From a virus: DNA of 40,096 bases. Positions 1 through 40,096 of this stretch are shown here, piece after piece (positions within the stretch are counted from its first letter, which is position 1; each line of letters begins with the position of its first letter). The translations under genes and the position numbers were made by a program. The notes below the pieces were generated by a model, which made no database searches, had not been told where the DNA came from, and saw nothing but the letters and a program-made list of their open reading frames with translations. Where the stretch lies: the IMG/VR virus record IMGVR_UViG_3300042261_001320, positions 1-40,096 of that record. One strand, 5' to 3'.

Positions 1-127
1 CTTGGGATGACTGAGGCAGAACTCAGGCGTACTGTACGTGGGAGGGCTGGTTCTCCTGACTTCATGGAGCGTGCCCACTTGGCCACTCTGGCCGACGCTG
101 TCGTCCCGTTTCAGAATGCGGCCAAAG
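1..127. repeat. Left copy of the 127-bp end overlap (circular genome)
   Basis: Bases 1-127 are identical to 39970-40096. An exact overlap of this size at contig ends is what a de Bruijn assembler leaves on a circular or circularly permuted molecule (k=127 is a usual setting). The overlap lies inside one open reading frame, so it is not a packaged terminal repeat with its own regulatory content. Confidence 0.95.
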
Positions 128-1119
128 AGGGGTTGAAATCCAAGATCGATGCCTGGAACGATCCGCACATGAGCAAGGCTGAGTTTCTCTACAAGTTGTT
201 CATGTACGCAATATTGCCTAGGATGGTGAAGTACTGGGCTGCAGTCCATGTGTATGCGTGGTTGAAGGGGGACGGCGGGGATGATCCGGAGAAGCGCAAG
301 AAGCTGATGGCTGAGTACCAGGATATGCTCGATTCCGTGCCGAAGCACTCTCAATTGAACTATGATGTGGTGCCGCTCGGGTGGGCAGACGAGAAAGCCA
401 AGAAAGTGCTCTATCTGCGAGGTCCAGAGACAGAGTTTGAGCGAATCTTTGGCGGTCTTGCCGACCTCGCATATCGTTCGATCAAGGGCAAGGATGAGGT
501 TCGGAACGGTCTCGAGTTGATGAACCTTGCCGGATCGCAGTTGCCGGGCGTGAATCCGATACTCGATCCTCTTCGCATGTTGTACGACTACTACGTCGAC
601 AAGCAGAACCCCTATGACCGTTGGAGTGGGGGGAATGTCCTGAACAACGACGAAATGACGGCAGGTGGAACTTACGCGGCTAAGCCCTTGGGAAAGAAAA
701 TCTGGAATGATATGACGTTTGGGCTCATCACGCGGTTCGACCTGGAGAATCCCTATCCTGGGGAGCGAAACCGCATCGAGAAGGTCCTGCAGTGGCCACT
801 GATAAGTAATGCGGTAGGACGTTGGTTGCGTGTGTCTGATACCGGCCGGCGGCAAGCTGTGGCGTTGGAAAAAGAGCCGGAGAACAAGCGGAGATCTCGA
901 TTGGTGCTGGATGCAAAGGAAACCGTTCGCGAGATGCTCGATGGGAAACTGTCTGCTACCAGCGAAAAGCGAATGCGGTCCCGAGAATATCAAGACGTAG
1001 TTTTCTCTGAGATCATGGCGGCTCGCGACAGGATAGGCGTGGACCCCATCGTCCAAGCACTCAAGAAGTCTGGGCCACGTCATGAAGCCGGCCTGAGACG
1101 ATTGCTGGAGTCGCGGTGA
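1..1119 (+). CDS. C-terminal end of the giant polyvalent ejection protein (continues from 40096)
   Basis: This is the 3' end of the gene that starts at 34993. The codon frame entering at base 1 (CTT GGG ATG) is the same frame that leaves the window at its right end, and the 127-base end overlap joins them. Counting the overlap once, the protein has 2,031 residues. This portion supplies about the last 370. It is mostly charged and helical, with a Pro/Asp/Asn-rich stretch near bases 540-800 (motif ILDPLRMLYDYYVDKQNPYD). I recognise no catalytic motif here. An apparent ATG at base 7 is internal, not a start. It is the last gene of the late operon and lies just before the attachment-site candidate, so in the prophage it would sit at one end. 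Similar C-terminal helical blocks are known as LPD (large polyvalent protein) domains; assignment to a particular LPD is not certain. Confidence 0.9.
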   Translation, partial: LGMTEAELRRTVRGRAGSPDFMERAHLATLADAVVPFQNAAKEGLKSKIDAWNDPHMSKAEFLYKLFMYAILPRMVKYWAAVHVYAWLKGDGGDDPEKRKKLMAEYQDMLDSVPKHSQLNYDVVPLGWADEKAKKVLYLRGPETEFERIFGGLADLAYRSIKGKDEVRNGLELMNLAGSQLPGVNPILDPLRMLYDYYVDKQNPYDRWSGGNVLNNDEMTAGGTYAAKPLGKKIWNDMTFGLITRFDLENPYPGERNRIEKVLQWPLISNAVGRWLRVSDTGRRQAVALEKEPENKRRSRLVLDAKETVREMLDGKLSATSEKRMRSREYQDVVFSEIMAARDRIGVDPIVQALKKSGPRHEAGLRRLLESR

Positions 1120-1190
1120 AAATCGCGATATTTCCGGGCGGATTGTAGGAAGGTGTTTGCGCTTATGTCTTTAGCGCGAATTCACTACAC

Positions 1191-1229
1191 ATTACAAATC
1201 AGCTGCTCTACCGACTGAGCTAAGCTGGC
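1191..1229 (-). other. attP: Probable attP core: 5' half of a tRNA-Thr(TGT) gene
   Basis: Read on the minus strand from 1229 to 1191, the sequence matches tRNA-Thr(UGU) positions 1-39: acceptor strand GCCAGCT, D-stem and D-loop (GCTCAGTCGGTAGAGC), anticodon-stem strand GCTGA and loop TTTGTAA. Similarity stops at position 39; the expected 3' anticodon-stem strand, variable loop, T-arm and acceptor end are absent. A half tRNA 175 bp upstream of a tyrosine integrase gene is the usual form of an attP core. The unusual point is that the 5' half is kept, whereas most tRNA-integrating elements carry the 3' half. Integration here would separate the giant polyvalent gene (one prophage end) from the integrase (other end). 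Confidence 0.75.
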
Positions 1230-1315
1230 GTAACTTCCGTAAGTGCCGCATTTTCCGCGTTTTGCTTGGACTTTTGCCCTGTTTTCACCTTCCGAGATAT
1301 GCCTAGATATACCCC

Positions 1316-1344
1316 TTGACGCCTCCCTAGACCTGTGGTAAAAC
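1316..1344 (+). promoter_or_regulatory. Predicted sigma70-type promoter for the integrase
   Basis: TTGACG (1316-1321) and TAAAAC (1339-1344) are separated by 17 bp and lie 60 bp upstream of the integrase ATG. It is the best promoter-like pair in the 284-bp gap 1120-1403. That gap otherwise holds the tRNA half, an inverted repeat and a weak GCGCT/AGCGC hairpin (1159-1177) that could end the late transcript. Confidence 0.55.
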
Positions 1345-1351
1345 TTGTAAC

Positions 1352-1382
1352 CATCTGATGCGTTGCATGGGTTAATCAGATG
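1352..1382. promoter_or_regulatory. Inverted repeat in integrase leader (operator candidate)
   Basis: CATCTGAT (1352-1359) is repeated inverted as ATCAGATG (1375-1382) with a 15-nt spacer, just downstream of the predicted integrase -10. Its position would let a repressor block initiation or early elongation. The half-site recurs in a palindrome at 6071-6089. Confidence 0.45.
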
Positions 1383-1403
1383 ATGTCGCGAAAGGGGTAA
1401 GCC

Positions 1404-2537
1404 ATGGCGAAGCCGAAAAACCTGTATAAACCTGCTCATAGTCCGTATTGGCACGTGAGGTGCCAGATTAACGGCAAACAGATGTGGGAGTCAACACGGG
1501 AAACGGACCTGAAGGCTGCCGTCACGGTTCGCAACAGGATCCTCGAGGCGGCGCGGGGCGCGGCGCTGCAGGATCGCCTGGGGGAGTTCGCTTTGCGGGG
1601 GCGTTATCGCGCAGCGGCCCATTGGCCCCTGATGCAGGAAGTGATCAACCGGTTCGAGAAGCACGGCCAGGAGCGCCGGATAGGGCAACGGACGATGGTG
1701 GGCTACGTCTCGTCGCTCCGGACCGTCCTGAAGGGCGCTGGGCACGATCTTACGACGGCCAGGACGAACGTCCTGACGGAGAAGACCGTCGAGGACTACG
1801 TGTCGGCGGCCCTGGCGGAAAAGGACAGCGATTCCAGCCGGCGGACGATTGCCTCGACCTTGACGCAGGCCAAGGCGATTTTCGGAGCCAGGGCGATGAA
1901 GGCGTACCGGGATATCCGGCTGCCGGACATGGCGCCGTTCCGGGCGGCCGGTCGGTTCTCGGCGCCGGTCGCCACATTCCGGTTCCCGAACCCGGCGATC
2001 GGTTTGACTGAGGAACTGGTGGCGAAGACCAAAGAGGAGGCCCGGAAGCTCAAGGGGCCCAAGCGCGTGACCTGGTTGCTGTGCTACGAGCTGGGGCTGC
2101 GGGCCGCGGAGGTCGCCTTCTGTCGGTGGAACTGGTTCACGATGGATCCGGCCGGCGGGATCCGGCTGAACATCCTGAACCGCCCGGAGGAAGGTTTTCA
2201 TCCGAAGCACCATCGGGAACGCGTGCTGCCGGTGCATCCGGACCTGTGGAAGACGCTCCTGGAGCTCAAAGGCCAGGGCGAGTTCCTCATCGATCTCCCG
2301 AATCAGACGGCCAGGGAGAACCTGATCGCCAGGGACTTCGCGACCTGGATGACGAATCTCGGCTGGAAGACGGAGAAGAAGGCCCATGAACTGCGACGGC
2401 TCAGGGGATCCGAATGGTACTCGAGGATGGGCGCCGAGGTTGCGCAGACCTGGTTGGGGCACAAGGACATTTCGATGACGTGCCGCGTCTACGCCACGCT
2501 GACCCGGCAGCCGGCGCCGCTGGCGCCGGAGTTGTGA
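1404..2537 (+). CDS. int: Tyrosine recombinase / phage integrase
   Basis: 377-aa site-specific recombinase that should insert the phage genome into the host chromosome, probably at tRNA-Thr, and with an excisionase remove it. The catalytic set of the tyrosine recombinase family is visible: Arg233 (GLRAAEV), His328 and Arg331 (HELR), His353 (WLGHKD) and nucleophile Tyr363 (CRVYATL). Residues about 1-50 look like an arm-binding domain, and about 60-165 fit the SAM-like core-binding domain. Length is typical of phage integrases. The start is ATG 1404 with AAAGGGG upstream. The gene has its own predicted promoter and lies next to the half-tRNA attP candidate, showing a temperate lifestyle. The last codons are partly duplicated downstream (2587-2616). 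Confidence 0.95.
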   Translation: MAKPKNLYKPAHSPYWHVRCQINGKQMWESTRETDLKAAVTVRNRILEAARGAALQDRLGEFALRGRYRAAAHWPLMQEVINRFEKHGQERRIGQRTMVGYVSSLRTVLKGAGHDLTTARTNVLTEKTVEDYVSAALAEKDSDSSRRTIASTLTQAKAIFGARAMKAYRDIRLPDMAPFRAAGRFSAPVATFRFPNPAIGLTEELVAKTKEEARKLKGPKRVTWLLCYELGLRAAEVAFCRWNWFTMDPAGGIRLNILNRPEEGFHPKHHRERVLPVHPDLWKTLLELKGQGEFLIDLPNQTARENLIARDFATWMTNLGWKTEKKAHELRRLRGSEWYSRMGAEVAQTWLGHKDISMTCRVYATLTRQPAPLAPEL

Positions 2538-2616
2538 GGCTACGTTTCGCGTCGCAGAGGCTACGTTTCGCGTAGCTTTCCGGGGATCAGCGGCGCCGCC
2601 GGAGCCGGAACTGTGA
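2513..2616. repeat. Nested duplications at the integrase 3' end
   Basis: Two perfect 17-bp copies of GAGGCTACGTTTCGCGT lie at 2536-2552 and 2557-2573 (21-bp period); the first overlaps the integrase stop. The end of int (2513-2537, coding ...APLAPEL-stop) also has a degenerate copy at 2587-2616 that would code SAAPPEPEL-stop in another frame. The short region between int and the leftward gene is thus built from local duplications. Confidence 0.7.
2557..2579 (+). terminator. Possible weak terminator after integrase
   Basis: GCTACG and CGTAGC pair around a TTTCG loop (2560-2576), and the stem can be extended by A-T and G-T pairs; a short TTT follows. It lies between two convergent genes, int and the leftward gene ending at 2627. 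The U-tract is short, so termination is uncertain. Confidence 0.4.
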
Positions 2617-2626
2617 AACGGTCAGA

Positions 2627-3097
2627 TTATTTCGGGGTTGCTCGATATTTGGTTTCTTTCTCCCGTTCCGCTTTACGGATCTTGGCTTCTTCGATCCATT
2701 TTGCATTATTCAGAGCCAACTCGGCTTGTTCCTTCGCCTCGCGTTCTTCGCGTTCGATGTCGCTTAGGAATCGCACTTCTCCAGATCCTGGTTCTGGTGT
2801 GTTTGTGGCAACTTGCGTTTTCGGATCAGGACAGGGTGATGGGACAGATTCAGATTGCCGGCGCGACCACAACTCGACTCCCAGTCGTCCGGTGAACCGG
2901 TCGAAAACCAAAGGTTGATGGAAGGAGCCGACCTGGACTATTGGGTAACGGACCAAATAGTAGCACGTCCACGCGGCGATCAGTAAGGCAACCGCAATGG
3001 CAGAAGTGATCGCGATCTTCCAGTACTTCTTGTCATCGCTTCTTGCGCCCGGAAGCAGCAGTTTACCTGTGTTCACTTGTGTGTCCTTTGCTGCCAT
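2627..3097 (-). CDS. Single-span membrane protein with charged coiled-coil tail
   Basis: 156-aa protein of unknown function. Residues about 28-50 form one hydrophobic segment (AITSAIAVALLIAAWTCYYL), preceded by Lys/Asp residues. The middle is a short extracytoplasmic-type stretch (FDRFTGRLGVELWS), and the last 50 residues are Glu/Lys/Arg-rich and likely a helix. The start ATG (3095-3097) has AGAAAGG upstream on the minus strand. It overlaps the end of the upstream ribbon-helix-helix gene by 25 bp, so the two form a leftward operon, the only minus-strand transcript seen. Position beside the control region suggests expression in the lysogen, for example a superinfection-exclusion or conversion protein. 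That is inference only; no family is recognised. Confidence 0.75.
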   Translation of the reverse strand: MAAKDTQVNTGKLLLPGARSDDKKYWKIAITSAIAVALLIAAWTCYYLVRYPIVQVGSFHQPLVFDRFTGRLGVELWSRRQSESVPSPCPDPKTQVATNTPEPGSGEVRFLSDIEREEREAKEQAELALNNAKWIEEAKIRKAEREKETKYRATPK

Positions 3098-3330
3098 GTA
3101 GTTTGATCACCTTTCTCCTCGTCCTGTACCGGTGGTGTATCCATGACGAGCATTCTCTTCTCGCGGACGGCGCCCTGTTGCTGTACGTGCAGTTCCAGAA
3201 CGGCTCGGATATAGGCACCTACTGACTTCCAGTGACCGTCTTCCTTGCGTCGCAACAGTTCCGAGTATGCCTCTTTAGGTAGGCTCGTACTGATTGGAAC
3301 CATTCCTTTGCCTTTGCTATGTGTTGCCAT
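3073..3330 (-). CDS. Ribbon-helix-helix DNA-binding protein (repressor candidate)
   Basis: 85 aa. The core at residues about 9-52 (MVPISTSLPKEAYSELLRRK, then VGAYIRAVLELHV) has the ribbon-helix-helix (Arc/CopG/MetJ) pattern: a short beta strand with alternating residues followed by two helices. Such proteins bind DNA as dimers through the strand. The tail after residue 52 is polar. A strong minus-strand site (GGGAGGG) precedes ATG 3330. The gene is divergent from the ribbon-helix-helix gene at 3436, with 105 bp between them holding a promoter and a perfect palindrome. The arrangement resembles a phage immunity switch, and this protein is a candidate lysogeny repressor. Which of the nearby ribbon-helix-helix proteins binds the palindrome cannot be told from sequence. 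Confidence 0.8.
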   Translation of the reverse strand: MATHSKGKGMVPISTSLPKEAYSELLRRKEDGHWKSVGAYIRAVLELHVQQQGAVREKRMLVMDTPPVQDEEKGDQTTWQQRTHK

Positions 3331-3400
3331 AGTACAGCCCTCCCTACGCCGGAAGTCTGACGGAGTTTAGCAGAAATTCAAGGACGTAAAACATTATTTC

Positions 3401-3433
3401 TTGACTTACCGGGAGATTCTCCGGAGAATCTCC
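3401..3433 (+). promoter_or_regulatory. Rightward early promoter overlapped by a perfect 22-bp palindromic operator
   Basis: TTGACT (3401-3406), 17 bp and GAGAAT (3424-3429) form a promoter directed at the gene starting 3436. Bases 3412-3433 are a perfect 22-bp palindrome made of two adjacent 11-mers, GGAGATTCTCC and GGAGAATCTCC, each itself palindromic around its centre. Occupation would hide spacer and -10. Two adjacent symmetric subsites fit cooperative binding by two ribbon-helix-helix dimers. Transcription from this -10 would start near the ATG, giving a leaderless or very short-leader mRNA. Confidence 0.7.
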
Positions 3434-3435
3434 GC

Positions 3436-3630
3436 ATGCAAACGGAGAACGGTAGGCAGGGCAAAGTATTCGTGGCGTTTCATGCACCCCACGAACTGGT
3501 CGACCAGGTCGATCGCGAGGCTAAGGCGGAATGCTTGTCGAGGGCAGCAGTGATTCGAAGGATTCTCCTCCAGCATTTCCGCGAACATCCTTTGGCCCGT
3601 CAAGCCTATCCCATTCCCCCAGCAGCGTGA
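3436..3630 (+). CDS. Ribbon-helix-helix regulator, first gene of the rightward operon
   Basis: 64 aa. Residues about 9-50 (KVFVAFHAPHELVDQVDREA, then SRAAVIRRILLQHF) fit the CopG-like ribbon-helix-helix fold: strand, helix, turn, helix. The ATG lies 2 bp after the palindromic operator and about 7 bp after the predicted -10, so the message may be leaderless; alternatively the GGAG inside the palindrome serves as ribosome binding site for a longer transcript. First position in the early operon with an operator over its promoter suggests autoregulation, and a role like Arc or Cro in choosing lysis or lysogeny. The role is inferred from fold and place only. Confidence 0.8.
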   Translation: MQTENGRQGKVFVAFHAPHELVDQVDREAKAECLSRAAVIRRILLQHFREHPLARQAYPIPPAA

Positions 3631-3638
3631 GGCCAACG

Positions 3639-4010
3639 ATGACAACGACGTGTCCGAAGTGTGGCAGGAACTACGAAGAGACCAGCGATGAGACGGCCAA
3701 CGATCCAGGAAGGCTGTGCATGCCGTGCTGGCATATGTCGAAGGTGCAGGAAGCCGAGCGCCAGGTTGCCAGGCTGCAGAAGGAACTCGAGTCTGCTGCC
3801 AAGCGCGCCCATGAACGGTCGGAGAAGATCGAGCAACTCTGCCGTTTGGTGGACAACTTCGGGCACCGGATCGTCAAAGGACTACGGCCATCGCCCGAGT
3901 ACGGCAAGGTCTGGCAAGCGGTATCCCTAGCCATGCGTGACCTTGGATATTGCGACTATTGCGGCACCATCGGATGCGACGGGAATTGCCGGGAGGATGC
4001 CGACCGATGA
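3639..4010 (+). CDS. Small protein with two zinc-ribbon-like ends and central coiled coil
   Basis: 123 aa, function unknown. The N-terminus carries CPKC and CMPC pairs (about residues 5-34), a zinc ribbon pattern. Residues about 38-75 (KVQEAERQVARLQKELESAA) are a heptad-like coiled coil, and the C-terminus has CDYCGTIGCDGNC, a second Cys cluster. The ATG at 3639 was chosen over earlier codons because it begins the conserved-looking CPKCG region and has a GAGG overlapping the preceding stop region. It lies 8 bp after the ribbon-helix-helix gene and its stop overlaps the next start, so it is in the early operon. Confidence 0.7.
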   Translation: MTTTCPKCGRNYEETSDETANDPGRLCMPCWHMSKVQEAERQVARLQKELESAAKRAHERSEKIEQLCRLVDNFGHRIVKGLRPSPEYGKVWQAVSLAMRDLGYCDYCGTIGCDGNCREDADR

Positions 4011-4315
4011 TGGGAACCGACGAATGGACTCCGCAGCCGATCAGGCATCGTGGCGCGGCCGCGATGCGGGCCCAGCGGATCCGGAACGGACTTCGGCGGG
4101 TGGCAAAGGCGGTAGAGAGACTTCCTTTGTTCGAGGCGCAGATTCGAGAGAGCGAGTTTGCGCGGAGTAAGTACACGCTCGAGGCCTGCGAGGCCGACGC
4201 CAGGGCGACAGAGGCCGTGGACGTGGCTGGCAGGGAAAGATGGTGGCGCGAACACCCGGTTGAGCGGCGTGTTCTGCTGCCTGGTGCGGTGGATACGGTG
4301 GTGGTCGGTCGGTGA
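4007..4315 (+). CDS. Hypothetical early protein, basic
   Basis: About 102 aa from ATG 4007 (or 101 from the adjacent ATG 4010); the start overlaps the preceding TGA. Residues 20-50 are Arg/Ala-rich (AQRIRNGLRRVAKAVERLPL) and probably helical; the C-terminal part contains WWREHPVERRVLL. No family recognised. GGGAGG lies about 12 bp upstream. The codon pattern and operon-type overlap support it as a gene, not a chance frame. Confidence 0.55.
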   Translation: MMGTDEWTPQPIRHRGAAAMRAQRIRNGLRRVAKAVERLPLFEAQIRESEFARSKYTLEACEADARATEAVDVAGRERWWREHPVERRVLLPGAVDTVVVGR

Positions 4316-4329
4316 GAAGGGGAGGTTGT

Positions 4330-4578
4330 ATGGCAAAGATGGCGAAGCGGATGAAGTCGGCGCCGGGCAGCCGGCGGGACGGTGACCGCAAGGCGGGCAT
4401 GTGGTTTGTCCTGGTGCGGATGCCGGTGAAGGACTTCGAGCGGATGAAGGATGCGGCGGCGGCGGACCAGCGGACGCCTGCCAACTGGCTGTGGCACGTG
4501 GGTCTGCGCGAGTGCGATCGCCACCAGGCGCGGGGCATGGCTCCGATACCCAAAGAGAGGCAGGTGCCGTCATGTTGA
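4330..4578 (+). CDS. Ribbon-helix-helix-like small protein
   Basis: 82 aa. After a basic N-terminus (MAKMAKRMKSAPGSRR), residues about 27-68 contain WFVLVRMPVKDFERMKDAA and RTPANWLWHVGLREC, which fit a strand-helix-helix DNA-binding fold of the CopG type. GGGGAGG ends 4 bp before the ATG. It would be the third ribbon-helix-helix-type protein within 1.5 kb, suggesting a stack of small regulators. It overlaps the following membrane peptide gene by 7 bp. Confidence 0.6.
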   Translation: MAKMAKRMKSAPGSRRDGDRKAGMWFVLVRMPVKDFERMKDAAAADQRTPANWLWHVGLRECDRHQARGMAPIPKERQVPSC

Positions 4579-4688
4579 GCGCAGTGGAACGCGAACTGAA
4601 GCGGCAGCACCTGACTCAAGTTGCTGTGGGCAGTTTCGCGGCCGGACTGGTGACCGCGACTGTGTTGCTGTGGTGGCTGGTGGCGTAG
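4572..4688 (+). CDS. 38-aa single-span membrane peptide
   Basis: MLSAVERELKRQHL followed by a hydrophobic helix (VAVGSFAAGLVTATVLLWWL) that runs nearly to the C-terminus. The start overlaps the stop of the preceding gene by 7 bp and has GAGAGG upstream. Tiny early membrane peptides of phages often modulate host or superinfection functions; nothing specific can be assigned. The frame ends with TAG, and the same frame stays open afterwards to 4976. Confidence 0.6.
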   Translation: MLSAVERELKRQHLTQVAVGSFAAGLVTATVLLWWLVA

Positions 4689-4700
4689 ATCGAGTCCCAC

Positions 4701-4976
4701 GTGCAGACGTCAAGCCAAGTCCTGGCGGAGCGGTTCTTCGCGCGCGGCGCGTTGCCGGAGGTGATCCGGACACGGCGCTGGATTGGGCGAGTCCCTCCTC
4801 GGACGCTCATGACGTGGTCGGACTCGTGCCGGGGTTATTTGTCAGAGGTCGGTGAGATTGTCGGGGCCTATCAGGTGCGGTACCAGCCGACCTGGTGGGA
4901 GCCGGGGCGGAGGTGCAGTTATGCCTCTCGAGCAACACTACCTGGTGAACCAGGTCGCCGAAAAGCTGCAGATTGA
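4701..4976 (+). CDS. Doubtful small gene, possibly separated from the membrane peptide by one amber codon
   Basis: Up to 91 aa from GTG 4701, filling an otherwise empty 232-bp gap. The sequence looks protein-like in its first 75 residues (RFFARGALPEVIRTRRWIGR, YQVRYQPTWWEPG) and overlaps the excisionase-like gene by 56 bp. No good ribosome binding site is seen before the GTG. It shares frame with the preceding membrane peptide, from which only the TAG at 4686-4688 separates it, so it may be a mutated or read-through extension. ATG 4810 is another possible start. No family recognised. Confidence 0.35.
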   Translation: MQTSSQVLAERFFARGALPEVIRTRRWIGRVPPRTLMTWSDSCRGYLSEVGEIVGAYQVRYQPTWWEPGRRCSYASRATLPGEPGRRKAAD

Positions 4977-5112
4977 TCGGGATCGGGTGTGCCGTTTGAT
5001 CGCGAGCCAGCAGCTCCGGGCGGTCAAAGTCGGGCGTGAATACAGGATTCCTGAGTCGGCGCTGGAAGACCTCGTGGTCGGGTTGTCGACCGTGAAGCAT
5101 TCCAGGCGATGA
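4921..5112 (+). CDS. xis: Excisionase-like HTH protein
   Basis: 63 aa. Almost the whole chain fits the HTH_17 / excisionase (Xis, AlpA-like) winged-helix pattern: a helix-turn-helix YLVNQVAEKLQIDRDRVCRL, then the wing LRAVKVGREYRIPESALEDL. Such proteins bend DNA next to att sites to direct excision, or act as small transcription regulators. ATG 4921 was chosen because GGAGG lies 8 bp upstream; upstream codons are low-complexity. It lies 2.4 kb from int in the early operon, which would fit induction of excision together with lytic genes. A pure regulator role cannot be excluded, so the symbol is tentative. Confidence 0.65.
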   Translation: MPLEQHYLVNQVAEKLQIDRDRVCRLIASQQLRAVKVGREYRIPESALEDLVVGLSTVKHSRR

Positions 5113-5417
5113 TGGAGAAGGAGGGTGCGGTGAGCAGATGCAGCGCGTGTGGGTTTACGACGCCGGTTGCGCAGGATCGGGCCTCGGGCCGGGTGCTGTG
5201 CGATGACTGCCTGAGAGACAACCTGGTCGAGATCCGTAATGTGATCTCCGCCATGGTTGCTGAGCTGGAGGCCCGCAGGAAGGCCCTGGACACGGTCGAG
5301 CTGGCCCGCCGGCTGTCGGAGGTGCATCCTGCAGGTAAAGGGTCGGATGGGGCGCGTTTTGTCCATTCTGGCTTTCTGAAGTGGCTGCATCGAGTGATCC
5401 GGATGAGGGGTGCATGA
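5109..5417 (+). CDS. Zinc-ribbon protein, function unknown
   Basis: 102 aa from ATG 5109 (or ATG 5112); both overlap the stop of the excisionase-like gene. Two CxxC pairs, CSAC and CDDC (about residues 11-34), form a zinc ribbon. They are followed by a helix (NVISAMVAELEARRKALDTV) and a basic C-terminus (KWLHRVIRMRGA). Zinc-ribbon plus helix proteins of this size occur in phage early regions as DNA- or protein-binding adaptors. The stop overlaps the next ATG. Confidence 0.65.
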   Translation: MMEKEGAVSRCSACGFTTPVAQDRASGRVLCDDCLRDNLVEIRNVISAMVAELEARRKALDTVELARRLSEVHPAGKGSDGARFVHSGFLKWLHRVIRMRGA

Positions 5418-6196
5418 GTTCCGAGCAGTTGCAACTTCTGCCTGACGATGTCGGCGCCGTTGTAGAGGCCCTCGAGGCCGCCGGCGAGTTCACGCTCGAG
5501 CGGGTGAAGGCCCGCAAGCCTGAGACCTGCAGGCTGGTGGTGGATCTGTTGCGCGGCGGGTTTGGCATCATACGGATCGCCGAACTCCTCCACATCAGCG
5601 TCAACACGGTATCCAGGCTGCGCGATGATGCCGGAATCAAGCCCGAGGAGCAGACGGCCGGCCTGGCGAAGGCTGCAGGAATGGTGGCGGCGTTGTCCGC
5701 TGAGCGTCTTATCGATCGCCTTTCAGACAAGGATGCAGCGGATGAGATCCCTGCGCGCGACCTGGCCATCATCCACGGCGTGGGTGTGGACAAGGCCCAG
5801 CTCCTGTCTGGTGGCGCTACGGTGCGCGTGGAGCATCAGGAGTCCGGTCCCTCGATCGAGGCTGCCCTCGAGGAGTACAGGCGACTGCAGGCTGCTGCCA
5901 TCGACATCACGCACTCTGTAGAGATAGGTCCATGCGCGGGCGCGCGCGATGGGCAGAGCAATGGATTGGTGGGGATGGAGCCCGCGCCAAAAGGCGGGTC
6001 GGCCACGTCGGTGGCGATAGGTCCTGGGTCGGGTGACACGGGCGCCCGGGCTCCTTCTTCCCCTGGTGTGTCTGATAAATTATCAGATGGTTTACCCCGG
6101 AAAATAAGGGATTCCGATGGAGTTCGCGACATTCGCCACGGGCAAGGTGCTCGGGAGCATGGGCGCGAGGCCTCGGGTGACCAGGCGCCAGGGTGA
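5414..6196 (+). CDS. HTH DNA-binding protein, possibly small-terminase-like
   Basis: 260 aa from ATG 5414, overlapping the preceding TGA by ATGA. Residues about 50-76 (IIRIAELLHISVNTVSRLRD) are a clear helix-turn-helix. Further on, ARDLAIIHGVGVDKAQLLSG followed by RVEH resembles the central part of phage DNA-binding proteins of the small-terminase or HTH type. The C-terminal 80 residues are Gly/Ser/Pro-rich and poorly structured, and their DNA contains an AT-rich palindrome at 6071-6087, so the last part may serve as a regulatory site as much as protein. Role uncertain: DNA packaging, replication or control. Confidence 0.65.
   Translation: MSSEQLQLLPDDVGAVVEALEAAGEFTLERVKARKPETCRLVVDLLRGGFGIIRIAELLHISVNTVSRLRDDAGIKPEEQTAGLAKAAGMVAALSAERLIDRLSDKDAADEIPARDLAIIHGVGVDKAQLLSGGATVRVEHQESGPSIEAALEEYRRLQAAAIDITHSVEIGPCAGARDGQSNGLVGMEPAPKGGSATSVAIGPGSGDTGARAPSSPGVSDKLSDGLPRKIRDSDGVRDIRHGQGAREHGREASGDQAPG
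6071..6087. promoter_or_regulatory. AT-rich palindrome inside the 3' end of the HTH gene
   Basis: TCTGATAA, a central A, TTATCAGA: a perfect 8+1+8 palindrome in otherwise GC-rich DNA. The inner TCTGAT/ATCAGA(TG) half-site is the same as in the inverted repeat of the integrase leader (1352-1382). It lies 30 bp before a possible ATG (6117) with AAGGG upstream. It may be an operator; the sequence alone does not prove it. Confidence 0.45.
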
Positions 6197-6293
6197 CGGA
6201 CCTGGCCGCGATCGCGATGGAAAACGCGCGAGGACGGCCAGGGGGGGAGGGGGTCGAATGGGCGCGGGCGGGCTGAATGCATCGATGGGTTGA
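6117..6293 (+). CDS. Doubtful 58-aa basic peptide
   Basis: ATG 6117 preceded by AAGGG (6106-6110) opens a 58-codon frame ending at TGA 6291, overlapping the HTH gene end by 80 bp and filling most of the gap 6197-6326. The product is Gly/Arg-rich (PRVTRRQGDGPGRDRDGKRA) with no recognisable fold. The rest of the gap holds a run of G bases (6241-6253) and nothing else I can identify. Real only if expression is shown. Confidence 0.25.
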   Translation: MEFATFATGKVLGSMGARPRVTRRQGDGPGRDRDGKRARTARGGGGRMGAGGLNASMG

Positions 6294-6326
6294 TACGGGA
6301 AAGATTTTCAAGAAAGGGGGTCGTTC

Positions 6327-6914
6327 ATGCGACAGGGATGGATTGCTGAGACGGTGCTGGCAGAGATGCTGGGAGTATCCGATGCCCGCATCAAGGAACT
6401 GCGTCCGGACCTCGAGCGCGGCGAGGATTGGGATCTCGAAAACGGCCGCATCATCTACTCCGCTTCCGGCGTCGAGCAGGTCACGGTGTTCCTCGGAATT
6501 TCTGAGAGCCCCGCCGCCATTGACGGCAGGATGCCCCACGAACCGGGGACGCTGGAACATGGCCTGCAGGAAGTTCCTGACACGCCTGCGGCCAGCCAGG
6601 CCCCGCCTACCGCCGAAAAACCGCCGCCTCCGATCGACGAATCGGACCTCGCTCCGAAGGCTCCTGTGGCGCTCCTGCTGGCCTCCAATCCGCCGGCCGA
6701 AAAACGGCCGCCAGAGTTGAAGGTCTGGGTGATCGGGGTGGCTGGAAACAAGCGGTTCCTGCGCTGCGGACCGACCGTGAAAGGGGCTCCGGTGCACGGT
6801 CAGACGATGTACGTTCGCATGGCGCGCCGGAAGCCAAAGCATCCCGCACGGGGGGCGATCCTGACGGTAACGGTCGCCAAGGATGGCATCCTGGAGTGGG
6901 GAGGAACACTGTGA
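6327..6914 (+). CDS. DNA-binding candidate with Pro-rich linker
   Basis: 195 aa with AAGAAAGGGGG upstream of ATG 6327. Residues 1-55 (WIAETVLAEMLGVSDARIKE, DWDLENGRIIYSASGVEQV) resemble a MerR/excisionase-type winged HTH. Residues about 85-125 form a Pro-rich linker (QAPPTAEKPPPPIDESDLAP), and about 128-195 form a compact basic beta-rich domain (KVWVIGVAGNKRFLRCG, MYVRMARRKPKHPARGA). Two folded ends with a flexible linker, directly before the replication initiator-like gene with GTGA overlap, suggest a role at replication or transcription, but no family is recognised. Confidence 0.6.
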   Translation: MRQGWIAETVLAEMLGVSDARIKELRPDLERGEDWDLENGRIIYSASGVEQVTVFLGISESPAAIDGRMPHEPGTLEHGLQEVPDTPAASQAPPTAEKPPPPIDESDLAPKAPVALLLASNPPAEKRPPELKVWVIGVAGNKRFLRCGPTVKGAPVHGQTMYVRMARRKPKHPARGAILTVTVAKDGILEWGGTL

Positions 6915-7762
6915 CGCCACGACTTTTCATCCGACTTTCGTGCGGCATCCTGGACAACGCGAAGGTTCGCAGGCTCCCTGAAACGACCCAGTTGATGTAC
7001 GTCTGGTGCCTCCTTTTGCACAAGGAGGGCCGGTTGGTGGGCAAGAGCGTGGCCGAAATTGCCTACTCGGTGAGGTTGCCGGAGGGTGAGGTAGCCCGTC
7101 GACTGGGTACCCTCCAGTCCGGCGACCGCCCTTTACTGGGTCCTGACCTGGCACCCCGGGGGTGGGACAAGTGGCAGACGGCCCTTTCAAGCTCCACGGA
7201 AAGGGTCAGAGCCTACCGAAGTAGGCGAAACGCCGGGGGTGTTCCCGTGGAAACGCCCGGAAACGGTGAAACGTTACATGGTTTTGAGGCGAAACAAGGA
7301 AACACTATACTAGAGAAGAGTACAGAAGAGAAGAGTAGAGAAGAGGGAAACGTTTCACCCACTCCCGATCAGACTCCAGCTTCCGAGGGACACTCGGAGA
7401 TCATGGAGATCCTCCGAGGTGTGCAAGCGATCGGTCCGGAATGGCAGGGGATGACCGACATCCAGTTCTACCCGATCTGGCAGGCCTACCCGAATGCGGA
7501 CTGGTGCGAGGTGGTGAAGGCTCTGACGATGGACTACGGCCGAGGCGCCGCGCTTCCTCGGACGTCCACCCCGACGAAGGAGCTGCGCAAGTACGCCTCG
7601 AACTCTGAGATGCGGTGGGAGAAGTCCGCTTCCGCACGAAAACAACCCGCGCCGCCTTGGCAGAAGCCGGCAGACACCGACTTCGAGGCCGCGCGCGATA
7701 AAGCCGCGCGGTTGGCGGCGGAGCGTGAACAGCAGCGAGCACAGGAAGGCGGTGGAAGGTGA
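6911..7762 (+). CDS. Replication initiator / replisome organizer-like protein
   Basis: 283 aa from GTG 6911 (GTGA overlap; GGGGAGG 7 bp upstream). Residues 1-75 (FIRLSCGILDNAKVRRLPET, LMYVWCLLLHKEGRL, EIAYSVRLPEGEVARRL) fit the winged-helix N-terminal domain of phage replisome organizers. Residues about 100-155 are a charged linker (EKSTEEKSREEG) coded by purine-rich repeats, and the C-terminal part (IQFYPIWQAYPNADWCEVVK) looks like a helicase-loader-contacting domain followed by a basic tail. The layout, with a repeat-rich linker inside the gene, parallels lambda O and many phage initiators whose origin lies in the gene. The primase-helicase gene is 3.5 kb downstream. Confidence 0.65.
   Translation: MTPRLFIRLSCGILDNAKVRRLPETTQLMYVWCLLLHKEGRLVGKSVAEIAYSVRLPEGEVARRLGTLQSGDRPLLGPDLAPRGWDKWQTALSSSTERVRAYRSRRNAGGVPVETPGNGETLHGFEAKQGNTILEKSTEEKSREEGNVSPTPDQTPASEGHSEIMEILRGVQAIGPEWQGMTDIQFYPIWQAYPNADWCEVVKALTMDYGRGAALPRTSTPTKELRKYASNSEMRWEKSASARKQPAPPWQKPADTDFEAARDKAARLAAEREQQRAQEGGGR
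7227..7356. other. ori: Candidate replication origin: GAAACG iterons next to a purine-rich tract
   Basis: Inside the initiator-like gene, GAAACG occurs at 7227, 7250, 7260, 7268 and 7347, with GAAACA at 7291 and 7299. The last GAAACG is part of the palindrome GAAACGTTTC (7347-7356). Between the iterons lies an AT/purine-rich tract built of AGAAGAG units (7310-7346), a plausible unwinding element. Clustered iterons plus such a tract within an initiator gene are what known lambda-type origins look like; function is inferred. Confidence 0.5.
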
Positions 7763-8448
7763 TGAAGGATCTGCATGGGTCGAAGGGTGATGGATGGATA
7801 GGGGTCGACCTGGACGGGACCCTGGCGTTCTACGACGGATGGAAGTCGGCTGGCCACATTGGCGAGCCGATCCCGCTCATGCTGACGCGGGTGAAGCGAT
7901 GGCTGCTGCAGGGTCGGGATGTGCGGATTGTCACCGCCCGTGTGTTCCCGGGTAAACCCGATGCCGCGGAGTGCCGGTCGGCGATCGAGTTCTGGCTGGA
8001 GAAGCACGTGGGGACCGTGCTGCCGATCACGCATGCCAAGGATCACATGATGATCGAGCTCTGGGATGACCGCGTCGTGCAGGTTGTCCCGAATACCGGA
8101 GAGCGAGCGGACGCTCGGGGCGTGCCTTGCACGGCAGTCGAGGAGTTCGTTCGTCAGCAGCGGGCGTGGAGTGACAAGACGTTCGGACCTGGTCGGCGCA
8201 CGATCGGAATCACGCGGCACATCGAGAAGGAACTGGCGGAGATCCGCCTGGATCCGCTGGACCTCATGGAGTGGGTGGACGTGATCATCCTGGCCTTGGA
8301 TGGCGCCTGGCGCGCAGGGCATAGCCCGGAATCGATCGGACGTGCGCTGCGCGAGAAGCAGGTTCGGAACATGACGCGCAAGTGGCCGGCGGAGGTTCCG
8401 GAGGATCAGCCTACGGAGCACGTGCGGGGAGCTCAGAATGCAGATTGA
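7762..8448 (+). CDS. HAD-like phosphatase fused to DUF550 dATP/dGTP pyrophosphohydrolase
   Basis: 228 aa from ATG 7762 (GTG 7759 possible). N-terminal half: HAD motif I DLDGTLA (Asp16, Asp18), later VRIVTARVFPG and KDHMMIELWDD, typical of small phage HAD nucleotidases. C-terminal half (about residues 131-212): RQQRAWSDKTFGPG, HIEKELAEIRLDPLDLMEW and NMTRKWP, the signature of the DUF550 / MazG-like all-alpha dATP/dGTP pyrophosphohydrolases. Joined, the enzyme could hydrolyse a deoxynucleoside triphosphate and then dephosphorylate the monophosphate. It would act in the cytoplasm on nucleotide pools during replication, next to replication genes. It overlaps the downstream gene by 11 bp. Confidence 0.8.
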   Translation: MKDLHGSKGDGWIGVDLDGTLAFYDGWKSAGHIGEPIPLMLTRVKRWLLQGRDVRIVTARVFPGKPDAAECRSAIEFWLEKHVGTVLPITHAKDHMMIELWDDRVVQVVPNTGERADARGVPCTAVEEFVRQQRAWSDKTFGPGRRTIGITRHIEKELAEIRLDPLDLMEWVDVIILALDGAWRAGHSPESIGRALREKQVRNMTRKWPAEVPEDQPTEHVRGAQNAD

Positions 8449-8665
8449 ACGGGCAAAGACTGTGATCGTTGTCGAGGGCAACGAGGAGCATCGGGCGCTT
8501 CAGATTGCCATGGCTGTGGCGGTCGAGGTCATGGACAACGCCTTCCGGGATGGTGCTGTTCCACCCGTGCTTGTTCGCGCTGGGGCGAACCCTGTGAACA
8601 TGACTGATCTTCACGATGTCAAAGACCACGTCGATAGGGTGCGCTTTGAACTCGGCGGAGGGTGA
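8438..8665 (+). CDS. Hypothetical small alpha/beta protein
   Basis: 75 aa; GGGGAG precedes ATG 8438, which overlaps the HAD/DUF550 gene. The N-terminus TVIVVEGNEEHRALQIAMAV suggests a strand followed by a helix; the rest is mixed. No Cys cluster, signal or known motif. Its place in the nucleotide/replication block is the only hint of role. Confidence 0.6.
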   Translation: MQIERAKTVIVVEGNEEHRALQIAMAVAVEVMDNAFRDGAVPPVLVRAGANPVNMTDLHDVKDHVDRVRFELGGG

Positions 8666-8666
8666 G

Positions 8667-8822
8667 GTGCGCCAGGAGCCCATGGGGCCGGCCGACTACC
8701 GGAACCCAGAGGCCTGGCATCGGGCGCTGCGCTGGGCAGCGGTGGCCGACAAGGGCGCCTCCGGACCGGAGACGCGGGCGAAGTGCGAAAGCGATGAGTG
8801 GGGCGAGAAACAGAAAGGGTGA
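8667..8822 (+). CDS. Hypothetical 51-aa protein
   Basis: From GTG 8667 with GGAGGG 4-6 bp upstream, one base after the preceding stop; ATG 8682 is an alternative. Trp-rich helix in the middle (RNPEAWHRALRWAAVADKGA), charged tail. No family recognised. Spacing and ribosome site support translation within the operon. Confidence 0.5.
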   Translation: MRQEPMGPADYRNPEAWHRALRWAAVADKGASGPETRAKCESDEWGEKQKG

Positions 8823-8826
8823 AACG

Positions 8827-9327
8827 GTGAACAGGGTTGGAGAGATGGTCGAAGGAAAGTTGCTGGTGTGCATGACGGGCGACGAGTACGCCGCGCTGCA
8901 GACCGCGGCAGCCGCGCTGGCTGGGTTGGTTGGCATGGCAGACGGCACGCCGGTGATACTGGGTGGCGCCAAGCGCTCAAAAGCGATGCCGGCTCCGCGG
9001 CAGGAACGCATGTGCGACGTGTGCGGCAAATCGCTTGGGCCCGACGCGCCCAATGCGCGGAAGCGGCATGCTGGGTCGTGCGCTGCGGAGTACCACAGGC
9101 GCGAGAGCAAGGAGTGGCTGAAGCGAAACCCAGGGTACCGGCGTGGAAAGAACGCACGCGGTGCACGGGATCTTCGGAAGGCTGAGCCGGTTGCGGTGAA
9201 CATCGCGCCGCCGGACGGTGATGGTGCGGTTGAAACGGAGCTGGACCGCACGGCCGCGCATGCGCGGATCAAAGCAGCTCTGGCGAATGCGGATCGGAAA
9301 CTGGGGAAAGGAGTCGAGACACTATGA
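8827..9327 (+). CDS. Zinc-finger protein with basic linker
   Basis: 166 aa from GTG 8827 (AAAGGG 7 bp upstream). The N-terminal helix TGDEYAALQTAAAALAGLVG precedes a zinc-finger pattern about residues 60-84: CDVCGK, then RKRHAGSCAAEY (C-x2-C and H-x4-C). A strongly basic stretch follows (WLKRNPGYRRGKNARGARDL), then a final helix. Likely a nucleic-acid-binding accessory protein. The stop overlaps the start of the ParB-like gene (ATGA), implying coupled translation and perhaps joint function. Confidence 0.65.
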   Translation: MNRVGEMVEGKLLVCMTGDEYAALQTAAAALAGLVGMADGTPVILGGAKRSKAMPAPRQERMCDVCGKSLGPDAPNARKRHAGSCAAEYHRRESKEWLKRNPGYRRGKNARGARDLRKAEPVAVNIAPPDGDGAVETELDRTAAHARIKAALANADRKLGKGVETL

Positions 9328-10853
9328 GTTCGGTGCGTTTGGGGTTGCAGGAGGTAGTGCTGGACGAGGTCGTGCTGAGCAAGCACAACCCGCGGGTGAT
9401 TGACCCGCAGGACCCGGCGGTGAAGGAACTGGCGGAAAGCATCGCGTCGAGCGGATTGCTGCAGCCGGTTGTGATGCGGCCGCTGGGTGAGAAGTTTGAA
9501 CTGCTGGCCGGCGCCAGGCGGTATATGGCGCACCGGCTATTGGATCGGCCCACGATCCTGGCCATCGTGCGCGATCTGTCGGACGAGCAGGCGATCGCCG
9601 TGACGGTGCTTGAGAATCTGCAGCGGCAGGACTTGAAGCCGCTGGAGGAAGCCCGGGGCGTCAAGGAACTCCTGGACGCTGGCCGGACCATCGAAGAAAT
9701 CTCCGCCGACGTCGGCAAGTCGACGGCGTGGGTTTCGCGCCGGGTGAAGTTGACGGAACTGTCGCCGGCGTGGATCGGCGTGCTGGATGGAACAGCAACG
9801 GATGCCGACGACGCACAGGCCGCAAAGTACGCGGAACTGCGGAAGACGCCGACGGGAGCGCTCGATTTGCTCGCGCATACTCCGGTCCACGTGCAGGACG
9901 AGTTGCTCGCGCAGTTCCTGCGGCACAGTCAGCCGGACATGACGTTGAGCGGAATGCGGCAAGCGATCGAGTACTGCATGCTGAACCTCCGCAACGCGCC
10001 CTGGTCGATGGACGCGGAAGGCCTTGGTGCCGGTCCTTGCAGTGCCTGCATGTCCCGGTCGGACGCCATGGCCGATCTGTTTCCGGACGATAACGACGAT
10101 GGGGCGCGGTGCCTGGACAAGGCCTGTTACGAGACCAAGCATCGGCTCTGGATTGACCAGCAGGTCAAGGCGGCGCAGCGCAAAGCGAAGGGTCCAGTTC
10201 GGCTGATTACCACGACGTGGAACCGCGGTTTTGGAGACCGCGAGAACGTTCTGAGATCGTGGCAGTACGAGGAGGTGGCGAAAGGCGTCGAGGGAGCGGT
10301 GGCCGCGATCGACATCGATGGGCAGGACGCTGGCAAGTTGCGCTACATCAAAGTCCATGAGGAGACCGATGATCTGCCGCGCGAGGCGAAGCGGCAGAAG
10401 CAGCAGGCGACCACTGAGCAGTATCGCCTCGCGCATATGGTCGAGTCGTTGGAGGACTGGCTTGAAGCCGCCGAGAAGTGTCCGCCGGCGCTGGATGAAC
10501 CTAAGGGCATGCTTGCAGCCGTGGTCATGTACGGGATCGCGGACCCGGCCGACGCTGCAATTCAGCACACTCGGGATGGATTCAATCGCCTGATCGACTA
10601 CAACGACGAACTCGCGAACTTGGCTTGGGCGGAACTCAAGAAATCGATGTGCTGCGCACTGCCGTGGTTGGGTGATGATCTGAGCACGCTGGACGTCGAG
10701 AGGGAGACGCCCGACCTGATGCTGATGATCAGTATTGTGGGACTCGATGCGCAGGACTTCATCGACGCGGCCGCGAAGGCCTATCCGTGCGTGATTGCGA
10801 ACGATCCGGCGCCGGCGAAGGGGAAGAAGGCGAAGGGGAAGAGGGCGGCGTGA
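9324..10853 (+). CDS. ParB-like protein with C-terminal Cys cluster
   Basis: 509 aa. The N-terminal 150 residues show the ParB/Sulfiredoxin fold: KHNPRVIDPQDPAVKELAES, SGLLQPVVMRPLG, LLAGARRYMAH (the GERR-type CTP-binding motif) and ENLQRQDLKPLEEARGVKEL. An HTH follows (TIEEISADVGKSTAWVSRRV). Around residues 235-270 are CSAC and CLDKAC, a zinc-site pattern also present in plasmid- and phage-encoded ParB-like proteins. The last 200 residues are helical, ending in a Lys-rich tail (AKGKKAKGKRA). No ParA gene lies nearby, so classical partition is unlikely unless host ParA is used; DNA clamping, nuclease or regulatory roles are alternatives. Translation is coupled to the zinc-finger gene before it. 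Confidence 0.85.
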   Translation: MSSVRLGLQEVVLDEVVLSKHNPRVIDPQDPAVKELAESIASSGLLQPVVMRPLGEKFELLAGARRYMAHRLLDRPTILAIVRDLSDEQAIAVTVLENLQRQDLKPLEEARGVKELLDAGRTIEEISADVGKSTAWVSRRVKLTELSPAWIGVLDGTATDADDAQAAKYAELRKTPTGALDLLAHTPVHVQDELLAQFLRHSQPDMTLSGMRQAIEYCMLNLRNAPWSMDAEGLGAGPCSACMSRSDAMADLFPDDNDDGARCLDKACYETKHRLWIDQQVKAAQRKAKGPVRLITTTWNRGFGDRENVLRSWQYEEVAKGVEGAVAAIDIDGQDAGKLRYIKVHEETDDLPREAKRQKQQATTEQYRLAHMVESLEDWLEAAEKCPPALDEPKGMLAAVVMYGIADPADAAIQHTRDGFNRLIDYNDELANLAWAELKKSMCCALPWLGDDLSTLDVERETPDLMLMISIVGLDAQDFIDAAAKAYPCVIANDPAPAKGKKAKGKRAA

Positions 10854-10875
10854 GGTCGCCAGAAGGGATGGTTCT

Positions 10876-11253
10876 GTGAGAGGTGAAATACCGATACGTG
10901 GTTTGGGTGATCCGGCGAATAAGCAACGAACCGACGCACGGAGTCATGAAGTAAGTCATGAACCGACGACGCCGAAAAGTCAGCCAGGTCCGAAACCGGA
11001 GCCCGTTGTGTATGGTTGCGCGCTGATCGAAAGGCAGATCACGCGTATTTGCTCCACATTAGACGAACTGTTTGTGCGGTTGGGTCCGGTACTTCGGAAG
11101 GTGGAAAAGGAGAACGACGCCGCTCCGCCGACTGCTGAGGATAAGGTGATCTCGGGCACTTCTCCAGTTGTTGACACGCTCAATGCGCAGAGTCGAACAC
11201 TGTGGGTGATTCAGCGCAGGTTGGATGTATTGCTGGACGAGTTGGAGGTCTGA
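10876..11253 (+). CDS. Hypothetical coiled-coil protein
   Basis: 125 aa from GTG 10876 (AAGGG about 9 bp upstream), 22 bp after the ParB-like gene. The first 45 residues are polar and disordered-looking; two helices follow (ITRICSTLDELFVRLGPVLR and QSRTLWVIQRRLDVLLDELE) that would pair as a coiled coil. No recognised family; possibly a partner of the ParB-like protein or the helicase, judged only by position. Confidence 0.55.
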   Translation: MRGEIPIRGLGDPANKQRTDARSHEVSHEPTTPKSQPGPKPEPVVYGCALIERQITRICSTLDELFVRLGPVLRKVEKENDAAPPTAEDKVISGTSPVVDTLNAQSRTLWVIQRRLDVLLDELEV

Positions 11254-11267
11254 GGATCGATCAGCCT

Positions 11268-11295
11268 GGCTTCGCTTCCGCTCGCGGCGGCGGGG
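11268..11295 (+). repeat. Dispersed GC-rich repeat, copy A
   Basis: Degenerate copy of the GGCTTGCTTCGC...CGCGGCGCCGG family, in the 58-bp gap just ahead of the primase-helicase ribosome binding site. Members at 13453, 13981 and 16290 are related; copies at 13981 and 16290 are about 90 percent identical by eye. Confidence 0.5.
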
Positions 11296-11311
11296 CCAGA
11301 CGGGGGATGGC

Positions 11312-13279
11312 ATGAACGTTCGAGAGATCAAAGAGCGATTGAATGGGCGGGCACTTGAGGTGTGCGAGATGCTGCTGCCCAGCGGGAAACTCGAGAACGG
11401 GAAGTGGATCTGTGGCGACGTGCATGGGAAACAGGGGACCAGCCTGAAGGTTACCCTGCAGGGTCAGTATGCCGGTACGTTCTTCGACTGGGGAGCGGAT
11501 GCCGTTGAGAAGAGTGGCGATCTGATCAAGCTCTGGCAATTGACCAAGGGCGTCGAGTTCGGCCGCGCGATCGAGGAGATCAAGCAGTATCTTGGTATCC
11601 GGGATGAAGACCAGGAGATGATCCAGGCGAGCCGGCGGACGAAAGTGGTGGGTCGCGGCCAGGTGCCTCGCGACTGGAAACCGGTGCAGGAAGGTTCCCG
11701 AGTGTGGAAGTGGTTGACCGAAGTGCGGAAACTGACGCCGGAAACCATCCGCGCTTTCGAGGTCGGTGAGTTCGAGGGCAAACACTGGGACGGTAAGGAC
11801 CATTGCTGCGTCGTGTTCCCGTTCTTTGAGATGGTCTGGAACGAAGGGGCCAAGGCGTGGCGCAAGGGATCGCTGGCTCTGGTGAAGTTCCGGGACATCC
11901 AGGACAAGGGTTACGAGCGGACGGGTCCGAGACTGGATGAGGGAGGAAAGACGTTGCTGTTCGGAATGCCGCGGATCCCGGAGCAGGGCCGCGATCTGGT
12001 GATCACGGAGGGTGAACTGGACGCCATGGCGCTGGACCAGTTTGGGTTGCCGGCTGTGAGTATTCCGTTCGGAGCGCAGCCGGCGAAAACGGATGGGGAG
12101 TTGAGCAAGGGGCACAAGCGATGGTTGGATGAGTGCCACCAGTGGCTGGAGCATTTCGAGACCATCTACCTGGCGTTCGATCGTGACGCCGCGGGGCAGA
12201 CCGGAGCTCGGCAGGTGGCGCCGCGGCTGGGCCTCGAGCGCGTGCGGATTCTGCTGATGCCTGGCGGGTGGAAGGATGGGAATGAGGCGCTGGTGATGGG
12301 CGCGACTCCAGACGAGATCTTCGATGCGACACGGAAGGCGCGTGGGTTCGATCCGGAGGAGTTGCGGAGTCCGATTGAGTTGCTCGACGAGATCGCCGCG
12401 GAGATGTTCCCGGAGCGGTATGGTGAACCCGCTGGGGATGATCTTCCGTTCACCATGCCTTTCAAACTGCGCCGCGGCGAAGTGACGATCCTGCATGGGT
12501 ACAACTCGCATGGGAAGACGGTGCTGCTTTCGTTCATCCTGTCTTGGCTGGCGGCAAAGTATGGGAGGAAGTCGCTGATCGCCTCGCTGGAAATACCGGC
12601 GCGGAAACTGTTGCGGAACATCCTGAGGCAGGTGTTTGGGCGGCCGCGCGCGGCGGATGAGAAGCAGTTGCGGCAGTGGGTGGAGTGGCAGTCGCAGTTT
12701 TTCTGGGCGTATGCGCACGTTGGCCAGGCGGATCTGGATCGCGTGCTCGAGGTGTGGCGCTACGGTGCTCGGCGTTACGGCATCGAGTATTTCGTCCTGG
12801 ACTCGCTGATGATGATCGCGGGCCTCGAGGGCGAGGATTACGACGGGCAGAAGGCGGTGGTGGACAAGTTACTGTCGTTCGCGGCGACCGAGGCGTGCCA
12901 CGTCTTCCTGGTTGCGCATGACAAGAAACCGGACCAGCGGCATCCGGAGCAGAAGCATTACCCGAGTCGGTACGACATCAAAGGGTCCGGAAACCTGAGC
13001 GACTTGGCGTGGAATGTCCTGTGTGTGTGGCGGAACAAGGAGAAGGAAGAGAAGTTGGCGACGGCGAAGGAGTTGCCGGAGAACGATGCCGATCGGAAGA
13101 AGATCGAGAACGACTGGCGCTGGAAGGAAGACGCGTTGCTGATCGTGCAGAAGCAGCGTGAGACCGGGGAGGAACCAGTGAAGAGGCTGTTCTTCCACGC
13201 CGGGCCGGAGAGTTCGTGGCAGTACCGGGAGCACCAGTCGGATCCGATTGAACCGCTGGTGGAGGAGTTGAGGTTCTGA
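11312..13279 (+). CDS. Primase-helicase, T7 gp4-like
   Basis: 655 aa from ATG 11312 (GGGGGA upstream). N-terminal primase region: a remnant of the zinc-binding domain with only one Cys (WICGDVHGKQGTSLKV), then a TOPRIM domain with Glu233 (LVITEGELDAMALDQFG) and Asp290/Asp292 (YLAFDRDAAGQ). The C-terminal DnaB/RecA-type helicase has Walker A GYNSHGKT (396-403) and Walker B ending at Asp497 (YFVLDSLMM), followed by FLVAHDKKP. It should unwind the phage fork as a hexamer and may prime synthesis; loss of the zinc Cys residues, which read template sites in T7, raises doubt about sequence-specific priming. The stop overlaps the next ATG. No phage DNA polymerase is seen, so host polymerase is expected. 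Confidence 0.92.
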   Translation: MNVREIKERLNGRALEVCEMLLPSGKLENGKWICGDVHGKQGTSLKVTLQGQYAGTFFDWGADAVEKSGDLIKLWQLTKGVEFGRAIEEIKQYLGIRDEDQEMIQASRRTKVVGRGQVPRDWKPVQEGSRVWKWLTEVRKLTPETIRAFEVGEFEGKHWDGKDHCCVVFPFFEMVWNEGAKAWRKGSLALVKFRDIQDKGYERTGPRLDEGGKTLLFGMPRIPEQGRDLVITEGELDAMALDQFGLPAVSIPFGAQPAKTDGELSKGHKRWLDECHQWLEHFETIYLAFDRDAAGQTGARQVAPRLGLERVRILLMPGGWKDGNEALVMGATPDEIFDATRKARGFDPEELRSPIELLDEIAAEMFPERYGEPAGDDLPFTMPFKLRRGEVTILHGYNSHGKTVLLSFILSWLAAKYGRKSLIASLEIPARKLLRNILRQVFGRPRAADEKQLRQWVEWQSQFFWAYAHVGQADLDRVLEVWRYGARRYGIEYFVLDSLMMIAGLEGEDYDGQKAVVDKLLSFAATEACHVFLVAHDKKPDQRHPEQKHYPSRYDIKGSGNLSDLAWNVLCVWRNKEKEEKLATAKELPENDADRKKIENDWRWKEDALLIVQKQRETGEEPVKRLFFHAGPESSWQYREHQSDPIEPLVEELRF

Positions 13280-13722
13280 TGAGCGCGAACGCAAAGGATC
13301 TGGGGACCGGCTGCCGGCTGTGCGGTGGGAATGGGTGCTTATTCTGCGCGCCGGCGGTGCCGGTCGCGACGGGGCCCGCTCCCGTGCTGCCACCGACGCC
13401 GGCGCCGATGCCAGTGGTGGCCGCGGCTCCGGTGGAGGAGTCGAGGAGAGGTCTTGCTTCGCCTTCGCTCGCTTCGCCATGCGGAGTTGGCGCTACGGGA
13501 GAACGAGTAGTGTTTGTGCCGGCGCGGGGTGGCCGGGTGTCGGATGAGCAGGTGAGGCAGGCGACCGCGGTGATCAAGGAATGTGGGCGGGCCACTACGA
13601 GTTTGCTGCAGCGGAGACTTAGACTGGGCTACACGCAGGCCTGCAATCTGATGGACCTGCTCGAGGAGAAGGGAATTGTTGGTCCGACGCGTGGCATGGA
13701 ACCGCGGGAGATACTGGTATGA
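13279..13722 (+). CDS. Stand-alone FtsK gamma-like winged-helix protein
   Basis: 147 aa. Residues about 88-147 (DEQVRQATAVIKECGRATTS, LLQRRLRLGYTQACNLMDLL, GIVGPTRGMEPREILV) match the FtsK/SpoIIIE gamma domain, which reads short oriented sequences on the chromosome. The usual motor and membrane parts are absent. The N-terminus carries CRLCGGNGCLFC, a Cys-rich knuckle, then a Pro/Ala linker. The linker DNA contains a dispersed-repeat copy (13453-13492) that adds SRRGLASPSLASPCGV. The gene starts on the helicase stop (TGATG) and lies about 0.9 kb before the terminase. It could recognise host oriented sites or phage sites used for packaging or replication; both are inference. Confidence 0.85.
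   Translation: MSANAKDLGTGCRLCGGNGCLFCAPAVPVATGPAPVLPPTPAPMPVVAAAPVEESRRGLASPSLASPCGVGATGERVVFVPARGGRVSDEQVRQATAVIKECGRATTSLLQRRLRLGYTQACNLMDLLEEKGIVGPTRGMEPREILV
13453..13492 (+). repeat. Dispersed GC-rich repeat, copy B, inside a coding region
   Basis: CTTGCTTCGCC...CGCTTCGCCATGCGG and following bases: rich in CTTCGC units and more divergent than copies C and D. It falls in the interdomain linker of the FtsK gamma-like gene without breaking the frame, as expected of a mobile or slippage-born repeat tolerated in a linker. Confidence 0.45.
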
Positions 13723-13898
13723 AGCGGACGGTTTATCGATTCGTGTGGAAGAACAACGCGAAGCGGCTGCAATTGTTCGGGCGTCGGTGCGTGATCGATT
13801 GCGTGCTGAAGATGGGGAGCGTGCTGATTCGGTTCGTGGATGATGGGTCGTTCGAGGTTGTGAGCCGACGGGCGTTGAGAAAGGTGGGTGTACGGTGA
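13719..13898 (+). CDS. Small basic beta-rich protein
   Basis: 59 aa, ATG 13719 overlapping the previous stop by ATGA, TGA at 13896. MKRTVYRFVWKNNAKRLQLF and VLIRFVDDGSFEVVSRRALR suggest a short SH3-like beta barrel with basic surface, in keeping with nucleic-acid or nucleoprotein binding. No family recognised. GTG 13895 of a following micro-ORF overlaps its stop. Confidence 0.6.
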   Translation: MKRTVYRFVWKNNAKRLQLFGRRCVIDCVLKMGSVLIRFVDDGSFEVVSRRALRKVGVR

Positions 13899-13978
13899 AC
13901 CGCTGGGAGCGATTTGTTGCGGCCGTGCAAGCCTGGGCGCGTGGTGGCTTTCGGGTGTCGTGGCGATGGAAGTGGTGA
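13895..13978 (+). CDS. Doubtful 27-aa micro-ORF
   Basis: GTG 13895 overlaps the previous stop in the GTGA manner used elsewhere in this genome. It codes a Trp/Arg-rich peptide (RWERFVAAVQAWARGGFRVS, then WRWKW) ending at TGA 13976. A further 21-codon frame (13966-14031) overlaps it. Both may be coupling peptides only. Confidence 0.3.
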   Translation: MNRWERFVAAVQAWARGGFRVSWRWKW

Positions 13979-13980
13979 AG

Positions 13981-14014
13981 GGCTTGCTTCGCTGGCGCTT
14001 CGCGGCGCCGGAGG
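13981..14014 (+). repeat. Dispersed GC-rich repeat, copy C
   Basis: Begins GGCTTGCTTCGCTGGCGCTT and ends GGCGCCGGAGG. The last GGAGG serves as the ribosome binding site of the gene starting at 14021. Its inner GGCGC...GCGCC can form a hairpin, so the repeat may control translation of that gene. Confidence 0.6.
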
Positions 14015-14020
14015 TGCTGG

Positions 14021-14221
14021 ATGAAGGATGAAACGAAAGAGCACGGTGAACGAACGTGTGCAGCATGCAAGCATGGACAACCGTGCATCGGATGCCTGAT
14101 GGATGATGGGGAGCCTGGTGAGTATTGCCACCGTCCGGGATCCGGACGGTCCTGCAACGAAGAGCGTGCGGACGGAGAGGGGCTGTGCGGGCCGGCCGCA
14201 AGGTTCTGGGAGGCCAAGTGA
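14021..14221 (+). CDS. Cys-rich small protein before terminase
   Basis: 66 aa with seven Cys (CAACKHGQPCIGC, EYCHRP, SGRSC, GLCG), suggesting one or two structural zinc sites. The ribosome site GGAGG comes from repeat copy C. The stop overlaps the terminase GTG (GTGA), so the two are translationally coupled. No family recognised; an accessory packaging role is only a positional guess. Confidence 0.6.
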   Translation: MKDETKEHGERTCAACKHGQPCIGCLMDDGEPGEYCHRPGSGRSCNEERADGEGLCGPAARFWEAK

Positions 14222-16281
14222 CTGCGATCCGGAAAGAGTCCCTGGTGCAGGCGCACCATCCTGTTATGCCGGTGTGGCTGCCGGTGCACGGTGAACTGCA
14301 TGCGAAGGAAAAGGGCTGCTCTCCTGAGTTGGGGTATGCTGACCTGGTGCGGTTGCGCCACGAGGCGATACAGCGGGAGCAGACTTATCCGCTGCAGTTT
14401 GGGTGGGAACCGCCGATCTGGTGGGTGTGCGACTGCCTGCTCGGGTTTCCGTGGGTGCCGACGGCCGAGGCTGCAACGTTGCGGACGATGCTGGGTTTCG
14501 AAGCGCCGCTCCGGACTCTGCTGATCATGGGTGGGAACCGGGGCGGAAAGTCGGAGTACGCGGCGAAGCGGATGTCCCGGATCCTCTGGCATCGGCCCGG
14601 CAGCCGCGTGTGGCTGCTGCATTCGACGGAGTCGATGTCGAGGCAGTATCAGCAGCCTCTGATGCACCGGTACTTCCCTCCTGAACTGCGCAACCTGAAG
14701 AAGCCGCTGCAGACGTCGCTGGCCTATGTGTCCTACAAGCAGCAGACGGGATTCTCGGACAAGCACTTTGTCCTGCCAAACGCCAGTGAGTGTTCGTTCC
14801 TCTGCTACGAGATGGACCGGAAGCACGTTGAGGGCGGCAACGTCGACGGAATCAACCCGGACGAATTGGTGCCGTGGGACTGGGTGGAGACCATGGAACT
14901 GCGTCTGGCTGAGCGCCAGGGCAAGATGATCGTGACGTTCACGCCGGTGGAAGGTTATAGCGGGACCGTGGCCGGCTTCCTGGATGGCGGCGAAATCGTG
15001 AAGTGGAGCACGGCTTACCTGTGCCCCACTGACGGGAAGGAGCCGCGCCCGGATTTGGAGTGCGGATTGAGTCTTGATGAAGCGGCGCAGATGGACCTAT
15101 GGATGACGGGAGGGGCCGGGCGCAGTGTTTGGGCGAGGCCGGAGGATTGCCGGAAGTGGCGCACTGGACAGTTTGGAGGCAAGCCGATCGTGGCCGAAAA
15201 CGAAGGCCAGCCTGTTTGTCCGGCGGATCGGGCGTTCGAGATTACGCCGCGGGTGGCCCGGTGCGCGAGTTCCGGGAAGGATGCCGGCCTGCGCGGCGTG
15301 GTATGGTTCAAGAGTTCGGACAATCCCTACGGCAACCCTCTGAGCGTGTGGTCGGTGGTCACGGGGCGGTCGCGCGTGTTCATCAGGGAACGCTTCTATG
15401 GCGTGGCGGACAAACAGGCGGCCGTGAAGTTCCCGCTGTTCGACGAACGGGTGCATGGGTTCGAGCCTGGCGAGGAGCCGAAAGAGGGAACCTGGTGGAT
15501 GTACGTGGACCCTTGCGGCGGACGAAACTGGTTCATGCTCTGGGTGCTGTCTACCCCGGAGGAAGACTGGGTGGTCGACGAGTGGCCGAGCCAGGTGGAA
15601 CCGATCCCCGGCATCGGCGTTCTTGGGCCGTGGGCCATTCCGGACGGCAAACTGGTCGACGGGAAACGCGGGGAAGGACAGAAGACGCTGGGGTGGGGAT
15701 TGCTGCAGTACAAGCAGGAGATAGCACGGATCGAGGGCTGGCAGGAGAAGAAGGCCACGCCGGGGCCTCGTCCGGATCTGGAAGCGGGTGAGAAGCCGCA
15801 GGAGAAAAGTGAACTCGAGCGGATCCGGGACTGGGAAGATCCGGTTGCCGGCAACACACGATCGCGACGGAAGGTGTTTGAGCGCGTGATCGACTCGCGA
15901 TTTTCCGGGGCTCGAATGGTCGGCGAGGACCGGGTCGTGACGCTGATCGAGGAGTTGACGGACGTGGGCTTGCAGTTCGTTCCGGCGACCGCGGTGGGGG
16001 CAAGTTCGGATGGCAAGACACCGATCGGGGAAGGCATCCAGTTGCTGAACAGTGCGCTGTATTTCAATCGGGAGAAGCCTCTGGCGTTTGGGAACAGGCC
16101 GCGGCTACGCGTGAGCCGTAGGTGCAAGAACTTGATCTTTGCGCTGAAGACATGGACGAATGCGAGCGGGGAGTCGGCTACGAAGGATCCGATTGACGTG
16201 CTGCGGATGCACTACCAGCACGGAGGCGGATGGGTGGATGAGAGTGAGTTGAACGTGGTGACGGGTGGCGGGCATTACTGA
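14218..16281 (+). CDS. terL: Terminase large subunit (DNA packaging ATPase-nuclease)
   Basis: 687 aa from GTG 14218. This start is preferred over upstream codons because GGGAGG lies 5-6 bp before it and it overlaps the preceding stop. The ATPase domain has Walker A GGNRGGKS (residues 105-112) in LLIMGGNRGGKSEYAAKRM, a DELVPWDWVET stretch at the expected Walker B region, and coupling motif VTFTP. The C-terminal nuclease has YVDPCGGRN as its first acidic motif and later Asp residues (FERVIDSRFSGARM, PIDVLRMHY). It would cleave concatemeric DNA and pump it through the portal. Length is larger than most terminases; the extra residues lie around the nuclease. A certain small subunit was not found; candidates are the 91-aa gene downstream and the HTH gene at 5414. 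Confidence 0.93.
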   Translation: MTAIRKESLVQAHHPVMPVWLPVHGELHAKEKGCSPELGYADLVRLRHEAIQREQTYPLQFGWEPPIWWVCDCLLGFPWVPTAEAATLRTMLGFEAPLRTLLIMGGNRGGKSEYAAKRMSRILWHRPGSRVWLLHSTESMSRQYQQPLMHRYFPPELRNLKKPLQTSLAYVSYKQQTGFSDKHFVLPNASECSFLCYEMDRKHVEGGNVDGINPDELVPWDWVETMELRLAERQGKMIVTFTPVEGYSGTVAGFLDGGEIVKWSTAYLCPTDGKEPRPDLECGLSLDEAAQMDLWMTGGAGRSVWARPEDCRKWRTGQFGGKPIVAENEGQPVCPADRAFEITPRVARCASSGKDAGLRGVVWFKSSDNPYGNPLSVWSVVTGRSRVFIRERFYGVADKQAAVKFPLFDERVHGFEPGEEPKEGTWWMYVDPCGGRNWFMLWVLSTPEEDWVVDEWPSQVEPIPGIGVLGPWAIPDGKLVDGKRGEGQKTLGWGLLQYKQEIARIEGWQEKKATPGPRPDLEAGEKPQEKSELERIRDWEDPVAGNTRSRRKVFERVIDSRFSGARMVGEDRVVTLIEELTDVGLQFVPATAVGASSDGKTPIGEGIQLLNSALYFNREKPLAFGNRPRLRVSRRCKNLIFALKTWTNASGESATKDPIDVLRMHYQHGGGWVDESELNVVTGGGHY

Positions 16282-16289
16282 TGGGAGAT

Positions 16290-16322
16290 GGCTTGCTTTG
16301 CTGGCGCTCGCGGCGCCGGCGG
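16290..16322 (+). repeat. Dispersed GC-rich repeat, copy D
   Basis: GGCTTGCTTTGCTGGCGCTC followed by GCGGCGCCGGCGG: nearly the same as copy C (one substitution, one base deleted, one substitution near the end). It lies just after the terminase stop and before an AAAGGG ribosome site. Confidence 0.6.
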
Positions 16323-16369
16323 AAAGGGTGGTGTTATGAGGATGAGGCATGATACGCTGAAGTATATGA

Positions 16370-16525
16370 GCCACGAACAGTGGCTTGACGAAGGAACCGG
16401 CCCGGCAGCACACGTTCCTGGTTCTGACGAAGCGGCCGCGGATCATGCGCGGGTGGGTGAACCGATGCGAGGTGCAGACGATTGCGCGGCTGGTGAACGA
16501 AACGAAGAAAGGTGGTGCAGCGTGA
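16370..16525 (+). pseudogene. Fragment resembling phage Gp37/Gp68 (DUF5131) protein
   Basis: In the frame that ends at TGA 16523 the sequence reads TKEPARQHTFLVLTKRPRIM followed by RGWVNRC. The HTFxVLTKRPxxM string is a hallmark of DUF5131 phage proteins, normally over 200 residues, so this is a remnant of about 50 codons. There is no ATG before Met in RPRIM and a stop lies just upstream at 16367. An overlapping frame from ATG 16336 (MRMRHDTLKYMSHEQWLDE) runs into the next gene and may represent the frameshifted upstream part. The remnant's stop overlaps the next GTG. Confidence 0.4.
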
Positions 16526-16797
16526 AGCAGGGGACGAAAAGGCCGGTAGTGGTGATGGCGAGCGGTATGGGTCTGCCGAGTGAGGAGATCGAGGCGGCAC
16601 TCGAGGGACAGAGCGCGAATCGCGTCCTGAAGGCGGTGGTCGGACACCTTGAGCGGACATGGCTGGACTGCGTGAACGACGAGACGGATCCGAAACTGGA
16701 TCTGCCGGCGATCCGCGAGAAGCAGGGGCGCCGCGAGATGTGCGCCGTCCTGGTGGCGGACCTGGTGGCGATGGCATCCAAGAAGCCGTCCGGCTAG
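16522..16797 (+). CDS. 91-aa protein downstream of terminase (packaging candidate)
   Basis: GTG 16522 has AGAAAGGTGG upstream and the GTGA overlap typical of this genome; the same frame is open back to ATG 16336, which would give 153 aa with a low-quality Ala/Gly-rich N-terminus. The shorter form contains GLPSEEIEAALEGQSANRVL (possible HTH-like first helix region) and a longer helix LKAVVGHLERTWLDCVNDET, ending in a basic tail. Position directly after terL and before the transcription terminator could fit a small terminase or head-completion protein. No family recognised. Confidence 0.6.
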   Translation: MKQGTKRPVVVMASGMGLPSEEIEAALEGQSANRVLKAVVGHLERTWLDCVNDETDPKLDLPAIREKQGRREMCAVLVADLVAMASKKPSG

Positions 16798-16822
16798 ACT
16801 GTTTTTCAATTCCACAAGCGTG

Positions 16823-16855
16823 AAAAGGGCTGGAGAGCAATCTCCGGCCCTTTTT
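16823..16855 (+). terminator. Strong intrinsic terminator ending the early/packaging transcript
   Basis: A 14-bp stem (A-rich foot, GGGCTGGAGA paired with TCTCCGGCCC, one G-T pair) closed by a GCAA tetraloop and followed by TTTTT. The complementary A-run upstream means it can also work leftward. It separates the rightward early operon (3436-16797) from the late promoter. Confidence 0.9.
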
Positions 16856-16870
16856 GCGTTCAGAAAATTG

Positions 16871-16910
16871 TGCCGATATATGCCGATATGTGCTGATACG
16901 TGCTGAAACT
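16871..16910. repeat. Four 10-bp tandem repeats upstream of the late promoter
   Basis: TGCCGATATA, TGCCGATATG, TGCTGATACG, TGCTGAAACT follow one another with no spacing, decaying to the right. A 10-bp period places each copy on the same face of the helix. They end 14 bp before the late -35, a typical activator-site position. Confidence 0.75.
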
Positions 16911-16923
16911 GCGGTCCGACCTA

Positions 16924-16951
16924 TTGACATCCGCGCAAGATGTGCTCTCAT
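16924..16951 (+). promoter_or_regulatory. Predicted late promoter
   Basis: Perfect -35 TTGACA (16924-16929), 16-bp spacer, and a weak -10 TCTCAT (16946-16951) supported by an extended TG at 16943-16944. A poor -10 with a perfect -35 and phased repeats immediately upstream suggests activator-dependent late expression. It lies 83 bp before the scaffold gene, whose ATG has CGGAGG upstream. Confidence 0.55.
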
Positions 16952-17034
16952 GTGAACCGTGGCAAGAGATGGCATAGCGGTGCAGGCTCACGGGAGGCCA
17001 AAGTCCCGGGTACTCGAATGCGGAGGATAAACGC

Positions 17035-18051
17035 ATGGACGGCGAAGCAGACAACGATGAAGTGGAAGTGATCGACGACGCGGATGGCGAGCAGGGCGCG
17101 GACGAGGCTGGCCTGGTCAAGGCGACCGAAAAGGGCGCCGGAGAGAAGGCCGACAAGACCGCGGAACCGGAAGCCGGCGATGCAGGCGATCAGGAATGCG
17201 AGGATGGCGAGGCTGAGCCGGATCGCGAAGGCGAAGACGGGGATGCCAAGGCCGGGGAGCGCAAGAAGGGTGAGAAGTCCGACCTGCCCCCGGAGATCCA
17301 GCGCAAGATCGATGCCCGCATCGAGAAGGAGATCGGCAAGCGGAAGGACCTGCAGGACCAGTTGGACCGCTCCGAGGCCAGGATTCGCGAACTCGAAGAG
17401 TTGGCCGAGGAACAGGCCGCGGCCGGCGGCGGGCGGGCGAAGCGCGGGCTTTCCGGACTGAGCGAGCGCGAGCTGGCCAGGCGGGAGAGCGAACTGCGCG
17501 AGTTCGTCGAGTGGGCCGACGACGCGTTGGACGAGATGGGCACCGATGCTGAAGCGACCGTCGAGGTCAGCGGTAAGGAGTACACGCGCGCGGACATCAA
17601 GGCGCGCCGGCGCGAGATGCGGCATGAGTTGGAGGAATCCATCCCGGCCGCGCGGCAGGCGAATCAGGAGCGGGCGAAGGTCCGCGAAACGATCGTGAAG
17701 GAAGCCTACCCGGATCTGCTGGATCCGAAGAGCGAGGCCGCGATCACGATGCGCCAGGCCGCAAGGATGTTCCCTGACCTGGCTGGTCACCCTCAGTTCG
17801 AGGTGATGATCGGCGATATGCTGGCAGGGGCTCGTTTGCGCGAGGAGAAGACTTCCGCAAAGACCAAGGCGGGCCAGACCGACAAGACGACTGACAAGGG
17901 CAAGAAGCCTGCGCCGGTTCCGAAACCGGGAGCGGCCGCTGCCCCGACCGGCAAGCCGAGTGGCGAGCCGAACAAGAAGACATCGCCCAACCTGGCTAAG
18001 ATCCTCGACGCTGAGAACGACGACGATCTTGCTGATGGGCTTGGAGACTGA
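17035..18051 (+). CDS. Capsid scaffolding protein
   Basis: 338 aa, highly acidic and lacking Cys except one, rich in Asp/Glu/Lys/Ala. The N-terminal 80 residues are disordered (DEVEVIDDADGEQGADEAGL). Residues about 85-127 form a coiled coil (IQRKIDARIEKEIGKRKDLQ, EARIRELEELAEEQ), and the C-terminus turns basic (KTSAKTKAGQTDKTTDKGKK), as expected for the shell-binding end of a scaffold. It directly precedes the major capsid gene, the standard order in tailed phages. It would line the procapsid and leave or be cut before packaging. Confidence 0.85.
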   Translation: MDGEADNDEVEVIDDADGEQGADEAGLVKATEKGAGEKADKTAEPEAGDAGDQECEDGEAEPDREGEDGDAKAGERKKGEKSDLPPEIQRKIDARIEKEIGKRKDLQDQLDRSEARIRELEELAEEQAAAGGGRAKRGLSGLSERELARRESELREFVEWADDALDEMGTDAEATVEVSGKEYTRADIKARRREMRHELEESIPAARQANQERAKVRETIVKEAYPDLLDPKSEAAITMRQAARMFPDLAGHPQFEVMIGDMLAGARLREEKTSAKTKAGQTDKTTDKGKKPAPVPKPGAAAAPTGKPSGEPNKKTSPNLAKILDAENDDDLADGLGD

Positions 18052-18094
18052 CGGGCCACGGCTGGAAATACCAACCTGGCCGGAGGATACGACC

Positions 18095-19108
18095 ATGGCA
18101 CAGCTGGCAGAAACGGACCAGACAGGGAAACTCCAGGATATCTCGGACGTGATCGCCTGCGTGAAGGCGAAGACCACGCCGTTCACCTCGGTAGTGCGGC
18201 AGGCGAAGGACCTGAAGCAGCGCGTTCAGACGTGGCAGACGGAGACCATTCCGGACGCCGGGCATGAGGGCGTGATGGACGGCAAGGACGTCGACGCGTT
18301 CGATTCCGTGCCGCGGGCGACGCTGACCGGCGTTGCGCAGCATTTCCGCAGGACCTACAAGATCACGCAGTTCGCGGACGTGACCGCGGTTGCGGGTCTC
18401 GGCGGCAAGAAGGAGAAGCAGAACCAGCGCGCCAAGGCGCTGGTGATCCTGAAGCTGAAGAAGGAGCGCCGGTACCTGTCGGACAGCGACTGCGCCGACG
18501 ACAACGGCACGAACCAGCCGAACGAGACGCGCGGGGCGTACTCCTGGCTGTCGACCACGAAGCAGACGAACTACCCCGTGCCGGATGCGTACCTGCTCCC
18601 GACGGCGCAGGCCTACACCGGTGCGATCGCTTCGTTGACCGAGGCGGTCTTCAGCAACATGTGCGACGCCGCGTTCAAGCAGACGAACGAGCACCTGACC
18701 CTGATGGGCATCGCGGGGATCGAACTGATCGCCCAGATGACGGCCTGGACGGTGACGGCCGACGCCGGAGCGTCGTTCGGAACCTTCCCGATCCGTACCT
18801 TCACGAACGACGCGAAGGCGAAGCTCGTGATCCGCGCCGTGCAGCGGCTCGAGATGAACTCGGCGACGATCCAGCTCATGAAGAGCGGGTACCTGCTGAC
18901 GAACGTGGCGACGGGCGCCGTGAGCACGAGCTCGTACAAGTCGGGCCTGTTCCTGAACATGAACCTCTGGGAGATCTCCTCCCTGAAGGGTACGACCGAG
19001 CGCGAACTGCCCGACCTCGGCGGCGGCCCGCGGGGCCTCTGCGAGTCCATGGAAATGCTCAAGTGCCTGAACCCGCTCGGAAACCTGGTGGTGAAGAGCA
19101 GCACCTGA
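18095..19108 (+). CDS. Major capsid protein, SU10/DUF5309-like
   Basis: 337 aa from ATG 18095 (CGGAGG 8 bp upstream); upstream in-frame codons belong to the spacer. The N-terminus TGKLQDISDVIACVKAKTTP with FTSVV, then VQTWQTETIPDAGHEG, matches the start of the SU10 / DUF5309 HK97-fold capsid family. The middle KITQFADVTAVAGLGGKKEK and later MTAWTVTADAGASFGTFPIR also fit. No cleavable long N-arm is evident, consistent with a separate scaffold. A strong hairpin follows the stop and probably protects this highly expressed part of the late mRNA. Confidence 0.88.
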   Translation: MAQLAETDQTGKLQDISDVIACVKAKTTPFTSVVRQAKDLKQRVQTWQTETIPDAGHEGVMDGKDVDAFDSVPRATLTGVAQHFRRTYKITQFADVTAVAGLGGKKEKQNQRAKALVILKLKKERRYLSDSDCADDNGTNQPNETRGAYSWLSTTKQTNYPVPDAYLLPTAQAYTGAIASLTEAVFSNMCDAAFKQTNEHLTLMGIAGIELIAQMTAWTVTADAGASFGTFPIRTFTNDAKAKLVIRAVQRLEMNSATIQLMKSGYLLTNVATGAVSTSSYKSGLFLNMNLWEISSLKGTTERELPDLGGGPRGLCESMEMLKCLNPLGNLVVKSST

Positions 19109-19136
19109 TCTGACTAAACCCCAAACACCGACCCCC

Positions 19137-19169
19137 GGGGGGCGGTCCGTGCAACCCGGATCGCCCCCC
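19137..19169 (+). promoter_or_regulatory. Strong RNA hairpin after the capsid gene
   Basis: GGGGGGCG pairs with CGCCCCCC and TCCG with CGGA, joined by one G-T pair: a continuous 13-bp stem with a 7-nt loop. No U-tract follows, so it is better read as an mRNA stabiliser or partial attenuator than as an intrinsic terminator. The rest of the 127-bp gap 19109-19235 shows nothing else except a ribosome site. Confidence 0.7.
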
Positions 19170-19235
19170 AACTCAAAGGCTGGTTGCGCAAGTTGGTCTG
19201 AAACGGATGTTGAACGCTCGAGCGGAGAAAAAGCA

Positions 19236-19805
19236 ATGAAGAGAATCAACGAGATCGTGACGATGGTGCTGGTGCTGGCAGGGCTGACAATCGGCGTCCT
19301 GGCCGGCGTGACGGATTCGAAACTGGAAGTGCTCTCGTCTTCCGAGTCTGCCCAGTGGGGCGGCGCGACGCACGTCCTGGACATCGAGTACGGCGACTTC
19401 GTGGGTTACACCACGAGCACGAACACGACGACCACGATCACGAACGCCTTGCCGGCCGGAACGCTGGCGCGGCTCGTGATGCAGAAGCTGGACACGGCCT
19501 GGGATACCGGATCCACGTACACGGATTCGCTCCTGGTATACAGCGGATGGGCGGCCGACACGGACGGCTTCGTGCAGTCGACGGAGATTGCGGCCGACGG
19601 GACGGAGGTGTTTGCCAACGTCACGCCAATCGTGCAAAGCGAGGGCACGTCGGTGCTGTACCGGGCGACCTGGCCTTGGCAGTACTTTTCGACGGCCACG
19701 AACCTGCTGACGACCATGAAGATGAACAGTCACGGTTCGTGCATTTCCTCGAACACGCAGGGCAGGGTGAAGTGGTATTACCAGTTCATCTTCCCGCGTC
19801 CTTGA
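19236..19805 (+). CDS. Secreted-type protein in the head operon
   Basis: 189 aa from ATG 19236. The N-terminus has basic residues and a hydrophobic core (IVTMVLVLAGLTIGVLAGV), a signal peptide or anchor, followed by a Thr/Ser-rich beta-type domain (THVLDIEYGDFVGYTTSTNT, WAADTDGFVQSTEIA) and a compact end (RVKWYYQFIFPRP). Between capsid and portal genes one expects decoration or connector proteins, which do not have signal peptides. It may be an outer capsid decoration with a membrane-like N-terminus, or a protein exported during infection. It is isolated between two matching hairpins, so its expression is likely set separately. No family recognised. Confidence 0.75.
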   Translation: MKRINEIVTMVLVLAGLTIGVLAGVTDSKLEVLSSSESAQWGGATHVLDIEYGDFVGYTTSTNTTTTITNALPAGTLARLVMQKLDTAWDTGSTYTDSLLVYSGWAADTDGFVQSTEIAADGTEVFANVTPIVQSEGTSVLYRATWPWQYFSTATNLLTTMKMNSHGSCISSNTQGRVKWYYQFIFPRP

Positions 19806-19851
19806 TCACGCCCCCAATTACTGACCCACTGGGTCACCATAGACGCTGCTT

Positions 19852-19882
19852 GAGGGGCGGGCCGCCGGACGGCTCGCCCCTC
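19852..19882 (+). promoter_or_regulatory. Second strong RNA hairpin, before the 141-aa gene
   Basis: GAGGGGCGGGCC pairs with GGCTCGCCCCTC (one G-T pair), 12-bp stem with a 7-nt loop. Same architecture as the hairpin at 19137, one on each side of the secreted-type gene. A smaller TGACCCA/TGGGTCA palindrome lies at 19822-19836. Confidence 0.7.
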
Positions 19883-19901
19883 GCGGAATAGGGAGATCGC
19901 C

Positions 19902-20327
19902 ATGGTGCAGGAACTGCAGTACCCGGATCTGACCGACCTCGAGATCCAACGGCTTCTGATGGAGGAGTCCCCGGAGAACCAGGCGGCGATCATGCGTGAG
20001 GTGGCCGAACTGGAAGCCGAGATGGACGAGGGGGAGTTCAGCGCGGCGGCCGTTGCGCAGGCCAGGCACGAGCAGGCTCTGATGGCGGGCTTCAACCATG
20101 GTGAGGCCTCGATGCGGGACGGCGAGGTGACCATGCGGGTGCACCCGCTGTTCTGGCACTACTGGGCCCAGCGGTTGGGGCCCGAGTGCTGGAACGACAA
20201 GGGGTTTGTCCGCGAGTTCCTGCGGGACAATGAGGCGGTGCGCGTGAAGAACGTTCGGCCAAACCCGGTGATCACGTCGAACTGGGAGAGCAAGAAGCGC
20301 TCGACCACGAACTATGGGCGGATCTGA
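19902..20327 (+). CDS. Hypothetical virion-region protein before portal
   Basis: 141 aa, GGGAG upstream of ATG 19902. The N-terminal half is acidic and helical (DLEIQRLLMEESPENQAAIM, VAELEAEMDEGEF); the C-terminal half is Trp/His-containing (MRVHPLFWHYWAQRLGPECW) and ends basic. The stop overlaps the portal start, so the two are coupled. Small genes at this spot sometimes encode head-assembly accessory proteins. No family recognised. Confidence 0.65.
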   Translation: MVQELQYPDLTDLEIQRLLMEESPENQAAIMREVAELEAEMDEGEFSAAAVAQARHEQALMAGFNHGEASMRDGEVTMRVHPLFWHYWAQRLGPECWNDKGFVREFLRDNEAVRVKNVRPNPVITSNWESKKRSTTNYGRI

Positions 20328-22483
20328 TGGACACCGAAGAAACCACGGGCGATGGATTGACCGGAGACGGGGCGACCTGGGTGCAAAAGGTCCAGGCCGA
20401 GATCGCCTATATCCAGACCGACGGAGCTCAGTACGTGGGCGCGCGGCGTTCCGAAAACGATGATGTCAGATTCTGCCGGTGGGACGGCCAAAGCAAAGAC
20501 GGGCGTAAGCACACGGAGGCCCGCGACGGGAAGACGCCGTTCCCCTTTGAGGGGGCATGTGACGTCCGGTTACGGTCGGCGGATCTCGTTGTTTCCGAGT
20601 TCGTCGACCTGGTCACGGAGGCCTCGATCGCGGCCGGGCAGTGTCCGGCATTCCGGGGCGTCGAGGCGACCGACCAGGGCCGGGCCCAGCGCATGGCAAC
20701 CGTGCACCGCTGGGTTTTGAAGCAGATGCGAACCTGCTACCGCCCGACCCTGGAGCGCTGCGCCCAGTATACCTACGGGGACTCTCCGGCGATCGGGGTG
20801 ATCGGCATCTTCTGGGATCGAGAAGTCTGCATGATGGGGACGACGATCAAGACTCAGGATTTGGCTCAGATGGTGGCCGGGATACTCGAGCGACAGGGCC
20901 GCGGCGTTCCTCCGCAGGAGATCGCGGCGTCTCTTCTGGATCCGGCGCGGACCGACGAAACGAATGCGCTGCTGGCCGGGTTGTTCCCGGACTTGAAGGC
21001 CGAGCGTATTGCAGCGATGACCGAGGACCTGCAGAAGACTGGCCAATGCCGTTTTCCGCAACCGTACCTGGCCACGAACCGGCCGACGGTACGCGCCTAC
21101 CGCGTGTTCGAGGACATCTTCTTCCGCGGGAACCTGATGGAAGACATCCAGCGGGCCGACATGGTGATCTGCCGGGAGATCTTGACGAAGGCAGAGGCGC
21201 AGGCCAAGGCCGTCGCCGAGGGATGGAGTGACGAGTTCGTGGCTGGACTGGTCGGCGTTCCTGGCGACCCTACCCAGAATGGACAGGAAGGCAAGACGGC
21301 GTTCACTGAGACGATCCGGGCGCTGGAAAGCACGGAAGGTCTGGCGCTTACCTCCGAGGACCGCCTGAAGGGCAAGTATGAGATCCTGCGGGTCTACATT
21401 CGGACGGCGAACGAGGATGGCATTCCCGGTCTCTACCAACTGACGATGAATGCCGGCCTGACGGTGCCGGCCAAGGACATGGAACTCCTGGAGTATCAGC
21501 ATGGGCAGCAGCCGTTCGTGCTGTTCGCGCGCGAGTACCTGAGAGCGAACGTCCTGGATGCCCGCGGAGTTCCGGAACTCGATGGAAGCACGCAGAGTCT
21601 CGAGAAGCTTTCATGCGATGCGTATGGCGACCACGTGCAGATGTGCACGTTCCCGCCGATCAAGAAGTCGGCGCGGCGGGCCGGGATGGCGTTCACGTTG
21701 CGGCCCGGTGGCGAAGTGACCGTCACCAAGAGCGATGATATCGCGTGGATGGAGAAGTCCGAGTATCCGCGCGAAAACGAAGTGTTTCGCAAGGACTTGC
21801 GGCGCTCCCGTGACGAGTACTTTGGCCGGCTGCATGCCGAGGCGGATCCGACCATGGTCACGACGCGGCGGCAGGCGCTGGTGAACCGCTGGCTGGACCG
21901 GCTGATCCTCGTGCATACGCAGATTGTTCAGCTCTGGCAGCAGTTCCTGACGGATGAAGACCTGGCGCGGATCGCCGGCCCGGGAGGATTGCAGATTGCC
22001 CGGTCGACGGCGGAGATCCAGGGCCAGTATGACCTCGAGTTGAGTTTCGACGTGCGCGATCTGGATCCGGAGTACACGGCCAAGAAGATGGAAGTGATCG
22101 GCCGGTACGTGCTTCCGTTGGACACGGACGCCGAGGTGGACCGGGCCGGACTGAAGCGCTGGGCGCTGGCCTCGATATCGCCGCAGTTGGCCGACACGCT
22201 GCTGCCGGCGGAGACCGCGCGGAGCCGTGAGATATCCGACACGGAGAACGACTGGGTGAAGGCTTTGGCCGGCATTCCTCCGCAGATGAAGGAGGGTGGC
22301 CAGGCGTTTGGGCTTCGGCTGCAGGTCTGGCGCGAGTTGATGGCGAAGAACGCTCAGGAGTTGCGCTTGAAGGAGCCGCGGATCCAGGAGATCGTGACGA
22401 CGTATGCCGAGCATCTCGCGTTTCAGACCACGCAGCAGCAGAACGCTGTGATAGGGCGCCTGGGTGTGCGGCCGGTGGAGTGA
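20327..22483 (+). CDS. Portal protein
   Basis: 718 aa, the length range of long podoviral portals (P22-like). Portal-type features: N-terminal helical region with SEFVDLVTEASIAAGQCPAF; a wing with RAYRVFEDIFFRGNLMEDIQ; the stretch LDARGVPELDGSTQSLEKLS followed by CTFPPIKKSARRAG, the usual portal core motif around the crown and stem; long C-terminal helices (RWLDRLILVHTQIVQLWQQF; QEIVTTYAEHLAFQTTQQQN). The dodecamer would form the packaging vertex and pair with the terminase. Position after scaffold and capsid instead of directly after terL is unusual but seen in podoviruses. Sequence similarity is judged by eye only. Confidence 0.82.
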   Translation: MDTEETTGDGLTGDGATWVQKVQAEIAYIQTDGAQYVGARRSENDDVRFCRWDGQSKDGRKHTEARDGKTPFPFEGACDVRLRSADLVVSEFVDLVTEASIAAGQCPAFRGVEATDQGRAQRMATVHRWVLKQMRTCYRPTLERCAQYTYGDSPAIGVIGIFWDREVCMMGTTIKTQDLAQMVAGILERQGRGVPPQEIAASLLDPARTDETNALLAGLFPDLKAERIAAMTEDLQKTGQCRFPQPYLATNRPTVRAYRVFEDIFFRGNLMEDIQRADMVICREILTKAEAQAKAVAEGWSDEFVAGLVGVPGDPTQNGQEGKTAFTETIRALESTEGLALTSEDRLKGKYEILRVYIRTANEDGIPGLYQLTMNAGLTVPAKDMELLEYQHGQQPFVLFAREYLRANVLDARGVPELDGSTQSLEKLSCDAYGDHVQMCTFPPIKKSARRAGMAFTLRPGGEVTVTKSDDIAWMEKSEYPRENEVFRKDLRRSRDEYFGRLHAEADPTMVTTRRQALVNRWLDRLILVHTQIVQLWQQFLTDEDLARIAGPGGLQIARSTAEIQGQYDLELSFDVRDLDPEYTAKKMEVIGRYVLPLDTDAEVDRAGLKRWALASISPQLADTLLPAETARSREISDTENDWVKALAGIPPQMKEGGQAFGLRLQVWRELMAKNAQELRLKEPRIQEIVTTYAEHLAFQTTQQQNAVIGRLGVRPVE

Positions 22484-22487
22484 CGCC

Positions 22488-23345
22488 ATGCGTACAGTGA
22501 ACTTCGAAAAGGTCCTCGAGGAAGCAGCTGCCATGCTGGGGGTTCACCCTGGCGAGGAGTCGTACACCGATAAGTTGCTGACAGGTCTGTGCCAAGGCGT
22601 GAACCGCTGGCTCCGGATCGGTTGGGAGTATGCCGAATGGCCGGAACTTATGGTGGTCGAGGAACGCTATTACCTGGCGGACTGGAATGTCGTCACCACG
22701 TACGACACCGGGGACCAGTGCTACTACGGCGGCGCCTACTGGGAAAGCCTGGTGAACAGCAATGTGGGGAACGTGCCTGCAGAGGGCGCCAACTGGACGG
22801 CAGCGACGGACTACGACAAGGTGGTGAGCCTTGACCAGGAGGGTCTGACTCCGATCGGAACCGTGTTCTCGGTGAGCCAGCGCAATCCGAACACGTCTTC
22901 GGCGCCGTTTTTTCTGGGGTTCGCGCTTACCAGTGAAGGGATTCAGCTTTCCTCCCTGGCTCCGACCAGTGTGTTCGTCCGATTCCGCCTGCAGGTTCCG
23001 GAGTTCACGGTCGAGGAGTGGGACGAGACGGAGACGAGTTACACGACGGGGAGCCTGGTATTGGCGAGCGACGGGGAGTGTTACGTGGGACTGCAGGCAG
23101 TCCTTGTTGGCACGGATCCGGCCGGCGGAGCTGCGCCCACGTACTGGCAACTGGTGGAGTTCCCGGCGTTCCTGCGGGACTTCGTGAAGCTGGGTGTCAG
23201 GGCTGACCAGTTGCGGGTGGACAACCAGGATGACAAGGCGGACGCCGCAGAAAACAAGGCGTTCGAGGAACTGGTGCGGCAGCATGATCGGCTGATCGGC
23301 CAGCAGGACCAGGTGAAGCAGGTTCGGATGGCCGGGTACGGCTGA
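22488..23345 (+). CDS. Head-tail adaptor candidate with two chitin-binding-like motifs
   Basis: 285 aa from ATG 22488. The first 55 residues (VLEEAAAMLGVHPGEESYTD, LLTGLCQGVNRWLRIGWEYA, WPEL) match the start of podoviral head-tail connector/adaptor proteins. Two segments then recall carbohydrate-binding modules of family 5/12: about residues 71-102 (YDTGDQCYYGGAYWESLVNS) and 184-224 (YTTGSLVLASDGECYVGLQA, TYWQLV), each with the aromatic G-x-x-Y-x-x-x...W pattern. The C-terminus is a charged helix. Adaptor function is inferred from gene order directly after the portal. Confidence 0.65.
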   Translation: MRTVNFEKVLEEAAAMLGVHPGEESYTDKLLTGLCQGVNRWLRIGWEYAEWPELMVVEERYYLADWNVVTTYDTGDQCYYGGAYWESLVNSNVGNVPAEGANWTAATDYDKVVSLDQEGLTPIGTVFSVSQRNPNTSSAPFFLGFALTSEGIQLSSLAPTSVFVRFRLQVPEFTVEEWDETETSYTTGSLVLASDGECYVGLQAVLVGTDPAGGAAPTYWQLVEFPAFLRDFVKLGVRADQLRVDNQDDKADAAENKAFEELVRQHDRLIGQQDQVKQVRMAGYG

Positions 23346-23367
23346 TCCGTCAGGAAAGGGTGACTCA

Positions 23368-23685
23368 ATGAGCAGCAACACGGACGTGCGGAATCTCGAG
23401 CAGGCTCTGGCGCCGGTCGGCGCGGAGGTGGACAAGGCAGTCTCGACGGCTGCGGTGGCCCTTGTGGCAGAGGCGGACATCCCGAAGCGCGCGGAGTACG
23501 CGTGCCTGACGAACGGAGCGCAGGCGATCGCCGTTCGGTTCGACTCGACGGACCCGACCTCGACGACCGGGGCGTACTGGGCGGCCGGTCGGGAGAAGAT
23601 CGTGACGATCCAGGCGCTGCGCCAGGCGAAGGCCATTCGGATCTCAGCGGACAGCGTGGTCCATATCTCCTTCTGGTCGAAGTGA
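23368..23685 (+). CDS. Small beta-rich virion protein candidate
   Basis: 105 aa, AGGAAAGGG upstream. After a helical N-terminus (VRNLEQALAPVGAEVDKAVS) the rest alternates strands (AEYACLTNGAQAIAVRFDST, GAYWAAGREKIVTIQAL, IRISADSVVHISFWS), a pattern seen in small phage structural beta-sandwich domains. Located among head-tail genes. No family recognised. Confidence 0.6.
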   Translation: MSSNTDVRNLEQALAPVGAEVDKAVSTAAVALVAEADIPKRAEYACLTNGAQAIAVRFDSTDPTSTTGAYWAAGREKIVTIQALRQAKAIRISADSVVHISFWSK

Positions 23686-23712
23686 TCGGGAGTCAAACGA
23701 AAGGGACAGGCC

Positions 23713-23994
23713 ATGTGGAAAGGGAAGGTAGGCGAAGAGATCCGGAGAATGGGCGCTGTTGCGGAGTCGCTGAGCGGGCTCGTGGCGATCGGTGCTCCGA
23801 GTGCGCAGGTGCGCGAGGCTGCCAAGTGCGTGCATGCCGGAATCGGGCTTCTGCGCGATGCGATCGCGGCTGCCGAAAAGGTCGCGGCCGAGGCCAAGGC
23901 GCCGTCGGACCCGCCCGCCGGCCCTGCGGCCACCACGGATCCGGAAGCAGCGGTGCCCGAAGCGAAGAAGCGGAAGCGCGCCCCGAAGCAGTAA
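23713..23994 (+). CDS. Small helical protein with Ala/Pro/Lys-rich tail
   Basis: 93 aa, GAAAGGG upstream of ATG. Helical N-terminal 60 residues (EEIRRMGAVAESLSGLVAIG, LLRDAIAAAEKVAAEAKA), then a disordered tail ending KKRKRAPKQ. The gene ends one base before the GTG start of the fibre gene. Role unknown; a structural or chaperone partner of the fibre is possible. Confidence 0.55.
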   Translation: MWKGKVGEEIRRMGAVAESLSGLVAIGAPSAQVREAAKCVHAGIGLLRDAIAAAEKVAAEAKAPSDPPAGPAATTDPEAAVPEAKKRKRAPKQ

Positions 23995-23995
23995 C

Positions 23996-26638
23996 GTGAA
24001 GGACTCCTCCGCCATAGTCACGCTGGCGCTCGTGGTGCTTCTTGGGGCATCACGAGCGTTTGGTGTGGTTGGGCCCGATACTTTCTACGGGAAGTTCATC
24101 GGGAATGGCGGGGCATTGACCAACCTTCAGTATGTCAGCACGGCGCGGGACGCAACGAACGCCTGGGCGGCGACGAATGCGCATGCGCTGGGCCAGGTGC
24201 CGGCGGCGGAGTGGGCCATGGCCACGCAGGGCGTAGTGCGGAGTTCCTGGGCGTATGTGGCGGCCACTGCGACGAACTCCTACTACGTGAGCAACAACTA
24301 TGTGCTGGCAAGCGCGTACCTGAGCAATGGGTATGCGGCGGCGAACTGGCATGCTCCGCCGGGAAGCATGACACTGCCATCCACGGCAGTGAGCGAGCTT
24401 TCGGCAAGTGGTACTTCCGGGTGGGCGACGGCTTCCGTTACGAATGGTCCGGTGTACTGGCGGTTGAGAACGAGCTATTACGGCGCGGATGGATGGGTGA
24501 GCAATATCTGGGCGGCTTCGTGGCGGGCGCCGTGGCTGGTTGGCGTTTCCAATGACCTTGCCTCGCAGGAGCTGCTTGTGGACACGCCCACGGTGACGCG
24601 GGGGGTGGCGAACAAGAGTTATGTGGATGGCGCGGTGGCAGGGGTGACGCCGGCGGCGTGGGCGGATTACGTGGCGATCGCGGACGTACGGTTGCCGGGG
24701 AAGCGGCTGACGTTTGACGACTATTCGCTTTTGAGCAATGGGACGCTGTATGCGCTGACGTACACGGTCGAGAGTTCGCAGCAGTGGTTCCGCATTCAGC
24801 ATTCTGGACAGGACTTGTTCCGACTGTCGGCGAGCAACTCGTTCCTGTGCATTACGAACCTGAAGGTGGACGTGAGCAACTGGGTGAATCTAGCGGTGGC
24901 CACAAACTGGATGGAGACTTCTCCGTTTCCGGAAGTGACCACTAATCTCATGGGGTATTGGAGCACGGTGGGGACGTTCCTGAGTGTAACGAATGCGGAT
25001 TCCTCCGTGACGCTGCGGTTCACAAATGACTGGACGGGGATGGCGTTTTTTCGGGCGGTGTGCGTTTCCACGAATCCGAGTTTGACGGAGATTCGGACGG
25101 ATCAGACGTATCTGACGGGATCCCTGACGGTGGATGGGGCTGGCGGAAATGTACTGACGAACGGAGGAGTGACTATCAATGGGTCGGCGCTGGGGAATGG
25201 AACGAACCTGACGATTACGGCGGCGCTGCCGGCCGGCGTTGTGACCAATGGCGGGAGCGGGTATTCGTTCGGAGTGGTGGATGCTTCGCAGACGAATCAT
25301 CCGGTGACTCTGCAGCAACTGTTGAGGGCGTCGGAGGGTGGAACGACGTACTACTTGCGGGGGGCGAGCAATGCGACCTCCCGGAATCTCCTGGCGGCTA
25401 CGACGGACAGGCCAACCACGAATTGGAATTTCACGTACAGCGGTATCACGACTGACGCGTACCTTGGGCCTGGCTGGCTGGTGATGGGGACGGGGCTGTT
25501 GAGCAACATCAAGGCGGGGAATATCGTGATTTCCGGTGTGTCGTACAGCAAGACTCCGGTGGGGTCGTGTGAAGTGGAGTGGGAGGCGTATATCACGAAC
25601 GTGGTAGCCGGCGGAGCAGAGCCGGAGTGGAGCGATGCTGGGCCGCATTTGCCGCTTTCGACTTTGGCGGACTGGATGCCGTTGACGATTCAGGTTGCGG
25701 CTCCGACGAACTTGACGAGCGAAGAGGCTGTTCATATTCGTCCGAAGTTGAACGGTGTGAGAGGAACGGTTGCGGTGACGCTCACGGGAGGGAGCAATGG
25801 ACTGTCGAGCGTGGTGATACCTACCGGGCTTTCGGTGAATACGATTGCATCGGGGGCAAGCGAGGCGGCGCTGGCTGCTGTGAGCAATGTGGCCTGGTGG
25901 GCGAGCAACTTCGTTGCTGGAGTTTCCAATGTGGCCTGGTGGGCGAGCAACTCCGTGGCCAGTGTGAGCAACATGGCGAAGTGGGCGAGCAACTCCGTGG
26001 CGAGCGTGAGCAATGTGGCCTGCTGGGCGAGCAACTCGCTATCGCTCGTTTCGAACACGGCATGGTGGGCGAGCAACTCGTTTACTGTGGCGTCGAACCG
26101 GATTTATGCGGGAGTTACGAATGCGCAGCCTGGGGCTGTGCTCCCCAACCTGCTGCGCGGGACGGGGACGAACTACTTGTATGGGGTGACCAATGGGTTG
26201 ACCGTTGGAGACATGTTGAGGTTTGACGGGACGAACCTTGTGCGCGGGGCTGGGTTTGTGCCGCGGAATGGGGGGTTTGATCAGGCTGGGGGAGCATGGG
26301 ACTATGAAACGAACAACCTCCCTACGAATGGCGTGGTCTACTACTTGGATCTGAGTCTGCTGACGAATGCTGATGGATCGGCCGCTGTTCCAAGCGGAGC
26401 CAAATGGGTGCTGACTTCCGTGCAAGCGCTCGGTCCCACGTTGAACAACTTCGTGAAAATCATGAGCGTTTCCAATGCGACGCAGGTGGCGAACATTGCC
26501 CGCATCCAGGTGGCGAGCCAGACGTTCGATTCGTATGCCCCGGTGGCAATCCTTACCGACCGGGTGCTCTACATGCAGATGAGTGCGGCGGCGAACTGGG
26601 TACGGACGCGAATCAAGATTCTGGGCTGTGGGTATTAG
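23996..26638 (+). CDS. Tail-fibre-like protein with signal peptide and tandem stalk repeats
   Basis: 880 aa from GTG 23996; codons further upstream overlap the preceding gene and look non-coding. The N-terminus KDSSAIVTLALVVLLGASRA is a clear signal peptide, very unusual for a phage fibre. The chain is rich in Asn/Thr/Ser/Trp with many short SN and TN motifs, as in trimeric stalks. Residues about 629-698 are five 14-residue repeats (VSNVAWWASNSVAS type). The C-terminal 180 residues look like a globular beta-rich head (YLDLSLLTNADGSAAVPSGA; RTRIKILGCGY). Likely binds the host surface, or is an exported protein of the infected cell or lysogen. Codon use is weaker in GC3 than the head genes, suggesting frequent exchange. 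Confidence 0.7.
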   Translation: MKDSSAIVTLALVVLLGASRAFGVVGPDTFYGKFIGNGGALTNLQYVSTARDATNAWAATNAHALGQVPAAEWAMATQGVVRSSWAYVAATATNSYYVSNNYVLASAYLSNGYAAANWHAPPGSMTLPSTAVSELSASGTSGWATASVTNGPVYWRLRTSYYGADGWVSNIWAASWRAPWLVGVSNDLASQELLVDTPTVTRGVANKSYVDGAVAGVTPAAWADYVAIADVRLPGKRLTFDDYSLLSNGTLYALTYTVESSQQWFRIQHSGQDLFRLSASNSFLCITNLKVDVSNWVNLAVATNWMETSPFPEVTTNLMGYWSTVGTFLSVTNADSSVTLRFTNDWTGMAFFRAVCVSTNPSLTEIRTDQTYLTGSLTVDGAGGNVLTNGGVTINGSALGNGTNLTITAALPAGVVTNGGSGYSFGVVDASQTNHPVTLQQLLRASEGGTTYYLRGASNATSRNLLAATTDRPTTNWNFTYSGITTDAYLGPGWLVMGTGLLSNIKAGNIVISGVSYSKTPVGSCEVEWEAYITNVVAGGAEPEWSDAGPHLPLSTLADWMPLTIQVAAPTNLTSEEAVHIRPKLNGVRGTVAVTLTGGSNGLSSVVIPTGLSVNTIASGASEAALAAVSNVAWWASNFVAGVSNVAWWASNSVASVSNMAKWASNSVASVSNVACWASNSLSLVSNTAWWASNSFTVASNRIYAGVTNAQPGAVLPNLLRGTGTNYLYGVTNGLTVGDMLRFDGTNLVRGAGFVPRNGGFDQAGGAWDYETNNLPTNGVVYYLDLSLLTNADGSAAVPSGAKWVLTSVQALGPTLNNFVKIMSVSNATQVANIARIQVASQTFDSYAPVAILTDRVLYMQMSAAANWVRTRIKILGCGY
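25880..26089 (+). repeat. Five 42-bp tandem repeats in the fibre gene
   Basis: Each unit codes V-S-N-x-A-x-W-A-S-N followed by four variable residues. The GGGCGAGCAACT core is conserved in every copy while other positions vary, so the array is old enough to have diverged but could still expand or contract without frameshift. Confidence 0.85.
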
Positions 26639-26660
26639 CGGGGTATTAGCGGAGACTCCA

Positions 26661-26858
26661 ATGGCAACTCGCGACAGATTTGCGGAGATGTTCGGGCCCA
26701 AGTTGCTGGAGGCGATTGTCGAGGCAATGGTTGAGGAGTTCAACCGCAACCGAACGTGGCACGGGCAACCGGCCATCACGAAGGAAGCGGTGCAGAACGC
26801 GATACGCAGCAAGTGCGCGGCGCTTGCGGATTACGACTTCTCGGCCAATGGGCCGTGA
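26661..26858 (+). CDS. Hypothetical 65-aa helical protein
   Basis: ATG 26661 with GGAG 9 bp upstream. Mostly helical (DRFAEMFGPKLLEAIVEAMV; ITKEAVQNAIRSKCAALADY). Just before it an 11-bp tandem duplication (GGGTATTAGCG at 26630 and 26641) repeats the stop codon region of the fibre gene. No family recognised; begins the run of small genes that may form the lysis cluster. Confidence 0.55.
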   Translation: MATRDRFAEMFGPKLLEAIVEAMVEEFNRNRTWHGQPAITKEAVQNAIRSKCAALADYDFSANGP

Positions 26859-26874
26859 CATGAAAGGGGAAGCC

Positions 26875-27159
26875 ATGGACAGACTGAGTTTGGCGATTGC
26901 GATTCTGACGGGCCTTGCGCTTCTGACCGGGTGTGATAACCCGTTCAAGAGCGATGAGCGGGGCACGGCGCCGGCACCGGCGCTGCAGACCAACGCGGTC
27001 AGTAACACGACCGTGATCCGCGTCCAGGTGGGGCGGGACTTCTACTATGCGGCCGACGACGGACGCATCACGCAGCGGATTACCGAGGAGGAGGCGGCGG
27101 ATCTGGTGGCCGCCGGCGCAGAGGTTGAAGATCCGGCTGAGGCCGCTTCCGCGGAGTAA
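26875..27159 (+). CDS. Lipoprotein (possible spanin subunit)
   Basis: 94 aa from ATG 26875; AAAGGGG lies 6 bp upstream. An N-terminal lipoprotein signal MDRLSLAIAILTGLALLTGC ends in a lipobox (LTGC, Cys20). The mature part is short and acidic: a Pro/Ala linker, a beta stretch TTVIRVQVGRDFYYAADDGR and an acidic helix (ITEEEAADLVAAGAEV). It should be anchored to a membrane, likely the outer one. Placed two genes from a DUF1353 gene and next to a membrane protein, it may be a spanin-like lysis protein, but it could instead be a surface protein expressed in lysogens. Confidence 0.7.
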   Translation: MDRLSLAIAILTGLALLTGCDNPFKSDERGTAPAPALQTNAVSNTTVIRVQVGRDFYYAADDGRITQRITEEEAADLVAAGAEVEDPAEAASAE

Positions 27160-27162
27160 CCC

Positions 27163-27405
27163 ATGGCCGCAGGACAGGTCACGATTGACGCAGGAGACTG
27201 GGCCAGGATCGAGGTGGCGCTGGCCGCGATCCCGGAGATCCAGAAGGACATGGCCGAGTTGAAGGCCCGGTCGTTCTGCGTCGAGCACGAGGCGTGCGCG
27301 AAGGCGGCCTTTGGAGCGCGCAAGTTCCAGTACCTGATTCTTGGCGGGCTCATCGTGTTGAACGCGGTGCTCATCCCCGCGGCGATCGCCGTTCTGACGA
27401 GGTGA
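27163..27405 (+). CDS. C-terminally anchored membrane protein (holin candidate)
   Basis: 80 aa. An amphipathic N-terminal helix region (WARIEVALAAIPEIQKDMAE) is followed by one hydrophobic segment at the C-terminus (YLILGGLIVLNAVLIPAAIAV). The layout resembles XhlA-type or class III holin-associated proteins. Two Cys residues (FCVEHEAC) precede the membrane segment. The preceding gene is a lipoprotein and the following one DUF1353, so a role in lysis is reasonable but unproven. Confidence 0.6.
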   Translation: MAAGQVTIDAGDWARIEVALAAIPEIQKDMAELKARSFCVEHEACAKAAFGARKFQYLILGGLIVLNAVLIPAAIAVLTR

Positions 27406-27409
27406 CCCC

Positions 27410-27901
27410 ATGAAGCGCATGAAGCCGACGTTTGAGCATCCGGAAGCGTTCCACGCGGAAGTGACGGACCGCCAGGTGCGGTCTTTTCTCTTCCTGCGGG
27501 ACGTTTACCGGGTCCGCATCGGAGAGGGGTTTGCGCTGCAGGACAGTCGCGGCCGGCGGCTCCGGCCTGTGACAAAGGAGTATGACTCCGACGCCGCTTC
27601 GATTCCGCACCCGCTGGACTGGCTGATTCCGGCCTTCAACGTGTTGCGGTACAAGCGGAGCTCGATGGGGATCCACGATCCCGCATGCGGGGAAGGCTCG
27701 CTCGAACTCTGGGACGAGGAGCACCAGGCGTGGAAGGTCATTTTCGTGACGCGGAAGCAGGCCGACGCGCTGCTCGCCGAGGCTCTCGAGGCCGAAGGGG
27801 CCTGGCGTGCCACTCGGTGGTCGTATTGGGCTGGCGTGCGGGCTGGCGCCGGCGGGAAGGCCGTGAAGGACACGGTACTGGACTGGAGGAACGACCGATG
27901 A
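27410..27901 (+). CDS. DUF1353 family protein
   Basis: 163 aa from ATG 27410. Family marks: YDSDAASIPHPLDWLIP (the D-x-A-S-I-P box), SSMGIHDPAC (His-Asp pair) and FVTRKQADALLAEALEAEGA, then a C-terminal Tyr/Gly helix (RWSYWAGVRAGAGGKAV). DUF1353 occurs widely in phage late regions, often near lysis genes; its His/Asp residues suggest an enzyme, though its activity is not established to my knowledge. As no classical lysozyme, amidase or peptidase is seen elsewhere, it is a candidate endolysin by elimination. The stop overlaps the next ATG. Confidence 0.75.
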   Translation: MKRMKPTFEHPEAFHAEVTDRQVRSFLFLRDVYRVRIGEGFALQDSRGRRLRPVTKEYDSDAASIPHPLDWLIPAFNVLRYKRSSMGIHDPACGEGSLELWDEEHQAWKVIFVTRKQADALLAEALEAEGAWRATRWSYWAGVRAGAGGKAVKDTVLDWRNDR

Positions 27902-28101
27902 TTGTGACGCGCAAAGCAGGTTCGTCGCCGGCGGACAGCTTTCTTGAGCAGGAACTGCCAAAGGGAAAGTACGTGGAAATCAGAATGAAGAACGGACTGT
28001 CTCGGACAGGAGAGGTCAAGGCATGCGTGCCGCAGTTTCTTCTGCTCGAGGGGGACTCCACGGCGATCGACGTTGAAGAGGTCTACTCACTGAGGATCTG
28101 A
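27898..28101 (+). CDS. Small Sm-like or SH3-like beta-barrel protein
   Basis: 67 aa, ATGA overlap with the DUF1353 gene. The second half (GKYVEIRMKNGLSRTGEVKA, FLLLEGDSTAIDVEEVYSLR) follows the five-strand pattern of LSm/Sm and related small barrels: a V-x-I-x-x-K-N-G turn, then a hydrophobic strand and a final strand. Whether it binds RNA or is a virion part is open. Only 1 bp separates it from the nozzle-like gene. Confidence 0.55.
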   Translation: MIVTRKAGSSPADSFLEQELPKGKYVEIRMKNGLSRTGEVKACVPQFLLLEGDSTAIDVEEVYSLRI

Positions 28102-28102
28102 C

Positions 28103-30499
28103 ATGGCAATTCACCGACGATATGGACCGCGGGACGAGGAAGACCAGGCGATCGGGGATTCCGGGTTCCTAGGCGTCAATGACCGCGCGGATCCGCGGCA
28201 GTTGCCGGAAGGCATGTGCCCATCGGCTGTGAACAAGTCGTTCGAGAATGGCGTTGCGGAGACGCGGCCGGGCTGGATGACTCCGTCGTGGGGCGGTGGC
28301 CCGGGCCTGGCGTTCGACTCGAACTACGATGGCGTGGAAGAGGGAATCAACTTCGATCCCGACGGGGATGGAGTCGAGGAAGGCGTGACCTTCGAACCCA
28401 TGGGGTTTGGGACCGTCTTTGGCCGCCTGGTCTTCTCCGATCCGAACGGCCAGGAAGCAACCTTGTTGGCCGTGTGGAACGGCGTGTGGCGGATTCGGAG
28501 CCTGAGCGAGCCGGAACTGATCGCGCTTCCCGAGAACCAGACGATCACGAAGCCGGTCAGGTTTGTCCAAACGTTCGACAAGGTTCTGATGCTCCGCGGC
28601 GAACAGAGCACGTTGCAGTGGGATCCGCAGGAGACGTTCGAGGATGGCATCGGAGCGTTCGAGGAGATCGAGCAGACTGCCCCTGGGAGCGGCAGTTTCC
28701 TGTCGGCTACGCCTCCGTCCGACGATGCGATCTGTTACGCCAACCGCGCATGGTTCAAGTTGAATGGGTATCGGGACCAGTTGGGAGTCTCCGACATCCT
28801 GGACTATACGCACTGCGACCTGGTCCTGAACAAACTGAGGGTGAATGCCGGTACGGATGACGAGATCGTGAGGATGCTGCCCTATGCCGGCCGGATGATC
28901 GTGGTGCTGAAACGCCGAAGCGGTTACGTTCTCGATGGGGTGTGGGCGCAGGACCTGTCCGAAATGGTCACCTGCGATCGCTTGAGCGGTTGCCCGGGGT
29001 GCGTGGGGCCCGACGCCGCGGCCGAGATGGGCAAGGACGTGGTCTTCCTGGGCGACGGCAACGTATGGACCGTGAGCCAGACGGAAGAGGGGAAACTGCA
29101 GGCGAGCGACAAGCCCCTCTCGCATCCGATCAAGCACCTGATGAAGCGGATCCACTGGGCACACGCGCATATTGCCCAGATGCAGGTGTTCGGGGACAGA
29201 CTGTATCTGGCCGTGCCGCTGGACGGTGTCACGTTCAACAACGCGATCCTGGTCTATAACTCGGCGACCGGGCAGTGGGAAGGGTATTGGACGGCGCCGT
29301 GGTTGCGGCTCGTGTCGTTCGCGGTGATCACCGAGAACCAGGCTCAGCGACTGGCGTTCGTCAATGGCGTCGGGGGTCGGCTGAAGCTGCACTGGTGGGC
29401 GGAGTTGAGCGTCGAGGATCGCCAGGATTTGGCCCAGTCGCAGATGTTGCACGAGGTGATCGGCTTGACGGACGGCGCGTTGTGCGTAATGGGGGCTGGT
29501 AAGCAGGACGTTGTCTACGGGTACAGTTCGTGGATCGAGGATGAGATCGTTACGCGCGGATACAACCTGGGGCCGCTGCAGCAGATACGTTCGGTCCGGG
29601 TGACCCTGGATAACGAGACGTGGAACCCGCGATACTCGGTATTTGTGCGCGGTTGCAACCAGCGAGGCGAAGAGGCTGTTGCCGTCGATGTGCGGCGGGG
29701 ATTCGAGCGCACAACGCAGTACTTTGCAGCGCAAACGCCGTCGCAAATTGCCTGGCTGCCGCAGTCATTCAGCCCTGGCTCTACGGGATGGCAACGCACG
29801 TGCACTGGGACAGCGCTCGGCGGATGGGAGGGATGGCGCCTGGCGAAAGGGGATTACGTCGATATCTGGTATGCGCCCACGGGATCGGAAACGGATCTGA
29901 ATGTGTGGATCTGGCCGAAGTTCTATGTTGCGGTCTATGTCGATACACCAAACGGCTCGGCATACCCATACTTTACGGCGCAGCGCATCGACAGCAACTC
30001 GATCCTTCTGTGCCGCGGAGTAATATATGGCACCCCTGACGAGGGCACGTTGGACAACATGTGGCCCAGCGCAACTCACAAGTACGTTGGCTTTTCAAGT
30101 CGCTGGCGGTTGACTTTCACGGATGGCGAAGGGGACTACGCGTATTTCTATGGGGTCGGCTTGTTTAGTGGCACAAACCGATTGCCGGGGCGGCGGTACT
30201 TTACGGACGTTGTCAATTCCCGCCGGCAACGCATCTTCCGGCAGCCTGAAGTGCTGTGGAGCGACGGCGTTGCCCCAGTGGATATCAATGGGGTGGGTCA
30301 CGACGACTATGCCTGGCGGCTTGGCGCAGGCATGGGGAACGGCGTTGTACTGGGCGCCACGCACCGGCTCCCAGAAGACTACCTGGTTAGCCGGCGCGGT
30401 GACTTCCTGCAGGTGCGCATTGCCGGGGAGCGCGGGTTCTCGGCGCTGCATGGTGTGAGGGTGGACGCCCAGACGGGGCGCCGTGGGTTACGTACATAG
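28103..30499 (+). CDS. Tail nozzle / hub-like protein
   Basis: 798 aa. The N-terminus (GDSGFLGVNDRADPRQLPEG, PSAVNKSFENGVAETRPGW) matches the way podoviral nozzle and stabilisation-type beta-propeller proteins begin. Residues about 70-100 contain two Asp-rich loops (SNYDGVEEGINF and DPDGDGVEEGVTF) like calcium-binding repeats. Propeller-like strands follow (VLMLRGEQSTLQWDPQETFE, MIVVLKRRSGYVLDG, VVFLGDGNVWTVSQ, LYLAVPLDGVTFNNAILVYN). From about residue 552 to 760 (DNA 29756-30380) an aromatic-rich stretch with lower GC looks like an inserted domain. Would close the tail tube and contact the host; assignment rests on pattern and gene order. Confidence 0.6.
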   Translation: MAIHRRYGPRDEEDQAIGDSGFLGVNDRADPRQLPEGMCPSAVNKSFENGVAETRPGWMTPSWGGGPGLAFDSNYDGVEEGINFDPDGDGVEEGVTFEPMGFGTVFGRLVFSDPNGQEATLLAVWNGVWRIRSLSEPELIALPENQTITKPVRFVQTFDKVLMLRGEQSTLQWDPQETFEDGIGAFEEIEQTAPGSGSFLSATPPSDDAICYANRAWFKLNGYRDQLGVSDILDYTHCDLVLNKLRVNAGTDDEIVRMLPYAGRMIVVLKRRSGYVLDGVWAQDLSEMVTCDRLSGCPGCVGPDAAAEMGKDVVFLGDGNVWTVSQTEEGKLQASDKPLSHPIKHLMKRIHWAHAHIAQMQVFGDRLYLAVPLDGVTFNNAILVYNSATGQWEGYWTAPWLRLVSFAVITENQAQRLAFVNGVGGRLKLHWWAELSVEDRQDLAQSQMLHEVIGLTDGALCVMGAGKQDVVYGYSSWIEDEIVTRGYNLGPLQQIRSVRVTLDNETWNPRYSVFVRGCNQRGEEAVAVDVRRGFERTTQYFAAQTPSQIAWLPQSFSPGSTGWQRTCTGTALGGWEGWRLAKGDYVDIWYAPTGSETDLNVWIWPKFYVAVYVDTPNGSAYPYFTAQRIDSNSILLCRGVIYGTPDEGTLDNMWPSATHKYVGFSSRWRLTFTDGEGDYAYFYGVGLFSGTNRLPGRRYFTDVVNSRRQRIFRQPEVLWSDGVAPVDINGVGHDDYAWRLGAGMGNGVVLGATHRLPEDYLVSRRGDFLQVRIAGERGFSALHGVRVDAQTGRRGLRT

Positions 30500-30508
30500 G
30501 AGACTAAG

Positions 30509-31072
30509 ATGGCAGACGCACTGAAATTGACGACCGCGCTTGGCATGCTGTCCTTGCGGTCCGACTTCGAGGCCCTCGTGACGAAGGCCCTTCCTGACAC
30601 CGCCATGGCCGACGGAGTGAAACTCCAGGTCGTGAACGATGCCGTTACGACCAAGAATGCCGTGCCGGGCTGGGAGAAGTACGAGATCGGCTACGCCACG
30701 GTGGCGGCGCTGGGGGCCGTGTTGAGCGGCCAGGTGGATATACTCACGCTTCCAGACGGCGCCGTCGTGCACGCGGTCAAAGTCATGTCGTCGGTGCAGT
30801 GGGCGGGAACCGCGGTGGCCACGCTGGTGGGCGACGTGGGGAACGCGGGGACGCCGGCGAAGTACCTGACGGGGTACAACATGCTGGCCGCTCCGGCGGA
30901 CAACAACATTGGGGTGGGCCTGACGCCTGGCTATGAGGCGCACACGCTGACCGGAGCCGGCGCAGGGACCGCGCTGAAGCTCCGCGTGACGGCGACCGGC
31001 GCGAATTTGAGCGCGTTGACTGCCGGGACAATCCGGGTGTGGGTGCTGTGGTCGGCGACAGACGTGGCGTGA
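30509..31072 (+). CDS. Beta-rich tail-region protein
   Basis: 187 aa, GGAG upstream. The sequence is Ala/Val/Gly/Thr-rich with no Cys, little charge and many strand-like segments (YATVAALGAVLSGQVDILTL; VVHAVKVMSSVQWAGTAVAT; LKLRVTATGANLSALTAGTI). This is typical of phage fibre-associated or decoration proteins. Lies between nozzle-like and collar-fibre genes. Family unknown. Confidence 0.65.
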   Translation: MADALKLTTALGMLSLRSDFEALVTKALPDTAMADGVKLQVVNDAVTTKNAVPGWEKYEIGYATVAALGAVLSGQVDILTLPDGAVVHAVKVMSSVQWAGTAVATLVGDVGNAGTPAKYLTGYNMLAAPADNNIGVGLTPGYEAHTLTGAGAGTALKLRVTATGANLSALTAGTIRVWVLWSATDVA

Positions 31073-31080
31073 GGTGAAGC

Positions 31081-31887
31081 ATGTCGGGCGAAATCCAGAT
31101 CACGTCGAATGTGACGCTGGCGGACGGTGTCGTTGTGACGCCAAGTCTGCTGCGTGAGTTGATTACCAGCCTCTCCGCGGAGATCCTGGCGGGAGCGGTC
31201 GGGAGCCGCGAGCTGGCACCAGGGTCCATTTCCGAAGACAAACTGGATTCGACGGTCCGCTCGCAACTGGGAATCCCGGACGGAAGCATTACCGTTGCGA
31301 AGTTGGCCGACGGTATCCTGAGCGCCGACGCCACGGGCCGAGCCAAGATGGCGGACGGATTCGTGACGGCTGCCTTGATCGCCCTGGCGACCATCACGGC
31401 GGATCGACTGGCGACCGACATTGTCTGGCCGGTAGGGGCCATCATTGAATGGCCGAACGAGGTTGCGCCGGCGGGGTGGCTGTGGCTGAACGGCCAGGCC
31501 GTGTCGCGCACCACATACGCCACGCTGTTCGCGCTGGTCGGCACCAGGCACGGGCAGGGCGACGGATCCACCACGTTCAATGTTCCGGACACGCGGGGCA
31601 GGTTCAAGCGCGGGTGGGACAACGGGGCCGGCGTGGATCCTGACGCAGCGTCACGAACGGCGGCCGCCACGGGTGGAGCAACCGGTGACCATGTTGGGTC
31701 GTTGCAGGCTGATTCAGTCAATGCGCATACGCACACCCTCAAGGGGGCTGTAGCGCCAATTACTGGTGCTGGCACTAAGACGCTTGTGAATCCAACCGGA
31801 ACGGTTACGGTGAACACGGAGGCTTCCGCGGGCGGCACCGAAACGCGACCGGTGAATGTCGCTTTCATGGACATCATTAAGTTCTGA
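31081..31887 (+). CDS. Tail collar fibre protein, paralogue 1
   Basis: 268 aa. Residues about 115-180 hold the phage tail collar domain: WPVGAIIEWPNEVAPAGWLW, LNGQAVSRTTYATLFALVGT, TFNVPDTRGRFKRGWD. Then come NAHTHTLKG and the terminal RPVNVAFMDIIKF, as in T4 gp12/gp37-like collar fibres where His-x-His motifs can bind metal. The N-terminal part has short stalk-type repeats (LADGILSADATGRAKMADGF). It forms a host-binding appendage. The next gene is a diverged copy with the same layout. Confidence 0.85.
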   Translation: MSGEIQITSNVTLADGVVVTPSLLRELITSLSAEILAGAVGSRELAPGSISEDKLDSTVRSQLGIPDGSITVAKLADGILSADATGRAKMADGFVTAALIALATITADRLATDIVWPVGAIIEWPNEVAPAGWLWLNGQAVSRTTYATLFALVGTRHGQGDGSTTFNVPDTRGRFKRGWDNGAGVDPDAASRTAAATGGATGDHVGSLQADSVNAHTHTLKGAVAPITGAGTKTLVNPTGTVTVNTEASAGGTETRPVNVAFMDIIKF

Positions 31888-31894
31888 GGTCGTT

Positions 31895-32731
31895 ATGCCT
31901 GGAACCGTCGAACGGATCGCACAGTTCAAGTGGCCGGAAGGAAGCGGCGAGGCGAATGCCGACCTGAAGCGCAGTCACGTTCTGGAAGCCGAAACGTTGC
32001 GGAGGGCGTTGCTGGACGCCGTGTGGCGAATCGCCGCGAACGGAGTAACCAGGGACTGCATCCAGTACGCGTCGATTCCTGAGTCTGCGCTGACAGTCGC
32101 ATTGCAGGCTCAGGTGGGTATAGACGCTGGAGCCGTGACCACGCGGAAGTTGGCAAATCAGGCGCTGACGGCCGACGCTACAGGGCGCGCGAAGGTGGCT
32201 TCCGAGTTCTTCACGGCCGCGAAGTTTGCGTTGCGCTCGATCACGTTGGAGCATATGGCTGCAGCCGTTGGGGCGTATCGCATTCCGACGGGAGCGACCT
32301 GCTGGTTTGCGGGTGAGACCGCTCCGGAAGCTTGGCTGACGTGCGACGGCAGCGAGAAACTCATTGCCGACTATCCGGCCCTGGCGGCTGTGTTAGGAAC
32401 CCACTGGGGCGTCGCATCCCGGGGTCCGCTTTGGTTCAAACTTCCCGGGCAACGGGGTCAGTTTTCGCGGGGATGGGCATCGACCTCTACGGCGGATCCG
32501 GACAAGGCGAACCGGACAGGGGGAAACCATGTCGGATCGACTCAGGCGGCCGCGTTGAAGTCGCATACGCATCCGGTCAAGGCGGAGAACTACGACAGCA
32601 TACAGGGCGGCGGAACTGGTCAACAGGGCTTCCTGTTGCCGATTTCATCCCTAACTTGGACAACACTGGCAATGCCAGTTTCGGAGACCCGTCCGAAGAA
32701 CATCAGCTTTCTGAAGATCATCAAGACGTAG
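31895..32731 (+). CDS. Tail collar fibre protein, paralogue 2
   Basis: 278 aa from ATG 31895, 7 bp after paralogue 1. Shared layout: stalk LTADATGRAKVASEFFTAAK, collar WFAGETAPEAWLTCDGSEKL with LPGQRGQFSRGW, then HTHPVK and terminal RPKNISFLKIIKT. The N-terminal 90 residues differ wholly from paralogue 1, suggesting a different attachment point on the virion. Two collar-type fibres may recognise two receptors or form a heteromer. Confidence 0.85.
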   Translation: MPGTVERIAQFKWPEGSGEANADLKRSHVLEAETLRRALLDAVWRIAANGVTRDCIQYASIPESALTVALQAQVGIDAGAVTTRKLANQALTADATGRAKVASEFFTAAKFALRSITLEHMAAAVGAYRIPTGATCWFAGETAPEAWLTCDGSEKLIADYPALAAVLGTHWGVASRGPLWFKLPGQRGQFSRGWASTSTADPDKANRTGGNHVGSTQAAALKSHTHPVKAENYDSIQGGGTGQQGFLLPISSLTWTTLAMPVSETRPKNISFLKIIKT

Positions 32732-32746
32732 AAGGGAGAGTGGACA

Positions 32747-33973
32747 ATGGGCTACTTCGAGAACCTGCAGGCAGCGGGATACCGGTACGACCCGAACGCG
32801 GGCGGATCCGGCGGGTACGTGCGGGGCGACACGCGGTGGAATGCCGCGACCCGGAGTTTCGACACGAACAGCAATGTAGGCGGGACGGTCTTTGTGCGTG
32901 GGCGCGCCGGCCTTCAGGCTGCGGTGGCCCCCTCGGCGCCGGCGGCGCCCAGCGCTCCGGCGCCGGCGGCAGGGATCGCCGCGGTGACGGCGGCGCCGTT
33001 TGTCGGATCGGCCCGCACGCGGGTGAACATTCCGCAGGTCAGGGCCGACATGATCGACATGGGTATTATCCCGGATGCCTCGTCGGCTGGCATCGGATCC
33101 GTGCGGTTCCAGGGCGTGGATCCGTTCACGATTCAGGATGACGGGATCCTGCAGGAACTGAACCGCCAGGCGGAGTCCGACTTGAAGTTGGGCGGAATGC
33201 TGTCAGCGCAGGAGGAACGGGACGCGCAGCAGGCGGCGCGCGCGGCCTTCTCGGCCCGGGGCATGGTCTACTCGGATCCGGCGGCCGCGGCCGAGGTGCT
33301 GGCCCGGGACCGGTTCGCCCGCGAGCGCCTGGCTGAGCGCAGGGCGTTTGCCGGCGACGTGGAGAAGGCAAACCAGACTCTGGACCTGGCGAACCAGTCG
33401 GCCGTAAACCGGGCCAGGGAAGTCAACGCACAGGGCGGACTGCAGGCGGCAGTGGCGAACAACGAGAGCGCACGGGATGTGTTCCGTACGGTCACAGGGG
33501 CCCGGACGTCGATCGCGACGGCGAACCAGTCGGCCGGTCTGACGGCGGCGACGTCGAACCAGCGGGCGGCGCTCGAGCAGCAGGGCATGGCGGACACCTG
33601 GGCGCTGGGCCAGGACCGGCTCCGTGCGGACCAGGCGCAGGCCGGCTTGCAGGCGGCCGTGAGCATGCGCGGGCAGGACATCGGGCGCGAGACGAGCATC
33701 TTCAACACGCAGGCGGGGATCTATGGGGACCAGCTTCGGGCAGCGCTGCAGCAGGCGCAGTTGGCTGCTGACCAGCGTAAGGAGTCGCGTGCTGGAGTAC
33801 CCGATTCTGCCATGGGAAGCGCCGACAGGCAATCTGGACAGTATTTCAGCAGGGCCCAGTGGTCCGCCAGAGATAGGGCAACAGGCATGGCGGCGGCCCG
33901 CATCCCGGCAAGTGCGAGTCTATACCGACCACTGGGGGGGACCCCGTATTGGGACACCAGGCAGTACCGCTAA
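32747..33973 (+). CDS. Ejection (internal virion) protein candidate, Gln/Ala-rich
   Basis: 408 aa. An N-terminal patch (GYFENLQAAGYRYDPNAGGS) and a Pro/Ala linker (APAAPSAPAPAAG) lead to long Ala/Gln/Arg-rich helices (RDAQQAARAAFSARGM; QTLDLANQSAVNRAREVNA; LRADQAQAGLQAAVSMRGQD) with a repeating heptad feel. This composition is typical of podoviral internal core or injection proteins that leave the capsid with DNA. It is the first of three such genes. After about residue 345 the frame becomes less helical; another frame is open there too, so the exact C-terminus deserves a check. Confidence 0.65.
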   Translation: MGYFENLQAAGYRYDPNAGGSGGYVRGDTRWNAATRSFDTNSNVGGTVFVRGRAGLQAAVAPSAPAAPSAPAPAAGIAAVTAAPFVGSARTRVNIPQVRADMIDMGIIPDASSAGIGSVRFQGVDPFTIQDDGILQELNRQAESDLKLGGMLSAQEERDAQQAARAAFSARGMVYSDPAAAAEVLARDRFARERLAERRAFAGDVEKANQTLDLANQSAVNRAREVNAQGGLQAAVANNESARDVFRTVTGARTSIATANQSAGLTAATSNQRAALEQQGMADTWALGQDRLRADQAQAGLQAAVSMRGQDIGRETSIFNTQAGIYGDQLRAALQQAQLAADQRKESRAGVPDSAMGSADRQSGQYFSRAQWSARDRATGMAAARIPASASLYRPLGGTPYWDTRQYR

Positions 33974-33994
33974 CAGGAAAGGTTGGGAAACATC

Positions 33995-34996
33995 ATGCCC
34001 TACAATTTTGGCCCGCAACCGATTCAGAGTTACTTGTCTGGCCTGAACGCTCTGAAGGAGGATGAACGCCAGGAGAAGGACCGCCAGCGGCTTCTCACGG
34101 AGCGGATCGACCGCGTCCGGAAGGAGGCCGAGCTGCTCGGGGTCCCCAAGGCGGACGTCCAGGCGTCCAGCGTAGGCGAACTTGAGGCGCATATCGCGGA
34201 TCGCAAGCGCAAGGAAGAGGAGCGCCAGCGCCTGGCCGGCCGCATGATGCTCGAGCGCGATCAGCGGGCCGTGGTGGCAGCCGGGCAGAAGTTCGGAAGC
34301 CTGTCGCCGTCGCAAATCCAGTACTTCATGAACAACACGGGGGCGCCATCGACCAACGATGCGGCCGCGGTGTGGGACAAGATGGGCACCGCGGACCGGG
34401 CCATGGCGTTCGGCGTCCGGGATGAGCGGCTGATCAACAAGCTGATGCAGGATGACCAGGCGGTGGCACGGCTCAACGCCAGCGAGGCGGAGCGGAAGCG
34501 CAAGGCCGATGAGGCGGCGGCACGGCTCAACGCCAGCGAGGCGGAGCGGAAGCGCAAGGCCGATGAGGCGGCGGCAGGTGCGAAGCGGATTGGGACCGCT
34601 GTGGAACTGCCGGACGGCAACAAGGGGGTGTGGACCTCGCCGAGCCAGGTGCAGGTGCTACCAAAGGATAAGGCGCCCAAGTACAAGAAGGAGACATACC
34701 AGGGCGACTTCGTGCGCACGGCCGAGGGGACGGTCCAGGAGTGGAACCCGACCAAGGAAGTCTACACGCCGGTGAAGCCGGACCCGGTCACGGTGGAGTT
34801 AGTCTGGGACAAGGACAAGAAGGACTTTGTCAAGAAGCCGGTCGAGAAGGACCGTTGGCAGGGCGTCCAGATGAGAACGAAACTGCGTGAGTTCGATTCC
34901 CTTGACGAGGCTAATGCGGCGAAGCTCCCGAAGGGAACGCCGATCATCGTGGTGAACCCGAAGACGGGACGGAAAGAGGAGGCGCTTGTCCAATGA
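33995..34996 (+). CDS. Ejection (internal virion) protein candidate with duplicated helix
   Basis: 333 aa from ATG 33995 (AGGAAAGG upstream). The first 95 residues are very charged helix (LTERIDRVRKEAELLGV; HIADRKRKEEERQRLAGRMM). Then comes a perfect tandem duplication of 18 residues (ARLNASEAERKRKADEAA) at 158-193, and a Lys-rich C-terminal half with beta segments (RIGTAVELPDGNKGVWTSPS; GTPIIVVNPKTGRKEEALVQ). The stop overlaps the start of the giant polyvalent gene (ATGA), implying coupled synthesis and likely assembly in the same internal complex. Confidence 0.6.
   Translation: MPYNFGPQPIQSYLSGLNALKEDERQEKDRQRLLTERIDRVRKEAELLGVPKADVQASSVGELEAHIADRKRKEEERQRLAGRMMLERDQRAVVAAGQKFGSLSPSQIQYFMNNTGAPSTNDAAAVWDKMGTADRAMAFGVRDERLINKLMQDDQAVARLNASEAERKRKADEAAARLNASEAERKRKADEAAAGAKRIGTAVELPDGNKGVWTSPSQVQVLPKDKAPKYKKETYQGDFVRTAEGTVQEWNPTKEVYTPVKPDPVTVELVWDKDKKDFVKKPVEKDRWQGVQMRTKLREFDSLDEANAAKLPKGTPIIVVNPKTGRKEEALVQ
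34466..34573 (+). repeat. Perfect 54-bp tandem duplication
   Basis: Copies at 34466-34519 and 34520-34573 are identical base for base, coding the 18-residue charged helix unit twice. Identity at synonymous positions shows a recent duplication. Assembly collapse or expansion at this site is possible, so copy number in nature may vary. Confidence 0.9.
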
Positions 34997-37900
34997 TTCG
35001 ATTCCTCAGTGAGCTCGATGCCGGCGCCGGAGACAACACGGATCAGAGCAAGCCTGGCGCAGTTGGTGAAACCACCAATGAAAACGGATCCGGACGCATT
35101 GTGTTTCTGAGCGAAGTCGAGGAGCAGAGGAAGCAGGACCAGGCGCGCGCCGAACTGGACGCCAGTAACCAGGAGTGGCTGGACTGGGCCAAGAAGCAGA
35201 AAGCCGAACGGGATGCCGCGGCCGCCGGCGAGCGCTTCAATGCGCAGGTCGCCCGGGGTGCGGAGCTGGCCAGGCGGGGTCAGGAGACTCCTGAGACGCA
35301 GGCCATGCACGAGCGGTTCGCGCCTGGCGTCAAGGCCATGGAGATCTGGAACGCTTCGCGCACTGCGGACCAGGCTGCCGGCGATCCGGGCGCCGCGAGT
35401 GCCGATTCGCCCGGAGCCGGAGGCGTCAAGTTTGTGGCTCCGGTACCGACCTACGGCGAGAACATGAAGCGGGCATGGCAGGCTGGCCGCCTGGATGCCG
35501 ATCTGAACCGCCTGAAGTTCGAGGCCGCCATGGGGCGCCAGGATGAACTCTTTGTCGATACGATCGAGAAGAAGTACCAGGGCTGGAAGGATGAGTTTGG
35601 CCCGCGCAATGAGAGCGTGTTCGGGATCTACTCGGCGAACGCCGTACAGATGCTCCCGGAGATGCTCTCCGGCGCCGCGTCCGGGGCCGAGATGGCAACT
35701 CAGGCGGGAGGCGCCCTCGGGGCAGCCGGGGCGGTTCTGGGTGGTCCGGCTGGGGCGCTTGCCGCAGGTCTTCCGGCTGCCGTCGCTGGCTTTGCAGCCG
35801 GCAACACGGTGCACTGGTGGGAGCAGGGCACCGGCGAGATCTACTGGGACCTGCGCAAGGCAGGCGTGACGCCCAAGGCGGCATCGGTGGCAGCGATGAT
35901 CGGGGCCGTGCCGTATGCTTTGGTGGAGCAGCTCCAGTTCTCTCAGCTTGTGCCTGGTGCTTCGCGCCTCGTGAAACCCGTGAAGGACGCGATGAAGCGC
36001 GGGGTGAAGGCGGCGGTTTTGGCGGTGCTGCAGCAGGGGGCGCAGAATACCCTGAAGGAAGTGGGCGAAGAGGGCCTGCAGAAAGTCATCACGGACGCGA
36101 CCGAGTTGACGGCGCGGTCGATCGAGGGCCAGGTTGAGGCCAAGGAGCTGCCGGCGGAAGCGGCGCAGATTGCCAAGGATGCCTGGAACGAGATGGTGGA
36201 CACCTTCGGACCTGTCGCGGTGCTCGAGTTGCCCTCCACGGCGGCAGGCGTGGCGCGCGTCTCGCTTGGCGGCCGTAAGGGCCGGACGGCGGCCGCTGGC
36301 GAACGCCCGGGCCAGGCGGAAGGAAAGGCGGCGCCGTCAACCATAGTCGAACTGCCCCTCGATGGGACGCGGAGTCAGCAGGATCCGGATCCGCTGTCGG
36401 CCGACGTCGACCGCATGATGGCAAGCCCGGCGGCCGGTGAGGAATCCGACTGGATTGCTCAGCAGGAGCGCTTGGACGCCGAGGACCGGGTCCGGGAAGC
36501 GCTTGGGGAGCCGCGGCGGGAGCAGGTGTCGGGCGTTCAGACGGAGCAATCCGGGGTTGAGCAACCGGAACCGGATGTCCAAAAGACGGAGACGGAATCG
36601 CTGGATCAGGCTGCCAAGTCAAGCGATCGTCCCCTGGCTGGAATACTGACCCCAGAGCAGAAGGCGGAGACCGAGAAGGAATGGGCTCGGCGCCTTGATG
36701 AGGTGAACGGCTCGAAACCGGCGACGGCAAGCCCTGATATGGGTGGCGAGCAGCAGGTGAAGCGCGTGGGGGATGGGTTGGTGGATCTTGCCAACCGTGC
36801 GGTGGTCGATGTTTCGAGTGCTTCCAAGATGAAGGTTCGCTACATGGAGGTGAGCCCTGACCTTGCGCAGCAGGTTGGGGAGCAGATCAAGGTTGACCTG
36901 TCCGGTTACTCGCACGCCATGGACGGGAGCGCTGTAAATCACATCCTGAAGCGGCACGGTGAAGGCGGCGAGGTGGTGAAGGGACAAGTCGCGGTCACCA
37001 CTCAAGACTTCCGGCATCTTCCGGCTGTTGTCTCAAACCCCGATGCCGTGCAGCACATCGGCAAGAACGACCGAGGGATGGATCTGTTTCGGTTCAAGAA
37101 GCGCATCAACGGTCACGTCTTCGTCGTAGAGGAGGTCCGGACAGGACGAAAGGAACTGGCGCTTACGTCGATGTGGAAGGTTGAGTCCGGGGCGAGTCAT
37201 GCCTCGACCGAAGTCAAGGCCTACCCTCGCACGTCCGAAACGATCCCCGGAGTCTCAACTGGGAACATTGTCCCTCCTGGTGGCGCTTCCGTCAAGACTG
37301 CGGGTGCGGCGAAAGGGATACCGAGATCGAATACGAGCGTTTCCGGAACGTCGGGCCGGGTGAAGGGAAGTCCCGGGTTGGAGTCGGTAAGGTCGGCGTC
37401 GCCAGCGATGCAGAGACCAGCATCTTCTGGACAGAACAGACAGAATACTGAAACCCGCGTCCAGTCCGAACCCTCGGAGCGGGCCGCTGCCCCGCAAGGC
37501 GACACGTCCCGGCCCGGAGCGGGCCCCACACCAGGCTTCCGGGAAACGCCCTTGCCGGCGGATGATCCATCCTTCTCCGTGCTGCCCCTCGGGATGCCGG
37601 AGGCGGTCGACCTGGCCAAGGGGCTGCTTGGCGGCCGGTTCCCGCGGATCCTGAAGACGCTCAGGTTGCTTCATGGGCGTGCCGCCGGCGTTTTCCGGGC
37701 GCAGGGGCCGTTAATGGAGATCGAGCTGCGGGCGGACATTTTCAACCTGGTCCAGTCCGATGAGAAGGAAGCCCTGAAGGCTCAAATCGTCCAGGACGTG
37801 CTGCTGGGGGCCGGCGTCAACGTTGGAGTCCTGACGGACGAGGCGCGCACGCAACTGCTGCTGAAGCCGGATCTGCGCAACGAGATCGAGCAGAGGTATG

Positions 37901-40096
37901 CGGCCGCTTTGGCTCAGAAAGTGGAGGAAGCCAAGAAGCGGGATCCGACGTGGGCCATGGCCGTGGTGATCCATGAGATAGGGCACCTGGTCGATTACCT
38001 GCCGGAGCACACCCTTTCCCGCGGGAACATCCTGGGCCACATTGCGGCGTTGAAGACGTTCATGCGACAGGCGATCGGAGAGGCGCCGGCGAACCGGGAC
38101 GAAGCGATCGACGGCCGGGAGCGGGCGGAACTGCGCCGGCTGGCGGAGAAGCAAACGAGATCGGAACTGGGCAAGGGGGCAGCCAAGGCGGATCTGAACG
38201 CCCGGACGGCTGAGATCTACAAGGAACTGATCGCCGATCTGTTCGAGAAGCGCGGCCTGGTGACCAAGGGCCAGGTGGTGGCGGAACTCGAGCCCCTCAT
38301 CGCCTGGTGGCGTGGCACCGAGGTGATGCCGAATTACTTCAAGGATCCTAAGGAGATGTACGCGGAGGCGTTCTCGGCCTGGATCAACAATCCGGGAGCC
38401 TTTCAGAAGCGGGCGCCGGCGACGTGGAAGCTGCTCCGTAACTACATGTCTGCGCGGCCAGAGTTCGAGGCACGGCACCAGGCGCTGCAGCGGGCGATCT
38501 CCAGCGGACAGGTCTACCGAGATCGCGTGGAGAACCTGCGGAAGTCCTGGGAAGAAGCCGGCAAGGTCGCCTTGTCGATCGAGGATGCCGCTCAGACCAT
38601 GAGCTGGCGCGAGCGAAAAGATACGTTTCTCACGCTCGTGTGGCGCCGGTTCGGGCCAATCTACGCCCGTATGAAAGGCCGACCGAGGGAGCAGGTAGAA
38701 ACCGTCGACCGCGCGATCGGGGACATGCTCAGACACCGGAACCAGCATCAACGGTATCTGCTCGATCTGCAGAACACGGTGCTGGCCCCGCTTCAGGAAC
38801 AGAACCTGACCTATGAAGACCTCCGAGAGTACATGTGGCATCAGTACGTCGTGCATGAGGGCTTCGATAAGGCGAACCCGCTCGGGTGGACGGCCGCGGC
38901 GAGCCAGCAGCGTCTGGACGAGATGCAGGCGAACCTAGGACCCGAGCGCTGGCAGGCGCTCGCACGGGCTCGGGGAGCCTTCTGGGAGAACAGGAAGGCG
39001 CGGGTGCTTTCGCTGTTAAAGAAAAGTGGTGTTCCGTCCGCGTCGCAGGTGGAACTGCTGTTCGAACGCGAGTTCTACCAGACGATCCAGGCGCAGAAAG
39101 GGGGAACTGTCGATCCGGAGGCCTACACGCTTGATTCGATGATGGCGGGAGTCTATGGGGGAACTGTTGGACCCAAGATCTTTCAACGCATTGGATACTT
39201 GGGAAAGGCGCGTGATCCATTCTTGGCGACGGTCGAGAAGGATTTATCGCTGATTTCCTGGGCCTACCGGAACATGGCGAAGTGGGCTGCTGTTGAATTT
39301 CTGCAGGACATCAACGATCAAGGAATGCGTGAAGCTGATTACCGGTACAATCCTTCTCTGCAACGTCGCGAACCGATCGATCGGAAGTCGCCGCGTATGA
39401 CGACCCTCTATTTGGTTCGCGACGGACAGGTGCGGGCCTACTACATGAGCAAGTCGCTGGCGGAGGAATTTGAAGCCGAAGATCCTGGTTGGCTAACGAC
39501 TGCTCTGAAAGTCGCGCGGTGGTTTTCCCGTCCTGTGAAGGCGTTGGCGACAGGCCTTAACTATGGCTTCCTCCCGGTCAATTACTGGCGTGACACGAAG
39601 GAGTACGTCATGAACATGCCAGGGGTCTACTCCAGGGTGTTCGGACGCAATTCCTATCTTCGGTATTGGAAGCGAGCAAATCAGGCCGCTCGGTCGCTTA
39701 TCAGTGGTCATCCTAACGAGGACGCCAAGGCTGCTTTGGACTCCATGGTGCTCGTGCCGGCGGATATGGTCTTTTCGCACGAGGAGGACATTGATAGTGT
39801 CGAACGGATCATGTTGAGGAACGGTGTCTCCGCCCGTCTGATTGGTCGAATGGGCGGTGGGCGCAGGGCATGGCAACGATTTATGCGCGGCTACACGTAC
39901 CTGATGCGGGTGGCGGAAATCGAACCGAAGATTGCCGGTTTTTTGTACCTGCGCGAACGAGCCGAGAAACTTGGGATGACTGAGGCAGAACTCAGGCGTA
40001 CTGTACGTGGGAGGGCTGGTTCTCCTGACTTCATGGAGCGTGCCCACTTGGCCACTCTGGCCGACGCTGTCGTCCCGTTTCAGAATGCGGCCAAAG
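34993..40096 (+). CDS. Giant polyvalent ejection protein: PBECR-like RNase plus HExxH metallopeptidase (5' part)
   Basis: Open from ATG 34993 to the window end and on through base 1119 after circularisation: 2,031 aa in all. Visible parts in order: charged helices (1-225); a Gly/Ala-rich hydrophobic stretch at about 226-276 (TQAGGALGAAGAVLGGPAGA) that could insert into membranes; a long Glu-rich linker; about 613-745 a PBECR-like (barnase/EndoU/colicin E5/RelE-type) domain with HILKRHG (His650, His655), IGKNDRGMDLFRFKKRINGH and LALTSMWK (Thr725, Lys729); a Ser/Pro linker; a zincin at about 980-1130 with HEIGH (His994, His998) and likely third ligand Glu1125 in EMYAEAFSAW; then about 900 helical residues, including LNYGFLPVNYWRDTKEYV near 1522, reminiscent of LPD38-like regions. 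Known polyvalent proteins enter the cell with phage DNA and act on host RNA and proteins. Confidence 0.9.
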   Translation, partial: MIRFLSELDAGAGDNTDQSKPGAVGETTNENGSGRIVFLSEVEEQRKQDQARAELDASNQEWLDWAKKQKAERDAAAAGERFNAQVARGAELARRGQETPETQAMHERFAPGVKAMEIWNASRTADQAAGDPGAASADSPGAGGVKFVAPVPTYGENMKRAWQAGRLDADLNRLKFEAAMGRQDELFVDTIEKKYQGWKDEFGPRNESVFGIYSANAVQMLPEMLSGAASGAEMATQAGGALGAAGAVLGGPAGALAAGLPAAVAGFAAGNTVHWWEQGTGEIYWDLRKAGVTPKAASVAAMIGAVPYALVEQLQFSQLVPGASRLVKPVKDAMKRGVKAAVLAVLQQGAQNTLKEVGEEGLQKVITDATELTARSIEGQVEAKELPAEAAQIAKDAWNEMVDTFGPVAVLELPSTAAGVARVSLGGRKGRTAAAGERPGQAEGKAAPSTIVELPLDGTRSQQDPDPLSADVDRMMASPAAGEESDWIAQQERLDAEDRVREALGEPRREQVSGVQTEQSGVEQPEPDVQKTETESLDQAAKSSDRPLAGILTPEQKAETEKEWARRLDEVNGSKPATASPDMGGEQQVKRVGDGLVDLANRAVVDVSSASKMKVRYMEVSPDLAQQVGEQIKVDLSGYSHAMDGSAVNHILKRHGEGGEVVKGQVAVTTQDFRHLPAVVSNPDAVQHIGKNDRGMDLFRFKKRINGHVFVVEEVRTGRKELALTSMWKVESGASHASTEVKAYPRTSETIPGVSTGNIVPPGGASVKTAGAAKGIPRSNTSVSGTSGRVKGSPGLESVRSASPAMQRPASSGQNRQNTETRVQSEPSERAAAPQGDTSRPGAGPTPGFRETPLPADDPSFSVLPLGMPEAVDLAKGLLGGRFPRILKTLRLLHGRAAGVFRAQGPLMEIELRADIFNLVQSDEKEALKAQIVQDVLLGAGVNVGVLTDEARTQLLLKPDLRNEIEQRYAAALAQKVEEAKKRDPTWAMAVVIHEIGHLVDYLPEHTLSRGNILGHIAALKTFMRQAIGEAPANRDEAIDGRERAELRRLAEKQTRSELGKGAAKADLNARTAEIYKELIADLFEKRGLVTKGQVVAELEPLIAWWRGTEVMPNYFKDPKEMYAEAFSAWINNPGAFQKRAPATWKLLRNYMSARPEFEARHQALQRAISSGQVYRDRVENLRKSWEEAGKVALSIEDAAQTMSWRERKDTFLTLVWRRFGPIYARMKGRPREQVETVDRAIGDMLRHRNQHQRYLLDLQNTVLAPLQEQNLTYEDLREYMWHQYVVHEGFDKANPLGWTAAASQQRLDEMQANLGPERWQALARARGAFWENRKARVLSLLKKSGVPSASQVELLFEREFYQTIQAQKGGTVDPEAYTLDSMMAGVYGGTVGPKIFQRIGYLGKARDPFLATVEKDLSLISWAYRNMAKWAAVEFLQDINDQGMREADYRYNPSLQRREPIDRKSPRMTTLYLVRDGQVRAYYMSKSLAEEFEAEDPGWLTTALKVARWFSRPVKALATGLNYGFLPVNYWRDTKEYVMNMPGVYSRVFGRNSYLRYWKRANQAARSLISGHPNEDAKAALDSMVLVPADMVFSHEEDIDSVERIMLRNGVSARLIGRMGGGRRAWQRFMRGYTYLMRVAEIEPKIAGFLYLRERAEKLGMTEAELRRTVRGRAGSPDFMERAHLATLADAVVPFQNAAK
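39970..40096. repeat. Right copy of the 127-bp end overlap
   Basis: Identical to bases 1-127. Inside the giant gene, with the reading frame continuous across the join. Confidence 0.95.

Follow-up and report, generated by a model that had tools for sequence, protein, structure and literature searches.

A giant phage polyvalent protein combining a predicted PBECR3 RNase domain with a constant, zincin-containing C-terminal module

The window, i.e. the whole stretch of DNA analysed here, is a 40,096-base virus record in which positions 1–127 are identical to positions 39970–40096, and this 127-bp end repeat reflects the assembly of a circular contig whose ends overlap. Upon merging the overlap, the two parts of the giant gene (Table 1) formed a single frame, 2,031 codons long and closed by a stop codon, and naive joining of position 40096 to position 1 broke this frame after ~1,705 codons. 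The 2,031-aa frame across the circular join given in a preliminary description of this DNA was thereby confirmed, and translation of the merged frame placed the motifs where they had been reported (HILKRHG at 650, LALTSMWK at 722, HEIGH at 994 and EAF at 1125). The Gly/Ala stretch described there was likewise present; it is uncharged and represents a possible membrane segment. When the giant protein served as a single query, scans of viral and genome collections gave no match, alignments being required, and megablast against phages and PHROGs gave no match for the giant gene. The protein is far beyond chance, as judged by its PBECR3 profile score and by its C-terminal half, which aligns with gp20 of the Pelagibacter phage EXVC032P Baldr and with 77 of the 80 viral ORFs related to it.

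Table 1. Positions of the giant gene, its domains and neighbouring features in the window.
Feature	Position	Strand	Basis or remark
408-aa Ala-rich gene	32747..33973	+	Homologues in 13 related loci; role from position
337-aa gene	33983..34996	+	Its stop overlaps the giant gene ATG; role from position
Giant polyvalent-protein gene, residues 1-1659	34993..39969	+	Open frame; homologues
Giant gene, residues 1660-2031 + stop	1..1119	+	Overlap merge; tblastn to Baldr gp20
Uncharged Gly/Ala-rich stretch, residues 234-273	35692..35811	+	Sequence; possible membrane segment
Predicted PBECR3 RNase domain, residues 624-732	36862..37188	+	Pfam profile; alignments; model and fold matches
PBECR3 key residues	His650 at 36940, His655 at 36955, Ser726 at 37168	+	
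Low-complexity linker, residues 741-860	37213..37572	+	Sequence; pLDDT <50 where modelled
Predicted zincin domain, residues ~861-1150	37573..38442	+	48-sequence alignment; L006 model and fold match
HEIGH, residues 994-998	37972-37986	+	Zincin motif
Glu1121	38353-38355	+	Invariant in 48-sequence alignment
Conserved, mostly helical C-terminal region (C2; possibly LPD38-like), residues 1181-2031	38533..39969 + 1..1116	+	Alignments; models
Assembly end overlap	39970..40096	.	Identical to window 1-127
Integrase gene	1404-2537		~285 bp downstream of giant gene

The window also codes for an SU10-type major capsid protein, a primase/helicase and tail collar fibre genes, and contains a terminase-like gene with a sub-threshold match. 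Together with the integrase gene, this gene content indicates a tailed phage with an integrase. The giant gene closes the structural block, behind the tail fibre and other late genes, and the 408-aa and 337-aa genes are located upstream of it in that order; judged by position, each of their products is a possible partner ejection protein. Inspection of the gap between positions 1120 and 1403 for an immunity gene gave no candidate, only an antisense 89-aa ORF overlapping the gap.

Residues 624–732 are predicted to constitute a PBECR3 RNase domain. In Pfam, the score of the PBECR3 profile (PF18812) on the giant protein was 74.7 bits (cut-off 30; E=7.4e-21), and the isolated segment was matched with E=1e-22. 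Relatives of this domain were Helicobacter phage proteins (31–39% identical) and metagenomic phage proteins, the nearest of which (L113) is 50% identical. His650, His655 and Gly656 were invariant among 11 PBECR3 copies, while the column of Ser726 was occupied by Ser or Thr, with Thr in the Helicobacter copies. Thr725 had been considered as the hydroxyl residue and was dropped for Ser726, which aligns with the Helicobacter Thr. The His/His/Ser residues of the window correspond to the His plus Ser/Thr set described for five of the six PBECR families (Iyer et al., PMC5512222). An AlphaFold2 model built from the 11-copy alignment (core pLDDT ~84–95) showed a helix at 45–55 bearing the histidines, followed by strands of a sheet. 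When this model was compared with the PDB by VIA-align, the best 13 rows were all BECR-type toxins (Z 4.1–7.7), including BrnT (Z 7.7), 1tfo, a ribonuclease-inhibitor complex from E. coli with colicin D (Z 5.6), RelE, a CdiA toxin and HigB. These Z values are moderate but coherent and point to a BECR fold; Foldseek alone gave no match to the PDB at E<=0.001. Profile, conserved residues and modelled fold thus agree in supporting the PBECR-type RNase domain of the preliminary description. Such RNases may spare tRNA and rRNA and target mRNA or CRISPR RNA (Iyer et al., PMC5512222).

The low-complexity linker after this domain is a candidate self-cleavage region, and is followed by a predicted lethal-factor-type zincin, whose fold is taken from the model of a homologue (L006). 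A homologue-based alignment search found the zincin in 153 viral stretches, and H994, E995, H998, a D, a G and the Glu at position 1121 were invariant in an alignment of 48 diverse sequences. The glutamate of EAF (Glu1125) had been put forward as the third zinc ligand and was rejected, its column being E or D in relatives, in favour of the invariant Glu1121, which sits in the same PKEMYAEAF stretch. The earlier assignment of a HEIGH zincin was retained, with a different ligand. A Pfam search of the zincin region gave nothing above cut-off, with weak matches to M90, ATLF and LPD1, and Pfam may simply have no model for this zincin clade. For the L006 model (1,143 aa, pLDDT 81.7, pTM 0.73), the best rows were lethal-factor-type zincins with Z values of up to 8.8 (131 aa at 3.5 Å), whereas unrelated rows had Z values of 5.4 or below; Foldseek gave no match of this model to the PDB at E<=0.001. 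The same zincin relation has been reported for N4-like proteins (Iyer et al., PMC5512222).

The zincin and the ~850 mostly helical residues after it form a constant C-terminal module, hereafter called the chassis. The conserved region of ~850 residues downstream of the zincin (C2, residues 1181–2031) had been overlooked in the preliminary description. The family was sampled by taking the ORF around the HEXGH motif from 80 IMG/VR loci, one contig each, of which a few were near-identical. The chassis was present in at least 80 viral loci that differed in the rest of their content, and 77 of the 80 related ORFs aligned with the C2 region of the window. The length from the HEXXH motif to the C-terminus was 1,108 ± 69 aa (72 complete ORFs) and that of the N-terminal part 1,365 ± 594 aa (63 complete ORFs). 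The LPD38 profile of Pfam (PF18857) did not match the window protein, and on a relative (L009) it remained below the cut-off, with 17.0 bits against a gathering score of 27 (E=0.007); many BFVD fold matches carry the LPD38 name.

In order to survey what precedes the chassis, Pfam was run on the N-terminal parts of the homologues or on whole proteins, many of which had no match at all. The matches comprised PBECR3 in L043, ART in L072 (above cut-off) and in L007 and L006 (below cut-off), GGDEF in L077, RadC in L014, L061, L021 and L015, ddrB-ParB and a phosphoribosyltransferase in L014, SNF2/helicase and methylase in L056, L101, L102 and L031, DUF6884 in L022, and SLT/DprA_WH/MutS_I in L024. 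In a tree of the chassis obtained by a quick search with SH-aLRT support only, the window protein was sister to the ART-bearing L012 (support 99) and was separated by a 97-supported branch from the PBECR3-bearing L043; the seven payload states required eight changes, the minimum possible being six. Furthermore, the close PBECR3 relatives L113 and L114 were without chassis in HMM searches, L114 being complete and L113 cut at its 5′ end. Owing to this tree discordance and to the PBECR3 copies lacking a chassis, payload and chassis are concluded to have separate histories, and as the sister of the window protein on the chassis tree carries a different payload, payloads swap.

In two relatives ART is flanked on both sides by a repeat, of 88 nt (89%) in L006 and of 53 nt (92%) in L007, and similar repeats spaced by ~450–1,190 bp occur in L023 and L050; none were found around PBECR3 in the window. 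The flanking repeats of these relatives hint at recombination-mediated payload capture. A more far-reaching proposal, comparable to polymorphic toxin systems, would make the chassis a vehicle of general use for phage injection, loaded with effector cassettes that can be interchanged, in which the duplicated linkers serve as exchange sites and the peptides they encode as zincin release sites in the host; we regard it as distinctly unlikely.

The location of the zincin within the constant module, whatever the payload, bears on its role. According to the preliminary description both domains are directed against the host, with the zincin digesting host proteins and PBECR3 cutting host RNA. We consider this version unlikely, since the zincin lies outside the variable set of payloads and self-processing has been proposed for this domain class (Iyer et al., PMC5512222), even though its fold type is that of known toxins cutting host proteins and its active site is intact. 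Self-processing or encapsidation is the likelier function of a domain belonging to a constant module, and for the zincin, cleavage of its own chain is more probable than an attack on the host. Of the proposed disarming of the host, the predicted PBECR RNase is kept, and host proteolysis is less well supported.

Baldr gp20 (2,329 aa) is collinear with window residues 977–2012 and has a different N-terminal half with no PBECR3 match. Its gene is located after the tail tubular A and B genes and a 606-aa gene, and before the tail fibre gene. In podophages such as T7 and N4, this position after the tail tubular genes is taken by the large internal virion protein. It is highly improbable that the giant protein is not injected but acts in the producing cell, e.g. 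as a superinfection or anti-competitor RNase: the adjoining integrase gene and the superinfection roles mentioned for some domains (Iyer et al., PMC5512222) would suit such a role, but the giant gene ends a late structural block and begins within the last codons of the gene before it, overlapping its stop, and the Baldr homologue occupies the position of an ejection protein.

The virion RNA polymerase (vRNAP, gp50) of phage N4 (Schitoviridae) consists of a nanodisc-inserting N-terminal domain, the RNA polymerase and a C-terminal domain (CTD) made up of a HExxH part (C1) and a helical part (C2), and this CTD autoinhibits the polymerase (PMC12633501). Encapsidation of vRNAP depends on its C-terminal 1,400 aa, and packaging takes place without prior processing of the protein (PMC5512222). 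It belongs to the ejection set gp50/51/52, i.e. it is ejected with two smaller proteins. The order of N-terminal membrane-linked domain, linker, payload, linker, HExxH domain and large helical domain is shared by gp50 and the window protein, with the RNA polymerase in the former taking the place of PBECR3 in the latter; the HExxH motif followed by a C-terminal helical domain of ~1,100 aa matches N4 in layout and length, which is an analogy of layout. An HMM search for homology between C2 and the N4 C-terminal domain gave no match, and in profile–profile comparisons of the chassis with N4 and nine N4-like sequences the weak collinear matches fell within block-shuffled controls, for which reason this homology was excluded from the evidence. 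N4 CTD chains were absent from the fold matches although their sequences were present in the PDB sequence copy, which is an absence only. The lack of significant C2 homology to N4 counts against the reading that we favour below. The C2 part of the chassis is found in gp25 of Escherichia phage PTXU04 (E=2.7e-8 for an assumed database of 100,000), which unlike the window protein has neither HEXXH nor PBECR3. This putative polyvalent protein is required for plaque formation, and is among the genes whose expression is toxic or interferes with infection (PMC11879866). As gp25 keeps C2 without HEXXH, proteolysis is not a requirement common to all relatives.

The giant protein is probably a phage-type polyvalent ejection protein that is packed and injected, and in which the zincin frees PBECR3 to cut host RNA. 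Late synthesis would be followed by packaging into the capsid by way of the C-terminal chassis. On infection of the next host the protein would be threaded down the tail together with the DNA, and its N-terminal part would hold it at the membrane. The built-in zincin would then cut its own linkers and release PBECR3, which would cleave RNA of the host, either mRNA or defence RNA, ahead of phage gene expression. The proposed injection of the protein with the DNA is well supported by the context and by the analogy with N4 vRNAP; its packaging, its release and its RNA target are what we infer. This reading is favoured because the PBECR3 profile is accompanied by conserved His/His/Ser residues and BECR-type fold matches, because the zincin motif is invariant in the 48 sequences and its modelled fold is of lethal-factor type, and because the chassis is constant in length while the N-terminal part is variable and the payloads do not follow the chassis tree. 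It is further favoured because Baldr gp20 is collinear and placed after the tail tubular genes, because the ejected N4 vRNAP shares the order of parts and needs its C-terminal part for encapsidation, and because PTXU04 gp25, sharing C2, is required for infection (PMC11879866). The earlier view of a probable ejection protein is supported by synteny, profile, fold and a large homologous family.

The uncleaved packaging of N4 vRNAP counts against the release step. Possible, albeit doubtful, is that the zincin and C2 are structural, serving packaging or ejection only, with the zinc site used before or during assembly and PBECR3 acting while attached. N4 vRNAP, which is packaged unprocessed, works attached and depends on its CTD for encapsidation (PMC5512222; PMC12633501), would provide a precedent, as would PTXU04 gp25 without HEXXH, but H, E, H and the distant Glu are strictly conserved across the 48 diverse sequences, which argues for catalysis. 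With regard to the ejection protein that we favour, the question of how the producing cell is protected loses much of its force: the observation that no immunity gene lies nearby holds for the gap inspected, and such an absence is to be expected for an enzyme that would be late, packaged and possibly autoinhibited. By analogy with N4, in which the CTD inhibits the polymerase on the same chain (PMC12633501), a payload can be silenced in cis.

That polyvalent proteins are injected effectors was a prediction made in 2017 (Iyer et al., PMC5512222). The phage-type members described there are, like the window protein, giant multidomain proteins that are encoded among virion genes and contain a BECR RNase and a zincin together with LPD-like regions, and the payload types described for them occur in the chassis family too. 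Two unrelated catalytic domains (PBECR3 and zincin) and a virion gene neighbourhood were both found here, and the giant protein can be assigned from its predicted domains to this class, which has already been described in outline; profile, fold, synteny and the large homologous family uphold its earlier placement in the class and among late or virion genes. The useful addition made here is the family-level view of a fixed vehicle with swapped cargo, the class itself being already known. With a fixed module in at least 80 phage loci and exchangeable enzymes, vehicle and cargo become separable and testable, reading the contents of the slot offers a route to unknown anti-host enzymes, and the question arises whether delivery in the manner of the N4 polymerase extends to other giant proteins of phages. 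The giant proteins of Helicobacter phages (KHP30 gp11, jhp1044-type) share the PBECR3 domain with the window protein at the identities given above, yet are without the chassis and have PBECR3 joined with ddrB-ParB. In contrast to the earlier account (PMC5512222), the window family shows the zincin and the following ~850 aa as one constant module with a payload slot ahead of it, and RadC, confined to conjugative elements in that account, is found here with the chassis.

Relatives of the chassis, the constant C-terminal module of the giant protein, were found in contigs of metagenome-assembled genomes (MAGs; loci L101-L112) labelled Planctomycetota, Kiritimatiellae, Armatimonadota, Geobacter, Bacteroidetes and Acidobacteria, and such varied labels indicate that the module is spread over several bacterial phyla. 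The payload domains that it carries in two further relatives, L024 and L077, are listed in the table below together with the direct repeats around the ADP-ribosyltransferase (ART) cassettes of L006 and L007. Direct DNA repeats also lie on both sides of cassette-sized stretches in the giant genes of L023 and L050.

Coordinates of features in the window and in relatives of its giant protein
Feature	Locus	Position	Strand	Basis or remark
dATP/dGTP pyrophosphohydrolase domain	window	7759-8448	+	PF04447, E=4e-21
147-aa phage protein with FtsK gamma domain	window	13279-13722	+	PF09397, E=8e-20
Two neighbouring tail collar/fibre-family genes	window	31081-31887 and 31856-32731	+	family matches
Direct DNA repeat pair flanking ART cassette	L006	9061-9148 and 9790-9877		within giant gene
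Direct DNA repeat pair flanking ART cassette	L007	9423-9475 and 9870-9922		within giant gene
Giant chassis protein with SLT transglycosylase, DprA winged helix and MutS domain I	L024	2309-10039		MutS domain I, E=9e-26
GGDEF diguanylate cyclase domain, payload slot	L077	7139-9859		immediately upstream of zincin

The pyrophosphohydrolase family represented in the window is one that goes together with adenine modification in phages. No PurZ turned up in the ORFs scanned. The gene for the FtsK gamma protein, a lone FtsK-like DNA-reading domain that is unusual for a phage, adjoins the primase/helicase gene. The tail collar/fibre genes, which overlap each other, are apparently a tandem duplication.

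RadC/JAB domains occur here in phage chassis proteins (L014, L061, L021, L015, L036, L025 and L111), whereas RadC has been listed for polyvalent proteins of conjugative elements only (PMC5512222).
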